From Bacillota bacterium (GTDB lineage: Bacteria; Actinomycetota; Aquicultoria; Aquicultorales; Aquicultoraceae), in NCBI GenBank assembly GCA_023511485.1, contig JAIMBH010000003.1, positions 1 to 64,000 on the forward strand: 64,000 bases of DNA. The letters run 5' to 3'. The number at the start of each line of letters is the position of its first letter. Positions within the stretch are counted from its first letter, which is position 1. Of the stretch, positions 1-64,000 are shown piece by piece. A program made the translations under genes and the position numbers. The notes beneath the pieces were generated by a model. That model did not search any database, was not told where the DNA came from, and was given only the letters and a program-made list of their open reading frames with translations.

Positions 1-96
1 GCCAAAGTCGGCCTCTTTTTAGTTGAAAGCCTTGCTAAAAAGCGGTTAAATTTAATAGAGCGTTTTTGAAAAGTTATTTACGGGAGAGGTTATACC

Positions 97-1008
97 TTGA
101 TCTTTCTACAGATATTGCAAATATTTCGCAATCTTGCCGCAAATACGCTCCCGCTATTTATTATAGCACTTACATTATCAGCCGTATTGGCTGAATATTT
201 CCCGCTACGTTCATTAGATAACTTGCAAAAGCAGATCGGCAAGCGCTCTATTTTATTTACGGGCCTTTTTGGGGCGCTAATGCCGGCAACGCCGGCCCTT
301 CGTGTCCTAATGGCGGAATATGCCAGGCAAGGCGGTGCAGGTTGGGCACCCATACTCACCTTCATTGCCGCTGCTGGCGCGGGTGCCCCCGCGCTTCTTA
401 TGACAACTGCTGTCGGCTTGCCGGTAGCTTTCTTAAGATTGATACTCTCCGTTTTGTTTGCTTATTTTTTGGGGGTTACAGCCATGCGGTTTATGCAGCC
501 ACAACTTAATGCTGCTTATATTGAGTCTGACCTCGAGATGCTATGCGATAGAGAATTCTGCGAATTGCCAACAAGCGGTATAACGAAGCTGGGCACAATA
601 GTAGAGGCAAAAAATATATGGGTCAATTTTCTGAACCTGGCAAGAGTTACGCTTCCCTGGATGATTTTAAGCCTCTTGCTTGCGTCGATTGTAAGCACGG
701 CTGTATCTGGTGAAGCAGCTAGGTCGGTATTTAGTGGCCCGTTTGCACCTTTTAAAGCTGCCCTACTCGGTATACCATTTTATTTCGCCTGCGGGACGGA
801 TGTGCCGCTTATATATGTTCTTTTAAAAAAAGGAGTAGATCTAGCAGTCGTTGTTTCGCTAATGTTGGCTGCTCCCCTTGTTAACTTTCCAGTTTTTTTG
901 GCGGCAGGTAGGTGGCTGGGTTATAGATATGCTTTTGCTATTGTATCTTTCTTTTGGCTGCTTTCTTCAGCCATCGGTGTGTTCTTAAAATTAATAAGCC
1001 TTAAGTGA
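97..1008 (+). CDS. Predicted permease, DUF318/ArsP-like
   Basis: Polytopic membrane protein of 303 residues with about eight hydrophobic segments. It has the two-fold layout of the DUF318 (ArsP-type) permeases: a first half-motif GALMPATPALRVLM near residues 58-71 and a second half-motif starting CGTDVPLIYVLLKKG and running into an AAPLVNFPVF segment near residues 230-265. Family members export organoarsenicals or other small solutes, but the paired cysteines of true ArsP are not visible; only one Cys remains in the second motif, so the substrate is unknown. The start is TTG at 97, chosen because GGGAGAGG lies 8 bases upstream. It is followed by an independently expressed protease gene. Confidence 0.7.
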   Translation: MIFLQILQIFRNLAANTLPLFIIALTLSAVLAEYFPLRSLDNLQKQIGKRSILFTGLFGALMPATPALRVLMAEYARQGGAGWAPILTFIAAAGAGAPALLMTTAVGLPVAFLRLILSVLFAYFLGVTAMRFMQPQLNAAYIESDLEMLCDREFCELPTSGITKLGTIVEAKNIWVNFLNLARVTLPWMILSLLLASIVSTAVSGEAARSVFSGPFAPFKAALLGIPFYFACGTDVPLIYVLLKKGVDLAVVVSLMLAAPLVNFPVFLAAGRWLGYRYAFAIVSFFWLLSSAIGVFLKLISLK

Positions 1009-1102
1009 TATGATTTTCTAATATACCCACTACTCTTCAAAGGAGACAAGCGTAAAATACATAAATACAACATGAAGTAGATTCATTTCATAGGAGGTAT
1101 AA

Positions 1103-2422
1103 ATGCGAATAACAGCTAAGCTGGCTGATAAGATTTCAATCGTAAAGCCCGAAGAGTTAATAAACGTTATAATTAAACTGCGTGTTTTTGACCGGGAGCT
1201 TGTTTCAGAGCTTCTAATACGTCCCCATGTAAGTATCCGTCAGGTTATTGGAATGGCAAAGGCGATCGCTCTTGCAATTCCCGCCGGTGAGATCGAAAAG
1301 ATCGCAGCAGAGCCGTGGATTGAGCGGATTGAAGAAGACGAGAAGGTTTATGCTGTTCTTGATGAATCGGTTCAGATGATTGGCGCACCATCTGCCTGGG
1401 ATTTTGGTTTTTCTGGTAAGAAAGTTAAGCTTGCCATTATTGATACGGGGATAGATAGGCGACATCCCGATTTTGCAAATCGCATCATTGCCATAAATGA
1501 CTTTACGCTCGAGGGGTTTAAGGACAGCAATGGGCATGGAAGCCACGTTACCGGCATTGCTGCAGGAAGCGGTGTGGCCTCCGGGGGCCGCTACAAGGGC
1601 ATTGCTCCTGACGCTCTAATAATTGCGGGCAAAGTCCTGCAAGCTGATGGGACTGGGCGGATGAGCGATGTCATGGCCGCTGTGGAGTGGGCCGTAAATC
1701 TTGGGGCCGACATAATCAATCTTTCACTAAGCACAGGTGAGCCGTCTGACGGCAATGATGGGTTATGCGAGATATGCGATATGGCGGTTGAAGCAGGCGT
1801 AGTTGTTTGTGCCGCTGCTGGAAACGAGGGCCCTGATAGAAGAACTATCGGCAGCCCTGCCGCCGCGCGACGCGTGATAGCAGTTGGAGCTGCCACAGCT
1901 AACGGGCTTGTTGCGGAGTTTTCATCACGGGGGCCAACGGCCGATGATCGCTTAAAGCCAGAGCTTGTTGCTCCAGGGGTAGATATAATTTCAGTGCGCG
2001 CCAAAGGCACGAGGGCCGGAAAGCCGCTTGATGCCAATTATACATCTGCAACCGGAACCAGTATGGCAGTACCGCATGTAAGTGGCGTTGCGGCCCTGCT
2101 CCTTGAGGCCAATAGAAAAGCCTCGCCGCAACTTATAAAAGAGGCACTTCTTCATACAGCAACAGATCTTGAAGTTGACGATTATGCACAGGGCGCAGGA
2201 ATGCTTGCAGCCGAACCGGCATTGCGCTATGTGCAGACCCATGAAAATCCTCCTGAGCCGATTGATCAGTCACCGCCACGATCGGCTTCACTTATGCTGC
2301 TGGCAGGTCTATACGAGACATTTTCTGCGAACAGGCGCATAGGAAGGTCTAGAGCTAGGGTTGCGGCAGGCGAGAGCACGGATTCCCTTAATGAAGAGCC
2401 TGAAGCGTCGTTTCTGGATTAA
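1103..2422 (+). CDS. Subtilisin-like serine protease (family S8)
   Basis: A 439-residue S8 peptidase. Residues 1-90 resemble an I9-type propeptide/inhibitor domain. The catalytic triad is visible: Asp114 (AIIDTGID), His145 (NGHGSHVTGIAAG) and Ser320 (TGTSMAVPHVSG), with oxyanion Asn241 (AAAGNEGP). No signal peptide or membrane segment is visible, so it may act inside the cell like intracellular subtilisins, or leave by a route not seen here. The tail after about residue 380 is low in hydrophobics and probably disordered. ATG start with AGGAGG 5 bases upstream. A hairpin terminator follows at 2506-2538, so it appears monocistronic. Confidence 0.92.
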   Translation: MRITAKLADKISIVKPEELINVIIKLRVFDRELVSELLIRPHVSIRQVIGMAKAIALAIPAGEIEKIAAEPWIERIEEDEKVYAVLDESVQMIGAPSAWDFGFSGKKVKLAIIDTGIDRRHPDFANRIIAINDFTLEGFKDSNGHGSHVTGIAAGSGVASGGRYKGIAPDALIIAGKVLQADGTGRMSDVMAAVEWAVNLGADIINLSLSTGEPSDGNDGLCEICDMAVEAGVVVCAAAGNEGPDRRTIGSPAAARRVIAVGAATANGLVAEFSSRGPTADDRLKPELVAPGVDIISVRAKGTRAGKPLDANYTSATGTSMAVPHVSGVAALLLEANRKASPQLIKEALLHTATDLEVDDYAQGAGMLAAEPALRYVQTHENPPEPIDQSPPRSASLMLLAGLYETFSANRRIGRSRARVAAGESTDSLNEEPEASFLD

Positions 2423-2505
2423 GTGTCCAAGAATTGCTGGTTGAAATGATTTTTGGAATGATCTAAATGTAGGCAGGGCTTTATCCTACCAGGTAAATAG
2501 AGCGT

Positions 2506-2538
2506 ATAGATGCCCGGCAATTAGGGCATCTATGTTTT
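2506..2538 (+). terminator. Intrinsic terminator after subtilase gene
   Basis: A 10-bp perfect stem, ATAGATGCCC paired with GGGCATCTAT, 8-base loop, followed by GTTTTG. The T run is short, so efficiency is uncertain. Confidence 0.6.
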
Positions 2539-2603
2539 GTAAAACATCTAAGAATAGGTTAAATTAATTCTGCATTTAGTACTTTAGGCAGGGATCTGAA
2601 ACG

Positions 2604-3578
2604 ATAATTGAAGTTGAAAACCTCAGAAAAGAATTTAACGGTATTGAAGCGGTTAAGGGAATCTCTTTTAACGTTGGCCAGGGTGAGGTATTTGGTTTCC
2701 TCGGACCAAACGGTGCTGGAAAAACAACGACTATCAATATGCTCTGTACACTTCTTAAGCCCACGGCCGGACGTGCCACTGTAGACGGTTTTGATGTCTC
2801 AAGGGAAAGGCTTTCAGTGCGAAAATCCATCGGGCTTGTTTTTCAGGAACCCAGCCTTGATGAGAGACTTACGGCACTTGAGAACCTGCGGTTTCACGCT
2901 ATGATATATGGCGTACCTAAATCCGACCGCAACAGGCGCATCCCGGAGGTGCTCGAGCTAGTTGAGCTTGCTGGCAGGCAAAACGACCCAGTAAAGACGT
3001 TTTCCGGTGGCATGAAAAGAAGGCTTGAGCTTGCACGGGGTCTTCTGCATCGCCCAAAAGTCCTCTTTCTTGACGAGCCAACACTGGGGCTCGACCCGCA
3101 GACAAGGCACTATATATGGGACTATGTCAACCAGCTTAAAATTGAGGAGGGGCTCTCCATCTTTCTTACGACCCATTATATGGATGAGGCAGAGAATTGC
3201 GACCGCATTGCCATTATAGACCACGGCTTTCTCATTGCAATCGATACGCCGGAGGTGCTCAAAGAAAGCATTGGCGGCGAGGTTATCATGCTGACAACTA
3301 GAGACAATAAAAAGGCGGCTGCTGAGATAAAAGATAAATTTGGCATCTCCTGCATCGAGATAAATGGTGAGCTTTCGCTTCAAACCACAGACGGCAACCA
3401 CTTTATGCCCAAGTTGGTTAGAGGGCTTGAGACCGAGGTCTTCTCGATCTCGCTTAGGAAACCTACGCTTGAAGATGTCTTCCTTAAAATGACTGGGCGG
3501 AGAATTAGAGACGAGAAGGTGGAAGGAATCGACCAGGCTAAGACGCGGATGCGGGCAAAAAGGGGGCGTACAAGATGA
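2604..3578 (+). CDS. ABC transporter ATPase (DrrA/ABC-2 type), start codon ATA?
   Basis: ATP-binding subunit of an ABC-2 exporter. Walker A is FGFLGPNGAGKTTTIN near residues 34-49, the signature is FSGGMKRRLELARG, Walker B is VLFLDEPTLGLD, and the H-loop is TTHYMDEAE. The C-terminal 90 residues match the DrrA-type extension (LRKPTLEDVFLKMTGR). The first ATG in frame is at 2739, inside the domain, after Walker A. The conserved N-terminus runs back in frame to a stop at 2577, yet this stretch has no ATG, GTG or TTG. The most family-like start is ATA at 2604, giving MIEVENL, with GGCAGGGA 9 bases upstream. Its stop overlaps the next gene by ATGA, showing a two-gene operon with the permease. Confidence 0.85.
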   Translation: MIEVENLRKEFNGIEAVKGISFNVGQGEVFGFLGPNGAGKTTTINMLCTLLKPTAGRATVDGFDVSRERLSVRKSIGLVFQEPSLDERLTALENLRFHAMIYGVPKSDRNRRIPEVLELVELAGRQNDPVKTFSGGMKRRLELARGLLHRPKVLFLDEPTLGLDPQTRHYIWDYVNQLKIEEGLSIFLTTHYMDEAENCDRIAIIDHGFLIAIDTPEVLKESIGGEVIMLTTRDNKKAAAEIKDKFGISCIEINGELSLQTTDGNHFMPKLVRGLETEVFSISLRKPTLEDVFLKMTGRRIRDEKVEGIDQAKTRMRAKRGRTR

Positions 3579-4354
3579 GAGTCGCCCTCATGGGTATCTA
3601 CACCCTTTGGCTGCGAGACATAACCCGTTTCTTGAAGGATAAACCAAGGATTGTGAGCTCGGCGGCACAGCCGCTGCTTTGGCTGTTTGTCCTGGGCATG
3701 GGTATTTCCACAGCTTTTATGCGCGGCGGGAACGGCAGTCCTGAATATCTTCGCTTTATCTACCCGGGCATCATCTCGATGTCGGTTCTTTTTACATCGA
3801 TATTTTCTGCCGTCTCCATCATTTGGGACCGTGAGTTTGGCTTCTTAAAAGAGGTCCTGGTAGCACCGATACCACGCTGGTCGGTCGCAGTTGGGCGCGC
3901 TCTTGGCGGAAGTACGGTTGCGGTCTTGCAGGGTGCGATAATACTTCTGTTTGCACCGGTAGTTCACGTATCCTTTGGTGTACTACAACTGTTGGGCGCG
4001 TTTTTGATTATGTTTATAATTGCGTTTTCGATGACATCATTTGGCATTTTAGTCGCTGCGCGTATGCAGACTCACGAGGGATTTCAGGTAATCATGAACT
4101 TTATTCTTCTGCCGATGTTTTTCCTCTCGGGAGCGATGTTTCCCGTTGGGAAACGACTTCCCATCTGGATGCAGGCACTTGTGCGCATCGATCCCTTAAG
4201 CTATGGAGTCGATGCCCTAAGGCAGACACTGGTTGGAAAGAATGTACTGGCAGGCATAGGGTCTTTTCCGATCTGGCTTGACCTTTTGATCATCGTCTGT
4301 TTCGGTGCAGTTATGCTAACCATCGGAGCCTACTACTTCGAGAAGACCGAGTAA
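3575..4354 (+). CDS. ABC-2 type transporter permease
   Basis: A 259-residue integral membrane protein with six predicted hydrophobic segments, of the ABC-2/DrrB class: an N-terminal cytoplasmic segment, the region around FGFLKEVLVAPIPRWSVAVG, and the C-terminal PLSYGVDALRQ motif typical of the family. It forms the channel for the ATPase encoded just upstream, whose stop overlaps this start (ATGA). Such pairs export lipids, drugs or glycans; nothing nearby fixes the substrate. ATG is the only suitable start. Confidence 0.88.
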   Translation: MRVALMGIYTLWLRDITRFLKDKPRIVSSAAQPLLWLFVLGMGISTAFMRGGNGSPEYLRFIYPGIISMSVLFTSIFSAVSIIWDREFGFLKEVLVAPIPRWSVAVGRALGGSTVAVLQGAIILLFAPVVHVSFGVLQLLGAFLIMFIIAFSMTSFGILVAARMQTHEGFQVIMNFILLPMFFLSGAMFPVGKRLPIWMQALVRIDPLSYGVDALRQTLVGKNVLAGIGSFPIWLDLLIIVCFGAVMLTIGAYYFEKTE

Positions 4355-4442
4355 TCACCAAATCAAAATAAGCTAACATTGACTAAAAGCAGGTACAAGA
4401 TTATCATTGCTATATCTTTTGGGTAACGCAAAGGGATGAGCT

Positions 4443-5129
4443 ATGTACGTAGTCATAGGCGGATGCGGCCGTGTAGGTGCTCAGCTAGCAACTATGCTCT
4501 CAGATGACGGTCACAACGTGGTTGTAATTGATGCCAATCCAGGTTCATTTCGCCGGCTGGGGGCTAGTTTTAACGGTTTAACAGTTGTGGGAAACGGTTT
4601 TGACGAGCAGGTTCTTGAGAAGGCGGGAATAAAAAACGCCGATATTTTTGTGGCGGTCACCAATTTAGACAACGCCAATATAATGGCAGGTCAAGTAGCC
4701 AAGAAGCTCTTCGATGTTCCTAAGGTCATATCGAGAGTCTATTACCCGGATAGAGAAAAAACATACCATAAACTTGGCTTAGAGACTGTCTGTGGAACAA
4801 CCCTGGTTGCTCGAAGGATTAGGAACTTGGTGCTGGGAAGAGAGCTTGTTTCTGAGGTCGAGCTTGACTTAAACTCACAAATCATCGAGCTGAAAGCCGT
4901 CCCGGCTATCATTGGCAAGAGGGTCGCAGACATAGAAATCGCGGGCGAGTTTAGACCGGCGATCATCATCAGAGAAGGGAAAAGCATAGTTGTTTCAGCC
5001 GATACCAAGATCGCAGCCGGCGACCTGATAATCGCTGCTATAAGCTCTCGTGCGGTTGAGAAGCTATCGAAGCTTTACGGCGTGGACATATACGTGAATG
5101 AGCCGGAATGGTTCTCATGCCCTGTCTAA
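4443..5129 (+). CDS. trkA: TrkA-family potassium uptake regulator (first copy)
   Basis: A 228-residue RCK protein. The Rossmann nucleotide-binding fold begins at residue 1 with VVIGGCGRVGAQLA (GxGxxG), the acidic end of strand 2 is VVVIDAN, and a TrkA-C domain fills roughly residues 140-220. Such proteins bind NAD(H) or ATP on the cytoplasmic face and gate the TrkH/KtrB channel. A second, related copy follows 16 bases downstream and TrkH follows that, so this is one trk operon. The two copies differ enough to suggest a heteromeric gating ring, or two half-units replacing one long TrkA; that is inference. Confidence 0.9.
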   Translation: MYVVIGGCGRVGAQLATMLSDDGHNVVVIDANPGSFRRLGASFNGLTVVGNGFDEQVLEKAGIKNADIFVAVTNLDNANIMAGQVAKKLFDVPKVISRVYYPDREKTYHKLGLETVCGTTLVARRIRNLVLGRELVSEVELDLNSQIIELKAVPAIIGKRVADIEIAGEFRPAIIIREGKSIVVSADTKIAAGDLIIAAISSRAVEKLSKLYGVDIYVNEPEWFSCPV

Positions 5130-5145
5130 CTAATAAGGTGAAGAT

Positions 5146-5808
5146 ATGTATATTATTATTGGGGGCGGCGGAAAAGTCGGAGCTGCACTTGGGCGAAAGC
5201 TATCAAAAAGAGGACATGCCGTCGTCTTGGTTGAGAAGAATGAAGAGAAGTGCAAGCGACTTGCAGTTGAGAACGACGATATACTTGTAATAAATGGTGA
5301 TGCCTGCGACGTTCGGTACATGGAAGAAGCTGGCGCAGAGCGGGCAGATGTGCTTGCCGCTGTGACCGGAGACGACGATGACAATCTTGTCATGTGCCAA
5401 CTTGCTCTGGAAGGCTTCCATATCCCTAAAGCTGTTGCCCGGGTAAACGATCCAAGAAACGAGCGCATATTTCATGCACTTGGCATTAATGCACTTTCAA
5501 GCACCACCATAATAACTCGCCTTATTGAAGAAGAGGCGACCATTGGAGACATAGTCACCCTCCAGGCACTCAAAAAGGGCAATCTGGTCTTGGTTGAGAT
5601 GGACCTCCCTAGCGATACTCCTGTGAGCGGAAAAAAGATCATGGACGTAAAACTTCCCAAAGAGATCGTCCTGGTATCCATCATTCGAAACGAAGAGGTA
5701 ATCATCCCCAGGGGAAACACTATCATCAGTGCTGGGGACTCGATAATCGCTGTTACCAGTCCAGATAAGGAGCAGGTATTAAGGGATATTTTAACCGGCG
5801 CGAGGTAG
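5146..5808 (+). CDS. trkA: TrkA-family potassium uptake regulator (second copy)
   Basis: A 220-residue RCK protein starting MYIIIGGGGKVGAALG, with a GxGxxG nucleotide site, VLVEKNEEKC at the end of strand 2, and a TrkA-C domain after about residue 135 (PVSGKKIMDVKLP). It lies between the first TrkA gene and a 43-codon membrane peptide gene, with 16 and 3 base gaps. ATG start with AAGGTGA about 6 bases upstream. Role: gating subunit of the Trk K+ system encoded by the downstream trkH. Confidence 0.9.
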   Translation: MYIIIGGGGKVGAALGRKLSKRGHAVVLVEKNEEKCKRLAVENDDILVINGDACDVRYMEEAGAERADVLAAVTGDDDDNLVMCQLALEGFHIPKAVARVNDPRNERIFHALGINALSSTTIITRLIEEEATIGDIVTLQALKKGNLVLVEMDLPSDTPVSGKKIMDVKLPKEIVLVSIIRNEEVIIPRGNTIISAGDSIIAVTSPDKEQVLRDILTGAR

Positions 5809-5811
5809 TTA

Positions 5812-5943
5812 ATGCCCAAAAAGATCAGCAAGTTAAGTCAAGTCACGCAATGTGTTGCAGGTATAGCAATCGAGGTTTTTTATGCGGTCTTGCTAGCAGC
5901 CGTGGCCTTCGCTATCAGTGCTCTAGTATTGAGGTGGTCTTAG
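5812..5943 (+). CDS. Small single-span membrane protein in trk operon (43 aa)
   Basis: A 43-codon frame fills the exact space between trkA and trkH. It starts with ATG 3 bases after the trkA stop and its TAG directly abuts the GTG start of trkH. The product has a basic N-terminus (MPKKISKLSQ) and one hydrophobic helix, about residues 15-40, ending RWS. Gap-free packing and the clean lysine-helix-arginine layout support a real gene. By analogy with small Kdp/Ktr-associated peptides it may assemble with TrkH, but I recognise no family. Confidence 0.55.
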   Translation: MPKKISKLSQVTQCVAGIAIEVFYAVLLAAVAFAISALVLRWS

Positions 5944-7449
5944 GTGTTTCTTGTTAGGCCAAGGCTGGTAGATTTTAAAATAATCGGCTACTACCTGGGA
6001 AAGATCATTCTGGGTATTGGCTATATGATGGCTATTCCGCTTTTTATCTCCCTTTTTAATCAGGAGTGGGCGTCAGCGCTAGATTTTGTTATCGGGGTTG
6101 GCCTTTCCCTTTCAATTGGCTATCTTCTGCTTTTAGTCTGCAGAACTGGGCGGGATATTGGCTGGATCCATGGCGTTTTAGTCGTACCGGTTGCCTGGCT
6201 TGCCGCAATGGTTTTAGGAGCAGTTCCCCTTTATCTAAGCGGGCATTTTTTGTCGTTTCTCGATGCGTTGTTTGACACGATGAGCGGCTTTGCCACCACT
6301 GGCCTCACGCTTATTCAAGATCTGGATCACCTATCTTACGGACATAACTTTTGGCGGCACCTTACGATGTTTATCGGCGGGCAGGGGATAGTCGTTATCA
6401 CGATCACTCTTATCGCCGGTGGTGCATCGGGTATCTATGGTATGTATATAGGGGAGGCACGTGAAGAAAAGATATTGCCGAACCTCGTGCAAACGGCGCG
6501 AGTTATCTGGCTCGTAAGCTTTATATTTCTTGGCACTGGGACGATCACACTGTGGCTGGTTGGATGGCAAGCCGGTATGCCCCCGCTAAGGGCGTTGTTT
6601 CACGGCATGATGGTATTCATGGCTGCGTTTGATACCGGTGGATTTTCCCCGCAGTCGCAAAGCATCCTCTATTACCACAGCATCGCGTACGAGTTCGCAA
6701 CGATACCTTTCATGGTTGCTGGTGCCCTCAACTTTGCTCTACACTATGCGCTTTTTACCGGCAACCACCGTGAGATATTCAAAAATGCTGAGACGCTCAC
6801 CCTAGCTATAACGATTGCGCTGCTCTTTGCTTTGACTGCAGGAGGTCTTTCGCAACTGGGTGTGTACGGGGATACGGTGTCGCTGTTTAGAAGAGGTTTT
6901 TATCAAATCATATCCGCGCATACCGGAACCGGTTTTATGACTATATACGGAGCGCAGTTCCCCAATCTCTGGGGGCCATTTGCAATGCTGGGGGTGGCCT
7001 TTGCTATGGGTCTTGGAGCGAGCGCCGGATCAACCGCGGGCGGCATAAAGGCGTTAAGGGTTGTGACGATGTGGAAGTCCTTCGTTTTAGAAATCAAAAG
7101 AATGGTTCTGCCACCATCAGCAGTTATAGTTGAAAAATACCATCACTTAAAGGAGAACGTTATTGAGGAGAGGCTTCTTTTGAATGCATTCTTTATCAGC
7201 TCTGCTTATATTTTAACCTACGTGTCGGGCGGTGTGATTGGCACTTACTTAGGATATCCATTCGTCAACTCCCTCTTTGAGTCGATCTCAGCTGCGGCAA
7301 ATGTTGGTTTGACATCCGGAGTTACCGCTCCAAGTATGCCGGATGCACTCAAGGTCGTCTACATCATCGAGATGTGGGTGGGCCGTCTTGAGTTTTTATC
7401 TATCATGGCTCTGGTAGGTTATGCGCTGTCGGTGGTGAGGGGTAAATGA
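5944..7449 (+). CDS. trkH: TrkH-family potassium channel subunit
   Basis: A 501-residue polytopic protein, the ion-conducting subunit of Trk K+ uptake. Four pore-loop repeats with the selectivity glycine are visible: GFATTGLTL, AAFDTGGFS, AHTGTGFMT and AANVGLTSG. The GASAGSTAGGIKALR segment is the conserved intracellular-loop region. GTG start directly after the stop of the small membrane peptide. Its end overlaps the next gene by ATGA. Together with the two TrkA proteins it makes a complete K+ uptake system. Confidence 0.95.
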   Translation: MFLVRPRLVDFKIIGYYLGKIILGIGYMMAIPLFISLFNQEWASALDFVIGVGLSLSIGYLLLLVCRTGRDIGWIHGVLVVPVAWLAAMVLGAVPLYLSGHFLSFLDALFDTMSGFATTGLTLIQDLDHLSYGHNFWRHLTMFIGGQGIVVITITLIAGGASGIYGMYIGEAREEKILPNLVQTARVIWLVSFIFLGTGTITLWLVGWQAGMPPLRALFHGMMVFMAAFDTGGFSPQSQSILYYHSIAYEFATIPFMVAGALNFALHYALFTGNHREIFKNAETLTLAITIALLFALTAGGLSQLGVYGDTVSLFRRGFYQIISAHTGTGFMTIYGAQFPNLWGPFAMLGVAFAMGLGASAGSTAGGIKALRVVTMWKSFVLEIKRMVLPPSAVIVEKYHHLKENVIEERLLLNAFFISSAYILTYVSGGVIGTYLGYPFVNSLFESISAAANVGLTSGVTAPSMPDALKVVYIIEMWVGRLEFLSIMALVGYALSVVRGK

Positions 7450-7964
7450 TCCGTGTGTTGGTTAAGGTACTGCTTGTTATAATGATTCTCTTTGCGCTTG
7501 AGTTGCCGGCATATGGCTTGACTTCGAGCACCGAACTTCTAGAAGATGGGAAGAAGTATACGGGCAAGAGAATTATTTTTCAGGGCGAGGCTATAGGCGA
7601 TGTCATGAAACGCGGCTCTTACGGGTGGGTGAACCTGCGCGACGAGGAAATTGCCGTCGGCGTCTGGGCACCGGTTGGAATGCTTGAAAAGATAAAATAC
7701 ACTGGCGACTACGACCACCGAGGCGATACTGTAGAAGTCGAGGGTGTATTCAGCCAGAATTGCAAGGAGCATGAGGGTGAGATCGATATCCATGCCGAGA
7801 GCTTGAAAATCGTTGAAGCAGGAGGCAAGGTGGCTCACTCCGTTGATGTGAAAAAGGTTTTAGTAGGAGGAGCCCTTTCACTGCTAGCCCTAACACTTTT
7901 TACTGTCAACCGTATTCAGAAGAGGCGTACAGTTGGCTTTGTAGGTAGAGGGCTTACAAAATAA
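7446..7964 (+). CDS. Predicted secreted/membrane protein, OB-like, trk-operon member
   Basis: A 172-residue protein with an N-terminal hydrophobic segment (LVKVLLVIMILFALELPAYG) that looks like a signal peptide or anchor, a central domain of about 100 residues (GKKYTGKRIIFQGEAIGD and WVNLRDEEIAVGVW) that looks like an OB fold, and a second hydrophobic helix near residues 140-158. The ATGA overlap with trkH ties it to the potassium operon. No catalytic motif is visible; function unknown. Confidence 0.7.
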   Translation: MIRVLVKVLLVIMILFALELPAYGLTSSTELLEDGKKYTGKRIIFQGEAIGDVMKRGSYGWVNLRDEEIAVGVWAPVGMLEKIKYTGDYDHRGDTVEVEGVFSQNCKEHEGEIDIHAESLKIVEAGGKVAHSVDVKKVLVGGALSLLALTLFTVNRIQKRRTVGFVGRGLTK

Positions 7965-8020
7965 ATCAAGACCTCACATTATCTCGTTTAGAACCAATAA
8001 ACGTATAAAGAGGTCTTAAT

Positions 8021-8152
8021 ATGGAAAACATTATTAATTCTATCTGCAGGCCACTAGAAGATGGAGAGTCTAAATCTTCTGCTTTACGGCTGTTACAAGC
8101 CACATGGCAAGCATCCATGGGTCAATGTTTTGCGAGACGGCGCTTAGGTTAA
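8021..8152 (+). CDS. Possible small ORF, 43 aa
   Basis: ATG with AAAGAGG about 7 bases upstream, reading 43 codons to TAA, beginning MENIINSICRPLEDGESKSS. The ribosome site sits in the right arm of a stem-loop (7969-8017). No hydrophobic segment and no known family. Coding status is uncertain; the upstream stem-loop may simply be the trk terminator. Confidence 0.25.
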   Translation: MENIINSICRPLEDGESKSSALRLLQATWQASMGQCFARRRLG

Positions 8153-8219
8153 GGGCATTTGCATAAACCGATGAGATGTACCTACAAATTGTTAAGAGTA
8201 ACCGCACAGTTGTCACTTC

Positions 8220-8248
8220 TTAACAGATACGGGCGAATCGGGTATAAT
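8220..8248 (+). promoter_or_regulatory. Sigma-70 type promoter for tRNA-Gly
   Basis: -35 TTAACA at 8220-8225 and -10 TATAAT at 8243-8248, separated by 17 bases. Predicted start near 8255, about 83 bases before the tRNA. Confidence 0.7.
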
Positions 8249-8337
8249 TCAGATAAAAAGAAGCAAAAACAAGAAACAATGTCGGGATTAAAGTATTTGT
8301 CTGATTTCTTGTTTTAAGTTTTCTAGTTACTGATTGT

Positions 8338-8410
8338 GCGGGCATAGCTCAGTTGGTAGAGCATCAGCTTCCCAAGCTGAGGGCCGCGGGTTCGAGTCCC
8401 GTTGCCCGCT
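8338..8410 (+). tRNA. tRNA-Gly (anticodon CCC)
   Basis: Full cloverleaf of 73 bases: acceptor GCGGGCA/TGCCCGC, anticodon stem TCAGC/GCTGA with loop TTCCCAA, T arm GGGTTCGAGTCCC. CCA is not encoded. Confidence 0.95.
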
Positions 8411-8411
8411 C

Positions 8412-8449
8412 AAAATAAACAGCCTCCGAGAGGGGTTGTTTTATTTTAA
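8412..8449 (+). terminator. Terminator after tRNA-Gly
   Basis: Imperfect hairpin AAATAAACAGCCTC / GAGGGGTTGTTTTATTT with loop CGA, ending in a T-rich run. Confidence 0.55.
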
Positions 8450-8664
8450 GTGGGTAACACGATTAGCTTAAGAGATCAACCCCACTCCACCCGTAAATAA
8501 TTTTCTTCGTTAAGAGCATTCTACGCACACCATCCAAGTTTTTGGGTAAATAGATGACAAAAGCGATGCAGTCCATGAGCAAACAAGAAATATTATAACA
8601 ACTGCCAGGTTAAAGTCGCTTTAAGAAAATTTAGTCCAGGGCTTTTGGAAGGGGAGATTGCTTT

Positions 8665-8970
8665 ATGGCGATGTTTGTGATGCTCACCAAATTAACAGAG
8701 GAAGGGATGGAGACCCTTACGAAGAATCCTGAGAGAATCAAGCAGGTAAATGAAGAGGTTAGCCAAAAGTTCGGCGTAAAGATCATGTCGCAGTATGCCT
8801 TAATGGGACCATATGATTTTATTAATCTCATTGAGGCGCCAGACAACGACACAATTATGAAGATGGCGATCGAGCTTGGATCACGAGGAACAATTATGCC
8901 ACTAACAATGCCTGCAATAGAGGTAGATCGCCTTATTGAAGACCTTAAAGGACTGGCGGAAGCGGCATAA
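8665..8970 (+). CDS. GYD domain-containing protein
   Basis: A 101-residue protein with the small alpha/beta fold named for its Gly-Tyr-Asp motif: here MGPYDFINLIEAPD around residues 48-61. It starts MAMFVMLTKLTEEGM, the usual first strand and helix of the family, and is the usual length (about 95-105). GYD proteins have no settled function. ATG start with GGAAGGGGAG about 9 bases upstream. It stands alone between tRNA-Gly and a strong terminator at 9059-9095. Confidence 0.85.
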   Translation: MAMFVMLTKLTEEGMETLTKNPERIKQVNEEVSQKFGVKIMSQYALMGPYDFINLIEAPDNDTIMKMAIELGSRGTIMPLTMPAIEVDRLIEDLKGLAEAA

Positions 8971-9058
8971 TCAGGCTTGACGACTTTTATGGTAACTGCC
9001 GATTGCTGGTTAGCATGGCTAGGGTCTGGATAAAGCATGTGCAAGATCGGAAAGCAAG

Positions 9059-9095
9059 AACGAAAACAGCCCTCCTCTAGAGGGCTGTTTTCGTT
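9059..9095. terminator. Strong bidirectional terminator
   Basis: Perfect 16-bp stem, AACGAAAACAGCCCTC with GAGGGCTGTTTTCGTT, loop CTCTA. A and T tracts on either side let it work in both directions. Confidence 0.9.
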
Positions 9096-9098
9096 GCC

Positions 9099-9401
9099 GT
9101 TACCTAAATTACCTAATGTGATTAAATCACCATTTGCCTTGAATTGACTCCTGGTTTAAAATCACTCCTTATACGGTCTGAAATCTCATGTGAGATTTGG
9201 TGTCTCAGGGAGTTTGAAAGGGCAACGTGGAAATAATACAGGGTCTCGCCAGGATTTCTTTTATGGACAAAGACCCTTGGTTTTCTTAGCATTAAACCAC
9301 TCTCCGATTGCTTTAATCCCTATATCCACTATATATATCGACATTTCGAAAAGGAGTCTTTAGTGAAATGCTGCAGCTATAACGGATATGCAATGCCGAT
9401 T
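9099..9401. other. Intergenic region without a supported gene
   Basis: About 300 bases between the GYD gene terminator and the 3' end of motB. It contains a short inverted repeat AAATCTCA-TG-TGAGATTT at 9181-9198 and no frame longer than about 20 codons with a ribosome site. I see nothing else in it. Confidence 0.5.
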
Positions 9402-10235
9402 TTACTTTGGTAGCTTATCCCCATGGTCTACCGGGTTTGTGGCCTCTTCGGAAGCGCCAGGTTCACCCATGCTTACGATGTCTCGTAGGACGATGATCTC
9501 TACACGGCGGTTCTTAGCCCTGCCTTCAGGGGTATTGTTTGTGGCGACCGGGCGGTATTCACCATAGCCGGACGCAGAAAGTCTGCTGCTTGCGGCCGGG
9601 TACTTTGCAATCCAGTACATTATAACGCTAACAGCCCTATCGGTTGATAGATGCCAGTTTGAAGGATACCGCTCATTATGGATAGGGACGTTGTCTGTAT
9701 GACCGTCGACCTTTATGGCTTTGCCCGATGGAAGAAGAATATTGGCCAGGTTATCAAGTATGGCCATAGCCTGTGGCGATAAGTCTGCCTTGCCGGACTC
9801 GAACAGCACTTTGTCAGAGAGGTTTATCACGATGCCGCGAACATCTTCTTTTACCTCAAGGCTTGTTGAGATACCGTTGGCTTTCGAGAATTCATTTATT
9901 TGCTTCATCATTTCTGAGAACTTGCGCTCCTCCTGGGCGTTTTTCAAGCCAAGAACTGCTTTTTTTGATACCTCGATATCCGTTGCCTCTCTATTTTTTC
10001 CGGTCTTGGCCTTAGCCCCGGATAAGTTATTCGGGATTACCGCAGAAGCGCTCGGGGCGAGGCCGAGTGCAGATTTTAATGATTGGGCCAATGCCTGGTA
10101 TTTTGATGCATCAACGGTTGACATGGCATACATGATAACAAAAAATGCCATGAGAAGCGTGATTAAATCGGCGTAGGTAAGAAGCCAGCGCTCCATGCTG
10201 GGGCCGTGTTCGCCCTCACTCTTCTTTCTTTCCAT
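9402..10235 (-). CDS. motB: Flagellar motor stator protein MotB
   Basis: A 277-residue protein with one N-terminal membrane helix carrying the proton-binding aspartate, Asp23, in WLLTYADLITLLMAFF. A plug/linker region follows, then a C-terminal OmpA-like peptidoglycan-binding domain (DGHTDNVPI, NWHLSTDRA, GYGEYRPVATN, AKNRRVEI). It anchors the stator to the cell wall. It lies 19 bases downstream of motA on the minus strand. Aspartate with no obvious sodium-type signature fits a proton-driven motor, but ion choice cannot be settled by eye. Confidence 0.95.
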   Translation of the reverse strand: MERKKSEGEHGPSMERWLLTYADLITLLMAFFVIMYAMSTVDASKYQALAQSLKSALGLAPSASAVIPNNLSGAKAKTGKNREATDIEVSKKAVLGLKNAQEERKFSEMMKQINEFSKANGISTSLEVKEDVRGIVINLSDKVLFESGKADLSPQAMAILDNLANILLPSGKAIKVDGHTDNVPIHNERYPSNWHLSTDRAVSVIMYWIAKYPAASSRLSASGYGEYRPVATNNTPEGRAKNRRVEIIVLRDIVSMGEPGASEEATNPVDHGDKLPK

Positions 10236-10254
10236 TTGATGCTCCTTCGCAGCT

Positions 10255-11037
10255 TTAAGCTAAAACCGCCTGCTCGTCCATTTTATTTCGCTCGACTGGG
10301 GGCAGGAACGATTTGAGCCTGTCCTCGATGATACGAGGACTCTCGCCGGCCTGGATAGCGAGCACACCTTCGATAATTATTTCCCTTGCAATGCTCTCTT
10401 GGTTGTTGCGGGCTTTGAGCTTTGCTGCGATAGGTAGCCAGAAGATATTTGCTGAAGATACACCATAAAATGTTGCGATAAAAGCGGTGGCTATTAGAGA
10501 ACCCAGGTTGCCGGTATCGCTTAGTTTCCCTAATACATGAACCAGACCCATAACTGTACCGATAATTCCCATGGTAGGTGCATACCCGCCAGCTGCTTCA
10601 AAAAATTTTATGCCGGTCTGGTGTCTCTCTTGCATAAGGTCAAGCTCTGTTCTGAGAATGTTTTTAGTAATCTCATAATCGGTGCCGTCTACAACCAGAG
10701 TCACGCCCTGGCGCAGAAAGTCGTTATCGATTTCCTCGAGCATGTTCTCGAGTTTTAAGATTCCTTCACGCCTTGCCGTTTCGGCTAATGTGACGACCAC
10801 CCTGATAATTTCAGCAGAATCAATTTTCTTATCCTTGAGGGCTACTGATAGCCAGGACGGTAGTTTCATGGCATCGCGTAAAGAAAAGCAGGTCATGGTA
10901 GCGCCAAGCGTACCACCTATAACAATTACTGCGGCTGGTATATTAATAAGTGAAACTAAGTGTCCGCCTTCTAATACGACCGAAAATAATAATGAGAAAA
11001 CCGCGAGCGCTATACCAATTATCGTCGCCAGGTCCAT
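10255..11037 (-). CDS. motA: Flagellar motor stator protein MotA
   Basis: A 260-residue protein with four membrane helices, two near each end of a central cytoplasmic domain. The conserved GYAPTMGIIGTVMGLVHVLG segment (about residues 150-170) carries the helix-3 proline and glycines of the MotA/PomA family; the cytoplasmic loop has the charged residues that meet the rotor. It forms the stator with MotB. It is preceded by a sigma28-like promoter (11104-11130). No other flagellar genes are in the window. Confidence 0.95.
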   Translation of the reverse strand: MDLATIIGIALAVFSLLFSVVLEGGHLVSLINIPAAVIVIGGTLGATMTCFSLRDAMKLPSWLSVALKDKKIDSAEIIRVVVTLAETARREGILKLENMLEEIDNDFLRQGVTLVVDGTDYEITKNILRTELDLMQERHQTGIKFFEAAGGYAPTMGIIGTVMGLVHVLGKLSDTGNLGSLIATAFIATFYGVSSANIFWLPIAAKLKARNNQESIAREIIIEGVLAIQAGESPRIIEDRLKSFLPPVERNKMDEQAVLA

Positions 11038-11103
11038 TAAATAGCCCTCTCTAAAGCCATTATGTTTTGCATGGTAAAGACTTTGTTACTAATTACTTAA
11101 GCT

Positions 11104-11130
11104 ATATCGGCATTTGGTGGGGTATCCTTG
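11104..11130 (-). promoter_or_regulatory. Sigma28 (FliA/SigD)-like promoter for motAB
   Basis: Read on the minus strand: CAAGGATA, 11 bases, then GCCGATAT. The flagellar sigma consensus is TAAAGTTT-N11-GCCGATAA, so the -10 matches 7 of 8 and the spacing is exact, while the -35 is weak (4 of 8). The predicted start is about 60 bases upstream of the motA ATG. Confidence 0.6.
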
Positions 11131-11217
11131 AGAGCTATAATTGATAAATTTACCTGGGGATTCCTACCATTATTTGCCAAAATATGGCAAGTGGTTTAAA
11201 ATGGAGCTGGAGGAACT

Positions 11218-11361
11218 ATGGAGCTATCGATTGTACAGTTAAGCCCGAAAAAAATTAGCTCTTTTTACGTCTACCTGATGCTTGGCCTGCTATTTGCGCA
11301 GTGGATTGTCGTGCCTTATGCTGCCTCGCTCTACCGTCTTTTGATCGCCCGCAGAAAATAA
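11218..11361 (+). CDS. Small single-span membrane protein (47 aa)
   Basis: A 47-codon frame with ATG and GGAGG about 6 bases upstream. The product begins MELSIVQLSPKKISSF, has one hydrophobic helix (about residues 18-42) and ends in a basic tail LIARRK. It is transcribed away from motAB and converges on the 3' end of the PASTA kinase gene. The ribosome site and membrane topology support it; no family recognised. Confidence 0.45.
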   Translation: MELSIVQLSPKKISSFYVYLMLGLLFAQWIVVPYAASLYRLLIARRK

Positions 11362-11424
11362 GAAGAAGAGTTCCAATATTGTTAGAGCTCTGCTGAGGGC
11401 TGTAGAGGTGACCTGGCTACCCAA

Positions 11425-13308
11425 CTACGGCCACTGTCCGACATAGATGGTGATAGAGGCGCCGTTTTTCTTAATTTGTTGGTTGGCGCTTGGATCCTGG
11501 CTTATAACTTTACCATCTTGGTCCTGACTTGGTGCCTTAATGTCTTCCACTTTGACCTCGAAGCCGGCACCTTCTAAGGTCTCTGCCGCATCTTCTTCCT
11601 GCTTTCCAATGACGTTTGGCACGGTTATCATCTCCGGGCCTTTGCTAACGAAAATGGTAACGGTTGAGGTTTTCTTAGCCTCGGTACCACTTGCTGGGGA
11701 TGTTCTTATAACTGTACCCTTAGCATACGAGTCGCTGAATTCCTCTGCGATTGCCACGTTGAACCCGGCTTCCTTAAGAATTTCTTGCGCTTCGGTTGAA
11801 GTTTTCCCGTAAACGTCTGTCACCTGGGCGGTTTCTGGCCCTCGGCTTATATAGAGGTCTACTTTGGTACCCTCGGGCACCTCCTGGCCGGCTTCCGGGT
11901 CGGTTCGAATAACGGTACCCTCGTCGACTTCATCGCTGAACTCATTCTTTGTGTCGCCTATATCTAACCCGGCCTTCATCAGCTTTGATGCTGCAGTTGC
12001 TTCTCGGTCGCCGGTTACGTCCGGCACTTTCTTCATGTTCTTGCCTTTGCTTAAGACGACATAGACGGTGCTTCCTGCGTCTTTCTTTTCACCCGGGCCG
12101 GGGTCTTGGCTGATGATGCGGCCTGGCTCCATTGTATTGCTGAACTCACGGTCTCTCTCTGCAATCTTAAGGCCGGCCTTTTTAAGAATGCTCTCGGCTT
12201 CCTCGAAAGTTTTACCTTGAACATTTGGAACCTCAACGACTTTTTTCTGGCCCAGCCCGGCTGCATAAGCAAGCCACCCAGCAAGGACAAGAATCAGGAT
12301 AACCGCAGCAACCATCAATGGCCCGCGGCCACGCCGCTTTGGCTTATCTATTACAATCGGCCTAGGGCCTCTTGCATTTCGGTTGGCATACATTGTCCTA
12401 TCTACCTGTGCCGTATTGCCTGGCGGTGCCATGACCAGCGTCTCTTGCTCATCCGGGGGAGTTGCGGCAATTGGCATTCCCTCTAAGAGGCGCATAAGGT
12501 CATTTCGCATCTCAGATGCACTCTGGTATCTGCTGTCGGGATTTTTTGCCATTGCCTTTGCAACAATAATTTGCAGCTCGTCCGGAATATCGGGATTAAT
12601 ATCCCGCGGTGGGATCGGAAATTCGTGGACATGCTTCAGAGCGATTGCCACCGGATTGTCTCCATCAAAGGGAACTCTGCCGGTCAGCATCTCGTATAGT
12701 ACTACGCCCATTGAATAAATATCAGACGTTACACCGACGTCCTGGCCGCGCGCTTGTTCTGGGGACAGGTAATGGGCTGTGCCCAGGATTGTTCCGGTTT
12801 GGGTCATGGTCGAGGTGCCGGCTCGGGCGATGCCAAAGTCGGTTACCTTAACTTCGCCCCCGCGGGTAAGAATTATATTGTGCGGCTTTATATCGCGGTG
12901 CACTATGTTATGCTTGTGCGCGAAGTTTAATGCGGAGAGTACCTTTCTTGCAATCTCAACGGCTTCTCTTGGCTTTATAGTACCCTTGGAGCTTATATAT
13001 TTCTTAAGGCTCTGTCCTTCAAGAAGCTCCATCACAATAAAATAGGTACCGTTTTCGCTTCCCCAATCGTAGATGTTAACTATGTTGGGGTGATTAAGGC
13101 TTGCCGCTGCTTGGGCTTCGCGCCTGAAGCGGGATACAAAATCTTCGTCTTCAGCAAAATATTTGTGGAGGACTTTTACCGCTACCGGCCGGTCGAGAAC
13201 AGTGTCAATGGCTTTATAAACATCGGCCATACCGCCGGACCCTATTTTAGCGATAATCTTATACCTATCGTTGAAAACCTGCTGCTCCATTTGCTGCCTT
13301 TGGGACAC
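11425..13308 (-). CDS. pknB: PASTA-domain Ser/Thr protein kinase (PknB/PrkC type)
   Basis: A 627-residue receptor kinase. Kinase domain at about residues 16-280: glycine loop IGSGGMADVY, Lys45, HRD at 137-139, DFG at 157-159 and SPEQARG. A basic juxtamembrane stretch and one membrane helix (about 330-350) follow, then four extracellular PASTA repeats to the end, starting VPNVQGKTFEEAE, VPDVTGDREATAA, VTDVYGKTSTEAQ and VPNVIGKQEEDAA. PASTA domains bind uncrosslinked peptidoglycan or lipid II, coupling wall state to phosphorylation. It is the last gene of the minus-strand cluster, 226 bases after the PBP gene, so it may also have its own promoter. Confidence 0.95.
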   Translation of the reverse strand: MSQRQQMEQQVFNDRYKIIAKIGSGGMADVYKAIDTVLDRPVAVKVLHKYFAEDEDFVSRFRREAQAAASLNHPNIVNIYDWGSENGTYFIVMELLEGQSLKKYISSKGTIKPREAVEIARKVLSALNFAHKHNIVHRDIKPHNIILTRGGEVKVTDFGIARAGTSTMTQTGTILGTAHYLSPEQARGQDVGVTSDIYSMGVVLYEMLTGRVPFDGDNPVAIALKHVHEFPIPPRDINPDIPDELQIIVAKAMAKNPDSRYQSASEMRNDLMRLLEGMPIAATPPDEQETLVMAPPGNTAQVDRTMYANRNARGPRPIVIDKPKRRGRGPLMVAAVILILVLAGWLAYAAGLGQKKVVEVPNVQGKTFEEAESILKKAGLKIAERDREFSNTMEPGRIISQDPGPGEKKDAGSTVYVVLSKGKNMKKVPDVTGDREATAASKLMKAGLDIGDTKNEFSDEVDEGTVIRTDPEAGQEVPEGTKVDLYISRGPETAQVTDVYGKTSTEAQEILKEAGFNVAIAEEFSDSYAKGTVIRTSPASGTEAKKTSTVTIFVSKGPEMITVPNVIGKQEEDAAETLEGAGFEVKVEDIKAPSQDQDGKVISQDPSANQQIKKNGASITIYVGQWP

Positions 13309-13534
13309 CCGTTTCTAAACAATTCTATCTATTACTTTGAATTTCCTGTTGTTTCAAGTTTATCAAGTTTCCGGCAACTAACATATTATCATAAATCAAA
13401 GGGAGCCAGAAGCCAGAATCCAAGAGCAAGAAGATATTTAAGAGCCAATGTGCCAGTGCGCCAAAGTCAAGTAATTAAAATGCTCAAGCAAGTAAAAGAT
13501 ATTGGCGCTCTGGTTCTTACAAGGCCTCGGCACT

Positions 13535-14935
13535 TTATTGGCCTGCACCCAACACCCTCATCATTATCTCTCTTGCGATCGGTGCGGCGGTTCTCCCGCC
13601 GGTGCCGCCATTTTCTACGACAGCCGCAACTAAGACCTGCGGGTCTTCCGCCGGGGCAAACCCGACGAACCATGCATGAGGCTCGCCGTTACCAACTTCT
13701 GCGGTACCGGTTTTGCCGGCAACCCGCACTCCAGGTATCTTTGCGGCCTTTCCGGTACCCTCATCCACGACTTTTTCCATAAGGCCTCTTAACACCTGCG
13801 CGGTTTCCGGCTTTATCGGGGAGAGCCAGACCCTCGGCTCGCGCTGAAAGGCAACATTGCCGTTCGGTTCCTGGATTTTTTCAACCAGATAGGGTCGCAT
13901 GATCTTGCCATTGTTTGCGATGGCTGAGCAGGCAAGTGCCATAGTAAGCGGGGTTGCCTGAATCCTGCCCTGTCCGACCGCCATCCAGGCTACCTCAAGC
14001 TCATCCATATCAGACGGCCGTGGAATATGGCTTATGCCGGCTGGTATATCAAATGGAGTTTTGCGGCCAAATCCAAAATTTTCTGCGGCATCGACCAGCT
14101 TTCCACCGCCTAAGCTCTTTCCAACTTGGGCAAAAACGGTGTTAACCGACCTGGCGAACGCATCTGCAAACGTGATCTTACCAAAGCCTTTCTTTTCATA
14201 ATTGGTGACCTTACCACCGTAGATTTTTATATTCGCCGGCGCATCGAAAACAGTATCGGTAGTAAGGATGGAATTTTCTAACGCTGCCGCTGCTGTTATG
14301 ATTTTAAATGAGGATCCGGGCGTGAACTTGCCCTGGGTTGCCCGATTTAGCATGGGCCCGTCAGGGCTTTTGACAAGGATGCTCCAGTTATTATCGATAT
14401 CATTTGGGTTATAACTTGGCTTGCTGACAAGAGCGATAACCGCACCAGTTTTTGGGTTAAGAGCGATAACAGCACCTTTTCTATCTCCTAAAAGCTTGTC
14501 TGCCAGCCTTTGGATGTCCATGTTAATTGAAAGATAAAGGTTGTTACCCGGCACGTCTTTTCCAAGAAGCCGCTTTATATAAGCATCGACTGAAGAGAGA
14601 TAGCTCTGACCTGAGAGTTGCTCGTCGAAAGTCAACTCAAGCCCGGAGCGGCCGTACTTAGTAGAGTAGAAACCGGTTACCGGCGCTGCAACGCTGCCCT
14701 CCGCATAATACCTTTTATAGGAGTCGGCAACTTTCTTGCTTGTTGCAAGGACCTTGTTATCGGCACTTATTATATCGCCTCGGCGAAATTTTTGCTCATA
14801 AAGAATCGGGCGGACGTTTTCTGGTTTTGCAGTGAGCTCGCTTGCCGCGATAAACTGAAGATAGGTCAGATTGGCAACAAGCAGAACAAAGGTTGCGGTA
14901 ATAATCGCGGCAAGCCTTCCAATTCGCTTGCTCAT
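13535..14935 (-). CDS. pbpA: Penicillin-binding protein, PbpA/FtsI type transpeptidase
   Basis: A 466-residue class B PBP: a short cytoplasmic start, one membrane anchor (about residues 9-30), a small dimerisation domain, and the transpeptidase domain. Active-site motifs: Ser208-x-x-Lys211 (GSSFK), Ser263-Val-Asn265, and Lys408-Thr-Gly410 (AGKTGTAE). It crosslinks peptidoglycan and works with the SEDS glycosyltransferase encoded directly upstream, whose stop overlaps this start (ATGA). It is shorter than typical FtsI and matches the size of actinobacterial PbpA. Confidence 0.93.
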   Translation of the reverse strand: MSKRIGRLAAIITATFVLLVANLTYLQFIAASELTAKPENVRPILYEQKFRRGDIISADNKVLATSKKVADSYKRYYAEGSVAAPVTGFYSTKYGRSGLELTFDEQLSGQSYLSSVDAYIKRLLGKDVPGNNLYLSINMDIQRLADKLLGDRKGAVIALNPKTGAVIALVSKPSYNPNDIDNNWSILVKSPDGPMLNRATQGKFTPGSSFKIITAAAALENSILTTDTVFDAPANIKIYGGKVTNYEKKGFGKITFADAFARSVNTVFAQVGKSLGGGKLVDAAENFGFGRKTPFDIPAGISHIPRPSDMDELEVAWMAVGQGRIQATPLTMALACSAIANNGKIMRPYLVEKIQEPNGNVAFQREPRVWLSPIKPETAQVLRGLMEKVVDEGTGKAAKIPGVRVAGKTGTAEVGNGEPHAWFVGFAPAEDPQVLVAAVVENGGTGGRTAAPIAREIMMRVLGAGQ

Positions 14936-16152
14936 CTATCCGCCCCCTTGGCTGAAATAATAAGTAGAAGCGCGAGCAGTATGAAGTTCATCAGGATCGA
15001 GCTTCCGCCGTAGCTCATGTATGGAAGGGTAACACCGGTTAATGGTATAAGTTTAGTCGTGCCGCCAATAATTGAGAAACTCTGCAGCGCAAAGACGCTA
15101 GAGAGCCCCACGGCAGCAAGCCTTCCAAAATCATCCTTGGCTAAAAGAGCGGTTTTTAGCCCGCGCAGGATAAAGAGCAGGAAGGCTAGAATTACCGCAA
15201 ACCCTCCAAGTAAACCGAGTTCCTCCGCGATGCTTGAGAAGATAAAATCGGTCTGAACCGCAGGGATAAGAGTCGGGTACCCAAGCCCTAACCCTACCCC
15301 GGTTAGACCACCGCTAGCTATCGCAAACAGGGATTGTACAATCTGGTATCCTTTGCCCGATGGGTCTATCCAGGGATCAAGCCAGATGTCAACTCGGGTT
15401 TGCACGTGAGAGAATAAAAAATAGCATGCGGCAGCGCTGGCGATAAACAGGAAGGTACCGAGAGTGACGTACACCGGCCGACCGGTTGCTACATACAACA
15501 TTGCCAGGAATAGCCCAAAGAAGAGAAGAGATGTTCCCAGGTCACGCTCCAGAACCAGTATTAAAAGCGAGATAAGCCACATCACAACCAGCGGACCTAA
15601 ATGTTTTAGCTCGGGCAACCAAATCCCGTAGATACGCTTAGTTGAGATGGCAAGGAGTTCACGTTTCTCCTCAAGGTAGGCAGCAAGGAAAAATACAAAA
15701 AGTATCTTGGCCATCTCGGCAGGCTGAAAGGAGATTCCCCCGATATTTAACCAAAGGCGGGCACCACCGCGCTCAACACCGATAAATATCGGGGCAAAAA
15801 GCAGGATAATGCCAAGGACAGCCAATGAGTACTTATAGTCTTTTATTGATTGGTAACGTCTGAGCAGGACAAAGGATAGAAGTATTGCAACTGTGCCTGC
15901 AATTATCCATACCGACTGAGCTACCGCAAGGTCGGGTTTAAGACGCCAGATTACAATAAGGCCCAGGCCAGACAGAAAGGCTGCAAGAGGAAGTAGCACC
16001 GGATCGGCTTCCGGGACAAAATACCGGTTAGCAACATGGATGATAAGAATCGCGGCGGTGAGAAGCCCTGCGATTCTTAGTGAATCGGCAATTGGCTGCA
16101 GAATTGTTTGCGAGAGCAAATAAAAACCGATAAATACAAGAGCAAGAACCAA
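14932..16152 (-). CDS. rodA: SEDS peptidoglycan polymerase (FtsW/RodA/SpoVE)
   Basis: A 406-residue polytopic protein with about ten membrane helices. Family landmarks: GARLWLNIGGISFQPAE, then further on VQSLFAIASGGLTGVGLG, TDFIFSSIAEELGLLGG and the C-terminal LPYMSYGGSS. It polymerises lipid II glycan strands with the partner PBP next door. The position between the PP2C and PBP genes matches rodA of the actinobacterial pstP-rodA-pbpA-pknA-pknB cluster. RodA against FtsW cannot be settled by sequence alone. Confidence 0.93.
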   Translation of the reverse strand: MVLALVFIGFYLLSQTILQPIADSLRIAGLLTAAILIIHVANRYFVPEADPVLLPLAAFLSGLGLIVIWRLKPDLAVAQSVWIIAGTVAILLSFVLLRRYQSIKDYKYSLAVLGIILLFAPIFIGVERGGARLWLNIGGISFQPAEMAKILFVFFLAAYLEEKRELLAISTKRIYGIWLPELKHLGPLVVMWLISLLILVLERDLGTSLLFFGLFLAMLYVATGRPVYVTLGTFLFIASAAACYFLFSHVQTRVDIWLDPWIDPSGKGYQIVQSLFAIASGGLTGVGLGLGYPTLIPAVQTDFIFSSIAEELGLLGGFAVILAFLLFILRGLKTALLAKDDFGRLAAVGLSSVFALQSFSIIGGTTKLIPLTGVTLPYMSYGGSSILMNFILLALLLIISAKGADR

Positions 16153-16194
16153 AAGGAGTAAAAAGAGCTCTATATTTCGCCGGCTCAGGAAACA

Positions 16195-16944
16195 TCACCA
16201 CCCCATTCGCCACAGGCGGCCGAAACGAGAGGACGCACCTGTGTCTGGCTCAAATAAAATTACCGTAATGTTGTCTTTGCCACCGCGGTCATTTGCCCAA
16301 CTGATTAATTCCCGGCATGCTTCAGTGATGTTGGTTTTATCCCTTAATACCTCGGCAATCTCATCATCTGAGAGCATGGCATTAAGGCCGTCTGTGCAGA
16401 GCAGAAACCTGTCTCCAAACAGGATTTCCTCAACTATCGTATCGACTTTAACCTCGGCCTCGCTTCCGACAGCGCGAGTGATTATGCTTCGTTGCGGATG
16501 GACCTCTGCCTCTTCAGGCTTGAGATGGCCGCTCTTTACCATCTGGGCAACAAGGGAATGGTCATTAGTAAGCTGGCTTAACTTGCCATCCCGTAGCAGA
16601 TAGAGCCTGGAGTCGCCAACATGTCCGGCATAGAGTTTGCCGTCACTTGGCACAGCAACAGTAAGGGTTGTGCCCATGCCTCTTATGTCCAGGTCTTTTG
16701 TCGCCCTCTTATGGATAGCCTGATTTGCATGCTTTATTGCATTGGTTATTCTTTGCTCAACCGGTTCTTTAGACCGCTTGGTAAGCTCTGACCTTACTAT
16801 ATCAAGCGCCATTATGCTTGCAACTTCGCCTGCACGGTGGCCGCCCATGCCGTCTGCAACCGCAAAAATATTGCCGTCTGCGATATAGCCGTCTTCATTT
16901 AAACTTCTTTTTTTGCCGACATCGGTTAGTGCGCAGTACTTCAT
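16195..16944 (-). CDS. pstP: PP2C-family Ser/Thr protein phosphatase
   Basis: A 249-residue PPM phosphatase. Metal-binding motifs: the opening TDVGKKRSLNEDGY, ADGMGGHRAGEVAS (Asp and Gly binding two Mn/Mg ions), GDSRLYLLRDGKL, LCTDGLNAML and the final DNITVILFE. It lacks the membrane helix and extracellular tail of mycobacterial PstP, so it is the bare catalytic domain. It reverses phosphorylation by the two kinases of this cluster. Confidence 0.93.
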   Translation of the reverse strand: MKYCALTDVGKKRSLNEDGYIADGNIFAVADGMGGHRAGEVASIMALDIVRSELTKRSKEPVEQRITNAIKHANQAIHKRATKDLDIRGMGTTLTVAVPSDGKLYAGHVGDSRLYLLRDGKLSQLTNDHSLVAQMVKSGHLKPEEAEVHPQRSIITRAVGSEAEVKVDTIVEEILFGDRFLLCTDGLNAMLSDDEIAEVLRDKTNITEACRELISWANDRGGKDNITVILFEPDTGASSRFGRLWRMGW

Positions 16945-17084
16945 TTTAGCTCAAGGTTAGTTGATTGCTCATATTTCTATTTTAGATTGCACTACAAGCA
17001 ATTAAAAATTATGCAAAGCTATTGGCACTCAGTTATTATCTTTTTATTTCTTTGTTTTTTAGGCTGATAGCTGATTGCTAATGG
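16945..17084. other. Gap with AGCT-type dispersed repeats
   Basis: A 140-base break in the kinase/cell-wall cluster, containing GGCTGATAGCTGATTGC and related imperfect palindromes that recur elsewhere in the window. No gene seen. Confidence 0.5.
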
Positions 17085-17513
17085 CTATTCATTAAACTGA
17101 AAAACGTTTTGGCCTATTTTGAATTTACTTCCCTTCTTAAGCTTAACTGGTTTATCGATTCGGCGGTTGCCTATAGTTGTGCCGTTTGTACTTTTTAAGT
17201 CCTCTAGCCAGTAGGCAGAATCTGCGCTGTAGATTCTGGCATGGTGGCTGGATGTAAAGTTATCATCAAGGATAATATCGCAATCGGGCGCACGTCCAAT
17301 CACTAATTGGTCGGTAATTATAAAATCGATAGGTTCGTTAAATCCTGTACCCTTTAAAACAGTAACCCTCGGTATCTTCTCTTCCTCGGCACCTTCAGCC
17401 CCAATCGCCGACGACAAATCGCGTGAGACTACCTTTATAACCATAAACAAGAAGACGTAGATTAAAGCCAAAAGTAAGATATGAAGCAGTAGAGTTAGCT
17501 CGTTAAACACCAC
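17085..17513 (-). CDS. fhaB: FHA domain protein with N-terminal membrane helix (FhaB/FipA-like)
   Basis: A 142-residue protein: one membrane helix near residues 6-28, then an FHA domain at about 60-140 with VIGRAPDCDIILDD, FTSSHHARIY and DLKSTNGTTIGN, the phosphothreonine-binding Arg/Ser/His/Asn set. It reads phosphorylation by the neighbouring kinases; its mycobacterial counterpart links to FtsZ and cell-wall synthesis. It overlaps the fhaA-like gene by 11 bases. Confidence 0.9.
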   Translation of the reverse strand: MVFNELTLLLHILLLALIYVFLFMVIKVVSRDLSSAIGAEGAEEEKIPRVTVLKGTGFNEPIDFIITDQLVIGRAPDCDIILDDNFTSSHHARIYSADSAYWLEDLKSTNGTTIGNRRIDKPVKLKKGSKFKIGQNVFQFNE

Positions 17514-18225
17514 TCTCTCTCCTAAATTGAAGTTTTGTTGTACCTATTGTGATCACGTCTCCATGTTTTAAAATGCGCTCGCCGACACGCATCCCATTAA
17601 CAAAAGTCCCGTTGGTACTGTCCAGGTCTTTAAGTATATATTGCGAACCTATTTTCTCAACTGTAGCATGGTGTCTTGACACATTTGGATCAGGAATAAC
17701 AATGCTGTTGTCTGAAGAGCGGCCAATTTTGGTAGTAGTTTCCGGGAGCAAAAACTTGCTATCGCTACCCCCGCCAGCTCTTAATAGGTATACATGTTTT
17801 TCTATAGGTTGCGTCTTCCGGTGCGCCTTAGCATCGACTTGAGAGGCTGCTGTGTCCCTGCTCTCAAGGCTGCTTTTTATGATTATCTCGCCCAGGGTAA
17901 GTTCAGGAGAGCTATTAAAATCAATCCTGGGAGTGCCCACAATCTCATAACCTTCTCTTTTTGCATGCGTTAACAAAAAATCTTGGAACTCGGATATAAG
18001 CGTTTTTTCAAATGGCTTTAGCCTTTCGGCATCTTTCTCGCTGATTATAATGGTATAGCGGTTGGGAACATAGACTTTTGATACGCTTATTGAGCGGTGA
18101 GTGTCCATCTCGCGCACGAGTTTTTTGGCAATCTCAACCGGCTGAACACCGGATTTAAATTGTCTTACAAAAAAACCCTCAAGCAGTGACTCGATTCGCT
18201 GCTCAAAATCTCTTAACAAGCTCAA
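17503..18225 (-). CDS. fhaA: FhaA-type protein (DUF3662 + FHA domain)
   Basis: A 240-residue protein with an N-terminal DUF3662 domain (MSLLRDFEQRIESLLEGFF, about residues 1-115) and a C-terminal FHA domain (about 150-238) with TTKIGRSSDNSIVIPD, VSRHHATVE and DLDSTNGTFVNG. In mycobacteria the FHA domain of FhaA binds the phosphorylated pseudokinase domain of MviN (MurJ), restraining peptidoglycan precursor export. The linker is much shorter than in mycobacterial FhaA. It lies 18 bases from the upstream kinase gene. Confidence 0.92.
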   Translation of the reverse strand: MSLLRDFEQRIESLLEGFFVRQFKSGVQPVEIAKKLVREMDTHRSISVSKVYVPNRYTIIISEKDAERLKPFEKTLISEFQDFLLTHAKREGYEIVGTPRIDFNSSPELTLGEIIIKSSLESRDTAASQVDAKAHRKTQPIEKHVYLLRAGGGSDSKFLLPETTTKIGRSSDNSIVIPDPNVSRHHATVEKIGSQYILKDLDSTNGTFVNGMRVGERILKHGDVITIGTTKLQFRRESGV

Positions 18226-18243
18226 ATTATCCCTCCAAAAGGA

Positions 18244-19992
18244 TTATTCCGCGATCTCGGTCGGCCCAGGTTCTGCTTCCACGACCTTGGCTGGGGGCCG
18301 AAAGATGGGTAGCAGCAATAGTATTATAAGGGAAAAAGACAGAGACTGCATCAACCTGCCCATCTCATGTGCCCTGCCGCTGATATTTGTAAGCAGACCC
18401 TGGTAACCCATAAAAAGAACAGTAAATCCGGCAAGTGTTCCAAAGAACCACCTTCTTTTACCTCCAACAGCTGACGCCGTGGCGGCAACTATTGCCCAGA
18501 GCACGGGCTGCAGAAGCAAAAGTTTGTCTTCTATAAACGGTCCGCTTAAGAGCTGGATAATATTAATTGGGTTGGATTGCCCCCTTATCATTGCCCAGAG
18601 ATTGTAAGCTTTAACCAGCTCCGGGGCAGTGCTCTCATTAAGAGCTATATTCATAAACTCAAAGGCAAGGCAGCCCAAACCAGCTATAATGGCTGCCGCA
18701 ATTGGGTTGACCAACAGACCGACTAAAACCGGAAAGATAAAAGGAACCTGTATTATACCAAATGCGGCTCCAGCCACCGGTGAGACGGAAATTATCGGAA
18801 AGCGCTTGCCAACTAGGAACCAGTAGGGCAGGAGCAATAAAAACATGATAAAAAATAAGCCGAGAGAGTACTTGATTACAGAGAGCGAAAGGAAAAGAAA
18901 AGCGATGCCGACTCCGTAATCGGGCCTGAGAAGCACCACAAGGTAAACTGCAGTTGCACCAAATAGGGCTATGCTTCTTGGGATACCGTACCAATAACGG
19001 AGTATTGGCAAGAAAGGGGCACCCAGGACAAGTGCGGCAGGAGTCCTAGTAATTGACTCCTTATGCTCTTCGATAAATCGCCAGAAGCGGCTGCGCCAAT
19101 TGGTATCTGTTACCTGGGCAGACTCAGCGTCTAAGTTCAGGTACCTGTTTATTAGGTTAAGTAGCACGCGCTCGGCAGTTTCGCCGGGGGCGCGAAGGTA
19201 CTCGAGGTTCTCCCTAAACTCAGCTGCCGACTGGTACCTTTCATGCCCGTTTTTTGCAAGTGCCGTCATGACGCATGCATCTACGTATTCGTCCAAAGCG
19301 GGGTTGATCGAGCTTGGGGGGAAAGGCTGCAGGTGCTGTACCATATTTAAAGTCTCGGCGACCGACTCGCCGCTAAACGGGATACAATCCGTTAGAAGCT
19401 CATAAAGTACGGTACCAAGTGAATAGATATCGCTTCGTTCATCAACTGTGTCGCCACGTGCCTGCTCGGGCGACATATAGGCAAAAGTACCAATTACATC
19501 GTCACTTGTTGTGCTTGCTGCCCCTTTAAGATGCGCAATGCCAAAATCCATAACTTTAAGGCGGCCGTCGAAAAGAATCATAACGTTCTCTGGCTTGATA
19601 TCCCGGTGGACGATCCCGTTTAAATGCGCTACCTCAAGGGCCCGGCATATCTCAATAGCAATCGCGATCGCCTCTTTGGGCTCAAGGGGTGCGATTCGGG
19701 AGAGGATTTTGGAGAGCGGAACACCCTCGAGAAGCTCCATGATAAGGTAGCAATCGTCGCCATCCTCCTCAAATTCGTGAACCGTTACGATGTTGGGGTG
19801 GTTTAAAAGCGCGACGGTTCGCGCCTCGCGTAGCATACGATCAGCAGAATGGCGCTTGATATGCATATGCTTGATGGCGACTTCGCGCTCCATTCGTGTG
19901 TCAAATGCTCTGTAGACATCGGCAAAGCCGCCTCTTCCGAGTTGCTCGATTACCCTATAGCGGTTTAGCAGAAGTTCTTCTGTCTTTAGCAT
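18244..19992 (-). CDS. Ser/Thr protein kinase with polytopic C-terminal membrane domain
   Basis: A 582-residue protein. The kinase domain, about residues 11-275, has LGRGGFADVY, Lys41, HRD with Asp131, DFG at 149-151 and SPEQARG. From about residue 315 it is a membrane domain with roughly eight to ten hydrophobic helices and no PASTA repeats or extracellular sensor. It is first in the minus-strand cluster, where actinobacteria usually keep PknA further down. The membrane domain resembles no family I can name. It ends in an acidic tail (VEAEPGPTEIAE). Confidence 0.88.
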   Translation of the reverse strand: MLKTEELLLNRYRVIEQLGRGGFADVYRAFDTRMEREVAIKHMHIKRHSADRMLREARTVALLNHPNIVTVHEFEEDGDDCYLIMELLEGVPLSKILSRIAPLEPKEAIAIAIEICRALEVAHLNGIVHRDIKPENVMILFDGRLKVMDFGIAHLKGAASTTSDDVIGTFAYMSPEQARGDTVDERSDIYSLGTVLYELLTDCIPFSGESVAETLNMVQHLQPFPPSSINPALDEYVDACVMTALAKNGHERYQSAAEFRENLEYLRAPGETAERVLLNLINRYLNLDAESAQVTDTNWRSRFWRFIEEHKESITRTPAALVLGAPFLPILRYWYGIPRSIALFGATAVYLVVLLRPDYGVGIAFLFLSLSVIKYSLGLFFIMFLLLLPYWFLVGKRFPIISVSPVAGAAFGIIQVPFIFPVLVGLLVNPIAAAIIAGLGCLAFEFMNIALNESTAPELVKAYNLWAMIRGQSNPINIIQLLSGPFIEDKLLLLQPVLWAIVAATASAVGGKRRWFFGTLAGFTVLFMGYQGLLTNISGRAHEMGRLMQSLSFSLIILLLLPIFRPPAKVVEAEPGPTEIAE

Positions 19993-20033
19993 GATAATCT
20001 GTTTCTTCAGCTGATGCGATTATTCCTTGGCTG

Positions 20034-20062
20034 TGTTGCGTATAAAACAAAAATGGTATAAT
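20034..20062 (+). promoter_or_regulatory. Promoter for tRNA-Leu
   Basis: -10 TATAAT at 20057-20062 with a weak -35 (TGTTGC at 20034-20039, 17-base spacer). Predicted start near 20069, 57 bases before the tRNA. Confidence 0.5.
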
Positions 20063-20125
20063 CTATTCTGCGCGAGTATGCTTTGATGTTAGCAGATTTG
20101 CGCCAAGTTAATAAGATGCAAAGAT

Positions 20126-20209
20126 GCGAGAATGGCGGAATTGGCAGACGCGCTAGGTTCAGGGTCTAGTCCGGGTTCCCGGGTGGGGGTTCAAGTCCCC
20201 CTTCTCGCA
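20126..20209 (+). tRNA. tRNA-Leu (anticodon CAG)
   Basis: 84-base class II tRNA: acceptor GCGAGAA/TTCTCGC, D arm TGGCGGAATTGGCAGACGC, anticodon loop TTCAGGG, long variable arm, T arm GGGGGTTCAAGTCCCCC. CCA is not encoded. Confidence 0.95.
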
Positions 20210-20212
20210 CAG

Positions 20213-20243
20213 AAAAAAGTCAGCTCTAAAGCTGACTTTTTTA
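20213..20243 (+). terminator. Terminator after tRNA-Leu
   Basis: AAAAAGTCAGCT / AGCTGACTTTTT with loop CTAA and six Ts; symmetric enough to act both ways. Confidence 0.85.
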
Positions 20244-20363
20244 TCGAGTGTCGATTTTTGCCCCCAACCAACCACATAAATAACTAACCCACAAACCTCT
20301 TTACCTCCACCGGCAATAATAATCTTTAAGTAGTGGAATATTTTCATCAGGGAGACGTGATCT

Positions 20364-21077
20364 ATGGTAAGAATCGCGGCTGTAGGCGATGTTCATGCAC
20401 AAGCAGGCGCCGCGTCAATGCTTAAAGCGGGCTTTGCAAATATTGCTTCAAAGGCCGATATCCTGGCGGTTGCCGGGGACTTGACTGCGCATGGACTTGC
20501 TGAGGAGGCCGAGGTGCTGGCACACATTGTTCAGGATGTGAAGATACCGATCGTTATGGTTCTTGGGAACCATGATTTTCACCTAAAGCAGCAGGAGCAG
20601 ATAAAAGAGGTACTCACAAAAGCAGGCATTACGGTTCTTGATGGAGATACCGCTGTCTTTGAGATCGGTGGATACCAGGTTGGCTTTATCGGGACTAAGG
20701 GCTTTGGCGGGGGATTTGGCATAAGGGCGCTGCCGGATTTCGGCGAGGAGATATTCCGCATGATGTACAGAGAAGGTGCAAATGAGGCCGAACGGATACG
20801 TCGCGGCCTTGCAGCGCTTGAGACCGATTTCAGAATCGTCCTCTTACATTATTCACCGATAAAGGATACTCTTTTTGGCGAGCCGCCCGAGGTTTATGCG
20901 TTTTTAGGAGCATCAATAATGGCAGAGCCGATCGACAAGTTAGGGGCAGACCTCGTTTTGCATGGACATGCCCACTATGGAACTGAGAAAGGTATGACAC
21001 CGGGCGGTGTTCCGGTCAGGAATGTGGCAATTCCTACTATGGGCAGACCATATGCAGTATACTCGCTAATCAGGTAG
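20364..21077 (+). CDS. Metallophosphoesterase
   Basis: A 237-residue calcineurin-type phosphoesterase with the full metal-binding set: GDVHAQAG, AGDLTAHG, GNHDFHLK, LLHYSPIKD and HGHAHYG. Family members cleave phosphomonoesters or phosphodiesters; nothing here fixes the substrate. It is nearest in style to the Icc/YfcE-like single-domain cytosolic enzymes. ATG start with CAGGGAGACG about 8 bases upstream. It converges with a minus-strand nucleotidyltransferase-like gene, overlapping it by 12 bases at the 3' ends. Confidence 0.88.
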   Translation: MVRIAAVGDVHAQAGAASMLKAGFANIASKADILAVAGDLTAHGLAEEAEVLAHIVQDVKIPIVMVLGNHDFHLKQQEQIKEVLTKAGITVLDGDTAVFEIGGYQVGFIGTKGFGGGFGIRALPDFGEEIFRMMYREGANEAERIRRGLAALETDFRIVLLHYSPIKDTLFGEPPEVYAFLGASIMAEPIDKLGADLVLHGHAHYGTEKGMTPGGVPVRNVAIPTMGRPYAVYSLIR

Positions 21078-21659
21078 ATAAGCCAGGAGCCGGTGGATTA
21101 CCCAATCAGGAACAAATACTCCAATCTCCGGGTCGGATTGAGCAATAAAGAGAAGCCCTAGCATCCTTCTTACCCTGGGACGCGATCTTGTGATCAGGTA
21201 ATTCCAATCGAGCTGTCCGTTCATTCTTTTTAGAATTGAGAGGGCATCAAAAAGGTCTCTTGATCTTTCCTCACTTAGTGAGTGAGCTTTCATAATAAGG
21301 AGGTCTTCTGGGGCGATGACTTTATAGATAAATCCGCCGAGCTCTCTTTCTCTAGTGTGCGCTTCTACTTCTGGAGTAAGCCTTACCGCCCCCATGGCTT
21401 CAAAGATAAGGTCGACTTTGACCCCGTTTCTAAAGGCCTGGAATAGCCATCTTGTGTCGGTTCGCTTTATGGTGAACCCTGCCTTACCCAGGACTTCAAG
21501 GGCCCTGTCAACATCTTGTTCCCGCACGAGAAAGTCAACATCGGTTGTCTCCCTCTGCCGCCCATAGACACTGACCGCTATTCCTCCACAGAGCACAAAA
21601 TCGATGCCGGCGGATTTCAGCTCTCTGGCGGCCTCATTAAATACATTCCATGCGGGCAA
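21066..21659 (-). CDS. Nucleotidyltransferase-like protein (DUF6036/AbiEii-type fold)
   Basis: A 197-residue protein of the minimal nucleotidyltransferase superfamily: FVLCGGIAVSVYGRQRETTDVDFLV (about residues 21-45) has the GG helix start and the DVD metal-binding pair, VDLIF supplies the third acidic residue, and the helical half (VIAPEDLLIMKAHSLSEERSRDLFDA) matches DUF6036-type domains. Such proteins can be antitoxins or toxins of type IV/MenAT systems or stand-alone enzymes; no partner gene is next to it, so I do not call it a toxin. It sits 6 bases downstream of larC on the same strand. Confidence 0.75.
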   Translation of the reverse strand: MPAWNVFNEAARELKSAGIDFVLCGGIAVSVYGRQRETTDVDFLVREQDVDRALEVLGKAGFTIKRTDTRWLFQAFRNGVKVDLIFEAMGAVRLTPEVEAHTRERELGGFIYKVIAPEDLLIMKAHSLSEERSRDLFDALSILKRMNGQLDWNYLITRSRPRVRRMLGLLFIAQSDPEIGVFVPDWVIHRLLAYLPD

Positions 21660-21665
21660 ATTCTA

Positions 21666-22835
21666 TCAGCCTCTCTTTAGTTTTTCAATCGCTGCCTCCC
21701 GCGCCATGTCGAAGACCTCTCTAAGCGGTCTCTCCTTTAACATAGCAATCCTGCTTACATCGTCATATTCAGGCGCGACAGAAATAATCTTTCCCTTATA
21801 TTTGCCCACCTTTGTGTGTATTCTACCAAGGGGAGTTTCCACGCTTATGATGTCTCGTTCTGCGACTCTGCGCGACTGCTTGGAAACTCGAACTCCAAGC
21901 GTTGAGGTTTCGGAAAATATTTTGTCGATCATATTTTCCTCTAAGCCGGCAGAGGCAAGCACGCTAAGCATCACGGCCGGCCGATTCTTTTTCATCTCGA
22001 TAGGAGTGAACCATACGTCGAGAGCACCGTTCTCAAGGAGGGAATCCATTGTATATCCTAAGACCTCGGGGGATATATCGTCGATGTTTGTTTCGATAAG
22101 AATGACTTCCCCGACGGCTTCGGCTTCTTCACCAAGCAAGACCCGAAGGACGTTGGGTATCTCAAGGTTACGGGCTCCGGCGCCGTAGCCGGTTTTCTCT
22201 AGCCTCATTTGCGGAATTTCCTCAGTAAATGTCGCATATTGCATAAGGATTGCCGCGCCGGTCGGTGTGGTAAGTTCAGATGCTATTCCTGAGCTATATA
22301 TCGGCGCACCTTCTAGTATTTCAAGAGTTGCCGGTGCAGGAAGGGGAATCATACCATGTTCGGTTTTTGCCATTCCGATGCCGGTAGCAACTGGTGACGA
22401 GTAGACTTTATCTATTCCAAGATAATCAAGGCCGACTACGCTCGAAACGACGTCAACTATCGAGTCGATTGCACCTACCTCATGAAAATGTATCTGGTCA
22501 ATTGATTTTCTGTGGACCTTCGCTTCGGCTTCAGCTATCCGTTTGAATATAAGAAGGGAGTCGGTTTTAACTTTATCCGATAGCGCACTGGCTTCGATGA
22601 GTTCACGAATGCTGCTCCAGGTTCTAACCACTTTTTGCTCGTCGGCGGAAACGTTAAATTTAACCGCCCCGATATGTTGCCTGGTTGTCCGTTTTGCTTT
22701 TATCTCATAGTCACCGATGGCGATCTTGGAAAGCTCTTCCTCAAGCACCTCAATCGGGAGCCCCAAATCAAGAAGCGCTCCCACCACCATATCTCCGCTT
22801 ATACCGGCAAAGCAATTAAAATAAGCTATCTTCAT
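21666..22835 (-). CDS. larC: Nickel-pincer cofactor biosynthesis protein LarC
   Basis: A 389-residue LarC (DUF111) protein, starting MKIAYFNCFAGISGDM, with HFHEVGAIDSIVDVV near residue 120 and the C-terminal domain (ETNIDDISPEVLGY, MKKNRPAVMLSVL). LarC is the CTP-dependent nickel insertase that finishes the pincer cofactor of lactate racemase and related LarA enzymes. In Lactobacillus the gene is split by a programmed frameshift; here it is one continuous frame. larA, larB and larE are not in the window. Confidence 0.93.
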   Translation of the reverse strand: MKIAYFNCFAGISGDMVVGALLDLGLPIEVLEEELSKIAIGDYEIKAKRTTRQHIGAVKFNVSADEQKVVRTWSSIRELIEASALSDKVKTDSLLIFKRIAEAEAKVHRKSIDQIHFHEVGAIDSIVDVVSSVVGLDYLGIDKVYSSPVATGIGMAKTEHGMIPLPAPATLEILEGAPIYSSGIASELTTPTGAAILMQYATFTEEIPQMRLEKTGYGAGARNLEIPNVLRVLLGEEAEAVGEVILIETNIDDISPEVLGYTMDSLLENGALDVWFTPIEMKKNRPAVMLSVLASAGLEENMIDKIFSETSTLGVRVSKQSRRVAERDIISVETPLGRIHTKVGKYKGKIISVAPEYDDVSRIAMLKERPLREVFDMAREAAIEKLKRG

Positions 22836-22888
22836 CTAACAGTCCTCCTATACAACTAAAGTAAAGCGTATTCTTTTTGTGATTGCGC

Positions 22889-22960
22889 TAGCTATCAGCG
22901 TTCTGCTATCAGTTATTAGCTTGAAGACAAAGAAGCAAAAGCTGAACGCCGATAGTTTCA
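22889..22960. repeat. Dispersed AGCTATCAGC-type intergenic repeat
   Basis: Imperfect repeats of the core GCTATCAG/CTGATAGC between larC and the DUF4446 gene. The same core recurs near 17070, 34535, 34725, 34790, 39205, 45345, 51240, 53540-53630 and 58110-58180. Confidence 0.55.
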
Positions 22961-23011
22961 TTTTTGCTGCTTACATAGTTCTACCCTAATGCAAAGGCCA
23001 GATTTCTATTG

Positions 23012-23017
23012 TATAAT
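23012..23017 (+). promoter_or_regulatory. -10 element upstream of DUF4446 gene
   Basis: TATAAT with no clear -35. It rules out the in-frame GTG at 23020 as the start and supports ATG 23068. Confidence 0.45.
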
Positions 23018-23067
23018 CTGTGACAATTGTGGCGGAAGTTTTACTGCGAACAAGGGGACGCATTAAA

Positions 23068-23568
23068 ATGACTATAAGTTTAACTGACGGCGCGATTTTG
23101 GCAATTGTCGGAGTCAGCTGGTTTGTACTGGCAATCTGGCTTCTTTACGTTACTGTAAGTATAAGTAAAATTAATCGACGTGCAAGGGCAATCGCGAAAG
23201 CAGGGGAAAATGCCGATTTTGTGAGTAAAGTCGAGAATAGTTTAAACGAAATCTCGGTTTTGAACGATAACTTAAACATAGTCAGGTCCAACCAAGAACG
23301 GCTCTCGGCCATGCTTGAAACGGCCATTAAGCGAGTCGGGGTGGTGCGCTTTGACGCTTTCGAAGACGTTGGTGGCAGGCAGAGCTTTGCGGTAGCTCTA
23401 CTAAACGACCGTGGTGACGGTGTCGTTATAAGTGCTATAAACGGGCGAAATGAGGGCAGAAGTTATGCCAAGTTTATAAAGCAGGGGCGCTCTGAATTTA
23501 ACCTAACGGTTGAGGAAAAACAGGCGATTTCTAAAGCGCTCACCGAAGCCAGTAAAGAACTGGTCTGA
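23068..23568 (+). CDS. DUF4446 family protein
   Basis: A 166-residue protein with one N-terminal membrane helix (DGAILAIVGVSWFVLAIWLL, about 7-26), a coiled-coil-like stretch (about 35-85), and a C-terminal beta-rich domain containing VGVVRFDAFEDVGGRQSFAVALLN and a following GRSYAKFIKQG. This is the DUF4446 signature; the function is unknown, although the gene is common in Gram-positive anaerobes. ATG 23068 is chosen over GTG 23020 because AAGGGGA lies 9 bases before it and a TATAAT box lies just before the GTG. It heads a run with pheA and serS. Confidence 0.85.
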   Translation: MTISLTDGAILAIVGVSWFVLAIWLLYVTVSISKINRRARAIAKAGENADFVSKVENSLNEISVLNDNLNIVRSNQERLSAMLETAIKRVGVVRFDAFEDVGGRQSFAVALLNDRGDGVVISAINGRNEGRSYAKFIKQGRSEFNLTVEEKQAISKALTEASKELV

Positions 23569-23588
23569 CAGAAAGGGATGTAAGGTAC

Positions 23589-25726
<2,138 letters not shown>

Positions 25727-25821
25727 GGGTCGACCATTGCCGTTCCAAATTGAAAACGAATATGGTAAACTACGCAGTGAAAAGGCGCGGCTTAAAACTT
25801 TGTTGGTCGCGCTGTTCATAC

Positions 25822-25913
25822 GGAGGGATGGCAGAGTCCGGTTGAATGCGGCGGTCTTGAAAACCGTTAGGGGCGTAAGTCCCTCGGGGGTTCGAATCCC
25901 TCTCCCTCCGCCA
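25822..25913 (+). tRNA. tRNA-Ser (anticodon TGA), CCA encoded
   Basis: Class II tRNA: acceptor GGAGGGA/TCCCTCC, anticodon loop CTTGAAA in stem CGGT/ACCG, long variable arm, T arm GGGGGTTCGAATCCCTC. The mature 3' CCA is encoded (25911-25913). It lies 96 bases after serS. Confidence 0.95.
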
Positions 25914-25955
25914 ACTAGAGACTAGAGACTAGAGACTAGAAACTAGAGACTAGAT
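25914..25955 (+). repeat. Heptad tandem repeat after tRNA-Ser(TGA)
   Basis: Six tandem 7-base units of ACTAGAG with one ACTAGAA and a final ACTAGAT, beginning at the base after the encoded CCA. Confidence 0.85.
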
Positions 25956-25982
25956 TTGAAGGTCTAGAGTGTGGGTCTAATA

Positions 25983-26012
25983 GATAAAAGCCCGTAACGG
26001 GCTTTTATCTAT
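25983..26012 (+). terminator. Terminator after tRNA-Ser(TGA)
   Basis: AGATAAAAGCCCG paired with CGGGCTTTTATCT around a TAA loop: a long stem with T tract. Confidence 0.8.
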
Positions 26013-26109
26013 TCTTGCTCTTTACTTGCTCTTTAAATCGTCTTATCTGGTTGCGCGGGTGGACAAAATCCATCCTCTACGGTATATTTAAAGCCTGGAT
26101 TTTGAGACT

Positions 26110-26204
26110 GGAGAGATGGCCGAGTAGGTCGAAGGCGCTCGCCTGCTAAGCGAGTAAGGGAGAATAAACTCCCTTCGAGGGTTCGAATCCCTCTCTCTCC
26201 GCCA
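26110..26204 (+). tRNA. tRNA-Ser (anticodon GCT), CCA encoded
   Basis: Class II tRNA: acceptor GGAGAGA/TCTCTCC, anticodon loop CTGCTAA in stem CTCGC/GCGAG, variable arm AGGGAGAATAAACTCCCT, T arm with GGTTCGAATCC. CCA encoded at 26202-26204. Confidence 0.95.
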
Positions 26205-26344
26205 ACTAGAAACTAGAAACTAGAGACTAGATGTGAAGGTTTAGAATGCTAGCAAAGCTTTAGATAAAAGCGTTTTGCATTTGATGGTTTTATCTAGTTT
26301 CTAGTTAGGACCGACAGGTCTAGTCTAGTTTCTAGTATCTAGAA
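26205..26344. repeat. Heptad repeats after tRNA-Ser(GCT), direct and inverted
   Basis: ACTAGAA, ACTAGAA, ACTAGAG, ACTAGAT at 26205-26232, again starting right after CCA. Inverted units (CTAGTTT, CTAGTTA, CTAGTCT) occur at 26294-26344 before tRNA-Arg. TAGATAAAA / TTTTATCTA between them can form a terminator-like hairpin. Confidence 0.75.
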
Positions 26345-26345
26345 T

Positions 26346-26419
26346 GTGCCCGTAGCTCAGCTGGATAGAGTATCTGACTACGAATCAGAAGGTCGGGGGT
26401 TCGAATCCCTCCGGGCACG
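26346..26419 (+). tRNA. tRNA-Arg (anticodon ACG)
   Basis: 74-base cloverleaf: acceptor GTGCCCG/CGGGCAC, D arm GCTCAGCTGGATAGAGT, anticodon loop CTACGAA in stem CTGA/TCAG, T arm GGGGGTTCGAATCCCTC. No encoded CCA. Its 3' part is duplicated at 26598-26633. Confidence 0.95.
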
Positions 26420-26427
26420 CAAAATTA

Positions 26428-26463
26428 GCACTAGGGCAGATGAAGCTCTAGTGCCTTATTTTT
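26428..26463 (+). terminator. Terminator after tRNA-Arg
   Basis: GCACTAGGGC / GCTCTAGTGC with loop AGATGAA, then CTTATTTTT. Confidence 0.8.
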
Positions 26464-26465
26464 AT

Positions 26466-26591
26466 CTAAGTTTAAGCCCCGACCCAGGGGCATTATTCAT
26501 GGGGGAAGGATTCCCCCATGGTCTAACTTAGGAGGGGTAGGTTCTGGAAGGGGAACTGTGAGTTCTCTTTCCAGGGAGGCTCGTGAGAGCC
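26466..26591 (+). ncRNA. Candidate structured RNA / mini-element between tRNA-Arg and its 3' copy
   Basis: Dense set of helices: outer CTAAGTT (26466-26472) / AACTTAG (26525-26531) closing over GCCCC/GGGGC and over the 10-bp CATGGGGGAA/TTCCCCCATG; then a 14-bp helix from CTGGAA (26544) to TTCCAG (26574) with loop GTG; then GGCTC-GTGA-GAGCC with a GNRA tetraloop. A tRNA T-arm copy follows. No reading frame or known RNA class fits. Confidence 0.4.
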
Positions 26592-26597
26592 GACAGA

Positions 26598-26633
26598 GGG
26601 GGTTCGAATCCCTCCGGGCACGCAAAATTAGCA
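26598..26633 (+). repeat. 36-bp direct copy of the tRNA-Arg 3' end (attachment-site-like)
   Basis: Identical to 26395-26430: the T arm, 3' acceptor strand and 11 bases past the tRNA. Such copies are the usual trace of tRNA-targeting integration. Confidence 0.75.
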
Positions 26634-26675
26634 AATCCCGCTAGCCTGTTGCTCGCTGGGTTTTGCTTTTTTGTT
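26631..26675 (+). terminator. Possible terminator after the tRNA-Arg 3' copy
   Basis: GCAAATCCCGCTAGC can pair imperfectly with GCTCGCTGGGTTTTGC, followed by a T6 run. Confidence 0.5.
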
Positions 26676-26783
26676 TTGCGGAAGAATAAATTCATGACCT
26701 ATAATATGCGTCTTCTTGCGGGCATGGCGACAAAAGGCACGCTGAAAGCTGTATCTAATTGGGTGATGATAGGCTAGATAACC

Positions 26784-27260
26784 ATGGTCAACGAGTCGTT
26801 TAGAACTGGGCTTAGCTTCGGTCTGACATCTGGAATTATTACGACCCTGGGTTTAATGGTCGGTTTGAACGCCGGGACGAGTTCAAAAATGGTAGTCATT
26901 GGCGGTATACTGACGATTGCTATTGCGGACGCATTCTCCGACGCATTGGGTATTCACATATCTCAGGAATCAGAGGCCGAGCATACCGCCAAAGAGATAT
27001 GGCAGGCTACTTTTGCTACCTTTTTAGCTAAGTTTGCCTTTGCATCTGCTTTTATTATTCCTGTTTTGCTTCTGCCGCTTGTAGCAGCCGTTATTGTAAG
27101 CGTATTTGCGGGTTTGGTTGTTTTGGGAATCGCTAGTTTTATTATTGCGAAGAATGAAAAAGAAAAACCGATAAAAGTTATTGCGGAACATCTGGCTGTT
27201 GCAATAGCAGTAGTTATTGTGGCCAACTACGTTGGGGAATGGATATCAAGGGTATTTTAG
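26784..27260 (+). CDS. VIT1/CCC1-family-like membrane transporter
   Basis: A 158-residue membrane protein with about four to five helices. The start (GLSFGLTSGIITTLGLMVGLNAG, near 9-31) and the acidic stretch after helix 2 (IADAFSDALGIHISQESEAEH, about 47-67) match vacuolar iron transporter-type proteins, which move Fe2+ or Mn2+. It is shorter than typical members (about 220-370), lacking the long cytoplasmic metal-binding helices. A Fur-box-like inverted repeat lies 29 bases after its stop. Confidence 0.7.
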   Translation: MVNESFRTGLSFGLTSGIITTLGLMVGLNAGTSSKMVVIGGILTIAIADAFSDALGIHISQESEAEHTAKEIWQATFATFLAKFAFASAFIIPVLLLPLVAAVIVSVFAGLVVLGIASFIIAKNEKEKPIKVIAEHLAVAIAVVIVANYVGEWISRVF

Positions 27261-27288
27261 TTACGGCAGTGCGTCAGCTAAATATACA

Positions 27289-27303
27289 TTATAATGATTA
27301 TCA
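27289..27303. promoter_or_regulatory. Fur-box-like inverted repeat overlapping a TATAAT
   Basis: TTATAATGATTATCA matches the Fur 7-1-7 consensus TGATAATNATTATCA at all but one of its defined bases and includes a TATAAT at 27290-27295. It lies between the iron-transporter-like gene and the PAS/SpoIIE gene. Confidence 0.35.
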
Positions 27304-27489
27304 CTTTATGAGCCATAGATCAGTCAGTTATCCGGCAGGTGGCCACCATTTTCTCTACATTCTCCAGGAAATAACGGTACGGTATGCTTAGCTTTGCCTG
27401 GAATCCAACTGAATCTTTAAGTACAGCTTCTTGCTAGGGATAACAGTCTCATATACAAACCGATAGTCTCTCGCGCAGCTGAGAAAAAT

Positions 27490-30400
27490 ATGGACAATAT
27501 AGATAGAAAAGTTATGGATGCGCAAAATTCAGCACAGCAAGAAAAGTTTAAGGAAGCGGCCACGATGCGGAATCTGGACAAGGTCATCGAAACTATTCCC
27601 GATGGTATTGTTACTGTGGATATAAATGGTCGTTTTACCTTTGCTAACGCTGCCGCAGAAAAAATATTAGGTGTTGAGCGCTCGAAAATTATCGGTCGTG
27701 CATACGATGATCCACCCTGGAAGATTACAGCTATTGATGACAAACCGCTTCCGAGCGAAAAACTCCCGGTTGCTAGGGTCTTTGACACCGGAAGACCAAT
27801 ATATAACATAGAGCTTGAAATTGAGCATCTTAACGGCAAAAAAATTGCGATCTCTGTAAATGTCGCTCCTCTTTGCGATGAACAGGGAAACCTAACCGGT
27901 GCGGTATTATCTTTTACCGACATCACCAGACAAAAGAAAGTCGAAGCTGCTTTGCGGGCATCTGAAAAGATGTATCGCAGCCTCATAGATAATGCTGGCG
28001 ATGCCATATTTACCATTGACCTTGAAGGTAACTTTATTGGTGCAAACAAGGCTGCCGAAGAGCTTACCGGCTACACAAAAGACGAACTCCTAAAGATGAG
28101 ATTCCCTCAGCTTTGTCCAAAATCGCAAGTTGAGAGAATCATTGCTGGTTTTAAGCAGGCGGTTAAGGTTGGGTCATGGTCGCTAACCGATATCTCGATA
28201 CTGCGAAAAGATGGCAAAACAATCCCGGTGGATTTGACCGGAAAGTTAATCGAGCTCGATGGCAAAAAAATAGCCGAGGCAATAGTAAGAGATGTATCTG
28301 CCTGTAGGCGTGTGGAAGAATCCCTTAAGGAAAACGAGGCCCGGTTCCGCAAAGTCTTTGATGAGGGCCCAATTGGCATGGCAATCACTGGGCATGACTT
28401 TAAGTTTCTGAGGGTAAACCCAAGGCTTTGCGAGATGACCGGATACACCGAAGAAGAGCTCACGAAAATGACCTTTGCTGATATAACTTACCCTGAGGAT
28501 ATAGATACGGATGTTCAGCTGGCACGCAAGCTGTTTAAGGGCGAGGTGCCCTTTTTTAATATCGAAAAGCGTTATGTCAAAAAAAGTGGAGAGATATTCT
28601 GGATTAGTCTAAGTGCAAGCTTGATACGCGATGAGCAAGGAAATCCACTATATGGGCTTGGTATGATTGAGGATATCTCTGAGCGCAAAAAAGCAGAGGA
28701 GGCTCTGCGTAGCTCCGAAGCCAAGTACCGCATGCTTGTTGAACAGATACCGGCAGTAACATATATCGCTTCAATTGACGGGTCAAATACAACTCTTTAT
28801 ATAAGTCCAAAAATAGAATCGCTGCTCGGCTACGAACCGAATGAGTTCATAGAAAATCCAGATTTTTGGGCGAACCGCATTCACCCGGATGATAGGGAGC
28901 GGGTAGTAGCTAAAGTCGGTCGCGCTCACGCAAATTGCACGCCGCTCGCAATAGAGTACCGTATGATAGCCAGCAACGGAAGGGTTGTATGGTTTAGGGA
29001 TGAGGCTTTGCTGGTGCGCGATGAGTCTGGCAAACCGCTTTTCTACCAGGGAATCATGACTGATATCACCGATCGAAAACGAATTGAAGAAGCACTTAGG
29101 GAGAGCGAGGAGCGCTATAGAACCCTTTTTGAGGCTGCGACTGATGCCATATTTATACTGGACATTGGGGGAGAGAGACCCGGCAGGATTGTTGCTGCCA
29201 ACCAGGCGGCGGCCGATATGCACGGCATGACGATTGATGAGATCCTTAAGATGCATATTACCGACCTTGATACGCCGGAGACTGCAAGACATAGCAGGGA
29301 AAGGGTGGAGCGCATACTTGCCGGAGAAACGATCAGGTTTGAGGGTGAGCATAGAAGAAAAGACGGCACAGTCTTTCCTGTGGAAGTTCACGCCAGTCTG
29401 GTTGAATTTGGCGGTCGTAAGTATATACAGGCCTTTGATCGGGATATAACCGAGAGCAAGCGGGCAAAAGAGCTAAGCGATGCGCTTAATTACATAAATG
29501 AGGCGATAAACTCGACCCTTGATTTTGATGAGGTCATGCGAAGAGTTGTCATCGAGTCCACGCAAGCTATAGGCTCTGAGGCGGCGGCAATAATCATGCA
29601 TGAGGGCGATCGGTGGGTTGCAAAGTATGTCTTTGGGTTCCCGCCAAGTATTATAGGCATGCGCTTTACCGACAATGAAGCCAGAGCTCTTGTGCTTGCC
29701 GCAAAGACAAGAAGACTGGTTGCAGCAAATGACGCGCAGCATGACGCACGAGTCAATGGGGAGGAGATGGAAAAGTACGGTATCCGCTCGCTCTTATCAA
29801 TCCCCTTGATCGTAAAAAATGAGGTCATCGGCGTACTCAGTTTTTACTACCGCTCGAAATCAGTGGTTTTTAGCGAAATCCAAATCGATTTTGCGACTAA
29901 ACTGGCGACTTCTATCTCGCTTGCGCTGGAGAATGTGCGCCTTTATGAGGCCCAACACAAAATTGCAGATACCCTGCAAGAATCACTTCTTATTATGCCC
30001 GAGCACATTGAAGGGGTAAGCTTTGGCTATCTTTATCGCTCGGCAACTGAGGCTGCTAAGGTTGGCGGCGACTTCTATGATATATTTGAGATTGAGCACG
30101 GCAAGATCGGTATAATAATCGGCGATGTTTCGGGCAAGGGTATTGAGGCGACAGCTCTTACATCACTAGTTAAAAATACCATCAAGGCCCATGCCTATGA
30201 GGACCGCTTGCCGGCACTTGTAATAGCCAAGACCAACGACCTTGTGGTGAAGTCATCGCCACCCTCTGTATTCGTTACGGTGGTTTTCAGTATACTTGAT
30301 ACAGATACAGGTAAATTAACCTATTGTAATGCTGGCCATCCACCTGCAATAATCAAGAGGAGAAGTGGTAAGGTAGAGCTGCTTGACAAGCACTCACCAA

Positions 30401-30663
30401 TAATTGGTGCGTTTCCCAAGCTCCATTACAGAAGTGGTAAGGTAACGCTAGAAAGTGGCGATATTTTACTTCTTTATACTGATGGCTTGATCGAGGCAAG
30501 GTGCAACGGCGGTTTTTACGGTGAGAAAAGGCTGGTCGAGTTTGTCCAGGGATTGAAATCGGTACAGGCCGGGGAGCTGCCGCAAAAGATATTCGATAAG
30601 GCAATGGAGTGCACTGGGTCAAAACTATCCGATGATGTGGCGATACTTGCTGTCTCGATTTAG
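27490..30663 (+). CDS. Multi-PAS/GAF SpoIIE-type phosphatase (RsbU-like)
   Basis: A soluble 1057-residue regulator with no membrane helix. Five PAS/PAC modules lie in a row at roughly 30-150, 155-275, 280-405, 410-535 and 540-665, each closed by a DIT/DIS-type PAC end. A GAF domain follows (about 675-825), then a PP2C-like SpoIIE phosphatase (about 850-1055) with VGGDFYD, IGDVSGKGIEA, YCNAGHPP, LLLYTDGLIEA and DDVAILAV. RsbU-type phosphatases dephosphorylate anti-sigma-factor antagonists (STAS proteins). Several PAS inputs suggest integration of redox or ligand signals. No anti-sigma/STAS partner is adjacent, unless the small gene at 31195 plays that part. Weak ribosome site. Confidence 0.92.
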   Translation: MDNIDRKVMDAQNSAQQEKFKEAATMRNLDKVIETIPDGIVTVDINGRFTFANAAAEKILGVERSKIIGRAYDDPPWKITAIDDKPLPSEKLPVARVFDTGRPIYNIELEIEHLNGKKIAISVNVAPLCDEQGNLTGAVLSFTDITRQKKVEAALRASEKMYRSLIDNAGDAIFTIDLEGNFIGANKAAEELTGYTKDELLKMRFPQLCPKSQVERIIAGFKQAVKVGSWSLTDISILRKDGKTIPVDLTGKLIELDGKKIAEAIVRDVSACRRVEESLKENEARFRKVFDEGPIGMAITGHDFKFLRVNPRLCEMTGYTEEELTKMTFADITYPEDIDTDVQLARKLFKGEVPFFNIEKRYVKKSGEIFWISLSASLIRDEQGNPLYGLGMIEDISERKKAEEALRSSEAKYRMLVEQIPAVTYIASIDGSNTTLYISPKIESLLGYEPNEFIENPDFWANRIHPDDRERVVAKVGRAHANCTPLAIEYRMIASNGRVVWFRDEALLVRDESGKPLFYQGIMTDITDRKRIEEALRESEERYRTLFEAATDAIFILDIGGERPGRIVAANQAAADMHGMTIDEILKMHITDLDTPETARHSRERVERILAGETIRFEGEHRRKDGTVFPVEVHASLVEFGGRKYIQAFDRDITESKRAKELSDALNYINEAINSTLDFDEVMRRVVIESTQAIGSEAAAIIMHEGDRWVAKYVFGFPPSIIGMRFTDNEARALVLAAKTRRLVAANDAQHDARVNGEEMEKYGIRSLLSIPLIVKNEVIGVLSFYYRSKSVVFSEIQIDFATKLATSISLALENVRLYEAQHKIADTLQESLLIMPEHIEGVSFGYLYRSATEAAKVGGDFYDIFEIEHGKIGIIIGDVSGKGIEATALTSLVKNTIKAHAYEDRLPALVIAKTNDLVVKSSPPSVFVTVVFSILDTDTGKLTYCNAGHPPAIIKRRSGKVELLDKHSPIIGAFPKLHYRSGKVTLESGDILLLYTDGLIEARCNGGFYGEKRLVEFVQGLKSVQAGELPQKIFDKAMECTGSKLSDDVAILAVSI

Positions 30664-30717
30664 CCCCAGACATGGATATCCAAAACTAGATATCTCCAAA
30701 AAGGTAACCTAACAAAG

Positions 30718-31191
30718 TTGATTAAGATGGTTAACAAAGATATTAATTATATGAAGATGGCGATTGAGGAGGCAAAGCGCGCAGCGCGGAATGGTGAAGT
30801 ACCGGTTGGTGCGGTCATCGTCTGTGACGATGACGTAGTAGCGAGGGCAAGAAATGAGCGTGAAGAGCGTGCATCGGCAATTGCGCACGCTGAAATTCTT
30901 GCAATTGAGGAGGCTTCGAGAAAGCTCGGCCGCTGGAGGCTTTCGGATTGCACGATTTATGTCACAAAAGAGCCCTGCCCGATGTGCGCTGGTGCGATAT
31001 TTCAGGCGCGGATGAAAAGGTTGGTCTACGGGCCTGCGGATAAGAAATCCGGCGCGGCAGGAACGCTTTACAATATCGTCCAGGATAAGCGCCTTAATTG
31101 GCAGCTCGAAGTCAAATCAGGCGTTCTTGAGGAAGAGAACATAAAGCTACTTCAGGATTTTTTTCGCGAGCGCCGTAAGGGCGAGCAATAA
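30718..31191 (+). CDS. tadA: tRNA-specific adenosine deaminase
   Basis: A zinc deaminase of about 155 residues that makes inosine at tRNA position 34. It has the HAEILAIEEA motif (catalytic His and Glu) and PCPMCAGAIFQARM (two zinc cysteines). The target tRNA-Arg(ACG) is encoded 4.3 kb upstream, which fits. TTG 30718 is used here; ATG 30727 or 30751 are alternatives with no better ribosome site. Its stop lies 3 bases from the stop of the convergent gene. Confidence 0.93.
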   Translation: MIKMVNKDINYMKMAIEEAKRAARNGEVPVGAVIVCDDDVVARARNEREERASAIAHAEILAIEEASRKLGRWRLSDCTIYVTKEPCPMCAGAIFQARMKRLVYGPADKKSGAAGTLYNIVQDKRLNWQLEVKSGVLEEENIKLLQDFFRERRKGEQ

Positions 31192-31194
31192 AAC

Positions 31195-31491
31195 CTATTC
31201 TGTAAACCTTGATAAAAAGCGCATAAGTTTCTCTGTTTGAGCTTTCGGGCCGGCGACAATAACATTAATGTTGCCAAGCGAAAACTTCAGGTTTTTCTTT
31301 GGCAGTTTTTTCGCTTCGTTTGAAATGGTAAAGTCATCTGTCACCTCGATGACGACTATCTTTGTTTCCTGATCCGTGTATTGCTCCGATAATAGACTTA
31401 AGCAAAATAGTTTAGAATATGTGAGCTCACCGGCCAGCCGTATAACGGTAAAATCACCATCGTGTCTTAGGTCTATGATTGTCTGGGACAT
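31195..31491 (-). CDS. Conserved-looking small protein, STAS-like pattern
   Basis: A 98-residue soluble protein, MSQTIIDLRHDGDFTVIRLAGELTY at its start (shown here in part: DFTVIRLAGEL). The order of beta-strand, AGEL, helix and VVIEVTDDFTIS resembles STAS domains, but the usual Asp-Ser phosphorylation motif is not present where expected. Family not recognised. Its placement near an RsbU-like phosphatase makes a STAS-type role tempting but unproven. Confidence 0.55.
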   Translation of the reverse strand: MSQTIIDLRHDGDFTVIRLAGELTYSKLFCLSLLSEQYTDQETKIVVIEVTDDFTISNEAKKLPKKNLKFSLGNINVIVAGPKAQTEKLMRFLSRFTE

Positions 31492-31678
31492 ACCTTCCTA
31501 CTTTACTTGTGCTTAATTAATCCGGTAATTACTACTTTATATAATTAGCAAGTACTGTATTATGGTTTGCTAAAAATACCTTGGTGTAAAGGTGATGTGC
31601 TTCAGTACTCCTTATTAAATGTACTAACCATTATATATTATACGCAAATCTGCTAAGCTTCAATCACATTGGGCGGAA

Positions 31679-31707
31679 TTGTTTTGGTGCTAATATCTTG
31701 GTAAAAT
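31679..31707 (+). promoter_or_regulatory. Promoter for tRNA-Ser(CGA)
   Basis: -35 TTGTTT at 31679-31684 and -10 TAAAAT at 31702-31707, 17-base spacer. A similar CTTG-GGTAAAAT block precedes the next tRNA-Ser near 31935-31948. Confidence 0.5.
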
Positions 31708-31750
31708 TAGAACGCGATTTAGATGCACAACGCTTGCCCAGAATTTAGCT

Positions 31751-31839
31751 GGAGGAGTCGCATAGTCTGGTCGAGTGCGGCGGTCTCGAAAACCGTTAGG
31801 CCCTTTCGGGTCTCGAGGGTTCGAATCCCTCCTCCTCCG
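31751..31839 (+). tRNA. tRNA-Ser (anticodon CGA)
   Basis: Class II tRNA: acceptor GGAGGAG/CTCCTCC, anticodon loop CTCGAAA in stem CGGT/ACCG, variable arm GGCCCTTTCGGGTC, T arm GAGGGTTCGAATCCCTC. CCA is not encoded. Confidence 0.95.
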
Positions 31840-31881
31840 CAAAATCAATACGCCGCTGAAGAGGTGGCGTATTGATTTTGC
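31839..31881. terminator. Bidirectional terminator after tRNA-Ser(CGA)
   Basis: Perfect 16-bp stem GCAAAATCAATACGCC / GGCGTATTGATTTTGC with an 11-base loop; the left arm starts at the tRNA discriminator base. Confidence 0.85.
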
Positions 31882-31978
31882 GGAGAACCGATTCTTGAAG
31901 CAGCGCTCCTTCAACCTGTGTGAAAATTACCCGTCTTGTGGTAAAATTTCCTGGTGCAACATAATTGACCAAATATCT

Positions 31979-32069
31979 GGAGGAGTCGCATAGCCTGGCC
32001 TAGTGCGCGCGACTGGAAATCGCGTTGGCGGATACCACCGCCTCGAGGGTTCGAATCCCTCCTCCTCCG
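31979..32069 (+). tRNA. tRNA-Ser (anticodon GGA)
   Basis: Class II tRNA: acceptor GGAGGAG/CTCCTCC, anticodon loop CTGGAAA in stem CGCGA/TCGCG, variable arm TTGGCGGATACCACCGCC, T arm GAGGGTTCGAATCCCTC. It lies 3 bases from the SRP RNA, so the two are likely processed from one transcript. Confidence 0.95.
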
Positions 32070-32072
32070 CAG

Positions 32073-32345
32073 ATGACCGTGCTAAGCGGGGAGGTAGCGG
32101 TGCCCTGTACTCGCAATCCGCTATAGCGGGGCTGAATTCCTGCTCGAGGCTCCCCGGTTGTGAGGTCGGTTGTTGCGCAAGTGGTGTTGAAGGTTGGGTC
32201 CTGCGCAACGAAAACTCGTGAACCCCGTCAGGTCCGGGAGGAAGCAGCGGTAAGCGGGCTATTTCGTGTGCCGCAGGGAAGCCTGGCTGGAGCTAACTAC
32301 GCAGCAACGCTTGGGGCCGGATGTCAACAGCAGGTGCACGGTCAT
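32073..32345 (+). ncRNA. ffs: Signal recognition particle RNA (large bacterial type)
   Basis: About 273 bases. The domain IV apical sequence GTCAGGTCCGGGAGGAAGCA (32227-32246) is diagnostic for the Ffh-binding hairpin, and AGCGGTGCCCTGTACTCGCA belongs to the Alu-like 5' domain. The ends pair: ATGACCGTGC (32073-32082) with GCACGGTCAT (32336-32345), setting the boundaries. The large form with Alu domain is typical of Bacillus-like Firmicutes and some other phyla. A T6 run at 32350 ends it. It sits directly before dnaX. Confidence 0.93.
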
Positions 32346-32427
32346 CCTATTTTTTACCTTTGACTTCCCTGGCAAACTCTGCTAATTTTTGCTTGTAACG
32401 TGCAGCAAATTAACCCGGAGGCTCACA

Positions 32428-34146
32428 TTGGCTTACTTATCGCTTTATCGCAAATGGAGACCCCAGACCTTCGATGATATTGCCGGCCAACCACATGTCG
32501 TCCAGACTTTGAAAAATGCCATCGACAAGGGAAGAATATCTCATGCCTACCTCTTCACCGGGCCTCGTGGTACCGGGAAGACGTCTACCGCAAGGATATT
32601 AGCTAAAGCAATAAATTGCGAGAAGGGCCCGACGCCTACACCGTGCAATCGGTGTGAGTCATGCAAGTCGGTAAACGATGGAAGCTCAATAGATGTGCTT
32701 GAACTCGATGCCGCTTCAAACCGCAAAGTAGACGAAATACGCGACTTGCTCGAAAAGATACCATACAGCTCGACTCAGGGCGGCAAAAAAGTCTATATCA
32801 TAGATGAGGTTCATATGCTTACTCCCGAGTCGTTTAACACACTACTTAAGACGCTTGAGGAACCACCAGAACATGTCATCTTTGTGCTCGCAACAACAGA
32901 GCCCCATAAAGTGCTACCTACAATTCTCTCAAGGTGCCAGCGTTTTGATTTCAGGCGTATATCTGTTGCGGATATCAAGGCCCGGCTAGGCCTGGTTGCC
33001 GAGGCCGAGAAGATAGATATTGATGAAGCCGCACTCTCTTTAATTGCTTATCATTCACAGGGGTCTCTTCGCGATGCGCTTGGAGCGCTGGAGCAGCTAT
33101 CCTCTTACTCAAAAGAGACAATAACTTTACACCATGCTACCTCACTTCTAGGGCTGACTGACAGCGAGCTTCTGTTGAACTTCACGGATATACTGGCCGA
33201 TGCAAAACTTGCCGAGGGGATATTATTTATAGATGAGCTAATCGAGAAGGGTGTAGACCTTCGCCAGTTTATTCAGGATATGCTAAGCCACCTCCGAAAC
33301 CTTCTTCTAATTCAGAATGCGCCTGGCATTAGGGTAGGCGGTATCATTGATGAGTTTGCACAGAAATTTAACGAGCAGGCAGCAAAGGTCCCTGGCAAGT
33401 CACTTATGTTTTTTATAAACACACTAAGCGATGTGTATGCTCAAGCTAGGTGGGCTACCGATATTAGGCTGCTCTTTGAAATTGCGTTGTTTAAGATGGC
33501 CAATGCAAGCGACAACATATCGATGGAGGGAATACTCTACAGGATAGAAAGGCTTGAGAGTATTCTTTTAAATGGGACAAATTTGCCGACCGCAAAAGTA
33601 GACGAGACAAAAGATGAGGCAAAAGATAAGGTAAGGGTAGAAAAATCCCAAAAAGCTAAAAAACAAGCAGAGGCTGCAGCTTCTGGGGAGGCGACGGTGT
33701 CACGGCCTGGTTTGGATTCGGCAGTCCCAAAAATTGGCGGCGACGTAACATTTGAGATGATTAAAAAGTCCTGGCCGCAAGTGTTGAAACTTATAAAAGA
33801 TAAGAAACCCTCAAGATATGGTTTCTATGCTGCAGCCAAGTTGCGCCACTTAAAGGATGGCAAACTTATAATCGCGCTTAAAGAGGGGGATAAAGTATTT
33901 GTTGAGAGCGCGGAGAACTTAAAATTACTGCAGAGCGCGTTAAAGATTGCAACGGGCTACAATATTCCGGTCACGTGCGAACTTGACCGGGAGGCAGTTA
34001 AAACCGTGGCAGTGACGGATTCGCAGGAGGATGAGGAAAGTTTGCTTGCCGCCGACGACTACATCAAATTGGTTCAAGATACATTTGGTGCTAAGATAGT
34101 TGAGGATATTTCCATTAACCAGATTAAAGATCAGGAGGATAAATAA
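32428..34146 (+). CDS. dnaX: DNA polymerase III subunit gamma/tau
   Basis: Clamp-loader ATPase, 572 residues. Typical opening LAYLSLYRKWRPQTFDD, Walker A GPRGTGKTSTARILAKA (about 44-60), zinc-binding CEKGPTPTPCNRCESC, Walker B DEVHML, SRC sensor 1 (LSRCQRFDF), then domain III and a lysine/alanine-rich linker and tau-like C-terminus. TTG 32428 is the start because CCGGAGG lies just upstream and the product begins exactly at the conserved sequence; the in-frame ATG at 32389 adds 13 unconserved residues. It forms an operon with ybaB and recR. Confidence 0.96.
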   Translation: MAYLSLYRKWRPQTFDDIAGQPHVVQTLKNAIDKGRISHAYLFTGPRGTGKTSTARILAKAINCEKGPTPTPCNRCESCKSVNDGSSIDVLELDAASNRKVDEIRDLLEKIPYSSTQGGKKVYIIDEVHMLTPESFNTLLKTLEEPPEHVIFVLATTEPHKVLPTILSRCQRFDFRRISVADIKARLGLVAEAEKIDIDEAALSLIAYHSQGSLRDALGALEQLSSYSKETITLHHATSLLGLTDSELLLNFTDILADAKLAEGILFIDELIEKGVDLRQFIQDMLSHLRNLLLIQNAPGIRVGGIIDEFAQKFNEQAAKVPGKSLMFFINTLSDVYAQARWATDIRLLFEIALFKMANASDNISMEGILYRIERLESILLNGTNLPTAKVDETKDEAKDKVRVEKSQKAKKQAEAAASGEATVSRPGLDSAVPKIGGDVTFEMIKKSWPQVLKLIKDKKPSRYGFYAAAKLRHLKDGKLIIALKEGDKVFVESAENLKLLQSALKIATGYNIPVTCELDREAVKTVAVTDSQEDEESLLAADDYIKLVQDTFGAKIVEDISINQIKDQEDK

Positions 34147-34497
34147 ATGAAGGGTCCAGGATTTGGCGGCGGCGGCATGGGAAATATGATGAAACAGATT
34201 CAAAAGATGCAGGCAGAGATGGCCAAAGTTGAGCAGGAACTCGCGGAAATCAAGGTGGAAGCAAGTTCGGGCGGTGGTGCGGTCAAGGCTGTTGTGTCGG
34301 GAAAGCAACAACTGCTGGAAGTTAAGATAGACCCCTCGGTTGTTGACCCGGATGACGTTGAGATGCTTGAGGACATGGTAGTTGCCGCGGTAAATGAGGC
34401 ACTCAGGCAGTCGCATGAAATCGCCCAGAAAAAACTCACTGCAGTAACCGGTCCGCTTGCTGGCGGGCTCGGCGGGTTAGGACTGCCCGGTTTTTAG
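34147..34497 (+). CDS. ybaB: YbaB/EbfC nucleoid-associated protein
   Basis: A 116-residue dimeric DNA-binding protein of the YbaB family: glycine-rich start MKGPGFGGGGMGNMMKQIQK, a long helix, then VEASSGGGAVKAVVSGKQQLLEVKIDP in part, and a glycine-rich tail. ATG follows the dnaX stop directly; GGAGG in the dnaX 3' end serves as ribosome site. dnaX-ybaB-recR is a conserved order in many bacteria. Confidence 0.95.
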   Translation: MKGPGFGGGGMGNMMKQIQKMQAEMAKVEQELAEIKVEASSGGGAVKAVVSGKQQLLEVKIDPSVVDPDDVEMLEDMVVAAVNEALRQSHEIAQKKLTAVTGPLAGGLGGLGLPGF

Positions 34498-34520
34498 AGT
34501 CAGTAAACTGACTCTAAAAA
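34491..34520. terminator. Terminator overlapping the ybaB stop
   Basis: TTTTTAGAGTCAGT / ACTGACTCTAAAAA, a perfect 14-bp stem with an AA centre. The ybaB TAG lies in the left arm. Confidence 0.75.
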
Positions 34521-34850
34521 CGAGCTGCCGACTAAAATAGCTAATAGCCAAGTAGCCAATGGTGTGTCGTTGCGAGGGGGCCGAAGGCGACCTGGCAATC
34601 TCTATGACCTCGCTTTATACTCTCGCTTCCGTGAACAATAATCCATAAACGCTGAAAGCTGGGTCGGCTAGCTATGCCTAGCCGGCTCGAGAATTCTCCA
34701 TAAGAATAAGTTATAATAAAAGTAGCTATCAGCTGTCAGCAAATTAGCATTCTGCAGTAAATCAATATAAAAGATTTGCCTCAAAGGCTGGTAGCCGGTG
34801 ACTGAAAGCCGATAGCTACAAATAAGAAAGTAAAGGTGGAAACATAAACG
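34498..34850. other. Repeat-rich gap between ybaB and recR
   Basis: 353 bases without a gene. In order: the terminator; AGCT-type repeats (GCTAATAGCCAAGTAGCC); a REP-like block at 34566-34603 (TCGTTGCGAGGGGGCCGAAG then GCGACCTGGCAATCTC); a hairpin GTCGGCTAG/CTAGCCGGC near 34662-34686; then more AGCTATCAGCTGTCAGC repeats up to the recR ribosome site AAAGGTGG. Confidence 0.6.
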
Positions 34851-35450
34851 ATGTCCTATTATGCGGGACCTGTTGCCGGCCTCATCGAAGAGCTGGCTAA
34901 GCTTCCAGGAATTGGGCCGAAGACAGCCCAGCGACTAGCCTTTCACCTCCTTAAAGCCCCGGTTGGTGATGCAAAAAAACTTGCGCGGGCAATCGACGAG
35001 GTAAAGGACAAGATAAGGTTCTGCGAAGAGTGCTTTAATGTAACAGATAAAATCAAGTGCGAGTTTTGTGGCGACCCTACACGAGACCAGGCCGTTATCT
35101 GTGTTGTAGAGGAGCCTAAGGATATTGTCGCGCTTGAGAAAACAGGGGAGTTCAAAGGGCTTTACCACGTACTTCAGGGAGCAATCTCGCCAATTGATGG
35201 CATCGGGCCGGATGATATCCGGGTAAAGGAACTGCTAAAAAGACTGCAAGAGAAAGATGTACGAGAAGTAGTCATTGCCACCAACCCCAATATCGAGGGT
35301 GAAGCAACCGCTATGTATCTTGCCAAGCTCATAAAGCCGCTTGGAATAAAAGTAACAAGGATCGCCAGTGGTCTTCCCGTAGGTGGGGATTTAGAGTACG
35401 CGGATGAAGTAACTTTGGGCCGCGCCCTTGAAGGCAGACGTGAAATGTAG
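34851..35450 (+). CDS. recR: Recombination protein RecR
   Basis: A 199-residue RecFOR-pathway protein: helix-hairpin-helix [18 protein letters not shown], four-cysteine zinc site [16 protein letters not shown], and Toprim domain ([19 protein letters not shown], then [16 protein letters not shown]) and the C-terminal [19 protein letters not shown]. It helps load RecA at gapped DNA. It is separated from ybaB by a terminator and 353 bases, so it probably has its own promoter here. Confidence 0.96.
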
Positions 35451-35644
35451 TTTACTTCTACTGGAAGGATGTTCCAGCAGAATGCTTGCGGTGGCTTGGC
35501 GCAGAGCTTTAAACCGCTAATCCGGCTGCTTACCGCCAGAAATGTACCGCTTACGGTAATTCTATTTACAGGTGATTAGTATCACAATTAAAATACTTCT
35601 GTTGGTCTTCTAACTAGTAGAGCCATATATTTTCGGAGGTGACA

Positions 35645-36223
35645 ATGGGAGAAGGTAATCTTACCGAGATTCGCTGGCATGCAAGGGGTGGCCAAGGTGC
35701 GGTTACGGCTGCAAAACTTTTGGCTGAGACCGCTCTTTCGCAGGGCCAGTATTTTCAGGCTTTTCCGGAATATGGTCCGGAAAGGATGGGTGCTCCGATT
35801 CTAGCATTTACCAGGATTAGCAGCGAGCCCATCCATATTAGAAGCAGCATTACAAATCCAGATATAGCAGTAGTCCTTGACCCTACGCTTTTAAGTACAG
35901 TCGATGTTACTGTGGGGATGGGAGAGGATGGTATTTTAATCATCAATACCGATGAAGAGCCCGCTGATATCCGCAAGGCAATGAAACTTAAAGGGTGTAA
36001 GGTATTTACTGTTAACGCGACGAGGATTGCACAAGAGACTATTGGTCGACCGATACCCAATACGCCCATGATGGGCGCGCTTGTAAAAGTCACGGACATG
36101 ATGCCCTTAAAGAGCCTAACCGATTACATCCGCAAATCCTTTGGCAAGAAATTTGCGGCCGAAATCATTGAGGGTAACATAGCGGCAGTTAAGCGTGCCT
36201 ACGCGGAGGTGAAGGCGGAATAA
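35645..36223 (+). CDS. porC: Pyruvate:ferredoxin oxidoreductase, gamma subunit
   Basis: A 192-residue gamma subunit with the family opening EIRWHARGGQGAVTAAKLLAE, a GPERMGAPI loop, and the PNTPMMGALVKV segment. In four-subunit 2-oxoacid:ferredoxin oxidoreductases this chain helps form the CoA site. ATG 35645 lies 6 bases after CGGAGG. It is first of a tight porC-porD-porA-porB operon (1-base overlaps, then a 7-base gap). Confidence 0.93.
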   Translation: MGEGNLTEIRWHARGGQGAVTAAKLLAETALSQGQYFQAFPEYGPERMGAPILAFTRISSEPIHIRSSITNPDIAVVLDPTLLSTVDVTVGMGEDGILIINTDEEPADIRKAMKLKGCKVFTVNATRIAQETIGRPIPNTPMMGALVKVTDMMPLKSLTDYIRKSFGKKFAAEIIEGNIAAVKRAYAEVKAE

Positions 36224-36549
36224 TGGCTGAGAAAACGAAAATGAAGTGGGACATTAGAGATATAGATAACTGGGGCTGGAAGAAGGTTCCGATGGGTGCC
36301 ACCATCCAAGAGGCTGGAAACGCCGCTTACTACAGAACCGGCGGCTGGCGTACAGACAAGCCAGTACTAGATAAAGAGAAATGCACAAACTGCCTCATCT
36401 GCTGGATCAACTGCCCCGACTCATCCATCATGGTCAACGATGCCAAGATGGAAGGCTTTGATTATGACCACTGCAAGGGTTGCGGTATCTGCGCCAAGGT
36501 GTGTGCACCGAAGGCAATTGAGATGCAGCCGGAAGGGGGCGAGGAATAG
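36223..36549 (+). CDS. porD: Pyruvate:ferredoxin oxidoreductase, delta (ferredoxin) subunit
   Basis: A 108-residue iron-sulfur subunit with two [4Fe-4S] motifs, CTNCLICWINCPDS and CKGCGICAKVCAPKAI, preceded by a W/K-rich segment (GAWRT-like GGWRTDKPVLD). It passes electrons from the TPP centre to external ferredoxin. The ATG overlaps the porC stop by one base. Confidence 0.94.
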   Translation: MAEKTKMKWDIRDIDNWGWKKVPMGATIQEAGNAAYYRTGGWRTDKPVLDKEKCTNCLICWINCPDSSIMVNDAKMEGFDYDHCKGCGICAKVCAPKAIEMQPEGGEE

Positions 36550-37787
36550 TGGCAAAAGTTGCGACAAAGCCAAAGACAACTAAAACAAGTTCCGGTAAAG
36601 CAAAGGCGATAACTGTTGCGATGACCGGTAATGCGGGCTGTGCGCTTGCTATGAAACAGATTAACCCGGATGTCGTTGCAGCATACCCAATCACGCCGCA
36701 GACAACAATTGTTGAGGAATTTGCCAGTTATGTGGCAAACGGCGTTGTAGATACCGAATATGTCAACGTGGAATCCGAGCATAGCGCGATGAGTGCCTGT
36801 ATCGGTGCATCGGCTGCCGGTGCGCGTGTCATGACGACGACTTCGTCTCAGGGTCTCGCACTTATGTGGGAGGAGCTCTCCATCGCATCTGCAATGCGAC
36901 TGCCCATTGTCATGCATAACGTAAACCGTGCACTATCTGGACCGATTAACATCCACTGCGATCACTCCGACTCAATGGGTGCACGTGACATGGGCTGGGT
37001 GCAGATTTTTGGTGAAAACGCGCAAGAGGCATACGACAACACGATTATCGCAGTAAGAGTTGCTGAGCATGAAAAGGTTCTCCTTCCCGTTATGATTTTG
37101 CACGATGGTTTTATTACCAGCCATGCGATTGACCGCTTTGATGTTCTGGAGGATGATGTAGTTAAGGAGTTTGTTGGCGAGTACAAGCCAAAGCAGGCTC
37201 TTCTTGATATTGATAACCCCAAAACCTTCGGTCCGTTTGCAATGCCAGCTTACTACTTCGAGCAGAGAAGGCAACTTCGTGCCGCTTTTGATGGAGCAAA
37301 GGATATTGTGCTGAAGGTTTCTAAAGAATACGGCAGGCTAACAGGACGAAAGTACGGTCTTTTTGAAGAATACAAACTAGACGATGCCCGTATCGCCATT
37401 GTAGTTATGGGCTCGACTGCCGGAACTACAAGGTATGTTATCGACCAGGCAAGAGCAAAAGGCGTAAAAGTCGGTATGTTAAAACTCAGGCTCTTTAGGC
37501 CTTTCCCGGCAGCAGAGATCGCAGAAGCCCTGTCTCATCTTAAGGCAGTAGCGGTTATGGATCGTGCAGATTCAATTGGTGCACTTGGCGGCCCGGTATA
37601 TATGGAGGTAAAGGCCGCTCTGTACAACCACAAGAAACGCCCGCATGTTCAGGGCTATGTATACGGACTTGGTGGTAGAGACACCGGCCCAGACCAAATT
37701 GAGACGGTAATCAACGATCTCAGACAGGTCGCAAGGGGTGCGGAGGCACCGCGTGAGCAAGTTACATTCCTGGGAGTAAAGGAGTAG
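36549..37787 (+). CDS. porA: Pyruvate:ferredoxin oxidoreductase, alpha subunit
   Basis: A 412-residue alpha subunit. After a basic 20-residue start it has the pyrimidine-binding YPITPQTTIVEEFASYV, the ESEHSAMSACIGASAAGARV segment with the catalytic Glu, and domain II (MGSTAGTTRYVIDQARAKG). Pyruvate specificity, not 2-ketoisovalerate or oxoglutarate, is inferred from the four-subunit porCDAB layout. GTG start overlapping the porD stop by one base. Confidence 0.93.
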   Translation: MAKVATKPKTTKTSSGKAKAITVAMTGNAGCALAMKQINPDVVAAYPITPQTTIVEEFASYVANGVVDTEYVNVESEHSAMSACIGASAAGARVMTTTSSQGLALMWEELSIASAMRLPIVMHNVNRALSGPINIHCDHSDSMGARDMGWVQIFGENAQEAYDNTIIAVRVAEHEKVLLPVMILHDGFITSHAIDRFDVLEDDVVKEFVGEYKPKQALLDIDNPKTFGPFAMPAYYFEQRRQLRAAFDGAKDIVLKVSKEYGRLTGRKYGLFEEYKLDDARIAIVVMGSTAGTTRYVIDQARAKGVKVGMLKLRLFRPFPAAEIAEALSHLKAVAVMDRADSIGALGGPVYMEVKAALYNHKKRPHVQGYVYGLGGRDTGPDQIETVINDLRQVARGAEAPREQVTFLGVKE

Positions 37788-37794
37788 GAGGCAA

Positions 37795-38718
37795 ATGGCA
37801 ACTATTAAAGAGATAAGTAAAAGAGAGGATCTCTTAAGCGGCGGCCACAGACTGTGTGCCGGTTGCGGTGCCTCCATTGCAGTGCGACAGGTACTGCTTG
37901 GGGCAAATGCTCCAGTTGTGGCGGGTTCCGCTACCGGGTGTCTTGAGGTCTCAACGACACCGTTTCCGTTTACTGCTTGGAAGACGCCGTTTATTCACAA
38001 TGCTTTTGAGAACGCAGCGGCAACAATCTCTGGTGTTGAGGCAGCTTACCAGGCGCTTAAGAGAAAAGGCAAAATCAATAAAGATATAAAATTTGTTGCG
38101 TTCGGTGGAGATGGCGGAACGTATGATATCGGTCTGCAGTCGCTCTCTGGCGCTATGGAGCGCGGACATAACATGGTCTATGTTTGTTATGACAACGGAG
38201 CTTATATGAATACCGGCATCCAGCGCTCTGGCGCAACCCCGTTTGGTGCAGCAACCACGACTTCGCCGGCGGGTAAGGTTCGTGCCGGCAAGCCGCAGCA
38301 GAGAAAAGATCTTACGCAGATCATGGCGGCGCACAACATCCCATATGTTGCGCAGGCAAGCATCAGCCACTGGAAAGACTTGATTGAAAAGGCTGAGAAG
38401 GCATTTGCAGTCGAGGGCCCGGCATTTTTGAATGTGCTTGCCCCGTGCCCGCGCGGCTGGAGGATTAAAAGCGACGAGACGGTCGAGATCGCAAAGCTTG
38501 GTGTTCAGACCGGCTTTTGGCCCCTCTATGAAGTTGAAGACGGTGAGTGGAAGCTAAACTTCAAGCCGAAGGAACTAAAGCCGATTACTGAGTTTTTGAA
38601 GCCACAGGGGCGATTTGCACATCTTTTCAAACCGGCAAATGAACATTTGCTTGAGGAATACCAGGAGCAGATTAATAAGAACTGGGCGCAACTTAAGAAG
38701 CGCTGTGGCGTTGAGTAG
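37795..38718 (+). CDS. porB: Pyruvate:ferredoxin oxidoreductase, beta subunit
   Basis: A 307-residue TPP-binding beta subunit: cysteines in LCAGCGASIAVRQVL (with further Cys in ATGCLEV), TPP/Mg motif GGDGGTYDIGLQSLSGAMERG and YDNGAYMNTGIQRSG. It catalyses oxidative decarboxylation of pyruvate to acetyl-CoA, or the reverse for carbon assimilation when the Wood-Ljungdahl pathway runs. GGAGG 6 bases before ATG. Terminator at 38729-38764. Confidence 0.95.
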   Translation: MATIKEISKREDLLSGGHRLCAGCGASIAVRQVLLGANAPVVAGSATGCLEVSTTPFPFTAWKTPFIHNAFENAAATISGVEAAYQALKRKGKINKDIKFVAFGGDGGTYDIGLQSLSGAMERGHNMVYVCYDNGAYMNTGIQRSGATPFGAATTTSPAGKVRAGKPQQRKDLTQIMAAHNIPYVAQASISHWKDLIEKAEKAFAVEGPAFLNVLAPCPRGWRIKSDETVEIAKLGVQTGFWPLYEVEDGEWKLNFKPKELKPITEFLKPQGRFAHLFKPANEHLLEEYQEQINKNWAQLKKRCGVE

Positions 38719-38728
38719 ATGAGTAGAG

Positions 38729-38764
38729 AAAGCCGGGGTTTCTTCAAGAAGCCCCGGCTTTTTA
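38729..38764 (+). terminator. Terminator after porCDAB
   Basis: AAGCCGGGG / CCCCGGCTT, extended by TTTCTT/AAGAA, then TTTTTATT. Confidence 0.9.
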
Positions 38765-38793
38765 TTGGACTGCGGATGCCTGATGGATACGTT

Positions 38794-38982
38794 TTAAGTT
38801 AGGATGCCGTGTGTCTTAAAGTAGTCACACTCCTTACAATAGGGAAGTTTTTGTACGAACGAGCCCTGTACTTTACCATCACAGAGTGTTCCAGATACCA
38901 TCCAGCAGGATCTGCCGGTCTGGTAAGCAGGGCAATCCTTAGCCCTATTTGCATCACACCCCTTAAACTCCCAGCAGTTCAT
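38794..38982 (-). CDS. Two-CW domain small cysteine protein
   Basis: A 62-residue cysteine-rich protein. It begins MNCWEFKGCD, continues with DCPAYQTGRSCWMVSGTLC and KVQGSFVQKL, and ends CKECDYFKTHG: the two-CW family pattern often found alone or attached to signalling proteins in anaerobes. Seven cysteines suggest metal or Fe-S binding; function unknown. Start ATG 38982, seven bases after GGGAGG; the ATG just before (38985) is too close to it. Confidence 0.8.
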   Translation of the reverse strand: MNCWEFKGCDANRAKDCPAYQTGRSCWMVSGTLCDGKVQGSFVQKLPYCKECDYFKTHGILT

Positions 38983-39242
38983 CATTATACCTCCCACTGC
39001 ATAAGGGATTGGCAAACATACCATATATTATATATACACAATATACGTATCGGAATTTAAGTCAGAATCTTTAGCGTTTTACTAGGATTTATTGTTAAGG
39101 GGGCTGGCTTTTCGACGGGTTCGACAGAACTCCTCAAAAGGGGTATATTAGCAATCAGCTGCCGCCTTTGGTAGTTGGATAAATTATAAATCGCTGGTTA
39201 CTTAAGAGCTATTAGCGGTCAGCAAATTCGAAGGATTAAACT

Positions 39243-39620
39243 ATGCGGCCAGTCATACCATTTAAAGAATATGAGAAGCTAACAACGCGCGATGTCTTTA
39301 TCGTTGTTGAGCCGATCGCATTAAAAATTGAGGAAGGCGAGATTGAGGACGCACGCCATATGCTGGGCAGACTCACCCTCTGGTTTCTTGACCAGATTGA
39401 GGCGGGAAAGCTCGAACCCTGGAAGGCACGCGACGCCTATTTTATTCTCCATACTTACCTTACCGACAATTACATAGGCGATATTATGGGCGAAGATGCT
39501 CATGAGCTTATCTACGAGGGAACGCTTCTTCATGAATATCTGGAAGAATATGGGCCAAACATCGGCTATATGCGGGATATTGCCAAGCGTCTTTTAGAGG
39601 AAGAAAAGGACGTGAATTAA
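39243..39620 (+). CDS. Hypothetical protein, helical, 125 aa
   Basis: A 125-residue acidic, mostly helical soluble protein (MRPVIPFKEYEKLTTRDVF in part at the start; repeated EAGKLEPWKARDAYFILHTY type segments). No domain recognised. A clear ATG preceded by GAAGGA and convergence with a minus-strand gene (4-base overlap at 39617-39620) support it as real. Confidence 0.65.
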   Translation: MRPVIPFKEYEKLTTRDVFIVVEPIALKIEEGEIEDARHMLGRLTLWFLDQIEAGKLEPWKARDAYFILHTYLTDNYIGDIMGEDAHELIYEGTLLHEYLEEYGPNIGYMRDIAKRLLEEEKDVN

Positions 39621-40045
39621 TCCTCCTTAGCCCTTGTTCTTGGGTCTTCTTTCCTCTTTCTAAATGGGATTACTTTTGCTTTTGTTCCTGACTGTTGAGC
39701 ACTTCTAGACCTGGTACCGCCAGGGTTATTTTGCTGAAATCGGTTCTGCTGGTACGGGATATGTGGCTTTCTGGGTCTTTTGTTTCTTAACCATAGCATG
39801 AGTGCCATGGCAGCAATTACTACTATAAGCAGCAAGAAAACATAGTTGGTCACGACAAGGGCGGCTCTTACTGTGGCGATTAAAACGGCCAGGGCAATCA
39901 ATATAAAAATATTTTTATAACCCTTGACCCTAAACCAGAATGAAGGTCCGCTTCGCCGTGGCTCGTAGACCAGAAGTGAGCCACAGTTAGGACATCTAAA
40001 TTTCCCGGATTCAAATTTACTTCCGCAATTTGGGCAATATGACAT
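39617..40045 (-). CDS. Zinc-ribbon membrane protein
   Basis: A 142-residue protein with an N-terminal zinc ribbon (YCPNCGSKFESGKFRCPNCGS, two CPxCG knuckles), two hydrophobic helices (about residues 45-63 and 66-86), and a basic, disordered C-terminal tail rich in R, K, Q and N. Such zinc_ribbon_2 membrane proteins are common in Gram-positive bacteria and lack a defined function. Confidence 0.75.
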   Translation of the reverse strand: MSYCPNCGSKFESGKFRCPNCGSLLVYEPRRSGPSFWFRVKGYKNIFILIALAVLIATVRAALVVTNYVFLLLIVVIAAMALMLWLRNKRPRKPHIPYQQNRFQQNNPGGTRSRSAQQSGTKAKVIPFRKRKEDPRTRAKED

Positions 40046-40097
40046 GATACTTCATTATACGTTTAACGAAAATTAATTAAAAGACGCTAGCGCTTGC

Positions 40098-40856
40098 TTA
40101 CCTGACAATAGATTCGTCTTCTTTACTATGTCCGATAAACTTATCCTGTCCTGGTTCGCTGGTTCGTATTTTAAGTAGCTCATCTAAAGTTACGAAATCG
40201 TATCCTTGTTTTTTTAAGCCCTCTATTATTAGAGGCAGGGCTTTTACGGTTTTTTCACGGTTAAGAAGTCCATCGTGTGCTAGTATGATGTCACCCGGTC
40301 TTACCTTTCGCAAAACTCGTTCAGCCTCACGCTCTGGGGTATGAGACCTCCTATGTTCTACGGCAATATCCCACAGAATTACCTTGTATCCTGCTTTAGA
40401 GGCTACTTGAATTGTCTCATCATTAAAATAACCTTTTGGTGGGCGAAAATACTGCGGCTTCTCTCCAGTTACCCGGTAAATGGTCTTCTCGCACCAGTCG
40501 ATCTCTTCTTTGATTTGATCCTCGGTCAGGCCTTTAAGTTTAACATGGTAATAGGTGTGATTGCCAATTAAATGCCCATGGCTGGCCACCTGGCGTGCTA
40601 GATTTGGAAACATGTTGACCCGGCTGCCGATCAAAAAAAACGTAGCTTTAATGTGATTCTTTTCCAGTATCGCTAGTATTTTGGGCGTATATCTGGGGTC
40701 AGGGCCATCGTCGAAGGTAAGAGCAACGGCTTTGCGTGGATTCTGGTTGGCGACCATGGATGCGCCCGTTACTAAGGCCAGCACGAAGAGTACGGCTACT
40801 GCGGCTATAATGATAAATAGCTTTCTTGTAGCTAAAAATTTAGGCATTTTTTCCAA
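40098..40856 (-). CDS. Polysaccharide deacetylase (NodB/PdaA-like)
   Basis: A 252-residue carbohydrate esterase family 4 protein with an N-terminal membrane anchor or signal (about residues 8-30). NodB motifs: TFDDGPD (catalytic base and metal Asp), HTYYH (metal His pair), RPPKGYFND, DIAVEHRR and ILAHDGL. It likely removes acetyl groups from cell-wall or surface glycans outside the membrane. Standing alone. Confidence 0.92.
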   Translation of the reverse strand: MEKMPKFLATRKLFIIIAAVAVLFVLALVTGASMVANQNPRKAVALTFDDGPDPRYTPKILAILEKNHIKATFFLIGSRVNMFPNLARQVASHGHLIGNHTYYHVKLKGLTEDQIKEEIDWCEKTIYRVTGEKPQYFRPPKGYFNDETIQVASKAGYKVILWDIAVEHRRSHTPEREAERVLRKVRPGDIILAHDGLLNREKTVKALPLIIEGLKKQGYDFVTLDELLKIRTSEPGQDKFIGHSKEDESIVR

Positions 40857-41028
40857 AAGTGCATTCTCCTGCCAGTTAATTTTATTAACTTTGGGATTTA
40901 CGCAACCGGCAAAACCATAATAAAATAGTTTGGTCTGATAAAGTAAGAATACAAGAGTTGGAAGGCAAAGACCAAGGGATAAATAGCAAAATTATATGGT
41001 AATTTCTACCGCCTATGTTTCTCGGCCG

Positions 41029-41057
41029 TTGATACGAGGCCTTTTAGCTGGTACAAT
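41029..41057 (+). promoter_or_regulatory. Promoter for lysC-asd
   Basis: -35 TTGATA at 41029-41034 and -10 TACAAT at 41052-41057, 17-base spacer. Start predicted near 41064, leaving a leader of only about 20 bases, too short for a riboswitch. Confidence 0.75.
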
Positions 41058-41083
41058 AGCTATAAAGTTACGGAGGAAAATCT

Positions 41084-42322
41084 TTGGGTATTATTGTGCA
41101 AAAATTTGGCGGCAGCTCGGTAGCCGACGTCGAGAAGATAAAAAATGTCGCCAGAAGAGTTGTTGCAACAAAACTGGATGGTCACTCGGTTGTAGTAGTA
41201 GTTTCTGCATTGGGTGATACTACGGATGAGTTGGTTAAACTTGCCAGGCAAATCTCGGCTACCCCGCCGGAACGAGAAATGGATATGCTGCTTGCAACGG
41301 GCGAGCAGATTTCAGTGGCGCTTCTTGCTATGGCTATAGATGCTATGGGTCATGAGGCGATATCTTTTACCGGTTATCAGGTTGGCATATTAACCGATGA
41401 TTCCCATACTAAAGCAAGAATCGTTGATGTCAAATCTGAGCGCATCATAAGCGAACTTGACCGAGGATGTATTGTAATCGTTGCCGGCTTTCAGGGCGTA
41501 ACTGTTGACAATGACATCACAACTCTGGGTCGCGGTGGCTCAGACACCACGGCTGTCGCTTTGGCTGCGGCTTTAAAGGCAGACAAGTGTGAGATATATA
41601 CCGATGTCGAGGGGGTTTTCACTGCCGATCCTAGAATCGTGCCTGGGGCTTCACTCGTCCCGGAGATAACATATGAGGAAATGCTTGAAATGGCGGCAAC
41701 CGGCGCGAAAGTGTTGCAGCTTCGCTCGGTCGAATATGCCCGCAATCACGGCGTTGTCATACATGTCAAGAGCAGCTTTGTTGACAGCGGTGGAACGGTT
41801 GTCAAGGAGGAAGATGAGGGGATGGAAAGACCTATTATAAGTGGAGTAACACACGATACTAGTGAAGGAAAGATAACGATATTTGGTGTGCCGGATAGAC
41901 CCGGCATAGCGGCGAAGGTGTTCAGGCCGCTGGCTGCGGCAAATATCAACGTTGATATGATTGTGCAAAATGTGAGCACTGAAGGTCTGACCGATATCTC
42001 CTTTACAGTTAGCGATGATGACCTTCCCAGAGCCGAGTCTGTTATCAAAGGTATTGTTGAGGAACTTGGTGCCAAGGGATATAACACCGACACAAATATC
42101 GCCAAGGTTTCGATTATAGGCGCCGGAATGAAGAGCCACCCTGGCGTAGCGGCTGAGATGTTTGATGTTTTAGCCCGCAGCGGGATAAACATTCAGATGA
42201 TATCTACATCTCCAATCAAGATTGCCTGTGTTATTGAGGCTGGACAGGTTGAGATAGCAGTACGCGAACTGCATGAGCATTTCCAGCTAAGCGAGGAGGC
42301 AATCACGAGTGAGACTCTATAA
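41084..42322 (+). CDS. lysC: Aspartate kinase
   Basis: A 412-residue aspartokinase, the first step of the lysine/threonine/methionine pathway. Kinase domain: [30 protein letters not shown] and [13 protein letters not shown]. Two C-terminal ACT domains (about 265-335 and 345-410) mark a class that is feedback-inhibited by lysine and/or threonine. TTG start with CGGAGG 8 bases upstream. Overlaps asd by 14 bases. Confidence 0.95.
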
Positions 42323-43310
42323 CGTTGCAGTAGTTGGAGCAACTGGCGCAGTTGGCGAAGAGATGCGCCTCATCCTGGAGGAGCGGAACTTTCCTGTCGG
42401 CAACTTAAAGCTTTTAGCCTCCGCACGCTCAGCTGGTAAGAAGTTTTCTTTTAAGGGAGAGGATATCGCTGTAGAAGAGCTAACCAAGGATTCTTTTTCC
42501 GGCATTGATATCGCACTTTTCTCGGCTGGTGCGTCTATTAGCAAAGAGTTTGCCCCGACGGCGGTTGAGGCCGGCGCAGTTGTTGTGGATAACTCAAGTG
42601 CATTTCGCATGGACGCAGATAAGCCTCTTGTTGTGCCTGAGGTAAATCCGGGGGATATAAAGAAGCATAATGGCATTATCGCCAATCCTAATTGCACGAC
42701 GATCATTATGCTTATTGCGCTAAAACCGCTATATGACTACAGCCGGATAAAAAGAGTAGTTGTTTCAAGCTACCAGTCGGCATCAGGTGCCGGTGCAAAA
42801 GGTATGGACGAGCTCATTGAGCAGACAAAGTCATTTGTAGCCGGCAAGGATATAGACGTCAAATTCTTTGCTTACCAGCTTCTTTTCAATCTCATCCCGC
42901 ATATCGATGTCTTCCAAGACAACGGATACACTAAGGAAGAGATGAAGATGGTAAACGAGACCAGAAAAATAATGGGCGATCCAGATATCTTGGTCAGTCC
43001 AACTTGCGTGCGCGTACCAGTTATTCGAGCGCATTCTGAGTCGATAAATATCGAGACTGAGGAAAAGATCACACCGGATAAAGCGCGCGAGCTATTTGCT
43101 AGGGCTCCGGGACTAAAAGTTATCGATGACCCAGCTAACAAAGAGTACCCAATGCCGCTCTTTGCCGCTGGCAAAGATGATTGCTTCGTTGGGCGTATCC
43201 GGGAAGACATCTCCTGCGAAAATGGTCTTAATTTCTGGGTGGTAGGCGACCAGATAAGAAAAGGCGCGGCATTGAATGCTGTGCAGATAGCCGAGGAACT
43301 TATTAAGTAA
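42309..43310 (+). CDS. asd: Aspartate-semialdehyde dehydrogenase
   Basis: A 333-residue NADP-dependent enzyme reducing aspartyl phosphate. N-terminal [18 protein letters not shown], the catalytic cysteine in [33 protein letters not shown], and the catalytic histidine region [19 protein letters not shown] start inside the lysC end: translationally coupled. Confidence 0.96.
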
Positions 43311-43346
43311 AGCTTTATCCAGACGGTACTTTGGAGACTAAGCTAT

Positions 43347-43904
43347 ATGTTAAATAACGTAGATATTAATGAAGTCGCAAAATTTCATGGGCATCTCTGC
43401 CCAGGGCTTGTTCTTGGATATCGTGCTGCTTTAGTGGCTTTAGAGTGGCTTGAAAACCACCGGGCAGAAGATGAGGAAGTTATCGCCATTGTTGAGAACC
43501 GAGCTTGCGGGATAGACGCCATCCAGTACATGCTGGGCACTACTGCGGGCAAGGGAAACTTCTTCATAAAGGACTACGGCAAACATGTGTATACAATCGC
43601 AAATAGAAATACAGGAAAAGCACTTCGCATCTCAACTAAGCCCAAGGAGCGCTTTTCTAAAGAAGGAGAGACTCGCGAAGAGAGGGTAAAGCGGCTTTTG
43701 GGTGCGCCAAAAGAAGACCTCTTTGATCTGCGTGAAGTTATGATAGAGCTTCCGCCAAGGGCACAAGTTTTGCAGTCAGTAGTCTGCGATAACTGCGGTG
43801 AGGCCGCGATGGAGACTAGAATTAGGTTGTTCCAAGGCAAAAAGCTCTGTATCCCCTGTTTTGAAGCGGAGAGCCCCGATATTCATTTTCTGAACGGTAA
43901 GTAA
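43347..43904 (+). CDS. FmdE-family protein with zinc finger
   Basis: A 185-residue protein. The N-terminal FmdE domain (about 10-125) has FHGHLCPGLVLGYRAALVALE and ENRACGIDAIQYMLGTTAGKGN, including the Cys/His residues that bind metal in the family. A C-terminal zinc finger (CDNCGEAAMETR and CIPCFE) follows. FmdE was named from formylmethanofuran dehydrogenase operons of methanogens but also occurs in bacteria without that enzyme; its role there is unknown. It sits 36 bases after asd and may be co-transcribed. Confidence 0.85.
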   Translation: MLNNVDINEVAKFHGHLCPGLVLGYRAALVALEWLENHRAEDEEVIAIVENRACGIDAIQYMLGTTAGKGNFFIKDYGKHVYTIANRNTGKALRISTKPKERFSKEGETREERVKRLLGAPKEDLFDLREVMIELPPRAQVLQSVVCDNCGEAAMETRIRLFQGKKLCIPCFEAESPDIHFLNGK

Positions 43905-44119
43905 ATTATTAAAAAGATAACAGCAATAGCGATGGCAAAAATACCCCCCGATAAGATGTTTGCGCTGGTTGCATTTGGCATGGATGCTGTAAGTCGGGTT
44001 ACCGGCTCGCTAAGTATTAGGTAGAGTATTCCTAGTGGGACCACGACATAGATTAGCAAGAGTAAGAGTGCAAAAGAGACCCCGCCAAGCAGTTTAAAGA
44101 GACCCCTGGTTTTTCTCAT
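43883..44119 (-). CDS. Small two-span membrane protein
   Basis: A 78-residue protein with a basic start (MRKTRGLFKLL) and two hydrophobic helices (about 12-35 and 54-75). ATG 44119 is chosen over 44176 because GGGAGGGAAAGG lies directly before it. Its 3' end overlaps the FmdE-family gene tail to tail by 22 bases. No family recognised. Confidence 0.55.
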   Translation of the reverse strand: MRKTRGLFKLLGGVSFALLLLLIYVVVPLGILYLILSEPVTRLTASMPNATSANILSGGIFAIAIAVIFLIIYLPFRK

Positions 44120-44308
44120 TGCCTTTCCCTCCCCTAAAAGACCGACCGGCGTCATACTAAGTATAGTTTGCACCATTTTTCACTATCTTAAACATTAATT
44201 TTAGTAAACGGTCTAAAATAAAAATAAACGGCATAATTTAGGTGTTAAACGGTTTTACAAGCCTTGTTTACAAAGGCTTAGGCAAAATTTAACAATTAAT
44301 CAGCTTCC

Positions 44309-45277
44309 TTAACGGGTTCTAAGCTCATAGGCTGGTCCGACGTGCACATCGGCGGTTGCTCCGGTTATCGTCTCGCTGATTTTTTTCTCAACCATATCGG
44401 CAATTGCATGTCCCTGTTCAACCGAAAGATTTTTGTCGACCAGAATATGCAGTGTGATCACTTTTCGCGCGCCGTAGTCGTGGACAAATATTGCATGTGC
44501 GCCTTTTACTCCCTTTACCGAGCGGGCGATAAAGCGTATGAGGTCGATAGTGTCTTCACTGGGCGCGCGGCCCAGCAAGAAGCTTGAGGCGTCACGGGCA
44601 ATCCCGTAAGCGGTGTAAAGAATAAAGCCTACAACAGCAAGACCTGCTATGGCATCAAGACGGTTGAAGCCAAGAGCAACTCCACCAAGGCCGATGAGAA
44701 CCACAATAGCTGAAAGGCTATCAACCCGCTGATTTGCCGAGTCGGCAACTAATATGCCGGCCTCAATGCGCCGGCCAAGGTCAATCGCGACACGGGCGAG
44801 GAACTCTTTTAAAAGAATGGTAAGAAAAAGGACCCCGATGGCATAGATATTTACGGCAATGGGAACCGGGTTAAACAACCGTGATATCGATTCTCTGGCG
44901 ATCTCAAATGCGAGAATTACAAGTATTGTCGCAGTGACCAGAGTCGCGATCGACTCAAATCGCCCGTGCCCGTAGGGATGTTCGGGGTCGGGGGGCTGTT
45001 TTGCTACACGAAAACCGACAATAACAATACCAGATGCAAAGATATCTGAGAGGCTATGGATAGCCTCGGCTATTAAAGCGATACTTCCAATGAGATACCC
45101 TACAAGGAGTTTAGAAGTAAAGAGGATTATCTCTATAGCTGCACCAAGCATTCCCTCTAAGTAGCCGTAAGATGCGCGGACGTCGATATTTTGCACGTTC
45201 TCGTAATTTGGGACAAGACGCTTCAGTAGAAAAGAATCAAACCTTTCTATTAGCGATTCTGTGCGCCTGGGTCTCAT
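44309..45277 (-). CDS. Cation diffusion facilitator transporter
   Basis: A 322-residue CDF exporter with six membrane helices and a C-terminal cytoplasmic ferredoxin-like domain (about residues 235-315, LHILVDKNLSVEQGHAIAD). The helix-2 metal site is HSLSD, and helix 5 carries NQRVD where many zinc CDFs have HHRSD, so the metal preference (Zn, Fe or Mn) is unsure. It uses proton exchange to expel divalent metal. Confidence 0.9.
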   Translation of the reverse strand: MRPRRTESLIERFDSFLLKRLVPNYENVQNIDVRASYGYLEGMLGAAIEIILFTSKLLVGYLIGSIALIAEAIHSLSDIFASGIVIVGFRVAKQPPDPEHPYGHGRFESIATLVTATILVILAFEIARESISRLFNPVPIAVNIYAIGVLFLTILLKEFLARVAIDLGRRIEAGILVADSANQRVDSLSAIVVLIGLGGVALGFNRLDAIAGLAVVGFILYTAYGIARDASSFLLGRAPSEDTIDLIRFIARSVKGVKGAHAIFVHDYGARKVITLHILVDKNLSVEQGHAIADMVEKKISETITGATADVHVGPAYELRTR

Positions 45278-45517
45278 AATTACACCTCGGTTTATATATA
45301 GCCAGAATAAAAGAAAAAGAAGCCGGGGTCGTAAAATAGCAGATAGCGGGTAGCAGATAGCACATAGAAGATAGCAGCAGAAGCGGTGAGCAGATTAAGG
45401 GCAAGTAGTACAAGTATACCTCTTGCCTCCTAGAGATAGATAAAGTTCAGTCTAACATCTACTTTCAAATTTCTACTCACTGGCTAGTAGGGTCTCGACC
45501 CTACTATAATGTGAGTC
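45278..45517. other. Intergenic region with degenerate repeats and helicase promoter
   Basis: Holds a run of AGATAGC-type repeats (GCAGATAGCGGGTAGCAG, CACATAGAAGATAGCAGC near 45340-45380) and, at its right end, a 22-bp palindrome with a -10 element. No gene seen. Confidence 0.5.
45485..45510 (+). promoter_or_regulatory. Palindrome overlapping the helicase promoter
   Basis: Perfect inverted repeat TAGTAGGGTC-TC-GACCCTACTA (45485-45506); TATAAT at 45505-45510 overlaps its right end. ATG at 45518 is 8 bases past the -10. Confidence 0.6.
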
Positions 45518-47806
45518 ATGGGCGAAGTTGCAAGTTTTCTTAGATATATTAAAGATCAACCTGGCTACAGGGGACAAATAATTCATGAGCGAAAGCTGAC
45601 TGCGAAATCTGCGTCTTTTGCCACTCCTAAACACGGGCTTTTAAGCGAGGCCGCGCAAAGGCTTTCTCTTGCAGGAATAAATGACCTTTACACCCATCAA
45701 GCCAGGGTATTTGATCTGGCAAAAGAGGGCAAGCATGTTCTTGTTGTAAGTGGGACGGCAAGCGGTAAAAGCCTTTGCTACAATCTTCCTGTTTTGGAAG
45801 AGATGTTAACCAACAAAAGAGCAAAGGCGCTTTACCTTTTTCCGACAAAGGCACTTGCGCAGGATCAGCTACGCGCGATTGGTGAGCTTGACTTTCCGGT
45901 TACAGTTTCGACCTACGATGGCGATACACCGCGTGAGGAGCGCAGCCGTATTCGCCGCCAAGCTTCAATTATTTTAAGCAACCCGGATATGCTGCACCAG
46001 GGAATTCTGCCCTTTCACAAGCACTGGGCAACTTTTCTCTTAAACTTAAAATATGTGGTGATCGACGAGGTACATGTTCTTCGGGGGGTCTTTGGCTCAA
46101 ATGTAGCCCAGGTTATAAGGCGGCTTCGCCGCCTCTGTCATCATTATGGGAGCCATCCGCAATTTATTATGGCTTCAGCCACAATTGCAAATCCTGAAGA
46201 GCTTGCCAAGAGACTTACCGGTCTTGAAGTAGAGGTGGTAGCCGAGGATGGCGCTCCACAAGGCCCGAAGACCTGGGTATTCTGGAATCCACCTTTTATA
46301 GACGAGACTCAGGCTAAAAGAAAAAGTATAACCTGGGAGGTAACCTGGCTTTTGGGTGAGTTGTCCAAAGATTATTTCAGGACGATTGTTTTCAGCAAGT
46401 CGCGAAAACTTGCCGAGTTGGTATTAAGCTATGCAAGGCGAAATTTAAGCGACCGCCCCGATATTATCAAACGAATTGCTTCTTACCGGGCTGGCTACCT
46501 GCCTTCCCAACGGAGGGAGATCGAAAGCCGGCTCTTCTCGGGCGAGCTTTTAGCAGTATCGGCTACCAACGCGCTTGAGTTAGGCATCGATGTTGGCGCA
46601 CTTGATGCAGCGATCATAAACGGTTTTCCTGGAACGATAGCTTCTACATGGCAGCAGGCTGGCCGGGCCGGACGAACTGTTGGCGAATCGCTTGCAGTAT
46701 TGATTGCAGCCGATGACCCGCTTGACCAATATTATGTAAATCATCCGGAGTATTTCTTTGGACGAAACTTTGAAGAAGCGATAATCGATCTTGATAATCA
46801 GAAGATACTGGGCAAGCATTTGCGCTGCGCCGCCTTTGAAAAGCCGCTCTCAATTGATGACCGGTTTTTCTTCGGCGAAGGCTTTGAGGTGGCCGCCAAC
46901 TCACTTATACAATCAGGAGATCTCAAAGAGCGAAAAGGGAAATGGTACCTTGCGCAGATGTGCTTCCCAGCCCAAGAGGTAAATATCCGCTCTGCCTCAC
47001 AATCGACTTACGATATTGTGGATATAGAGACGGGCCAGCTTCTTGGAACAACTGAAGGCACGCGAGCCTTCTTTGAGATTTACCCTGGGGCGGTTTATCT
47101 ACATCAGGGTGATCCGTATGCTGTTCAATCACTCGATATAAAAAATCGAGTGGCGCTTGTTAAAAAGACAGCTGATGAGTATTATACCGAGCCGCGAGAG
47201 GATACTGAGGTGCGCGTCCTCTCTGAGCTTGAGACGCGCGCGCTTGGAAGGACGCGACTTAATTTTGGCCAAGTCGAAGTAACGACTCACGTTGTTGCCT
47301 TCCAGAAGAAGGCACCCGACGGAAGAATCATTGGTATCGAAGAGCTAGATTTGCCCCCGGTGCGGTTCCAAACCGAGGCTATCTGGTATACCGTGCCCGA
47401 TAAGGTCATCGTCAAACTCGGTCTTGATGAGCGCGAACTGGCTGGCGGAATTCATGCCGCCGAGCATGCCGGCATCGCAATGCTCCCTATGTTTGCAATG
47501 TGTGACCGCTGGGATATCGGCGGCGTCTCGACGCCGTTTCACCTGCACACCGGTGAGGCGACTATCTTTATATACGATGGTTTTGAAGGCGGTATTGGTA
47601 TCGCTCGCCGTGGTTTCTGGGTCGCCGAAGAGCATTTAAGAAGGACCCTTGAGGTTATCGAGAGGTGTCCCTGCAAAGATGGTTGTCCATCTTGCATCCA
47701 GTCACCCAAGTGCGGCAACTGGAACGAGCCGTTGGATAAACGTGCTGCTATTGGGATACTTAAACAAATAGTGGGCAGTGGGAAGCAAGCAGCAGGCAGT
47801 AAATAG
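45518..47806 (+). CDS. DEAD/DEAH-box helicase with MZB domain (MrfA/YprA type)
   Basis: A 762-residue superfamily 2 helicase. Motif I VSGTASGKSLCYNLP, DEVH box (VVIDEVHVLRG), SAT (IMASATIANPEEL), motif VI QQAGRAGRTVGESL. The C-terminal MZB (DUF1998) domain has the four zinc cysteines of CPCKDGCPSCIQSPKCGN. Bacillus MrfA, with the same architecture, is a 3'-5' helicase for mitomycin C repair; that role is inferred here. ATG 45518 lacks a ribosome site and lies at the predicted transcription start, so the mRNA looks leaderless. Confidence 0.93.
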   Translation: MGEVASFLRYIKDQPGYRGQIIHERKLTAKSASFATPKHGLLSEAAQRLSLAGINDLYTHQARVFDLAKEGKHVLVVSGTASGKSLCYNLPVLEEMLTNKRAKALYLFPTKALAQDQLRAIGELDFPVTVSTYDGDTPREERSRIRRQASIILSNPDMLHQGILPFHKHWATFLLNLKYVVIDEVHVLRGVFGSNVAQVIRRLRRLCHHYGSHPQFIMASATIANPEELAKRLTGLEVEVVAEDGAPQGPKTWVFWNPPFIDETQAKRKSITWEVTWLLGELSKDYFRTIVFSKSRKLAELVLSYARRNLSDRPDIIKRIASYRAGYLPSQRREIESRLFSGELLAVSATNALELGIDVGALDAAIINGFPGTIASTWQQAGRAGRTVGESLAVLIAADDPLDQYYVNHPEYFFGRNFEEAIIDLDNQKILGKHLRCAAFEKPLSIDDRFFFGEGFEVAANSLIQSGDLKERKGKWYLAQMCFPAQEVNIRSASQSTYDIVDIETGQLLGTTEGTRAFFEIYPGAVYLHQGDPYAVQSLDIKNRVALVKKTADEYYTEPREDTEVRVLSELETRALGRTRLNFGQVEVTTHVVAFQKKAPDGRIIGIEELDLPPVRFQTEAIWYTVPDKVIVKLGLDERELAGGIHAAEHAGIAMLPMFAMCDRWDIGGVSTPFHLHTGEATIFIYDGFEGGIGIARRGFWVAEEHLRRTLEVIERCPCKDGCPSCIQSPKCGNWNEPLDKRAAIGILKQIVGSGKQAAGSK

Positions 47807-47896
47807 TGCTGCAGCTTATCAGTGCTCTCGTGCTGCAGATAAGAAATATTGAAATATTAGCTGGCAACTAGGTAACTATTAATCCGGAGGATTAAC

Positions 47897-48382
47897 ATGG
47901 CTATCTATATATCGGTTATAGGAGTTGGTGTAGAACGGGAGGACTTAAACCAGATAGCTTACGAAGTCGGCAGGCTTATTGCCAAGCGCGGGGCGATACT
48001 TGTTTGCGGTGGTCTAGGTGGCATTATGCACTCTGCGGCTTGTGGGGCAAAGGAGGCTGGTGGGGTTGCAGTCGGCATCCTTCCTGGCCCAGATAGAGTT
48101 GGCGCATCACCGTGTCTTAGCATCGCGATACCAACCGACATGGCGCACGCTAGAAATGCGATTGTTGTACGCTCCGGAGACGCGGTTATTGCAATCGGGG
48201 CGGGCTACGGGACGCTCTCTGAAATCGGACTTGCGCTTAAGATGGGAAAGCCTGTCATTGGCATGAGGACTTGGAGCCTGCATCGTGAAGGCAAAGAGGA
48301 TGCCGGGATAGTCTACGCATCCACCGCAGAAGAAGCCGTTGATATTGCAATCAGGTTATCGACGCCAACTGCTAGCTATTAG
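47897..48382 (+). CDS. TIGR00725-family (LOG-like) protein
   Basis: A 161-residue Rossmann-type protein: ISVIGVGVEREDLN, CGGLGGIMHSAACGAKEAGG and GAGYGTLSEIGLALKMGKPVIG with the conserved GTLSE (PGGxGTxxE-like) nucleotide-binding loop. These are relatives of LOG phosphoribohydrolases and DprA-like folds; substrate unknown. ATG with CCGGAGG 7 bases upstream. Confidence 0.85.
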   Translation: MAIYISVIGVGVEREDLNQIAYEVGRLIAKRGAILVCGGLGGIMHSAACGAKEAGGVAVGILPGPDRVGASPCLSIAIPTDMAHARNAIVVRSGDAVIAIGAGYGTLSEIGLALKMGKPVIGMRTWSLHREGKEDAGIVYASTAEEAVDIAIRLSTPTASY

Positions 48383-48596
48383 ACAAACAGCCTATATGAA
48401 CATCCAGAAAAAACCAGAAAAATTCTTAGTCAAGAATCTATGGCAACTTAAAATTTTGCCGATAAAGAATTTAATTAAATTCGATACCGATCAAACGCTG
48501 GGAAAAGCATGTAAAACCGGCAAATTAAATCGAATTAGCCTTGTTGTATACGGGCGGTAGTGGTACGATCTCTTATAGAGCTAATGGGGGGCAAAA

Positions 48597-49073
48597 ATGA
48601 GGACAAGCGTTGACTTACATAACTTCCTTCAATCTCGTGAAGTTCCGCACGAAATCAGCGTTGTAGAAATACCTGCTAAAACTGTTTCCATGGCGGCGGC
48701 AACGCTTGGGCTGGATGAATCAGAGATCGGCAAGACGCTAATAGTTCAAGCCGATGATAAAGCGGTTGTCGTTATGATTCCGGGTGACCGCAGGTTAGAT
48801 ACCCGCAAGCTTAAAAAAATTACCGGGGCGAGCAAGATAAAACTGGCCGATGCAGAAGAGCTGGTGAGCCTCACAGGGTACTTTCTTGGGAGTATCCCAC
48901 CACTTGCACACGCAAATGAGATGCCTATCTATGTGGATCACCGGCTACTTGCCGTCCCACTGATCTACACGTGTGGTGGCCAGAACAACGCATTCTTAAA
49001 AATAAAGCCGACTGATCTTATTGCAGCCGGAAATGCTCAAATCGTCGATATTGCAGACGACGGGAGAGTGTAA
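48597..49073 (+). CDS. YbaK/EbsC-type aminoacyl-tRNA deacylase
   Basis: A 158-residue protein of the YbaK/ProX fold that hydrolyses mischarged tRNA (Cys-tRNA-Pro in the YbaK group). Landmarks: KTVSMAAATLGLDESEIGKTLIV with the catalytic lysine, VVMIPGDRRLDTRKLKK, and IPPLAHANEMPIYVDHRL. Start ATG with GGGGGG 6 bases upstream. Which tRNA it edits cannot be read from the sequence. Confidence 0.88.
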   Translation: MRTSVDLHNFLQSREVPHEISVVEIPAKTVSMAAATLGLDESEIGKTLIVQADDKAVVVMIPGDRRLDTRKLKKITGASKIKLADAEELVSLTGYFLGSIPPLAHANEMPIYVDHRLLAVPLIYTCGGQNNAFLKIKPTDLIAAGNAQIVDIADDGRV

Positions 49074-49434
49074 TAGTTGCTCTTTTAGGTCCTTCGACTT
49101 CGCTTACGCGAAGTTTGCTCTGAGCGAGTCAAAGGACCTAGGATGGCACCTCTTTCACCTTTTGGCCTTCTTTTAACCCTGGCCCTGGCCCTTGGACCCT
49201 ATCCCGACCTTGGCACTTTGGCATGCCTAGACCCAAAGTTCTGCAGCACTGCAGCACCAACAAACTGCAGCACTGTTATTTAATCTTGTAGTTATGCCGT
49301 CTCATGTATTATTATAAAAAAGCCAATAGTTACCATCTTTTCCGTCGCATCGATCCTTTTTATTAATATGCTGGGTTGAAGCTGTTATTATGACCTTCTG
49401 CATAAGTAGCACGGAACATGGTCAGGAGCTAACA
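49074..49434. other. Repeat-bearing intergenic region
   Basis: 361 bases without a gene. It has a long imperfect inverted repeat with arms 49086-49103 and 49124-49140 (TAGGTCCTTCGACTTCGC vs GCGAGTCAAAGGACCTA), then simple low-complexity words (CCTGGCCCTGGCCC, GGCACTTTGGCATGCC, CTGCAGCACTGCAGCACC) up to the ribosome site CAGGAG of the next gene. Confidence 0.6.
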
Positions 49435-51189
49435 ATGAGTATATTATCTGTGGCTGAGGGACAGTGCAAAGAGTGCTACTCTTGTATACGTGCGTGTCCG
49501 GTAAAAGCTATTAAAATGGCCAATGGCCAGATTGAGATATTAGATGAGCGCTGTATATACTGTGGCCGTTGCGTGCTGGCTTGCTCAAAGGGATCAGTTG
49601 AGCTTGACGGTGATTTCAAGCGCACCTTTGAACTTCTATCTTCAGATAAAAAGGTTGTTGCTGTTCTTGCTCCCGAGTATGCGGCTTCGTTCTACCCGAT
49701 GACGACAGAGCAGCTTACCTATCTAATAGAGCGGGCCGGGTTTTACGGACATGAGGATACTGTGCTTGCCGAAGAGATGGTGGCGAGGCACTATCTACGT
49801 TATTTTGCAAGCAAAGATGAGTACCCAGTGATCAGGTCGACCTGTCCGGCTGCTACCATCTGGATTGAGAAATACTATCCCGAGCTGAACGAGCATCTAG
49901 CCCCGGTTATCACGCCTGCAGAAGCGCAGGCGCGGCTTGTAAAAAGTATATACGGAGCGGATGTAGCGGTTGTTTATGTCACGCCCTGTATTGCCGCAAA
50001 AAAAGAGGCTTTAACTTCCAGCGCGATCGATGCGGTTTTGACATTTAGTGAGTTTAAGAACCTGCTGACACTGCGGCTTGTCGGTTTTGAAGACGACCAT
50101 GTGGTGAAGAAAAATCCCAGGCCGGAGATTAGAAGGAGATATTCTGTGCCGGGGGGATTTCCCCGTCCGACGATTGCTCAATATAATATGCTCGATCCGA
50201 CTCTTATGGTCTTGCGGGGTGTAGATGATTTAGATGACCTTGAAGAAGCGGTTTTATCCGGCAAGCTTCAGGCTAAATTTATTGATTTATTGGTTTGTGA
50301 CGGATGCATTGATGGGCCTGGGATAGATACAAGCCTCAGCATACACCTTCGCAAGAGCATTATAGATGACGTTTATAACAATCGGCTAGTCCATGCATCT
50401 AAACAGATAACCTTTGACCAGATTGAGCCATACCTGCCAAAGATCGATATGCAAAAGACGTTTACCAACAGAAAGGTAAAACTTGCTATGCCAAGCGAGG
50501 AGGCAATCCTCGAGATACTTGCTGAGGGGGAGAAGTTTTCCCGCGATGATGAACTTGATTGCGGTGCCTGTGGTTATAAGACCTGCCGCGAGCAGGCCAT
50601 CGCAATTTATCAGGGTATTGCTGATTGGGACATGTGTTTTCCGTTCCGCCGGCAGGTTTACAACCGTATAATTAATGAGCTTAAGGAGACCGCTGTAACC
50701 GATGGTTTGACCGGTCTTTACAACCATAAAAGTTTTCTCGAGAGGCTCTCTGTTGAATTTAACAGGGCAGAACGGTACGGCCCAGCCCTTTCTCTTATGA
50801 TGATTGATATTGATAAATTTAAAGAAATTAACGATACCTTTGGTCATGTCACAGGCGATTCGGTACTGAAAGCGATTGCAAGCACTTTAAAAAATAACAC
50901 CCGCCAGTCCGATTTTGCTGCAAGATATGGCGGGGATGAGTTCGCACTGATCCTTCCGGAGACTAACTTAGATAAGGCCTATAAAGTTGGTGAGAAGCTC
51001 CGCCACACAGTTGAGTCCAACCCAATTGTACTCAATCCCGATATTGTAATCAGAGTGACATTGAGCATCGGGATTGCCTCTTACGATCCCTCAATGTCTG
51101 AACCGCTAGCTCTAATACAAAAGACCGACGAGGCGCTGTATAAAGCAAAACAGGGAGGCCGCAACCAGACGGCGGTATCGAGTATATAG
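49435..51189 (+). CDS. [FeFe]-hydrogenase-like sensor fused to a GGDEF diguanylate cyclase
   Basis: A 584-residue fusion. Two [4Fe-4S] ferredoxin motifs (Cys 11/14/17/21 and 40/43/46/50). A hydrogenase large-subunit-like domain (about 65-340) keeps H-cluster-type cysteines in altered motifs: STCPAATIWI (C137), TPCIAAKKEA (C185) and VCDGCIDGPG (C288, C291). A third Fe-S motif, CGACGYKTC with C401, is followed by a GGDEF domain (about 420-580) with an intact GGDEF at 499-503 and an RQSD inhibitory site at 490-493. It should make cyclic di-GMP under control of redox state, H2 or CO. ATG 49435 has CAGGAG upstream. Stand-alone gene. Confidence 0.88.
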   Translation: MSILSVAEGQCKECYSCIRACPVKAIKMANGQIEILDERCIYCGRCVLACSKGSVELDGDFKRTFELLSSDKKVVAVLAPEYAASFYPMTTEQLTYLIERAGFYGHEDTVLAEEMVARHYLRYFASKDEYPVIRSTCPAATIWIEKYYPELNEHLAPVITPAEAQARLVKSIYGADVAVVYVTPCIAAKKEALTSSAIDAVLTFSEFKNLLTLRLVGFEDDHVVKKNPRPEIRRRYSVPGGFPRPTIAQYNMLDPTLMVLRGVDDLDDLEEAVLSGKLQAKFIDLLVCDGCIDGPGIDTSLSIHLRKSIIDDVYNNRLVHASKQITFDQIEPYLPKIDMQKTFTNRKVKLAMPSEEAILEILAEGEKFSRDDELDCGACGYKTCREQAIAIYQGIADWDMCFPFRRQVYNRIINELKETAVTDGLTGLYNHKSFLERLSVEFNRAERYGPALSLMMIDIDKFKEINDTFGHVTGDSVLKAIASTLKNNTRQSDFAARYGGDEFALILPETNLDKAYKVGEKLRHTVESNPIVLNPDIVIRVTLSIGIASYDPSMSEPLALIQKTDEALYKAKQGGRNQTAVSSI

Positions 51190-51256
51190 CTGTTAGATGC
51201 CGGCCGCCAGTTTAAAGAAAAGGGAATAAAATGCTAAATGCTGATAGCTATCACAT

Positions 51257-51292
51257 ATAACCGGAAATTTAAAATTTTAAATTTCCGGTTAT
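51257..51292. terminator. Perfect 36-bp palindrome, possible bidirectional terminator
   Basis: ATAACCGGAAATTTAAAA followed at once by its reverse complement. Placement after the GGDEF gene suggests termination, but it has no loop and no GC-rich core. Confidence 0.5.
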
Positions 51293-51334
51293 ATCTATAT
51301 GACTTACTAATTACTAATTATGCCGGTGGTTATC

Positions 51335-51787
51335 ATGGCTCAAGCAAAGAAGCATATTAAGACCGAAACTGTAGTATCCTCAGGCGGCGTAGTTTTTCGC
51401 AAAGCGGACGGCAGAATTGAGGTGGCACTGACGGCCAGAGAGGATAATATATGGGTTCTGCCAAAGGGGTTGGTCGAGAAGGGTGAAAGTTTAGAGGAGG
51501 CCGCACTTCGCGAGGTAAACGAAGAGGCAGGTCTCACTGGTGAAATTATCGATAAAATTGGCAGAATCGATTACTGGTATTTTTGGCATCCCGACAGCAC
51601 CCGCTATCACAAGTTTGTTTACTTCTATCTTATAAGGTGCATCGGTGGGGACATAACGAAACACGATTGGGAGGTAAGAGAAGTTCGGTGGTTTCCAATC
51701 GGTGAGGCGATAGAAAAGCTGGCATACAAAGACGAGAAAAAGGTTGTTGAAAAAGCAAAAGAAATGCTGGAGAAGCCCAAAAGATGA
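51335..51787 (+). CDS. NUDIX hydrolase
   Basis: A NUDIX protein of 150 residues. The Nudix box is GLVEKGESLEEAALREVNEEAGLTG in position 42-66 by eye, matching GX5EX7REUXEEXGU. Overall spacing and the start (SSGGVVFRK, WVLPKGLVEKGE) resemble diadenosine polyphosphate/ADP-ribose type hydrolases, and the WYFWHP and KHDWEVREVRWFP segments are typical of that subgroup. Start at 51335 (GGTGG upstream) or 51320. Overlaps the next gene by ATGA, so they are co-translated. Confidence 0.88.
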   Translation: MAQAKKHIKTETVVSSGGVVFRKADGRIEVALTAREDNIWVLPKGLVEKGESLEEAALREVNEEAGLTGEIIDKIGRIDYWYFWHPDSTRYHKFVYFYLIRCIGGDITKHDWEVREVRWFPIGEAIEKLAYKDEKKVVEKAKEMLEKPKR

Positions 51788-52662
51788 GCGAGAGCCTTCG
51801 TTTTACAGACATCCCGCGCATATTCGCCGAGAAGCCACTGGGCTTGGTTTTTATCCTCGGAGAACCAGATACAGGAAAGACGACTTTGTTTAAAGAATTA
51901 GCACGAGCATATCTCAAGGCTGGTCTGCGGGTTGGACTTATCGATTCCGATGTGGGTCAATCCGTGATAGGTCCTCCGACGGTAGTTGGCATGGTAATGG
52001 CCGAAGGTTCACTGCCGGATCTCTCGCATACGCAGGCTATTTATTTTGTAGGGAATAACAGCCCGGTCGGATTTACAGTTGAAGTAGTGGTTGGAAGCAA
52101 GCGCATGGTTGACAAAGCGGTTGAGATGCACGCTGATACAATAATTTTTAATAGCAGCGGACTTGTTGCTCCTCCTTATGGCACCGTCCTTAAATACAAC
52201 AAATTCGAGCTTTTGCGTCCCCGCTACGTTATCGCGATTGAGAAAGAAGACGAACTCTCCCCCATCTTCTCCTTCCTTGTTAACTGTTGGGGCATAGAGG
52301 TGGTCCATACCCGGCCTGCGGAAGAGGCCCGAAAGCGATCGCCTGAAGAGAGGGCAAAATACCGGCAAAAAAAGTATCTTGAGTACTTTAAAAATGCGTC
52401 ACTAAGAGAATTTGAGTTTGATAAGCTTTGCCTTTATCCAACAAATTTCCTGGATCGCAAGATGGACACGGACTTAACTGGGTTACTCGTAGGGCTGCAG
52501 GATGAGCGGTGGGATACGGTAGCTATTGGCATAATCGAGTCTGTCGATGCCAATTCGGTCGCTATATTTGCGCCTTATCCTGATAAGGTAGAGATCCGCG
52601 GATTGGTTGCAGGGCGCATAAGGCTATCAAGAGACGGTGTTGAGATGCGAGTTAGGCCTTAA
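51784..52662 (+). CDS. Clp1/Grc3-type polynucleotide 5'-hydroxyl kinase homologue
   Basis: A 292-residue P-loop protein. Walker A GEPDTGKTT (26-34), DSDVGQSVIGPP (54-65) as in Clp1/Grc3 kinases, and a lid-like RKRSPEERAKYRQKKYLEYF segment near 185-205. A C-terminal beta domain (ESVDANSVAIFAPYPDKVEIRG in part) follows. Family members phosphorylate 5'-OH ends of RNA or DNA and are best known from eukaryotes and archaea. Coupling to a NUDIX hydrolase (ATGA overlap) hints at RNA end metabolism; that is inference. Confidence 0.8.
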   Translation: MSESLRFTDIPRIFAEKPLGLVFILGEPDTGKTTLFKELARAYLKAGLRVGLIDSDVGQSVIGPPTVVGMVMAEGSLPDLSHTQAIYFVGNNSPVGFTVEVVVGSKRMVDKAVEMHADTIIFNSSGLVAPPYGTVLKYNKFELLRPRYVIAIEKEDELSPIFSFLVNCWGIEVVHTRPAEEARKRSPEERAKYRQKKYLEYFKNASLREFEFDKLCLYPTNFLDRKMDTDLTGLLVGLQDERWDTVAIGIIESVDANSVAIFAPYPDKVEIRGLVAGRIRLSRDGVEMRVRP

Positions 52663-52758
52663 TGTGCTAATGTTCCAAAGCGCTAGGTTAAAGAATAAAA
52701 GAACATTGATGCCTCGGCACTTCTAGACCCGCGCCGCCAGACCCTATATTCTTTAAAC

Positions 52759-53532
52759 ATGAATTATATCGCACCAGTAATAATAGGATTGGTTGCCGGT
52801 TACCTCTCTGGGCATTTTGGTATCGGCGGCGGTTTCTTGATGCAGCCCGCTCTTCGCTTGTTATTGGGAATGCCTGCCCTAATATCGCTTGGCACTCCCA
52901 TACCGGTTATTGTCTTATCCGGTATTACCGGTTCTTATAACTACTACCGTGGCGGCTACATCGACATAAAACTTGCCCCCTATCTATCTATCTCCGGCAT
53001 TGCAGGCTCTGTTTTGGGGTCGCTTGCTACCGGGGTAATTAACGGAGACATTATCTTACTTATTACGGCGGTTGCACTTGCTGTAACGGCCCTCCGCTTT
53101 ATCCTGAGCATTGAAAAATCTGCGCAGAACGTAAGTCCGCCTGCCAAAAGCAGCGGTAGAGGTGCGGTAGCGGCCTTGCTTACCGGCCTTATTGCCGGAT
53201 TCTTAGCTGGATTCCTGGGTCTAGGCGGGGGCTTTTTGTTGGTGCCGGCGCTTTCTATTATCTTCAAGAAAGATATGAAAACATCGCTTGGCACATCGCT
53301 TCTGGTTATAATTGCCTATTCGATTCCCGCTGCCGCCACCCATTTTCTTCTTGGTCACGTAGACCTCCTTCTTGCGGCACTCTTGGCAGTTGGGATCATC
53401 CCGGGAGCTTATCTGGGTTCGAGGGTTGCTATCAGCCTTCCAGAAGCGCTTCTTCGCAAACTCTTTGGTATCTTCTTGCTACTTGTCTCTCTTTACTTTG
53501 CAGGATTTGAGATAAGCGTGCTGCTTAAGTAG
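52759..53532 (+). CDS. TauE/SafE-family anion exporter
   Basis: A 257-residue membrane protein with eight hydrophobic helices in two repeats. Each repeat begins with the family glycine motif: GHFGIGGGFLMQPALRLLLG (N-half) and FLGLGGGFLLVPALSIIF (C-half). It moves sulfite, sulfoacetate or other organosulfur anions; substrate undetermined. ATG lies 96 bases after the kinase gene, with no strong ribosome site. Confidence 0.9.
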   Translation: MNYIAPVIIGLVAGYLSGHFGIGGGFLMQPALRLLLGMPALISLGTPIPVIVLSGITGSYNYYRGGYIDIKLAPYLSISGIAGSVLGSLATGVINGDIILLITAVALAVTALRFILSIEKSAQNVSPPAKSSGRGAVAALLTGLIAGFLAGFLGLGGGFLLVPALSIIFKKDMKTSLGTSLLVIIAYSIPAAATHFLLGHVDLLLAALLAVGIIPGAYLGSRVAISLPEALLRKLFGIFLLLVSLYFAGFEISVLLK

Positions 53533-53687
53533 AGCAATTAGCTTTCAGTTACTAGCTTTATATTTCTTCGTCTTTAAGCTAATAGCTGATTGCTAATTAC
53601 GGCTGACTGCTAAAGGCTATTCAGCTATAATCATAGTCATCCCAAGTAAAAGCAAACAAAGCCCACACTGACGGTCTGGCGGCACTT
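53533..53687. repeat. AGCT-type dispersed repeats
   Basis: GCTAATAGCTGATTGCTAATT, GCTGACTGCTAAAGGC and similar imperfect repeats (about 53540-53630) before the histidine kinase gene. Confidence 0.5.
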
Positions 53688-55022
53688 ATGAAAATTATGA
53701 AAAAGTGGGAAGATAATCATACAACCACCTTTTATTATTTTGTTGGCAGTCTTATCTTTGGCAGCATATCTGCCCTTGCAGTCGTTTATCTTAACGCATA
53801 CTTGCTTAAAATGCCATCAAGTGCCCTGATATTTTTTCTTCTTGCTATTCCTTCGACAGCAACAGTTTTTGCGGCCCTTACTCTTTTCAGGTTTACCAGC
53901 GAGGCAGAGCATAATAAGGCCAAGCAATCACACCAGATGCTTGAGATAGCAAGAAAGACCCTTCCATATTTAAGAAAAGGGCTTAGTTTTGAGTCTGCCT
54001 CGGAGGTAGTAAAGATCATCCATAGCGAGGCAGATGCAATTGCGGTATCGATTACCGATAGAAAAACGGTTCTAGGCTTCCATGGCATAGGAGGCGACCA
54101 TCATCTGGTTGGAAAGCCGATTCTAACGCGTGCTACCAAAGAAACCATTGAAACCAACACATCGCGTATCCTTGCCTCGAAAACTGAGATCGGCTGCCCG
54201 ATGGTAAACTGCAGGCTGAAAGCCGCAATTGTCGTTCCCCTTGAGAAGAGAGGAAAAGCGGTAGGCACGCTCAAATTTTACTACGACAATCCAAAAAAGC
54301 TTACCGAGAGCAGAATCGCTGTGGCTGAAGGCCTGGCCCAGCTTCTTAGCACCCAAATAGAGCTCTCAGAGCTTGACCGGCAGGCGGAGATGCTTTACAA
54401 GGCGGAGTTAAGGGCACTTCAGGCGCAGATAAATCCGCATTTTTTATTTAATACATTAAATACGATTACGGCTTTTATTAGGACCGACCCCCAAAAGGCG
54501 CGCAAGCTTCTCGTGCAATTTGCTGACTTTTTCAGAAAGACGCTTGAGTGGAAGGATGGCTTTATCACGTTGGCTCAGGAACTGGATTATGTTTCTCTTT
54601 ACCTTGTCCTTGAAAAGGCCAGGTTTGGCGATCGACTTGATATAGAATTTTACATCGATAACGATGCGCAAAGCTGCATTTTACCTGCTCTTACAGTTCA
54701 GCCGCTCGTTGAAAATGCGGTAAAACATGGTTTTTGTGAAGATCGCCCCCTTGAGATAAAGATTATTGCAAGGCTAAATGGCGATGACATGTATATTACA
54801 GTTGTCGATAATGGTTGCGGAATTTCTGAAGAAGAGCTAGACCAAGTGTTAAAATTTGGTTATGGTAAAGGTAGTGGCATAGGTTTAAGCAATATAAATG
54901 AAAGGCTGAAAAGTCTCTATGGTGAGGAATACCAGGTTAAACTTGAAAGCACCGAAGGTGCTGGAACCAGAGTGTATATAAAGATTCCGATCTCAAGGAG
55001 CAAGGAAGAAAATGACGCTTAA
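53688..55022 (+). CDS. lytS: LytS-type sensor histidine kinase
   Basis: A 444-residue kinase. Two N-terminal membrane helices (about 15-65), a GAF-like domain (about 90-225) with the LytS-type segment IGCPMVNCRLKAAIVVPL, then the His_kinase domain with the phospho-histidine in LQAQINPHFLFNTLNT and an HATPase (ENAVKHG, VVDNGCGI, GSGIGLSNINERL). It lacks the five-helix sensor of classical LytS. It overlaps the response regulator gene by 11 bases. Such pairs often control carbon or wall-related genes. Confidence 0.92.
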   Translation: MKIMKKWEDNHTTTFYYFVGSLIFGSISALAVVYLNAYLLKMPSSALIFFLLAIPSTATVFAALTLFRFTSEAEHNKAKQSHQMLEIARKTLPYLRKGLSFESASEVVKIIHSEADAIAVSITDRKTVLGFHGIGGDHHLVGKPILTRATKETIETNTSRILASKTEIGCPMVNCRLKAAIVVPLEKRGKAVGTLKFYYDNPKKLTESRIAVAEGLAQLLSTQIELSELDRQAEMLYKAELRALQAQINPHFLFNTLNTITAFIRTDPQKARKLLVQFADFFRKTLEWKDGFITLAQELDYVSLYLVLEKARFGDRLDIEFYIDNDAQSCILPALTVQPLVENAVKHGFCEDRPLEIKIIARLNGDDMYITVVDNGCGISEEELDQVLKFGYGKGSGIGLSNINERLKSLYGEEYQVKLESTEGAGTRVYIKIPISRSKEENDA

Positions 55023-55767
55023 AACCTTAATAGTCGACGATGAGGCTCCGGCCCGTTTGGAATTAAGATATTTACTTGATAAGATACCGAATGTCCAGGT
55101 GATCGGCGAAGCTACCAATGCGACCGAGGCTATGGAACTTATCAAGGCGCTCAACTACGACCTTATATTTATGGATATCCAGATGCCTGGGCTATCCGGC
55201 CTTGAGGTGGTTGCAGCACTAAAGCAGCTGCCAAATATGCCGGCTGTTGTATTTGTTACCGCTTATAGCGAGCACGCAGTCAAGGCTTTTGAGCTGGATG
55301 CGGTGGATTACCTGGTAAAACCTATAGATGAGGATAGGCTGGCCCGTGCCGTCACCAAGGTTGAAAAACTCCTTAGCTCACAGCAGGCCATTACTTCTAA
55401 GCCGGAGCAGACTATCGAGAAGTCGCTGATTGATATAGATAGGATACCAGTTGAGAGTAGAGGCAAGACCTTGCTTCTTCCAATAAAAGATATAGTGTAT
55501 ATATCGAGCCGCAATGATATAGTATTTGTCCATACGGTAGATAGTACATATATCACCCGGTTTACTTTGAAAACTCTTGAGGAGCGTCTCCAGAGCAAGT
55601 CCTTCTTAAGGGTTCATCGTGGCTATATCGTAAATCTGCGTCACGTAATAGAGATCGTGCCGATGTATGGTCGCAGCTATGTGTTAAAGGTGCGGTGCAA
55701 CCAGAACAACGAGATCCCGGTCAGCCGACGCAGGGGTCAGAAGCTGAAAGCTATGTTGGGCATATAG
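55012..55767 (+). CDS. lytR: LytTR-family response regulator
   Basis: A 251-residue regulator: receiver domain (1-120) with DDEAP, phospho-acceptor Asp in DLIFMDIQMPG, TAYSE and a K in YLVKPID; then a LytTR DNA-binding domain (about 145-250) with FLRVHRGYIVNLRHV and IPVSRRRGQKLK. It is the partner of the kinase gene it overlaps. The 546-base gap before fhs makes that operon a possible target, which is unproven. Confidence 0.94.
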   Translation: MTLKTLIVDDEAPARLELRYLLDKIPNVQVIGEATNATEAMELIKALNYDLIFMDIQMPGLSGLEVVAALKQLPNMPAVVFVTAYSEHAVKAFELDAVDYLVKPIDEDRLARAVTKVEKLLSSQQAITSKPEQTIEKSLIDIDRIPVESRGKTLLLPIKDIVYISSRNDIVFVHTVDSTYITRFTLKTLEERLQSKSFLRVHRGYIVNLRHVIEIVPMYGRSYVLKVRCNQNNEIPVSRRRGQKLKAMLGI

Positions 55768-56313
55768 CCTTAAACCCCGCTATATATAGTGAAAAGTTAT
55801 CAAGTTTAAGTGCCGTTTAGTGCTATTTTTTAAACGTTGACGGTTCTACCAAGACCGTTTACGTCTTTTAAGTTGCTGTAATTCTTTAAATAAGCTAAAA
55901 ACTTAACAATAGGTATTAGCTACTACCGGTCCGTTTAATTAGCTTTGGATAGCATGGTTCATACAGCATAAACTGGCGGTTATATGTAGAATTCAGGAGC
56001 CAGAAGCCCGGAGCCAGAGGAAAAAGGCAAAAAAAAAATTCTTCTGGATTTTGACTCCTGACTCCTGAATTTTTTGTTATAAAGAGAGCCTTTCAAAAGG
56101 CTCAAGAGGCAGTAGTTATTAAAGTAACGAAACATATATAATAAGCCAAGAAGAAAGTCTGTTATTTTTATCTTGACGAGGAGTTTTGGCAAGGTAATAT
56201 TGGTAATGACTTACAGTTGATGTAAAACCCAGTATTCCATCAACATTCAGCCGGTAGGCTGGAGTGTTTTAGTCTATAGTGATTGATATTTGCAAGGGTT
56301 ACAAGGAGGTTTC
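55768..56313. other. Long leader/intergenic region before fhs
   Basis: 546 bases without a supported gene. It contains ACGGTTCTACCAAGACCGT, a pairing near 55849-55867; a large inverted repeat at about 55990-56070 (ATTCAGGAGCC / CTCCTGAAT with CAGAAG/CTTCTG inside) with an A-run at 56028-56038; and a hairpin at 56242-56268 just before the fhs ribosome site. No match to a riboswitch I can recognise. Confidence 0.5.
56242..56268 (+). promoter_or_regulatory. Leader hairpin upstream of fhs
   Basis: AACATTCAGCC / GGCTGGAGTGTT with loop GGTA, then TTTAG, ending 36 bases before the ribosome site: a weak terminator or attenuator shape. Confidence 0.4.
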
Positions 56314-58101
56314 ATGGGAACTAAAACAACTTACGATCCTAGGTCAATGGATCCGACCAAGTATAAGGACTGGCAGATAGCTCAAGAGGCAATGAAATTT
56401 TTGCCGAGCCCCGATGAGTGGATTGACAAGCTTGGTATCGAGAAGGACGAGATGATTCCGCACGGCAGGACGCCTAAGCTTGATTTCATTAAGATCATGA
56501 ATCGTCTGAAAGATAAGCCGGACGGCAAGTATATCGAGGTTACCGCTATCACGCCAACTCCACTTGGCGAGGGGAAAACAACTGTTTCCATGGGCCTTGT
56601 TCAGGGCTTTGGCTATTTAGGTAAAAATGTTGGTGGCGCTCTGCGCCAGCCCTCGGGCGGACCTACCATGAATGTTAAAGGAACCGCAGCTGGAGGCGGA
56701 AATGCACTCCTTATCCCGATGACCGAGTTCTCACTTGGCCTCACCGGCGACATAAACGATATTATGAACGCACACAATTTGGCTATGGTCGCTTTAACCT
56801 CCAGGATGCAGCACGAGGCCAATTATACCGATGAAGAGCTTGCAAAGAGAGGCCTGCGCCGCCTTGATATCGACCCGAAAAATGTTGAAATGGGCTGGAT
56901 TATTGATTTTTGCGCACAGGCGCTACGAAAAATAGTTATCGGTTTAGGCGGCAAGAAAGACGGCTATCCGATGGAATCAAAATTCGGGATCGCCGTTTCT
57001 TCGGAGCTAATGGCGATTCTTGCCGTGTCTCGAGATCTTGCTGATATGCGTGAGCGCATTGGAAATATTACTGTGGCTTATGATAGGACTGGCAAACCGA
57101 TTACAACCTCTGATCTGGATGTTGCTGGGGCCATGACCGCCTGGATGAGAAACACAATAAACCCGACGCTTTGCTATTCAGTTGAGGGTCAGCCGGTTCT
57201 TATCCATGCCGGTCCATTTGCTAACATTGCTATCGGTCAGAACTCGATCATTTCTGACCGTCTGGCTCTTAAACTATTCGATTACACCATCACCGAGTCC
57301 GGTTTTGCCGCCGATATCGGTTTTGAGAAGTTCTGGAATGTAAAGTGCCGTCTCTCCGGTAATATTCCAAACGTCTCGGTTATCGTTGCAACGATCAGGG
57401 CGCTTAAGATGCACGGTGGAGGCCCGGCGGTTGCTCCAGGACGCCCGCTTCCTGAGGAATATACTAAAGAGAACCTCGGTCTAGTTGAGAAGGGCTTTGA
57501 GAACTTGCGTCATATGATTGGTGTGGTCAAAAAATCCGGTATTGTGCCGGTCGTAGCAATAAACGCTTTCTACACCGACACTAAAGCTGAGCACGACCTT
57601 GTCAAGAAGCTCTGCGAGGAGATGGGTGTTCGCGCAGCGGTATCTCACCACTGGATGTATGGTGGCGAAGGTGCAGCAGACCTGGCAGAGACCGTTATGG
57701 ATGCGGCAAACGAGCCGTCTAATTACAAGCCGCTCTATCCGCTTGAGATGCCACTAAGGGAACGCGTTGAGATGATAGCAAAAGAAGTCTATGGTGCCGA
57801 CGGCGTGTCCTGGTCACCTGCCGCTGAGGCCAAAGCAAAGAGGTTCGAGTCTGACCCGCAGTTTGCGGATTATCAGACGATGATGGTAAAAACGCATCTA
57901 TCGCTATCTCATGACCCCACACTTAAAGGGGTGCCGAAAGGCTGGACGCTTCCGATTCGCGATGTTTTGGTCTATAGCGGTGCTAAGTTCCTGTGCCCGA
58001 TGGCAGGAGACATTAGCTTGATGCCGGGCACTGCATCCGACCCGGCATACCGCAGGATCGATGTCGATACGGCAACCGGTGAGGTGACAGGGCTCTTTTA
58101 G
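56314..58101 (+). CDS. fhs: Formate-tetrahydrofolate ligase
   Basis: A 595-residue enzyme that makes 10-formyl-THF from formate, THF and ATP, the entry to the methyl branch of the Wood-Ljungdahl pathway. P-loop [20 protein letters not shown] near residues 84-103, [36 protein letters not shown], and C-terminal [15 protein letters not shown]. Longer at the N-terminus than Moorella-type enzymes (about 560). ATG 56314 sits 6 bases after AAGGAGG; the in-frame TTG at 56290 lies before that site. It opens the acetyl-CoA pathway run. Confidence 0.96.
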
Positions 58102-58107
58102 AAGCTT

Positions 58108-58190
58108 TAAAGCGTCAGCTGTCAGCGATCAGCTATCAGCTTTTTAATTGCTGATACCTGAAAGCTGATAGCTGACAGCTAAATACATAG
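58108..58190. repeat. AGCTGTCAGC/GCTGATAGC repeat cluster
   Basis: GCGTCAGCTGTCAGCGATCA then CAGCTATCAGC, an AT spacer, and GCTGATAGCTGACAGCT: an imperfect inverted repeat between fhs and the activator gene that may form a stem-loop. Confidence 0.65.
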
Positions 58191-58207
58191 AAAGATGGTT
58201 TGATCTA

Positions 58208-60157
58208 ATGCCAAAGGTTCATTTCTATCCCGACAACAGGGTAGTGGAAGTAGAAAGTGGTGAAAATGTGCTCCGGGCAGCTATGCTGGCCGGCGTTCAC
58301 GTTAATGCATCATGCGGCGGAAGCAGCACTTGCGGCAAGTGTCGAGTTATAGTCGAGCAGGGCTCGGTTGATGCGCGCCATACCGCAAAGCTATCAGATG
58401 CTGATATCGCCCAGGGCTACGTTTTAGCCTGTACCGCTACGGTTAAGGAAGACATCGAGGTCCGTATCCCGATCGAGTCCCAGATGGGTGACTCCAAGGC
58501 GGCCCTTGAGCGTGAGCTTGAAACCGTATCGAGTGCGGGATTTTTATCTGCAAAAAATCTTACCGATTTATTTGGTGAGTTTACGATAAACCCGGCAACG
58601 AGAAGATACTATGTAGAGATTACGCCGCCGAATCTTGAAGACAACATAAGCGACCTTGAAAGGCTTAGGCGCGAGCTTGCTCTGCAGTACGGAGTTCTTG
58701 ATTTTAATATCGATATCTCGGTTTTAAGGCAGATGGGTTCACTATTGCGCGAAGCAGATTGGAAGGTCACTGCAACCATTCTCTCACCGGGTGGCGGTGA
58801 GTGCGACAGGTTAATTAAGCTGGACAAAGGAAATCGCTCAGACAAGCATTATGGGCTTGCCGTTGATATCGGGACAACGAGTATCTATGTCGAGCTGGTT
58901 GACCTTGCGACTGGTGAAACAAAGGCCAAGGCATCTGAATATAATGCGCAGGTAAGTGCGGGCGAGGATATCATAAGCCGAATTGTATACTCATTAAAGA
59001 AAGATGGTTTACAAAAGCTTCAAGAGCTTGTTGTTGGGACTATAAACAAGCTTATCGAGAGGGTAATTGAGAAGTCAGGTGTTGAACTTGAAGATATCGT
59101 CTACATGGTAGCCGCTGGCAATACCACGATGACGCACATCTTCTTAGGCATCTCACCCAAATATATCCGCGAGGAACCCTACATACCGACTGTAACTTTT
59201 ACGCCTGTTATTGAGGCAACCGATTTGGGTCTAAAGATGCCGGCTGGTGCCCGAGTTTACACCGTGCCAAGCAAGGCAAGCTACGTCGGCGGCGATATTA
59301 CCGCTGGGCTTCTTGCCTCAGGCGTATTTAAGACTGACAAATTGACACTTTATATAGATGTTGGAACAAATGGTGAGATGGCGCTCGGAAATGCCGATTG
59401 GCTCTTGAGCTGCTCGTGCTCTGCCGGCCCTGCATTTGAGGGTGGCTCCATCAAGCACGGAATGCGCGCTACCAAGGGTGCGATCGAGCAGGTTCGTATC
59501 AACCCTAAAACACTCGAGCCCATGATCCTGACCATCGGGCAGACAAAGCCAAAAGGAATCTGCGGCTCAGGGTTAATTGATGCGGTAGCCGAGCTTTTCT
59601 TGACCGGCATTATAAACGAGAAGGGCCGCTTTAACACTGAAATAAATCATCCCAGAATCAGAATCAGAGAGATTGACGGCCAGGCTGAGTACGTGCTCGC
59701 CTGGGCGTCTGATACAGCCATCAAGAAGGATATCGTTATTACAGAGGCCGACCTCGACAACCTGATTCGCACCAAGGGTGCGATTTACGCCGGCATCACG
59801 ACTTTGCTTGAGTCAATGCAGATGCCGGTTGAGGCTATTGAGGAAATTCTAATCGCTGGTGGCTTTGGCCGCTATATAGAGATCGACCAGTCAATAACCA
59901 TTGGTCTCTTGCCCGAGATCGAAAGCGAAAAGGTCATGTATGTCGGTAACGGGTCGCTTTTGGGTGCGCGTCTTATTCTTCTCTCAAGAGAAGCAAAAGA
60001 TATTGCGGTCGATATTGCCCGAAAAATGACCTATATGGACTTGAGTACGAATTCCAGCTTTATGGATCACTATGTCTCGGCTCTTTTCTTGCCGCATACC
60101 AACCGTGACTCATTCCCATCAGTTATGAGGCGGATGAAGGCAAGCTTAAGCGCATAG
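58208..60157 (+). CDS. acsV: Corrinoid protein reductive activator (RACo-like, 2Fe-2S + ASKHA)
   Basis: A 649-residue ATP-dependent activator. The N-terminal [2Fe-2S] domain has C36, C42, C45 and C75 (NASCGGSSTCGKC). A linker follows, then the C-terminal ASKHA ATPase half (DUF4445) with VDIGTTSIYVEL, AAGNTTMTHIFLG, DVGTNGEMALGN and GGFGRYIEIDQS. RACo rescues the inactive Co(II) state of the CoFeS corrinoid protein using electrons and ATP. Placement next to fhs, cooC and acsD supports that role over methyltransferase activators such as RamA. Start ATG preceded by AAAGATGG. Confidence 0.9.
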   Translation: MPKVHFYPDNRVVEVESGENVLRAAMLAGVHVNASCGGSSTCGKCRVIVEQGSVDARHTAKLSDADIAQGYVLACTATVKEDIEVRIPIESQMGDSKAALERELETVSSAGFLSAKNLTDLFGEFTINPATRRYYVEITPPNLEDNISDLERLRRELALQYGVLDFNIDISVLRQMGSLLREADWKVTATILSPGGGECDRLIKLDKGNRSDKHYGLAVDIGTTSIYVELVDLATGETKAKASEYNAQVSAGEDIISRIVYSLKKDGLQKLQELVVGTINKLIERVIEKSGVELEDIVYMVAAGNTTMTHIFLGISPKYIREEPYIPTVTFTPVIEATDLGLKMPAGARVYTVPSKASYVGGDITAGLLASGVFKTDKLTLYIDVGTNGEMALGNADWLLSCSCSAGPAFEGGSIKHGMRATKGAIEQVRINPKTLEPMILTIGQTKPKGICGSGLIDAVAELFLTGIINEKGRFNTEINHPRIRIREIDGQAEYVLAWASDTAIKKDIVITEADLDNLIRTKGAIYAGITTLLESMQMPVEAIEEILIAGGFGRYIEIDQSITIGLLPEIESEKVMYVGNGSLLGARLILLSREAKDIAVDIARKMTYMDLSTNSSFMDHYVSALFLPHTNRDSFPSVMRRMKASLSA

Positions 60158-60348
60158 AAGATAGTGAGAAGGTGAAAAAATCTAGATGCGCTAAAGTTCT
60201 AAGGTGCCAATATATTATCATATGTCTCATTATTAGGCTTTGGCACTGCAGCACATTGGCAGGTTAGCACAGAAAATAGGGTTAAAGCCCCTATATAAGT
60301 TAGCGTATAGAAATTATAAAGGGCTTTTTAGCCCGGGAGGTATACGAA
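60158..60348. other. Intergenic with GGCACTGCAGC-type words
   Basis: 191 bases between the activator and cooC, containing TTTGGCACTGCAGCACATT, similar to words near 49210-49275. No gene seen; a ribosome site GGGAGG ends it. Confidence 0.4.
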
Positions 60349-61110
60349 TTGAGTTTTACAATTGCCATAGCTGGCAAGGGTGGTACGGGGAAAACTACCA
60401 TATCGAGCCTTATAATCAGAAATCTCTTAAAGCAGGGAAAAACCCCTGTCTTTGCAGTTGATGCAGATGCGAACGTCAACTTAAATGAGCAACTTGGGGT
60501 TGAGGTTGAAAAGACCATTGGTGAAGTCAGAGAAGATATGAAACAAAGAGTAAGCATTGAAGATATGCCTGCTGGCATGACTAAAGAGCAATACATGGAG
60601 TACGAACTGCAAGATTCTCTAATTGAATCCGAAGGTTTTGACCTTTTGGTTATGGGCCGCCCGGAAGGCCCAGGTTGCTACTGCTATGCGAACAACTTGC
60701 TTCGTCGCTACATGGAGGTATTGGCGAAGAATTACCCATATGTTGTAATAGATAATGAAGCGGGAATGGAGCATTTAAGCAGAAGGACAACTCAAAAGAT
60801 CGATCTTCTACTTGTAGTATCTGAGCCCAATCCCATCAGTATCATGACTGCAGCAAGAATTCGGGATCTTGCTTGGGATTTAAAGATCGATGTGAGAAAG
60901 GTCGGTCTGGTTATCAATCGTGTAAATGGAGAGCTGCCCGAAGTCCTTAAAAGCGAAGCGGAAAAATACGGCCTTGAGTTAGCCGGTGTTGTACCGGCCG
61001 ATAACACTGTTGTTGATTTTAGCTGGCAACGGAAACCCGCTATCTTGATGCCGGACGATGCTCCTTCGGTAAAGGCCGTCAATGAAATGATCATTAAGTA
61101 TGTAGCCTAA
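60349..61110 (+). CDS. cooC: CO dehydrogenase nickel-insertion ATPase CooC/AcsF
   Basis: A 253-residue MinD-type ATPase: deviant Walker A AGKGGTGKTTISS (8-20), Walker B-like VIDNEAGMEHLSRRTT, and the CxC metal-binding motif in GPGCYCYANNLLRRYME. It delivers nickel to the CODH C-cluster or to the ACS A-cluster. TTG start with CGGGAGG 8 bases upstream. It is followed by folD after 26 bases, in the run toward the CODH gene. Confidence 0.93.
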   Translation: MSFTIAIAGKGGTGKTTISSLIIRNLLKQGKTPVFAVDADANVNLNEQLGVEVEKTIGEVREDMKQRVSIEDMPAGMTKEQYMEYELQDSLIESEGFDLLVMGRPEGPGCYCYANNLLRRYMEVLAKNYPYVVIDNEAGMEHLSRRTTQKIDLLLVVSEPNPISIMTAARIRDLAWDLKIDVRKVGLVINRVNGELPEVLKSEAEKYGLELAGVVPADNTVVDFSWQRKPAILMPDDAPSVKAVNEMIIKYVA

Positions 61111-61136
61111 CAAATAGGACAAGGAGGAATGTGCAA

Positions 61137-62006
61137 TTGGCAGGTAGTTTAATCGATGGGAAGGAAATATCCTCCCAGATAAAGGCTGAGCTTGCTCAAG
61201 AGGTTGCAAAACTGCAAAAGACAAGCAATATAACACCCGGTTTGGCGGTTGTTTTGGTTGGTGAAGATCCGGCTTCTAAAGTTTACGTTGGGCAAAAGGA
61301 AAAGGCCTGCGCTGAGCTAGGGATATTTTCGCAAAAGCACACTCTACCCGCTGAGGTGAGCGAAGAAGAGCTGCTTGGTTTAGTAAGAAATCTTAATGAT
61401 GACCCGGATATAGATGGCGTTTTGGTCCAGCTACCGCTGCCAAGCCACATTAATGAGAATAGGGTCATTGAGACGATCGCTCCGGAGAAGGATGTTGACG
61501 GCTTCCATCCGGTAAGCGTTGGCAAGATGGTCATCGGTCTTCCAGGCTTTAGGCCATGTACTCCAGCCGGTATAATGGAGCTTATCAAGAGGACCGGAGT
61601 AGAGCTTGCTGGCAAAGAAGCTGTCGTAGTCGGAAGGAGCAATATCGTCGGCAAGCCGATTGCACTAATGCTTTTGGCGGAGAGCGCTACAGTTACCATT
61701 GCACATTCCAAAACCAGGGACCTTGCAGAAGTAACAAGGAGAGCTGACGTTTTGGTTGTTGCAACTGGCAGACCGAACACGGTTACTGCTGATATGGTAA
61801 AAGATGGCGTTGTTGTCATCGATGTTGGAGTAAACCGCTTGGATAGTGGAAAACTTGTCGGGGATGTCGACTTCGACGGCGTAAGGGAGAAAGCATCGGC
61901 TATCACACCGGTTCCGGGCGGTGTTGGGCCGATGACAATTGCAATGCTTATGTATAATACCGTGCAATCCGCAAAAAAGAGGGCGGGTATTGCGGTTCAA
62001 GTTTAA
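61137..62006 (+). CDS. folD: Bifunctional methylene-THF dehydrogenase/methenyl-THF cyclohydrolase
   Basis: A 289-residue FolD. Conserved segments: ASKVYVGQKEKACAELGI with the catalytic Lys, VLVQLPLPSHI, PEKDVDGFHP, PCTPAGIMELI, VVGRSNIVGKPIALMLL (NADP site) and ITPVPGGVGPMTIAMLM. It interconverts formyl-, methenyl- and methylene-THF. TTG 61137, nine bases after AAGGAGG, is preferred over GTG 61131, which would sit only 3 bases from it. Confidence 0.96.
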   Translation: MAGSLIDGKEISSQIKAELAQEVAKLQKTSNITPGLAVVLVGEDPASKVYVGQKEKACAELGIFSQKHTLPAEVSEEELLGLVRNLNDDPDIDGVLVQLPLPSHINENRVIETIAPEKDVDGFHPVSVGKMVIGLPGFRPCTPAGIMELIKRTGVELAGKEAVVVGRSNIVGKPIALMLLAESATVTIAHSKTRDLAEVTRRADVLVVATGRPNTVTADMVKDGVVVIDVGVNRLDSGKLVGDVDFDGVREKASAITPVPGGVGPMTIAMLMYNTVQSAKKRAGIAVQV

Positions 62007-62036
62007 GGGTCCAGGGACCTGGGTCCCGGGACCGGG
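62003..62036. repeat. GGGTCC-type palindromic string
   Basis: GGGTCCAGGGACC, TGGGTCCCGGGACC: overlapping palindromes at the folD stop, able to form alternative hairpins; no T run. Confidence 0.45.
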
Positions 62037-62101
62037 GAATTGAATAACCTTAGGCAATGTAATTATTGGACCAAATGCTAGCAGCTAAAGGAGGAATATG
62101 A

Positions 62102-63049
62102 ATGGCCTTTCAAGCGCCGACTGAGCAATATAGCGGGAAGATTAGAGAAGTTACAATCGGTGTCGGTGACAACCAAGTTGTAGCCGGCGGTCAGAATACG
62201 CTTAACTTTTATAATTTCGAGGGCAGCATGCCCCGTCGTCCACTGATTGCAATGGAAGTGTATGATACCGAGCCGCAGGAGTGGGCGGTTGCCTTAAAAG
62301 ATGTGCTTGGCGATGTTTGGAGCGACCCGGTAGCCTGGGCCAAAAAGTGCCAGGACGAATTTGGCGCAGACCTTATCTGCCTGCAACTTGCAAGCACCGA
62401 CCCTAACGGCGCAGACAAGAGTGCTGATGAGGCGGCAGAGACCGTAAAAGCGGTACTCGATGCCATCTCTATCCCGCTAATTGTTTACGGGAGCGGAAAC
62501 GCAGACAAAGATAGTGAGGTTTTAAAGAAAGTGGCTGAGGTTGCCCAGGGTCAAAATATTGTCATCGGTCCGGCTGTTGAGGATAACTATAAGAGCGTTG
62601 CAGCTGCAGCAATGGGCTTTAACCAGGTTGTAGCCGGTGAGACCCCAATCGATGTCAACATGGCAAAGCAGCTAAACATTCTTATAACAAACCTTGGCCT
62701 TAATGCTGAGAAGATTCTTATCGACCCAGCGGTAGGTGCTCTTGGCTACGGTCTTGAGTATGCCTACTCGGTTATCGAGAGAGATAGGCTTGCTGCCCTG
62801 CAGCAAAACGATGCGATGATGCAGATGCCGATCATCGCCAACATGGGCAAAGAGGTCTGGAAGACCAAAGAGGCCAAGATTAGCCAGGAGGAGGCCCCAG
62901 AGTGGGGAGACCCAGCAAAAAGAGGCATCCTCTGGGAGACAATTACCGCGGTAAGCCTGCTTGTAGCAGGAGCAGATATCCTCATTATGAGGCATCCTGA
63001 ATCGGTTAGGCTTGTTAAGCAGACCTTATCCGAATTCGGCGTGAATTAA
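62102..63049 (+). CDS. acsD: Corrinoid iron-sulfur protein, small subunit (AcsD/CdhD)
   Basis: A 315-residue TIM-barrel subunit of the CoFeS protein, close to the about 313 of the Moorella subunit. Typical segments: MPRRPLIAMEVYDTEP, WAKKCQDEFGADLICLQLA, NIVIGPAVEDNYKSV, and IDPAVGALGYGLEY. It helps bind the corrinoid and methyl-THF methyltransferase. The large subunit acsC is not in the window, nor is acsE. Ribosome site AAGGAGG. Confidence 0.93.
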   Translation: MAFQAPTEQYSGKIREVTIGVGDNQVVAGGQNTLNFYNFEGSMPRRPLIAMEVYDTEPQEWAVALKDVLGDVWSDPVAWAKKCQDEFGADLICLQLASTDPNGADKSADEAAETVKAVLDAISIPLIVYGSGNADKDSEVLKKVAEVAQGQNIVIGPAVEDNYKSVAAAAMGFNQVVAGETPIDVNMAKQLNILITNLGLNAEKILIDPAVGALGYGLEYAYSVIERDRLAALQQNDAMMQMPIIANMGKEVWKTKEAKISQEEAPEWGDPAKRGILWETITAVSLLVAGADILIMRHPESVRLVKQTLSEFGVN

Positions 63050-63114
63050 TGTAGGGGACGATGTGGCCGGTCGAAATCGGCCTCAAGATCACTAGATCGA
63101 ACGAAGGAGAGATT

Positions 63115-64000
63115 ATGGCAGAGGAGAGAAAGAGAAGTATCGACCCGGCAGCGTTGGAGATGCTTGCGCGGGCTGAAGGTATCTCTACCATGTTTAGCCG
63201 GGCTGATGAGATGAAGCCCTGCAATTTTGGCGTTGAGGGGAGCTGCTGCCGCGTATGCGCCATGGGTCCTTGCCGTTTGGGAACTACCAAGGATGGTAAA
63301 GAGAAACGGGGGGTTTGCGGAGCAACCCTTGCAACGGTTACCGCACGCAACTTTGCCCGCCAGGTCGCGGTTGGCTCGGCATCACACTCCGACCACGGAA
63401 GAAGCGTCGCGAAGACGTTCCTCGCGGCAGCCAAAGGCGAGGCACCGGGCTATAAGATCAAAGACATAGATAAACTGTATCAAGTAGCTGAATTCATGGG
63501 AGTTCAAACTGAAGGCAGGTCCATTCAAGAAATTGCCATCGATGTTGGCGAAAAAGCTCTCAACGAGTTTGGCAAGCAAGATGATGAACCGCTAATGTTT
63601 GTAAAATATGCTCCCAAGAAGCGCCAGGAGATCTGGGAGAAATACAACGTCTTCCCACGCGGGGTCGACCGTGAAGTTGTTGAGTTAATGCATAGCTCGC
63701 ATGCCGGAAACGACCAGGATGCTGAGCATATAACGACTCACCTGGTGCGGGCATGTCTGGCCGATGGCTGGGGCGGCTCGATGCTGGCAACCCACCTGCA
63801 AGATATCATGTTCGGCACACCGAAGCCTCTAACAGCGGAGGCAAACTTAGGTGTTTTAAAAGAAGATGAGGTAAATATCATTGTTCATGGACACGAGCCG
63901 CTTCTTTCCGAGAAAATTGTTGATGCGGCAACCGATCCTGAGATGATAAAATACGCCGAGTCAAAAGGCGCCAAAGGAATCAACCTCGGTGGTATTTGCT
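63115..64000 (+). CDS. acsA: Carbon monoxide dehydrogenase catalytic subunit (partial)
   Basis: First 295 codons of the Ni-CODH, cut by the window end. The D- and B-cluster cysteines are in place: C36, C44 (D), C45, C48, C53 and C68 (B), in the stretch CNFGVEGSCCRVCAMGPC. ATG 63115 with AAGGAG 5 bases upstream. It oxidises CO or reduces CO2 to CO for acetyl-CoA synthase. AcsA is more likely than stand-alone CooS given the neighbouring acsD and folD, but the downstream acsB is not visible. Confidence 0.92.
   Translation, partial: MAEERKRSIDPAALEMLARAEGISTMFSRADEMKPCNFGVEGSCCRVCAMGPCRLGTTKDGKEKRGVCGATLATVTARNFARQVAVGSASHSDHGRSVAKTFLAAAKGEAPGYKIKDIDKLYQVAEFMGVQTEGRSIQEIAIDVGEKALNEFGKQDDEPLMFVKYAPKKRQEIWEKYNVFPRGVDREVVELMHSSHAGNDQDAEHITTHLVRACLADGWGGSMLATHLQDIMFGTPKPLTAEANLGVLKEDEVNIIVHGHEPLLSEKIVDAATDPEMIKYAESKGAKGINLGGIC

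Follow-up and report, generated by a model that had tools for sequence, protein, structure and literature searches.

A Hydrogenase-Like Fe-S Sensor Core Fused to a GGDEF Domain: a Putative Redox Input to Cyclic Di-GMP Synthesis

What can a hydrogenase-like domain report to a diguanylate cyclase domain if its host appears to lack the means to build the site at which H2 would bind? Sensory [FeFe]-hydrogenases have been called H2 sensors mainly from sequence. The question is raised by a gene encoding a ferredoxin, H-domain, FeS, and GGDEF chain at positions 49435 to 51189 (+) of the window, by which we mean the whole stretch of 64,000 nucleotides that was analyzed.

Gene structure and domain architecture

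The gene is a complete open reading frame of 584 amino acids from the ATG at 49435. Although the longest open reading frame begins further upstream, at 49390 (49390 to 51189, plus strand), that start was dropped in favor of the ATG at 49435, which has a Shine-Dalgarno-like AGGAG 6 nt before it (49424 to 49428, +; read in the sequence) and corresponds to the position at which most close orthologues begin. Residue numbers given here are those of the 584-amino-acid protein, except for the spans of Pfam domains, which follow a 599-amino-acid numbering.

Above the Pfam cut-offs, the protein contains Fer4_10 (residues 23 to 65), Fe_hyd_lg_C (87 to 310; 113.8 bits against a cut-off of 22.1), FeS (PF04060; 389 to 418), and GGDEF (435 to 593; 164 bits). 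This confirms the initial annotation, made by reading the sequence, of ferredoxin clusters, a hydrogenase-type domain, a further Fe-S module, and a GGDEF domain in one chain. The two [4Fe-4S] ferredoxin motifs hold eight cysteines (C11, C14, C17, C21, C40, C43, C46, and C50; 49465 to 49584, +) and are followed by the [FeFe]-hydrogenase-like H-domain (49648 to 50319, +) and by a C-terminal [4Fe-4S] motif, Cx2Cx4Cx16C (Cys376, Cys379, Cys384, and Cys401; 50560 to 50637, +), that is also evident in the alignment. In 23 homologues (alignment A1), all 12 cysteines of the two ferredoxin motifs and the C-terminal cluster motif are invariant, as are the four cubane cysteines of the H-domain. In the GGDEF domain (50692 to 51168, +), the inhibitory I-site (RxxD, 50902 to 50913) and the A-site (GGDEF, 50929 to 50943) are both intact and read RQSD-5-GGDEF, as the same annotation had claimed.

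The Pfam scan returned no PAS and no other ligand domain, and the NCBIfam models for group A and B hydrogenases scored far under their cut-offs (TIGR04105, 147 of 450 bits; TIGR02512, 74 of 406 bits). The protein is predicted to be soluble. An AlphaFold model built from the family alignment has a mean pLDDT of 88.2 and a pTM of 0.69; in Foldseek searches, its sensor half matched [FeFe]-hydrogenases (E values of 4e-18 to 1e-15) and its GGDEF half matched GGDEF crystal structures (3ign; TMt of 0.95).

Just 3' of the gene lies a 40-base perfect palindrome (window positions 51255 to 51294; ATATAACCGGAAATTTAAAA followed by its reverse complement), which is absent from the output of the terminator scan. 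The promoter and terminator scans did no better than with shuffled sequence.

The H-domain pocket and the maturases

Pocket residues were compared in an alignment of 27 GGDEF-type proteins with three kinase-type proteins and group A proteins of the same phylum, using the position numbers of CpI. The ligands of the [4Fe-4S]H cubane (C137, C185, C288, and C291) are kept in every GGDEF-type protein. They lie in the L1 motif RSTCP (49834 to 49848, +), which holds Arg134, a Thr at the Cys299 position, and Cys137; in the L2 motif TPCIAAKKEA (49981 to 50010, +), with Cys185 and with Ala188 at the Lys358 position; and in the L3 motif VCDGCIDGPG (50293 to 50322, +), in which Cys288 and Cys291 form a C-x2-C. 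The altered motifs STCP, TPC, and CxxC noticed earlier are found here as RSTCP, TPC, and C-x2-C.

The positions of the [2Fe]H contacts and the proton-transfer Cys (Ser/Ala232, Cys299, Met353, Lys358, and Met497) are occupied in the window protein by Glu, Thr, Thr, Ala, and Leu. Glu at the Ser232 position (Glu81; 49675 to 49677, +) is present in all 27 GGDEF-type proteins, where the three kinase-type proteins have Ser and group A has Ala. At the Lys358 position, every kinase-type and group A protein has Lys, whereas 24 of the 27 GGDEF-type proteins carry Ala, Gln, Arg, Val, Trp, or His; Lys is still found there in the other three. GGDEF-type proteins have Thr (once Ala) at the Cys299 position, and Arg134, two residues before this Thr, is invariant in alignment A1 and missing from the kinase-type proteins. 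In the CpI structure, Ser232 and Lys358 contact the [2Fe] ligands.

The spacing of the L3 cysteines had been stressed in the initial annotation as a mark that sets the protein apart from catalytic enzymes. However, C-x2-C at L3 is also found in kinase-type relatives, one of which (L171:6887-9073, genome G187) adjoins a group A hydrogenase on a contig that also carries HydF and HydG. The spacing alone is thus not informative about the H-cluster, and it was dropped as proof of cluster loss.

HydE, HydF, and HydG are required to build the diiron subsite. The initial annotation had left the maturases to be looked up, and both HydF (best score, 95 of 325 bits) and HydG (best score, 19 of 312 bits) are missing from the genome. 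HydG was found in none of the 36 genomes of the class, and searches for HydF in a further 23 class genomes and in three genomes of family f52 were likewise negative. The positive controls from the same phylum, G187 and G229, of which one carries kinase-type relatives and the other a group A enzyme, each scored >500 bits for HydF and for HydG. The genome has no second Fe_hyd_lg_C gene, and the gene has no [FeFe]-hydrogenase neighbor of the group A type.

These results bear on the possibility of a functional H2 (or CO) sensor, in which a complete H-cluster would report the gas to the cyclase, as has been proposed for the HydS proteins of groups C and D. Such a sensor would agree with the group C/D layout of the sensor core, including Cx2Cx4Cx16C (PMC8163306), and with the four intact cubane ligands, and the genome encodes [NiFe]-type hydrogenases and CODH, hence H2 and CO matter to the organism. 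However, the sensor is present in 33 of 36 class genomes with HydG in none and HydF absent wherever tested, no other [FeFe]-hydrogenase gene occurs in the genome, and the changes S232E, K358A, and C299T contrast with TmHydS, in which the Cys ligands of the H-cluster are reported to be kept along with the residues that stabilize [2Fe] by H-bonding (PMC10055695). Sensing of H2 or CO at an H-cluster was rejected on the missing HydF and HydG and the replaced [2Fe]H contacts, and we consider it very improbable. That the H-domain would lack [2Fe]H and retain only the cubane site is strongly supported, because HydF and HydG are missing and the [2Fe]H contacts are replaced.

The hydrogenases of the genome itself are of the [NiFe] type. 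Two of their large subunits, L166 (G000:C6:60628-62013) and L167/L168 (G000:C1:6913-8408), have an in-frame TGA, in DP*MGC or DP*MAC, at the position expected for a Ni-ligand Cys, which suggests selenocysteine and enzymes of the [NiFeSe] type. The L167/L168 subunit is split across two reading frames (pieces 1 to 240 and 217 to 508 of the family), by a frameshift or an assembly error.

Distribution and origin of the fusion

A search of 297 genomes of the phylum recovered homologues spanning the entire sensor half from each of the nine other genomes of the family (64 to 71% identity over this half) and from the majority of families in the class; within the class, 33 of 36 genomes have the sensor half, with one copy each. 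With orthologues this widespread, the architecture at 49435 to 51189 is not due to chance. A GGDEF-family domain forms the C terminus of every full-length copy read (loci L012 to L034, L036, L037, L039, and L042), a count that is separate from L040, which is truncated at the end of its contig, and from copies found only in the search of the 36 class genomes.

In a maximum-likelihood tree of the H-domain (36 rows), the 27 GGDEF-type proteins form a single group (support of 99/94), which argues for a single origin of the fusion between H-domain and GGDEF domain. This group adjoins three histidine-kinase-type proteins and is far from the group A hydrogenases. L042 groups with the genomes of family f52, which belong to the same phylum as the window (support of 100/100).

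Members outside the class, from family f52 and L042 (L031, L033, L034, and L042), retain the sensor half but have a degenerate GGDEF motif (GDQF). Cyclase activity is doubtful in these proteins, which are possibly receptors or dead cyclases, judging from the motif.

Linker, gene neighborhood, and c-di-GMP output

In the AlphaFold model and the alignment, a signaling helix (residues 402 to 419; 50638 to 50691, +) starts directly after Cys401, the last Cys of the C-terminal cluster. Between Cys401 and the Asp at which the GGDEF domain opens, the spacing does not vary among the class members read, and it is exactly seven residues longer in L042 (counted by eye for L027, L032, L033, and L039 and by a pattern script for the other rows). 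A constant linker that is changed by +7 fits the expectation for coiled-coil coupling, as in PadC, where control passes through a coiled-coil whose length matters (PMC9587094).

In eight or more families of the class, genes for an MrfA-type helicase, LDcluster4, a tRNA-editing protein, and the sensor-GGDEF protein are kept in this order. They are followed variably by NUDIX, CLP1, and TauE genes and then, class-wide, by a LytS-like sensor kinase (53688 to 55022, + in the window) and a LytTR response regulator (55012 to 55767, +). This pair (53688 to 55767) lies directly before Wood-Ljungdahl genes and is a candidate regulator of that cluster.

The Wood-Ljungdahl cluster, which bears out the earlier suggestion of an acetogen-like cell, begins with formate-tetrahydrofolate ligase (56290 to 58101, +; profile match) and continues with an AcsV-type corrinoid reactivation protein (58208 to 60157, +; 749 bits, just under the 800-bit cut-off) and a CooC-like P-loop protein (60349 to 61110, +), the latter assigned by reading of the sequence, with no NCBIfam match at 1e-20. 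NCBIfam searches identified the remaining genes as those encoding FolD (61131 to 62006, +), the CODH/ACS delta subunit (AcsD/CdhD; 62102 to 63049, +), and the CODH catalytic subunit, which runs off the window (63115 to 64000, +). CODH lies downstream on the same strand, 11 to 28 kb from the sensor gene, in 13 of 13 genomes that have both on one contig, and it is present in 30 of the 36 class genomes. However, two of the three class genomes that have no sensor gene still have CODH, which makes the tie between the two loose, and since conserved neighbors such as the helicase, NUDIX, and tRNA-editing genes are unrelated to redox, the synteny may in part reflect inherited gene order.

The H-domain and clusters might instead be a structural module for dimerization or docking, with the cyclase controlled by a partner such as LytS/LytTR or a ferredoxin-binding enzyme. 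LytS/LytTR is indeed kept downstream in most loci, and a structural C-terminal cluster is allowed by work on TamHydS, in which the redox state of this cluster was unchanged under H2, so that a structural role is possible there (PMC13104023). On the other hand, every Cys of the four predicted cluster sites is conserved without exception in homologues with as little as 35% identity, which is more than a scaffold seems to need, and in many loci other genes separate the LytS/LytTR pair from the sensor gene. We regard a docking module as quite unlikely.

The genome has 12 GGDEF and 5 PilZ matches. The initial annotation had pointed to PilZ effectors as something to look for, and the five matches mean that c-di-GMP can be read out.

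What the protein may sense

We favor a cytosolic redox sensor that would gauge low-potential electron supply through its iron-sulfur clusters and drive c-di-GMP synthesis, with a probability of roughly 0.55. The ferredoxin domain would gain or give up low-potential electrons, in the simplest case by equilibrating with a ferredoxin pool that the Wood-Ljungdahl/CODH and 2-oxoacid oxidoreductase enzymes would supply. The H-domain may then act as an electron-storing or conformational relay through its [4Fe-4S] cubane, with no H2-activating site. From there, the state of the Cx2Cx4Cx16C cluster or a domain movement could be transmitted by the helix that begins at its last Cys to the GGDEF dimer, a route to which the constant linker lends its geometry. 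Judging from the I-site motif, the c-di-GMP product would limit the cyclase, and output may pass through the PilZ proteins of the genome, for example, to sessile or motile behavior. The cluster occupancy, electron partner, direction of control, and physiological output are ones that we infer.

The main rival to this redox sensor is a sensor of oxygen, nitrosative stress, or iron status, in which loss of or damage to the [4Fe-4S] clusters, and not their reduction, would alter cyclase output. An anaerobic lifestyle, as indicated by the Wood-Ljungdahl genes, is compatible with it, as is a soluble chain that holds four predicted cluster sites and in which Pfam shows neither PAS nor another ligand domain. 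Labile clusters are also bound by Nar1, a hydrogenase-like protein that has no [2Fe]H (PMC12621388). However, the synteny is with carbon and electron metabolism rather than oxygen defense, and one expects clusters in a ferredoxin-type chain to serve as electron carriers; we hold this alternative to be unlikely, if less so than docking. The switch that was originally envisaged, with c-di-GMP synthesis driven by H2, CO, or redox state, stands in that an Fe-S sensor is fused to a competent-looking cyclase and redox is the best of its options, whereas H2 or CO acting at an H-cluster does not.

A broader version of the redox reading is about an even bet: that the whole class, which is uncultured, converted a hydrogenase of the H2-sensor type into a redox sensor that has only [4Fe-4S] clusters and no diiron site and that passes the low-potential electron status of a Wood-Ljungdahl cell to c-di-GMP. 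If true, an input of c-di-GMP signaling would be tied to the electron supply of the acetyl-CoA pathway, and c-di-GMP is an output that is easy to assay. The class presents a natural experiment: 33 of its 36 genomes retain the same sensor core with no way of building the H2-binding site. If this shared core still regulates, it can signal via Fe-S clusters, which would also bear on how HydS proteins signal.

Relation to known systems

The sensor core resembles those of TmHydS and TamHydS, putative sensory [FeFe]-hydrogenases of groups C (M2f) and D (M2e), which likewise have two N-terminal [4Fe-4S] motifs, an H-domain without the proton-transfer Cys299, and a Cx2Cx4Cx16C cluster domain, the C-terminal motif described for both groups (PMC8163306, PMC13104023). 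In the 36-row H-domain tree, which was made without TmHydS and TamHydS, kinase-type relatives with the group C/D layout cluster with the GGDEF family and away from group A. In contrast to groups C and D, the window protein has no PAS domain (PAS being found only in group C) and a direct GGDEF output, its genome lacks HydF and HydG, and the family has Glu at position 232 and mostly no Lys at 358. The groups C and D genes are often beside a group A hydrogenase, whereas the window gene is not beside a catalytic [FeFe]-hydrogenase.

Fer4, Fe_hyd_lg_C, and FeS, the Pfam domains found here in the sensor half, are all listed as input domains of sigma54 activators of Clostridiales; the output there is a sigma54 activator, and here it is a cyclase domain (PMC6615313). 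Eukaryotic Nar1/IOP1 also combines a hydrogenase fold and Fe-S sites with no [2Fe]H, since the maturases are missing, but it is a cluster assembly factor with no signaling output (PMC12621388). We use the likeness to Nar1 as a working resemblance that covers the H-fold, the Fe-S sites, and the absence of HydF and HydG. Control of GGDEF by a sensory domain, as proposed here, is known from globin-coupled cyclases (PMC5549716), hemerythrin sensors (PMC9388753), and PadC (PMC9587094), with heme, a hemerythrin diiron site, or bilin as the cofactor in place of predicted [4Fe-4S] clusters on a hydrogenase fold.

The sensor core and the output are each already known, and PAS- and kinase-linked forms exist. 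A literature search for the fusion of H-domain and GGDEF returned no report, and the GGDEF form, conserved over a class without HydG, is new with respect to the literature searched. A further protein in genome G187 (L173:14477-16192, -) has an N-terminal segment like a histidine-kinase-type ATPase, ferredoxin motifs, a degenerate H-domain, and an FeS motif, and it reads like another output design on the same sensor core.
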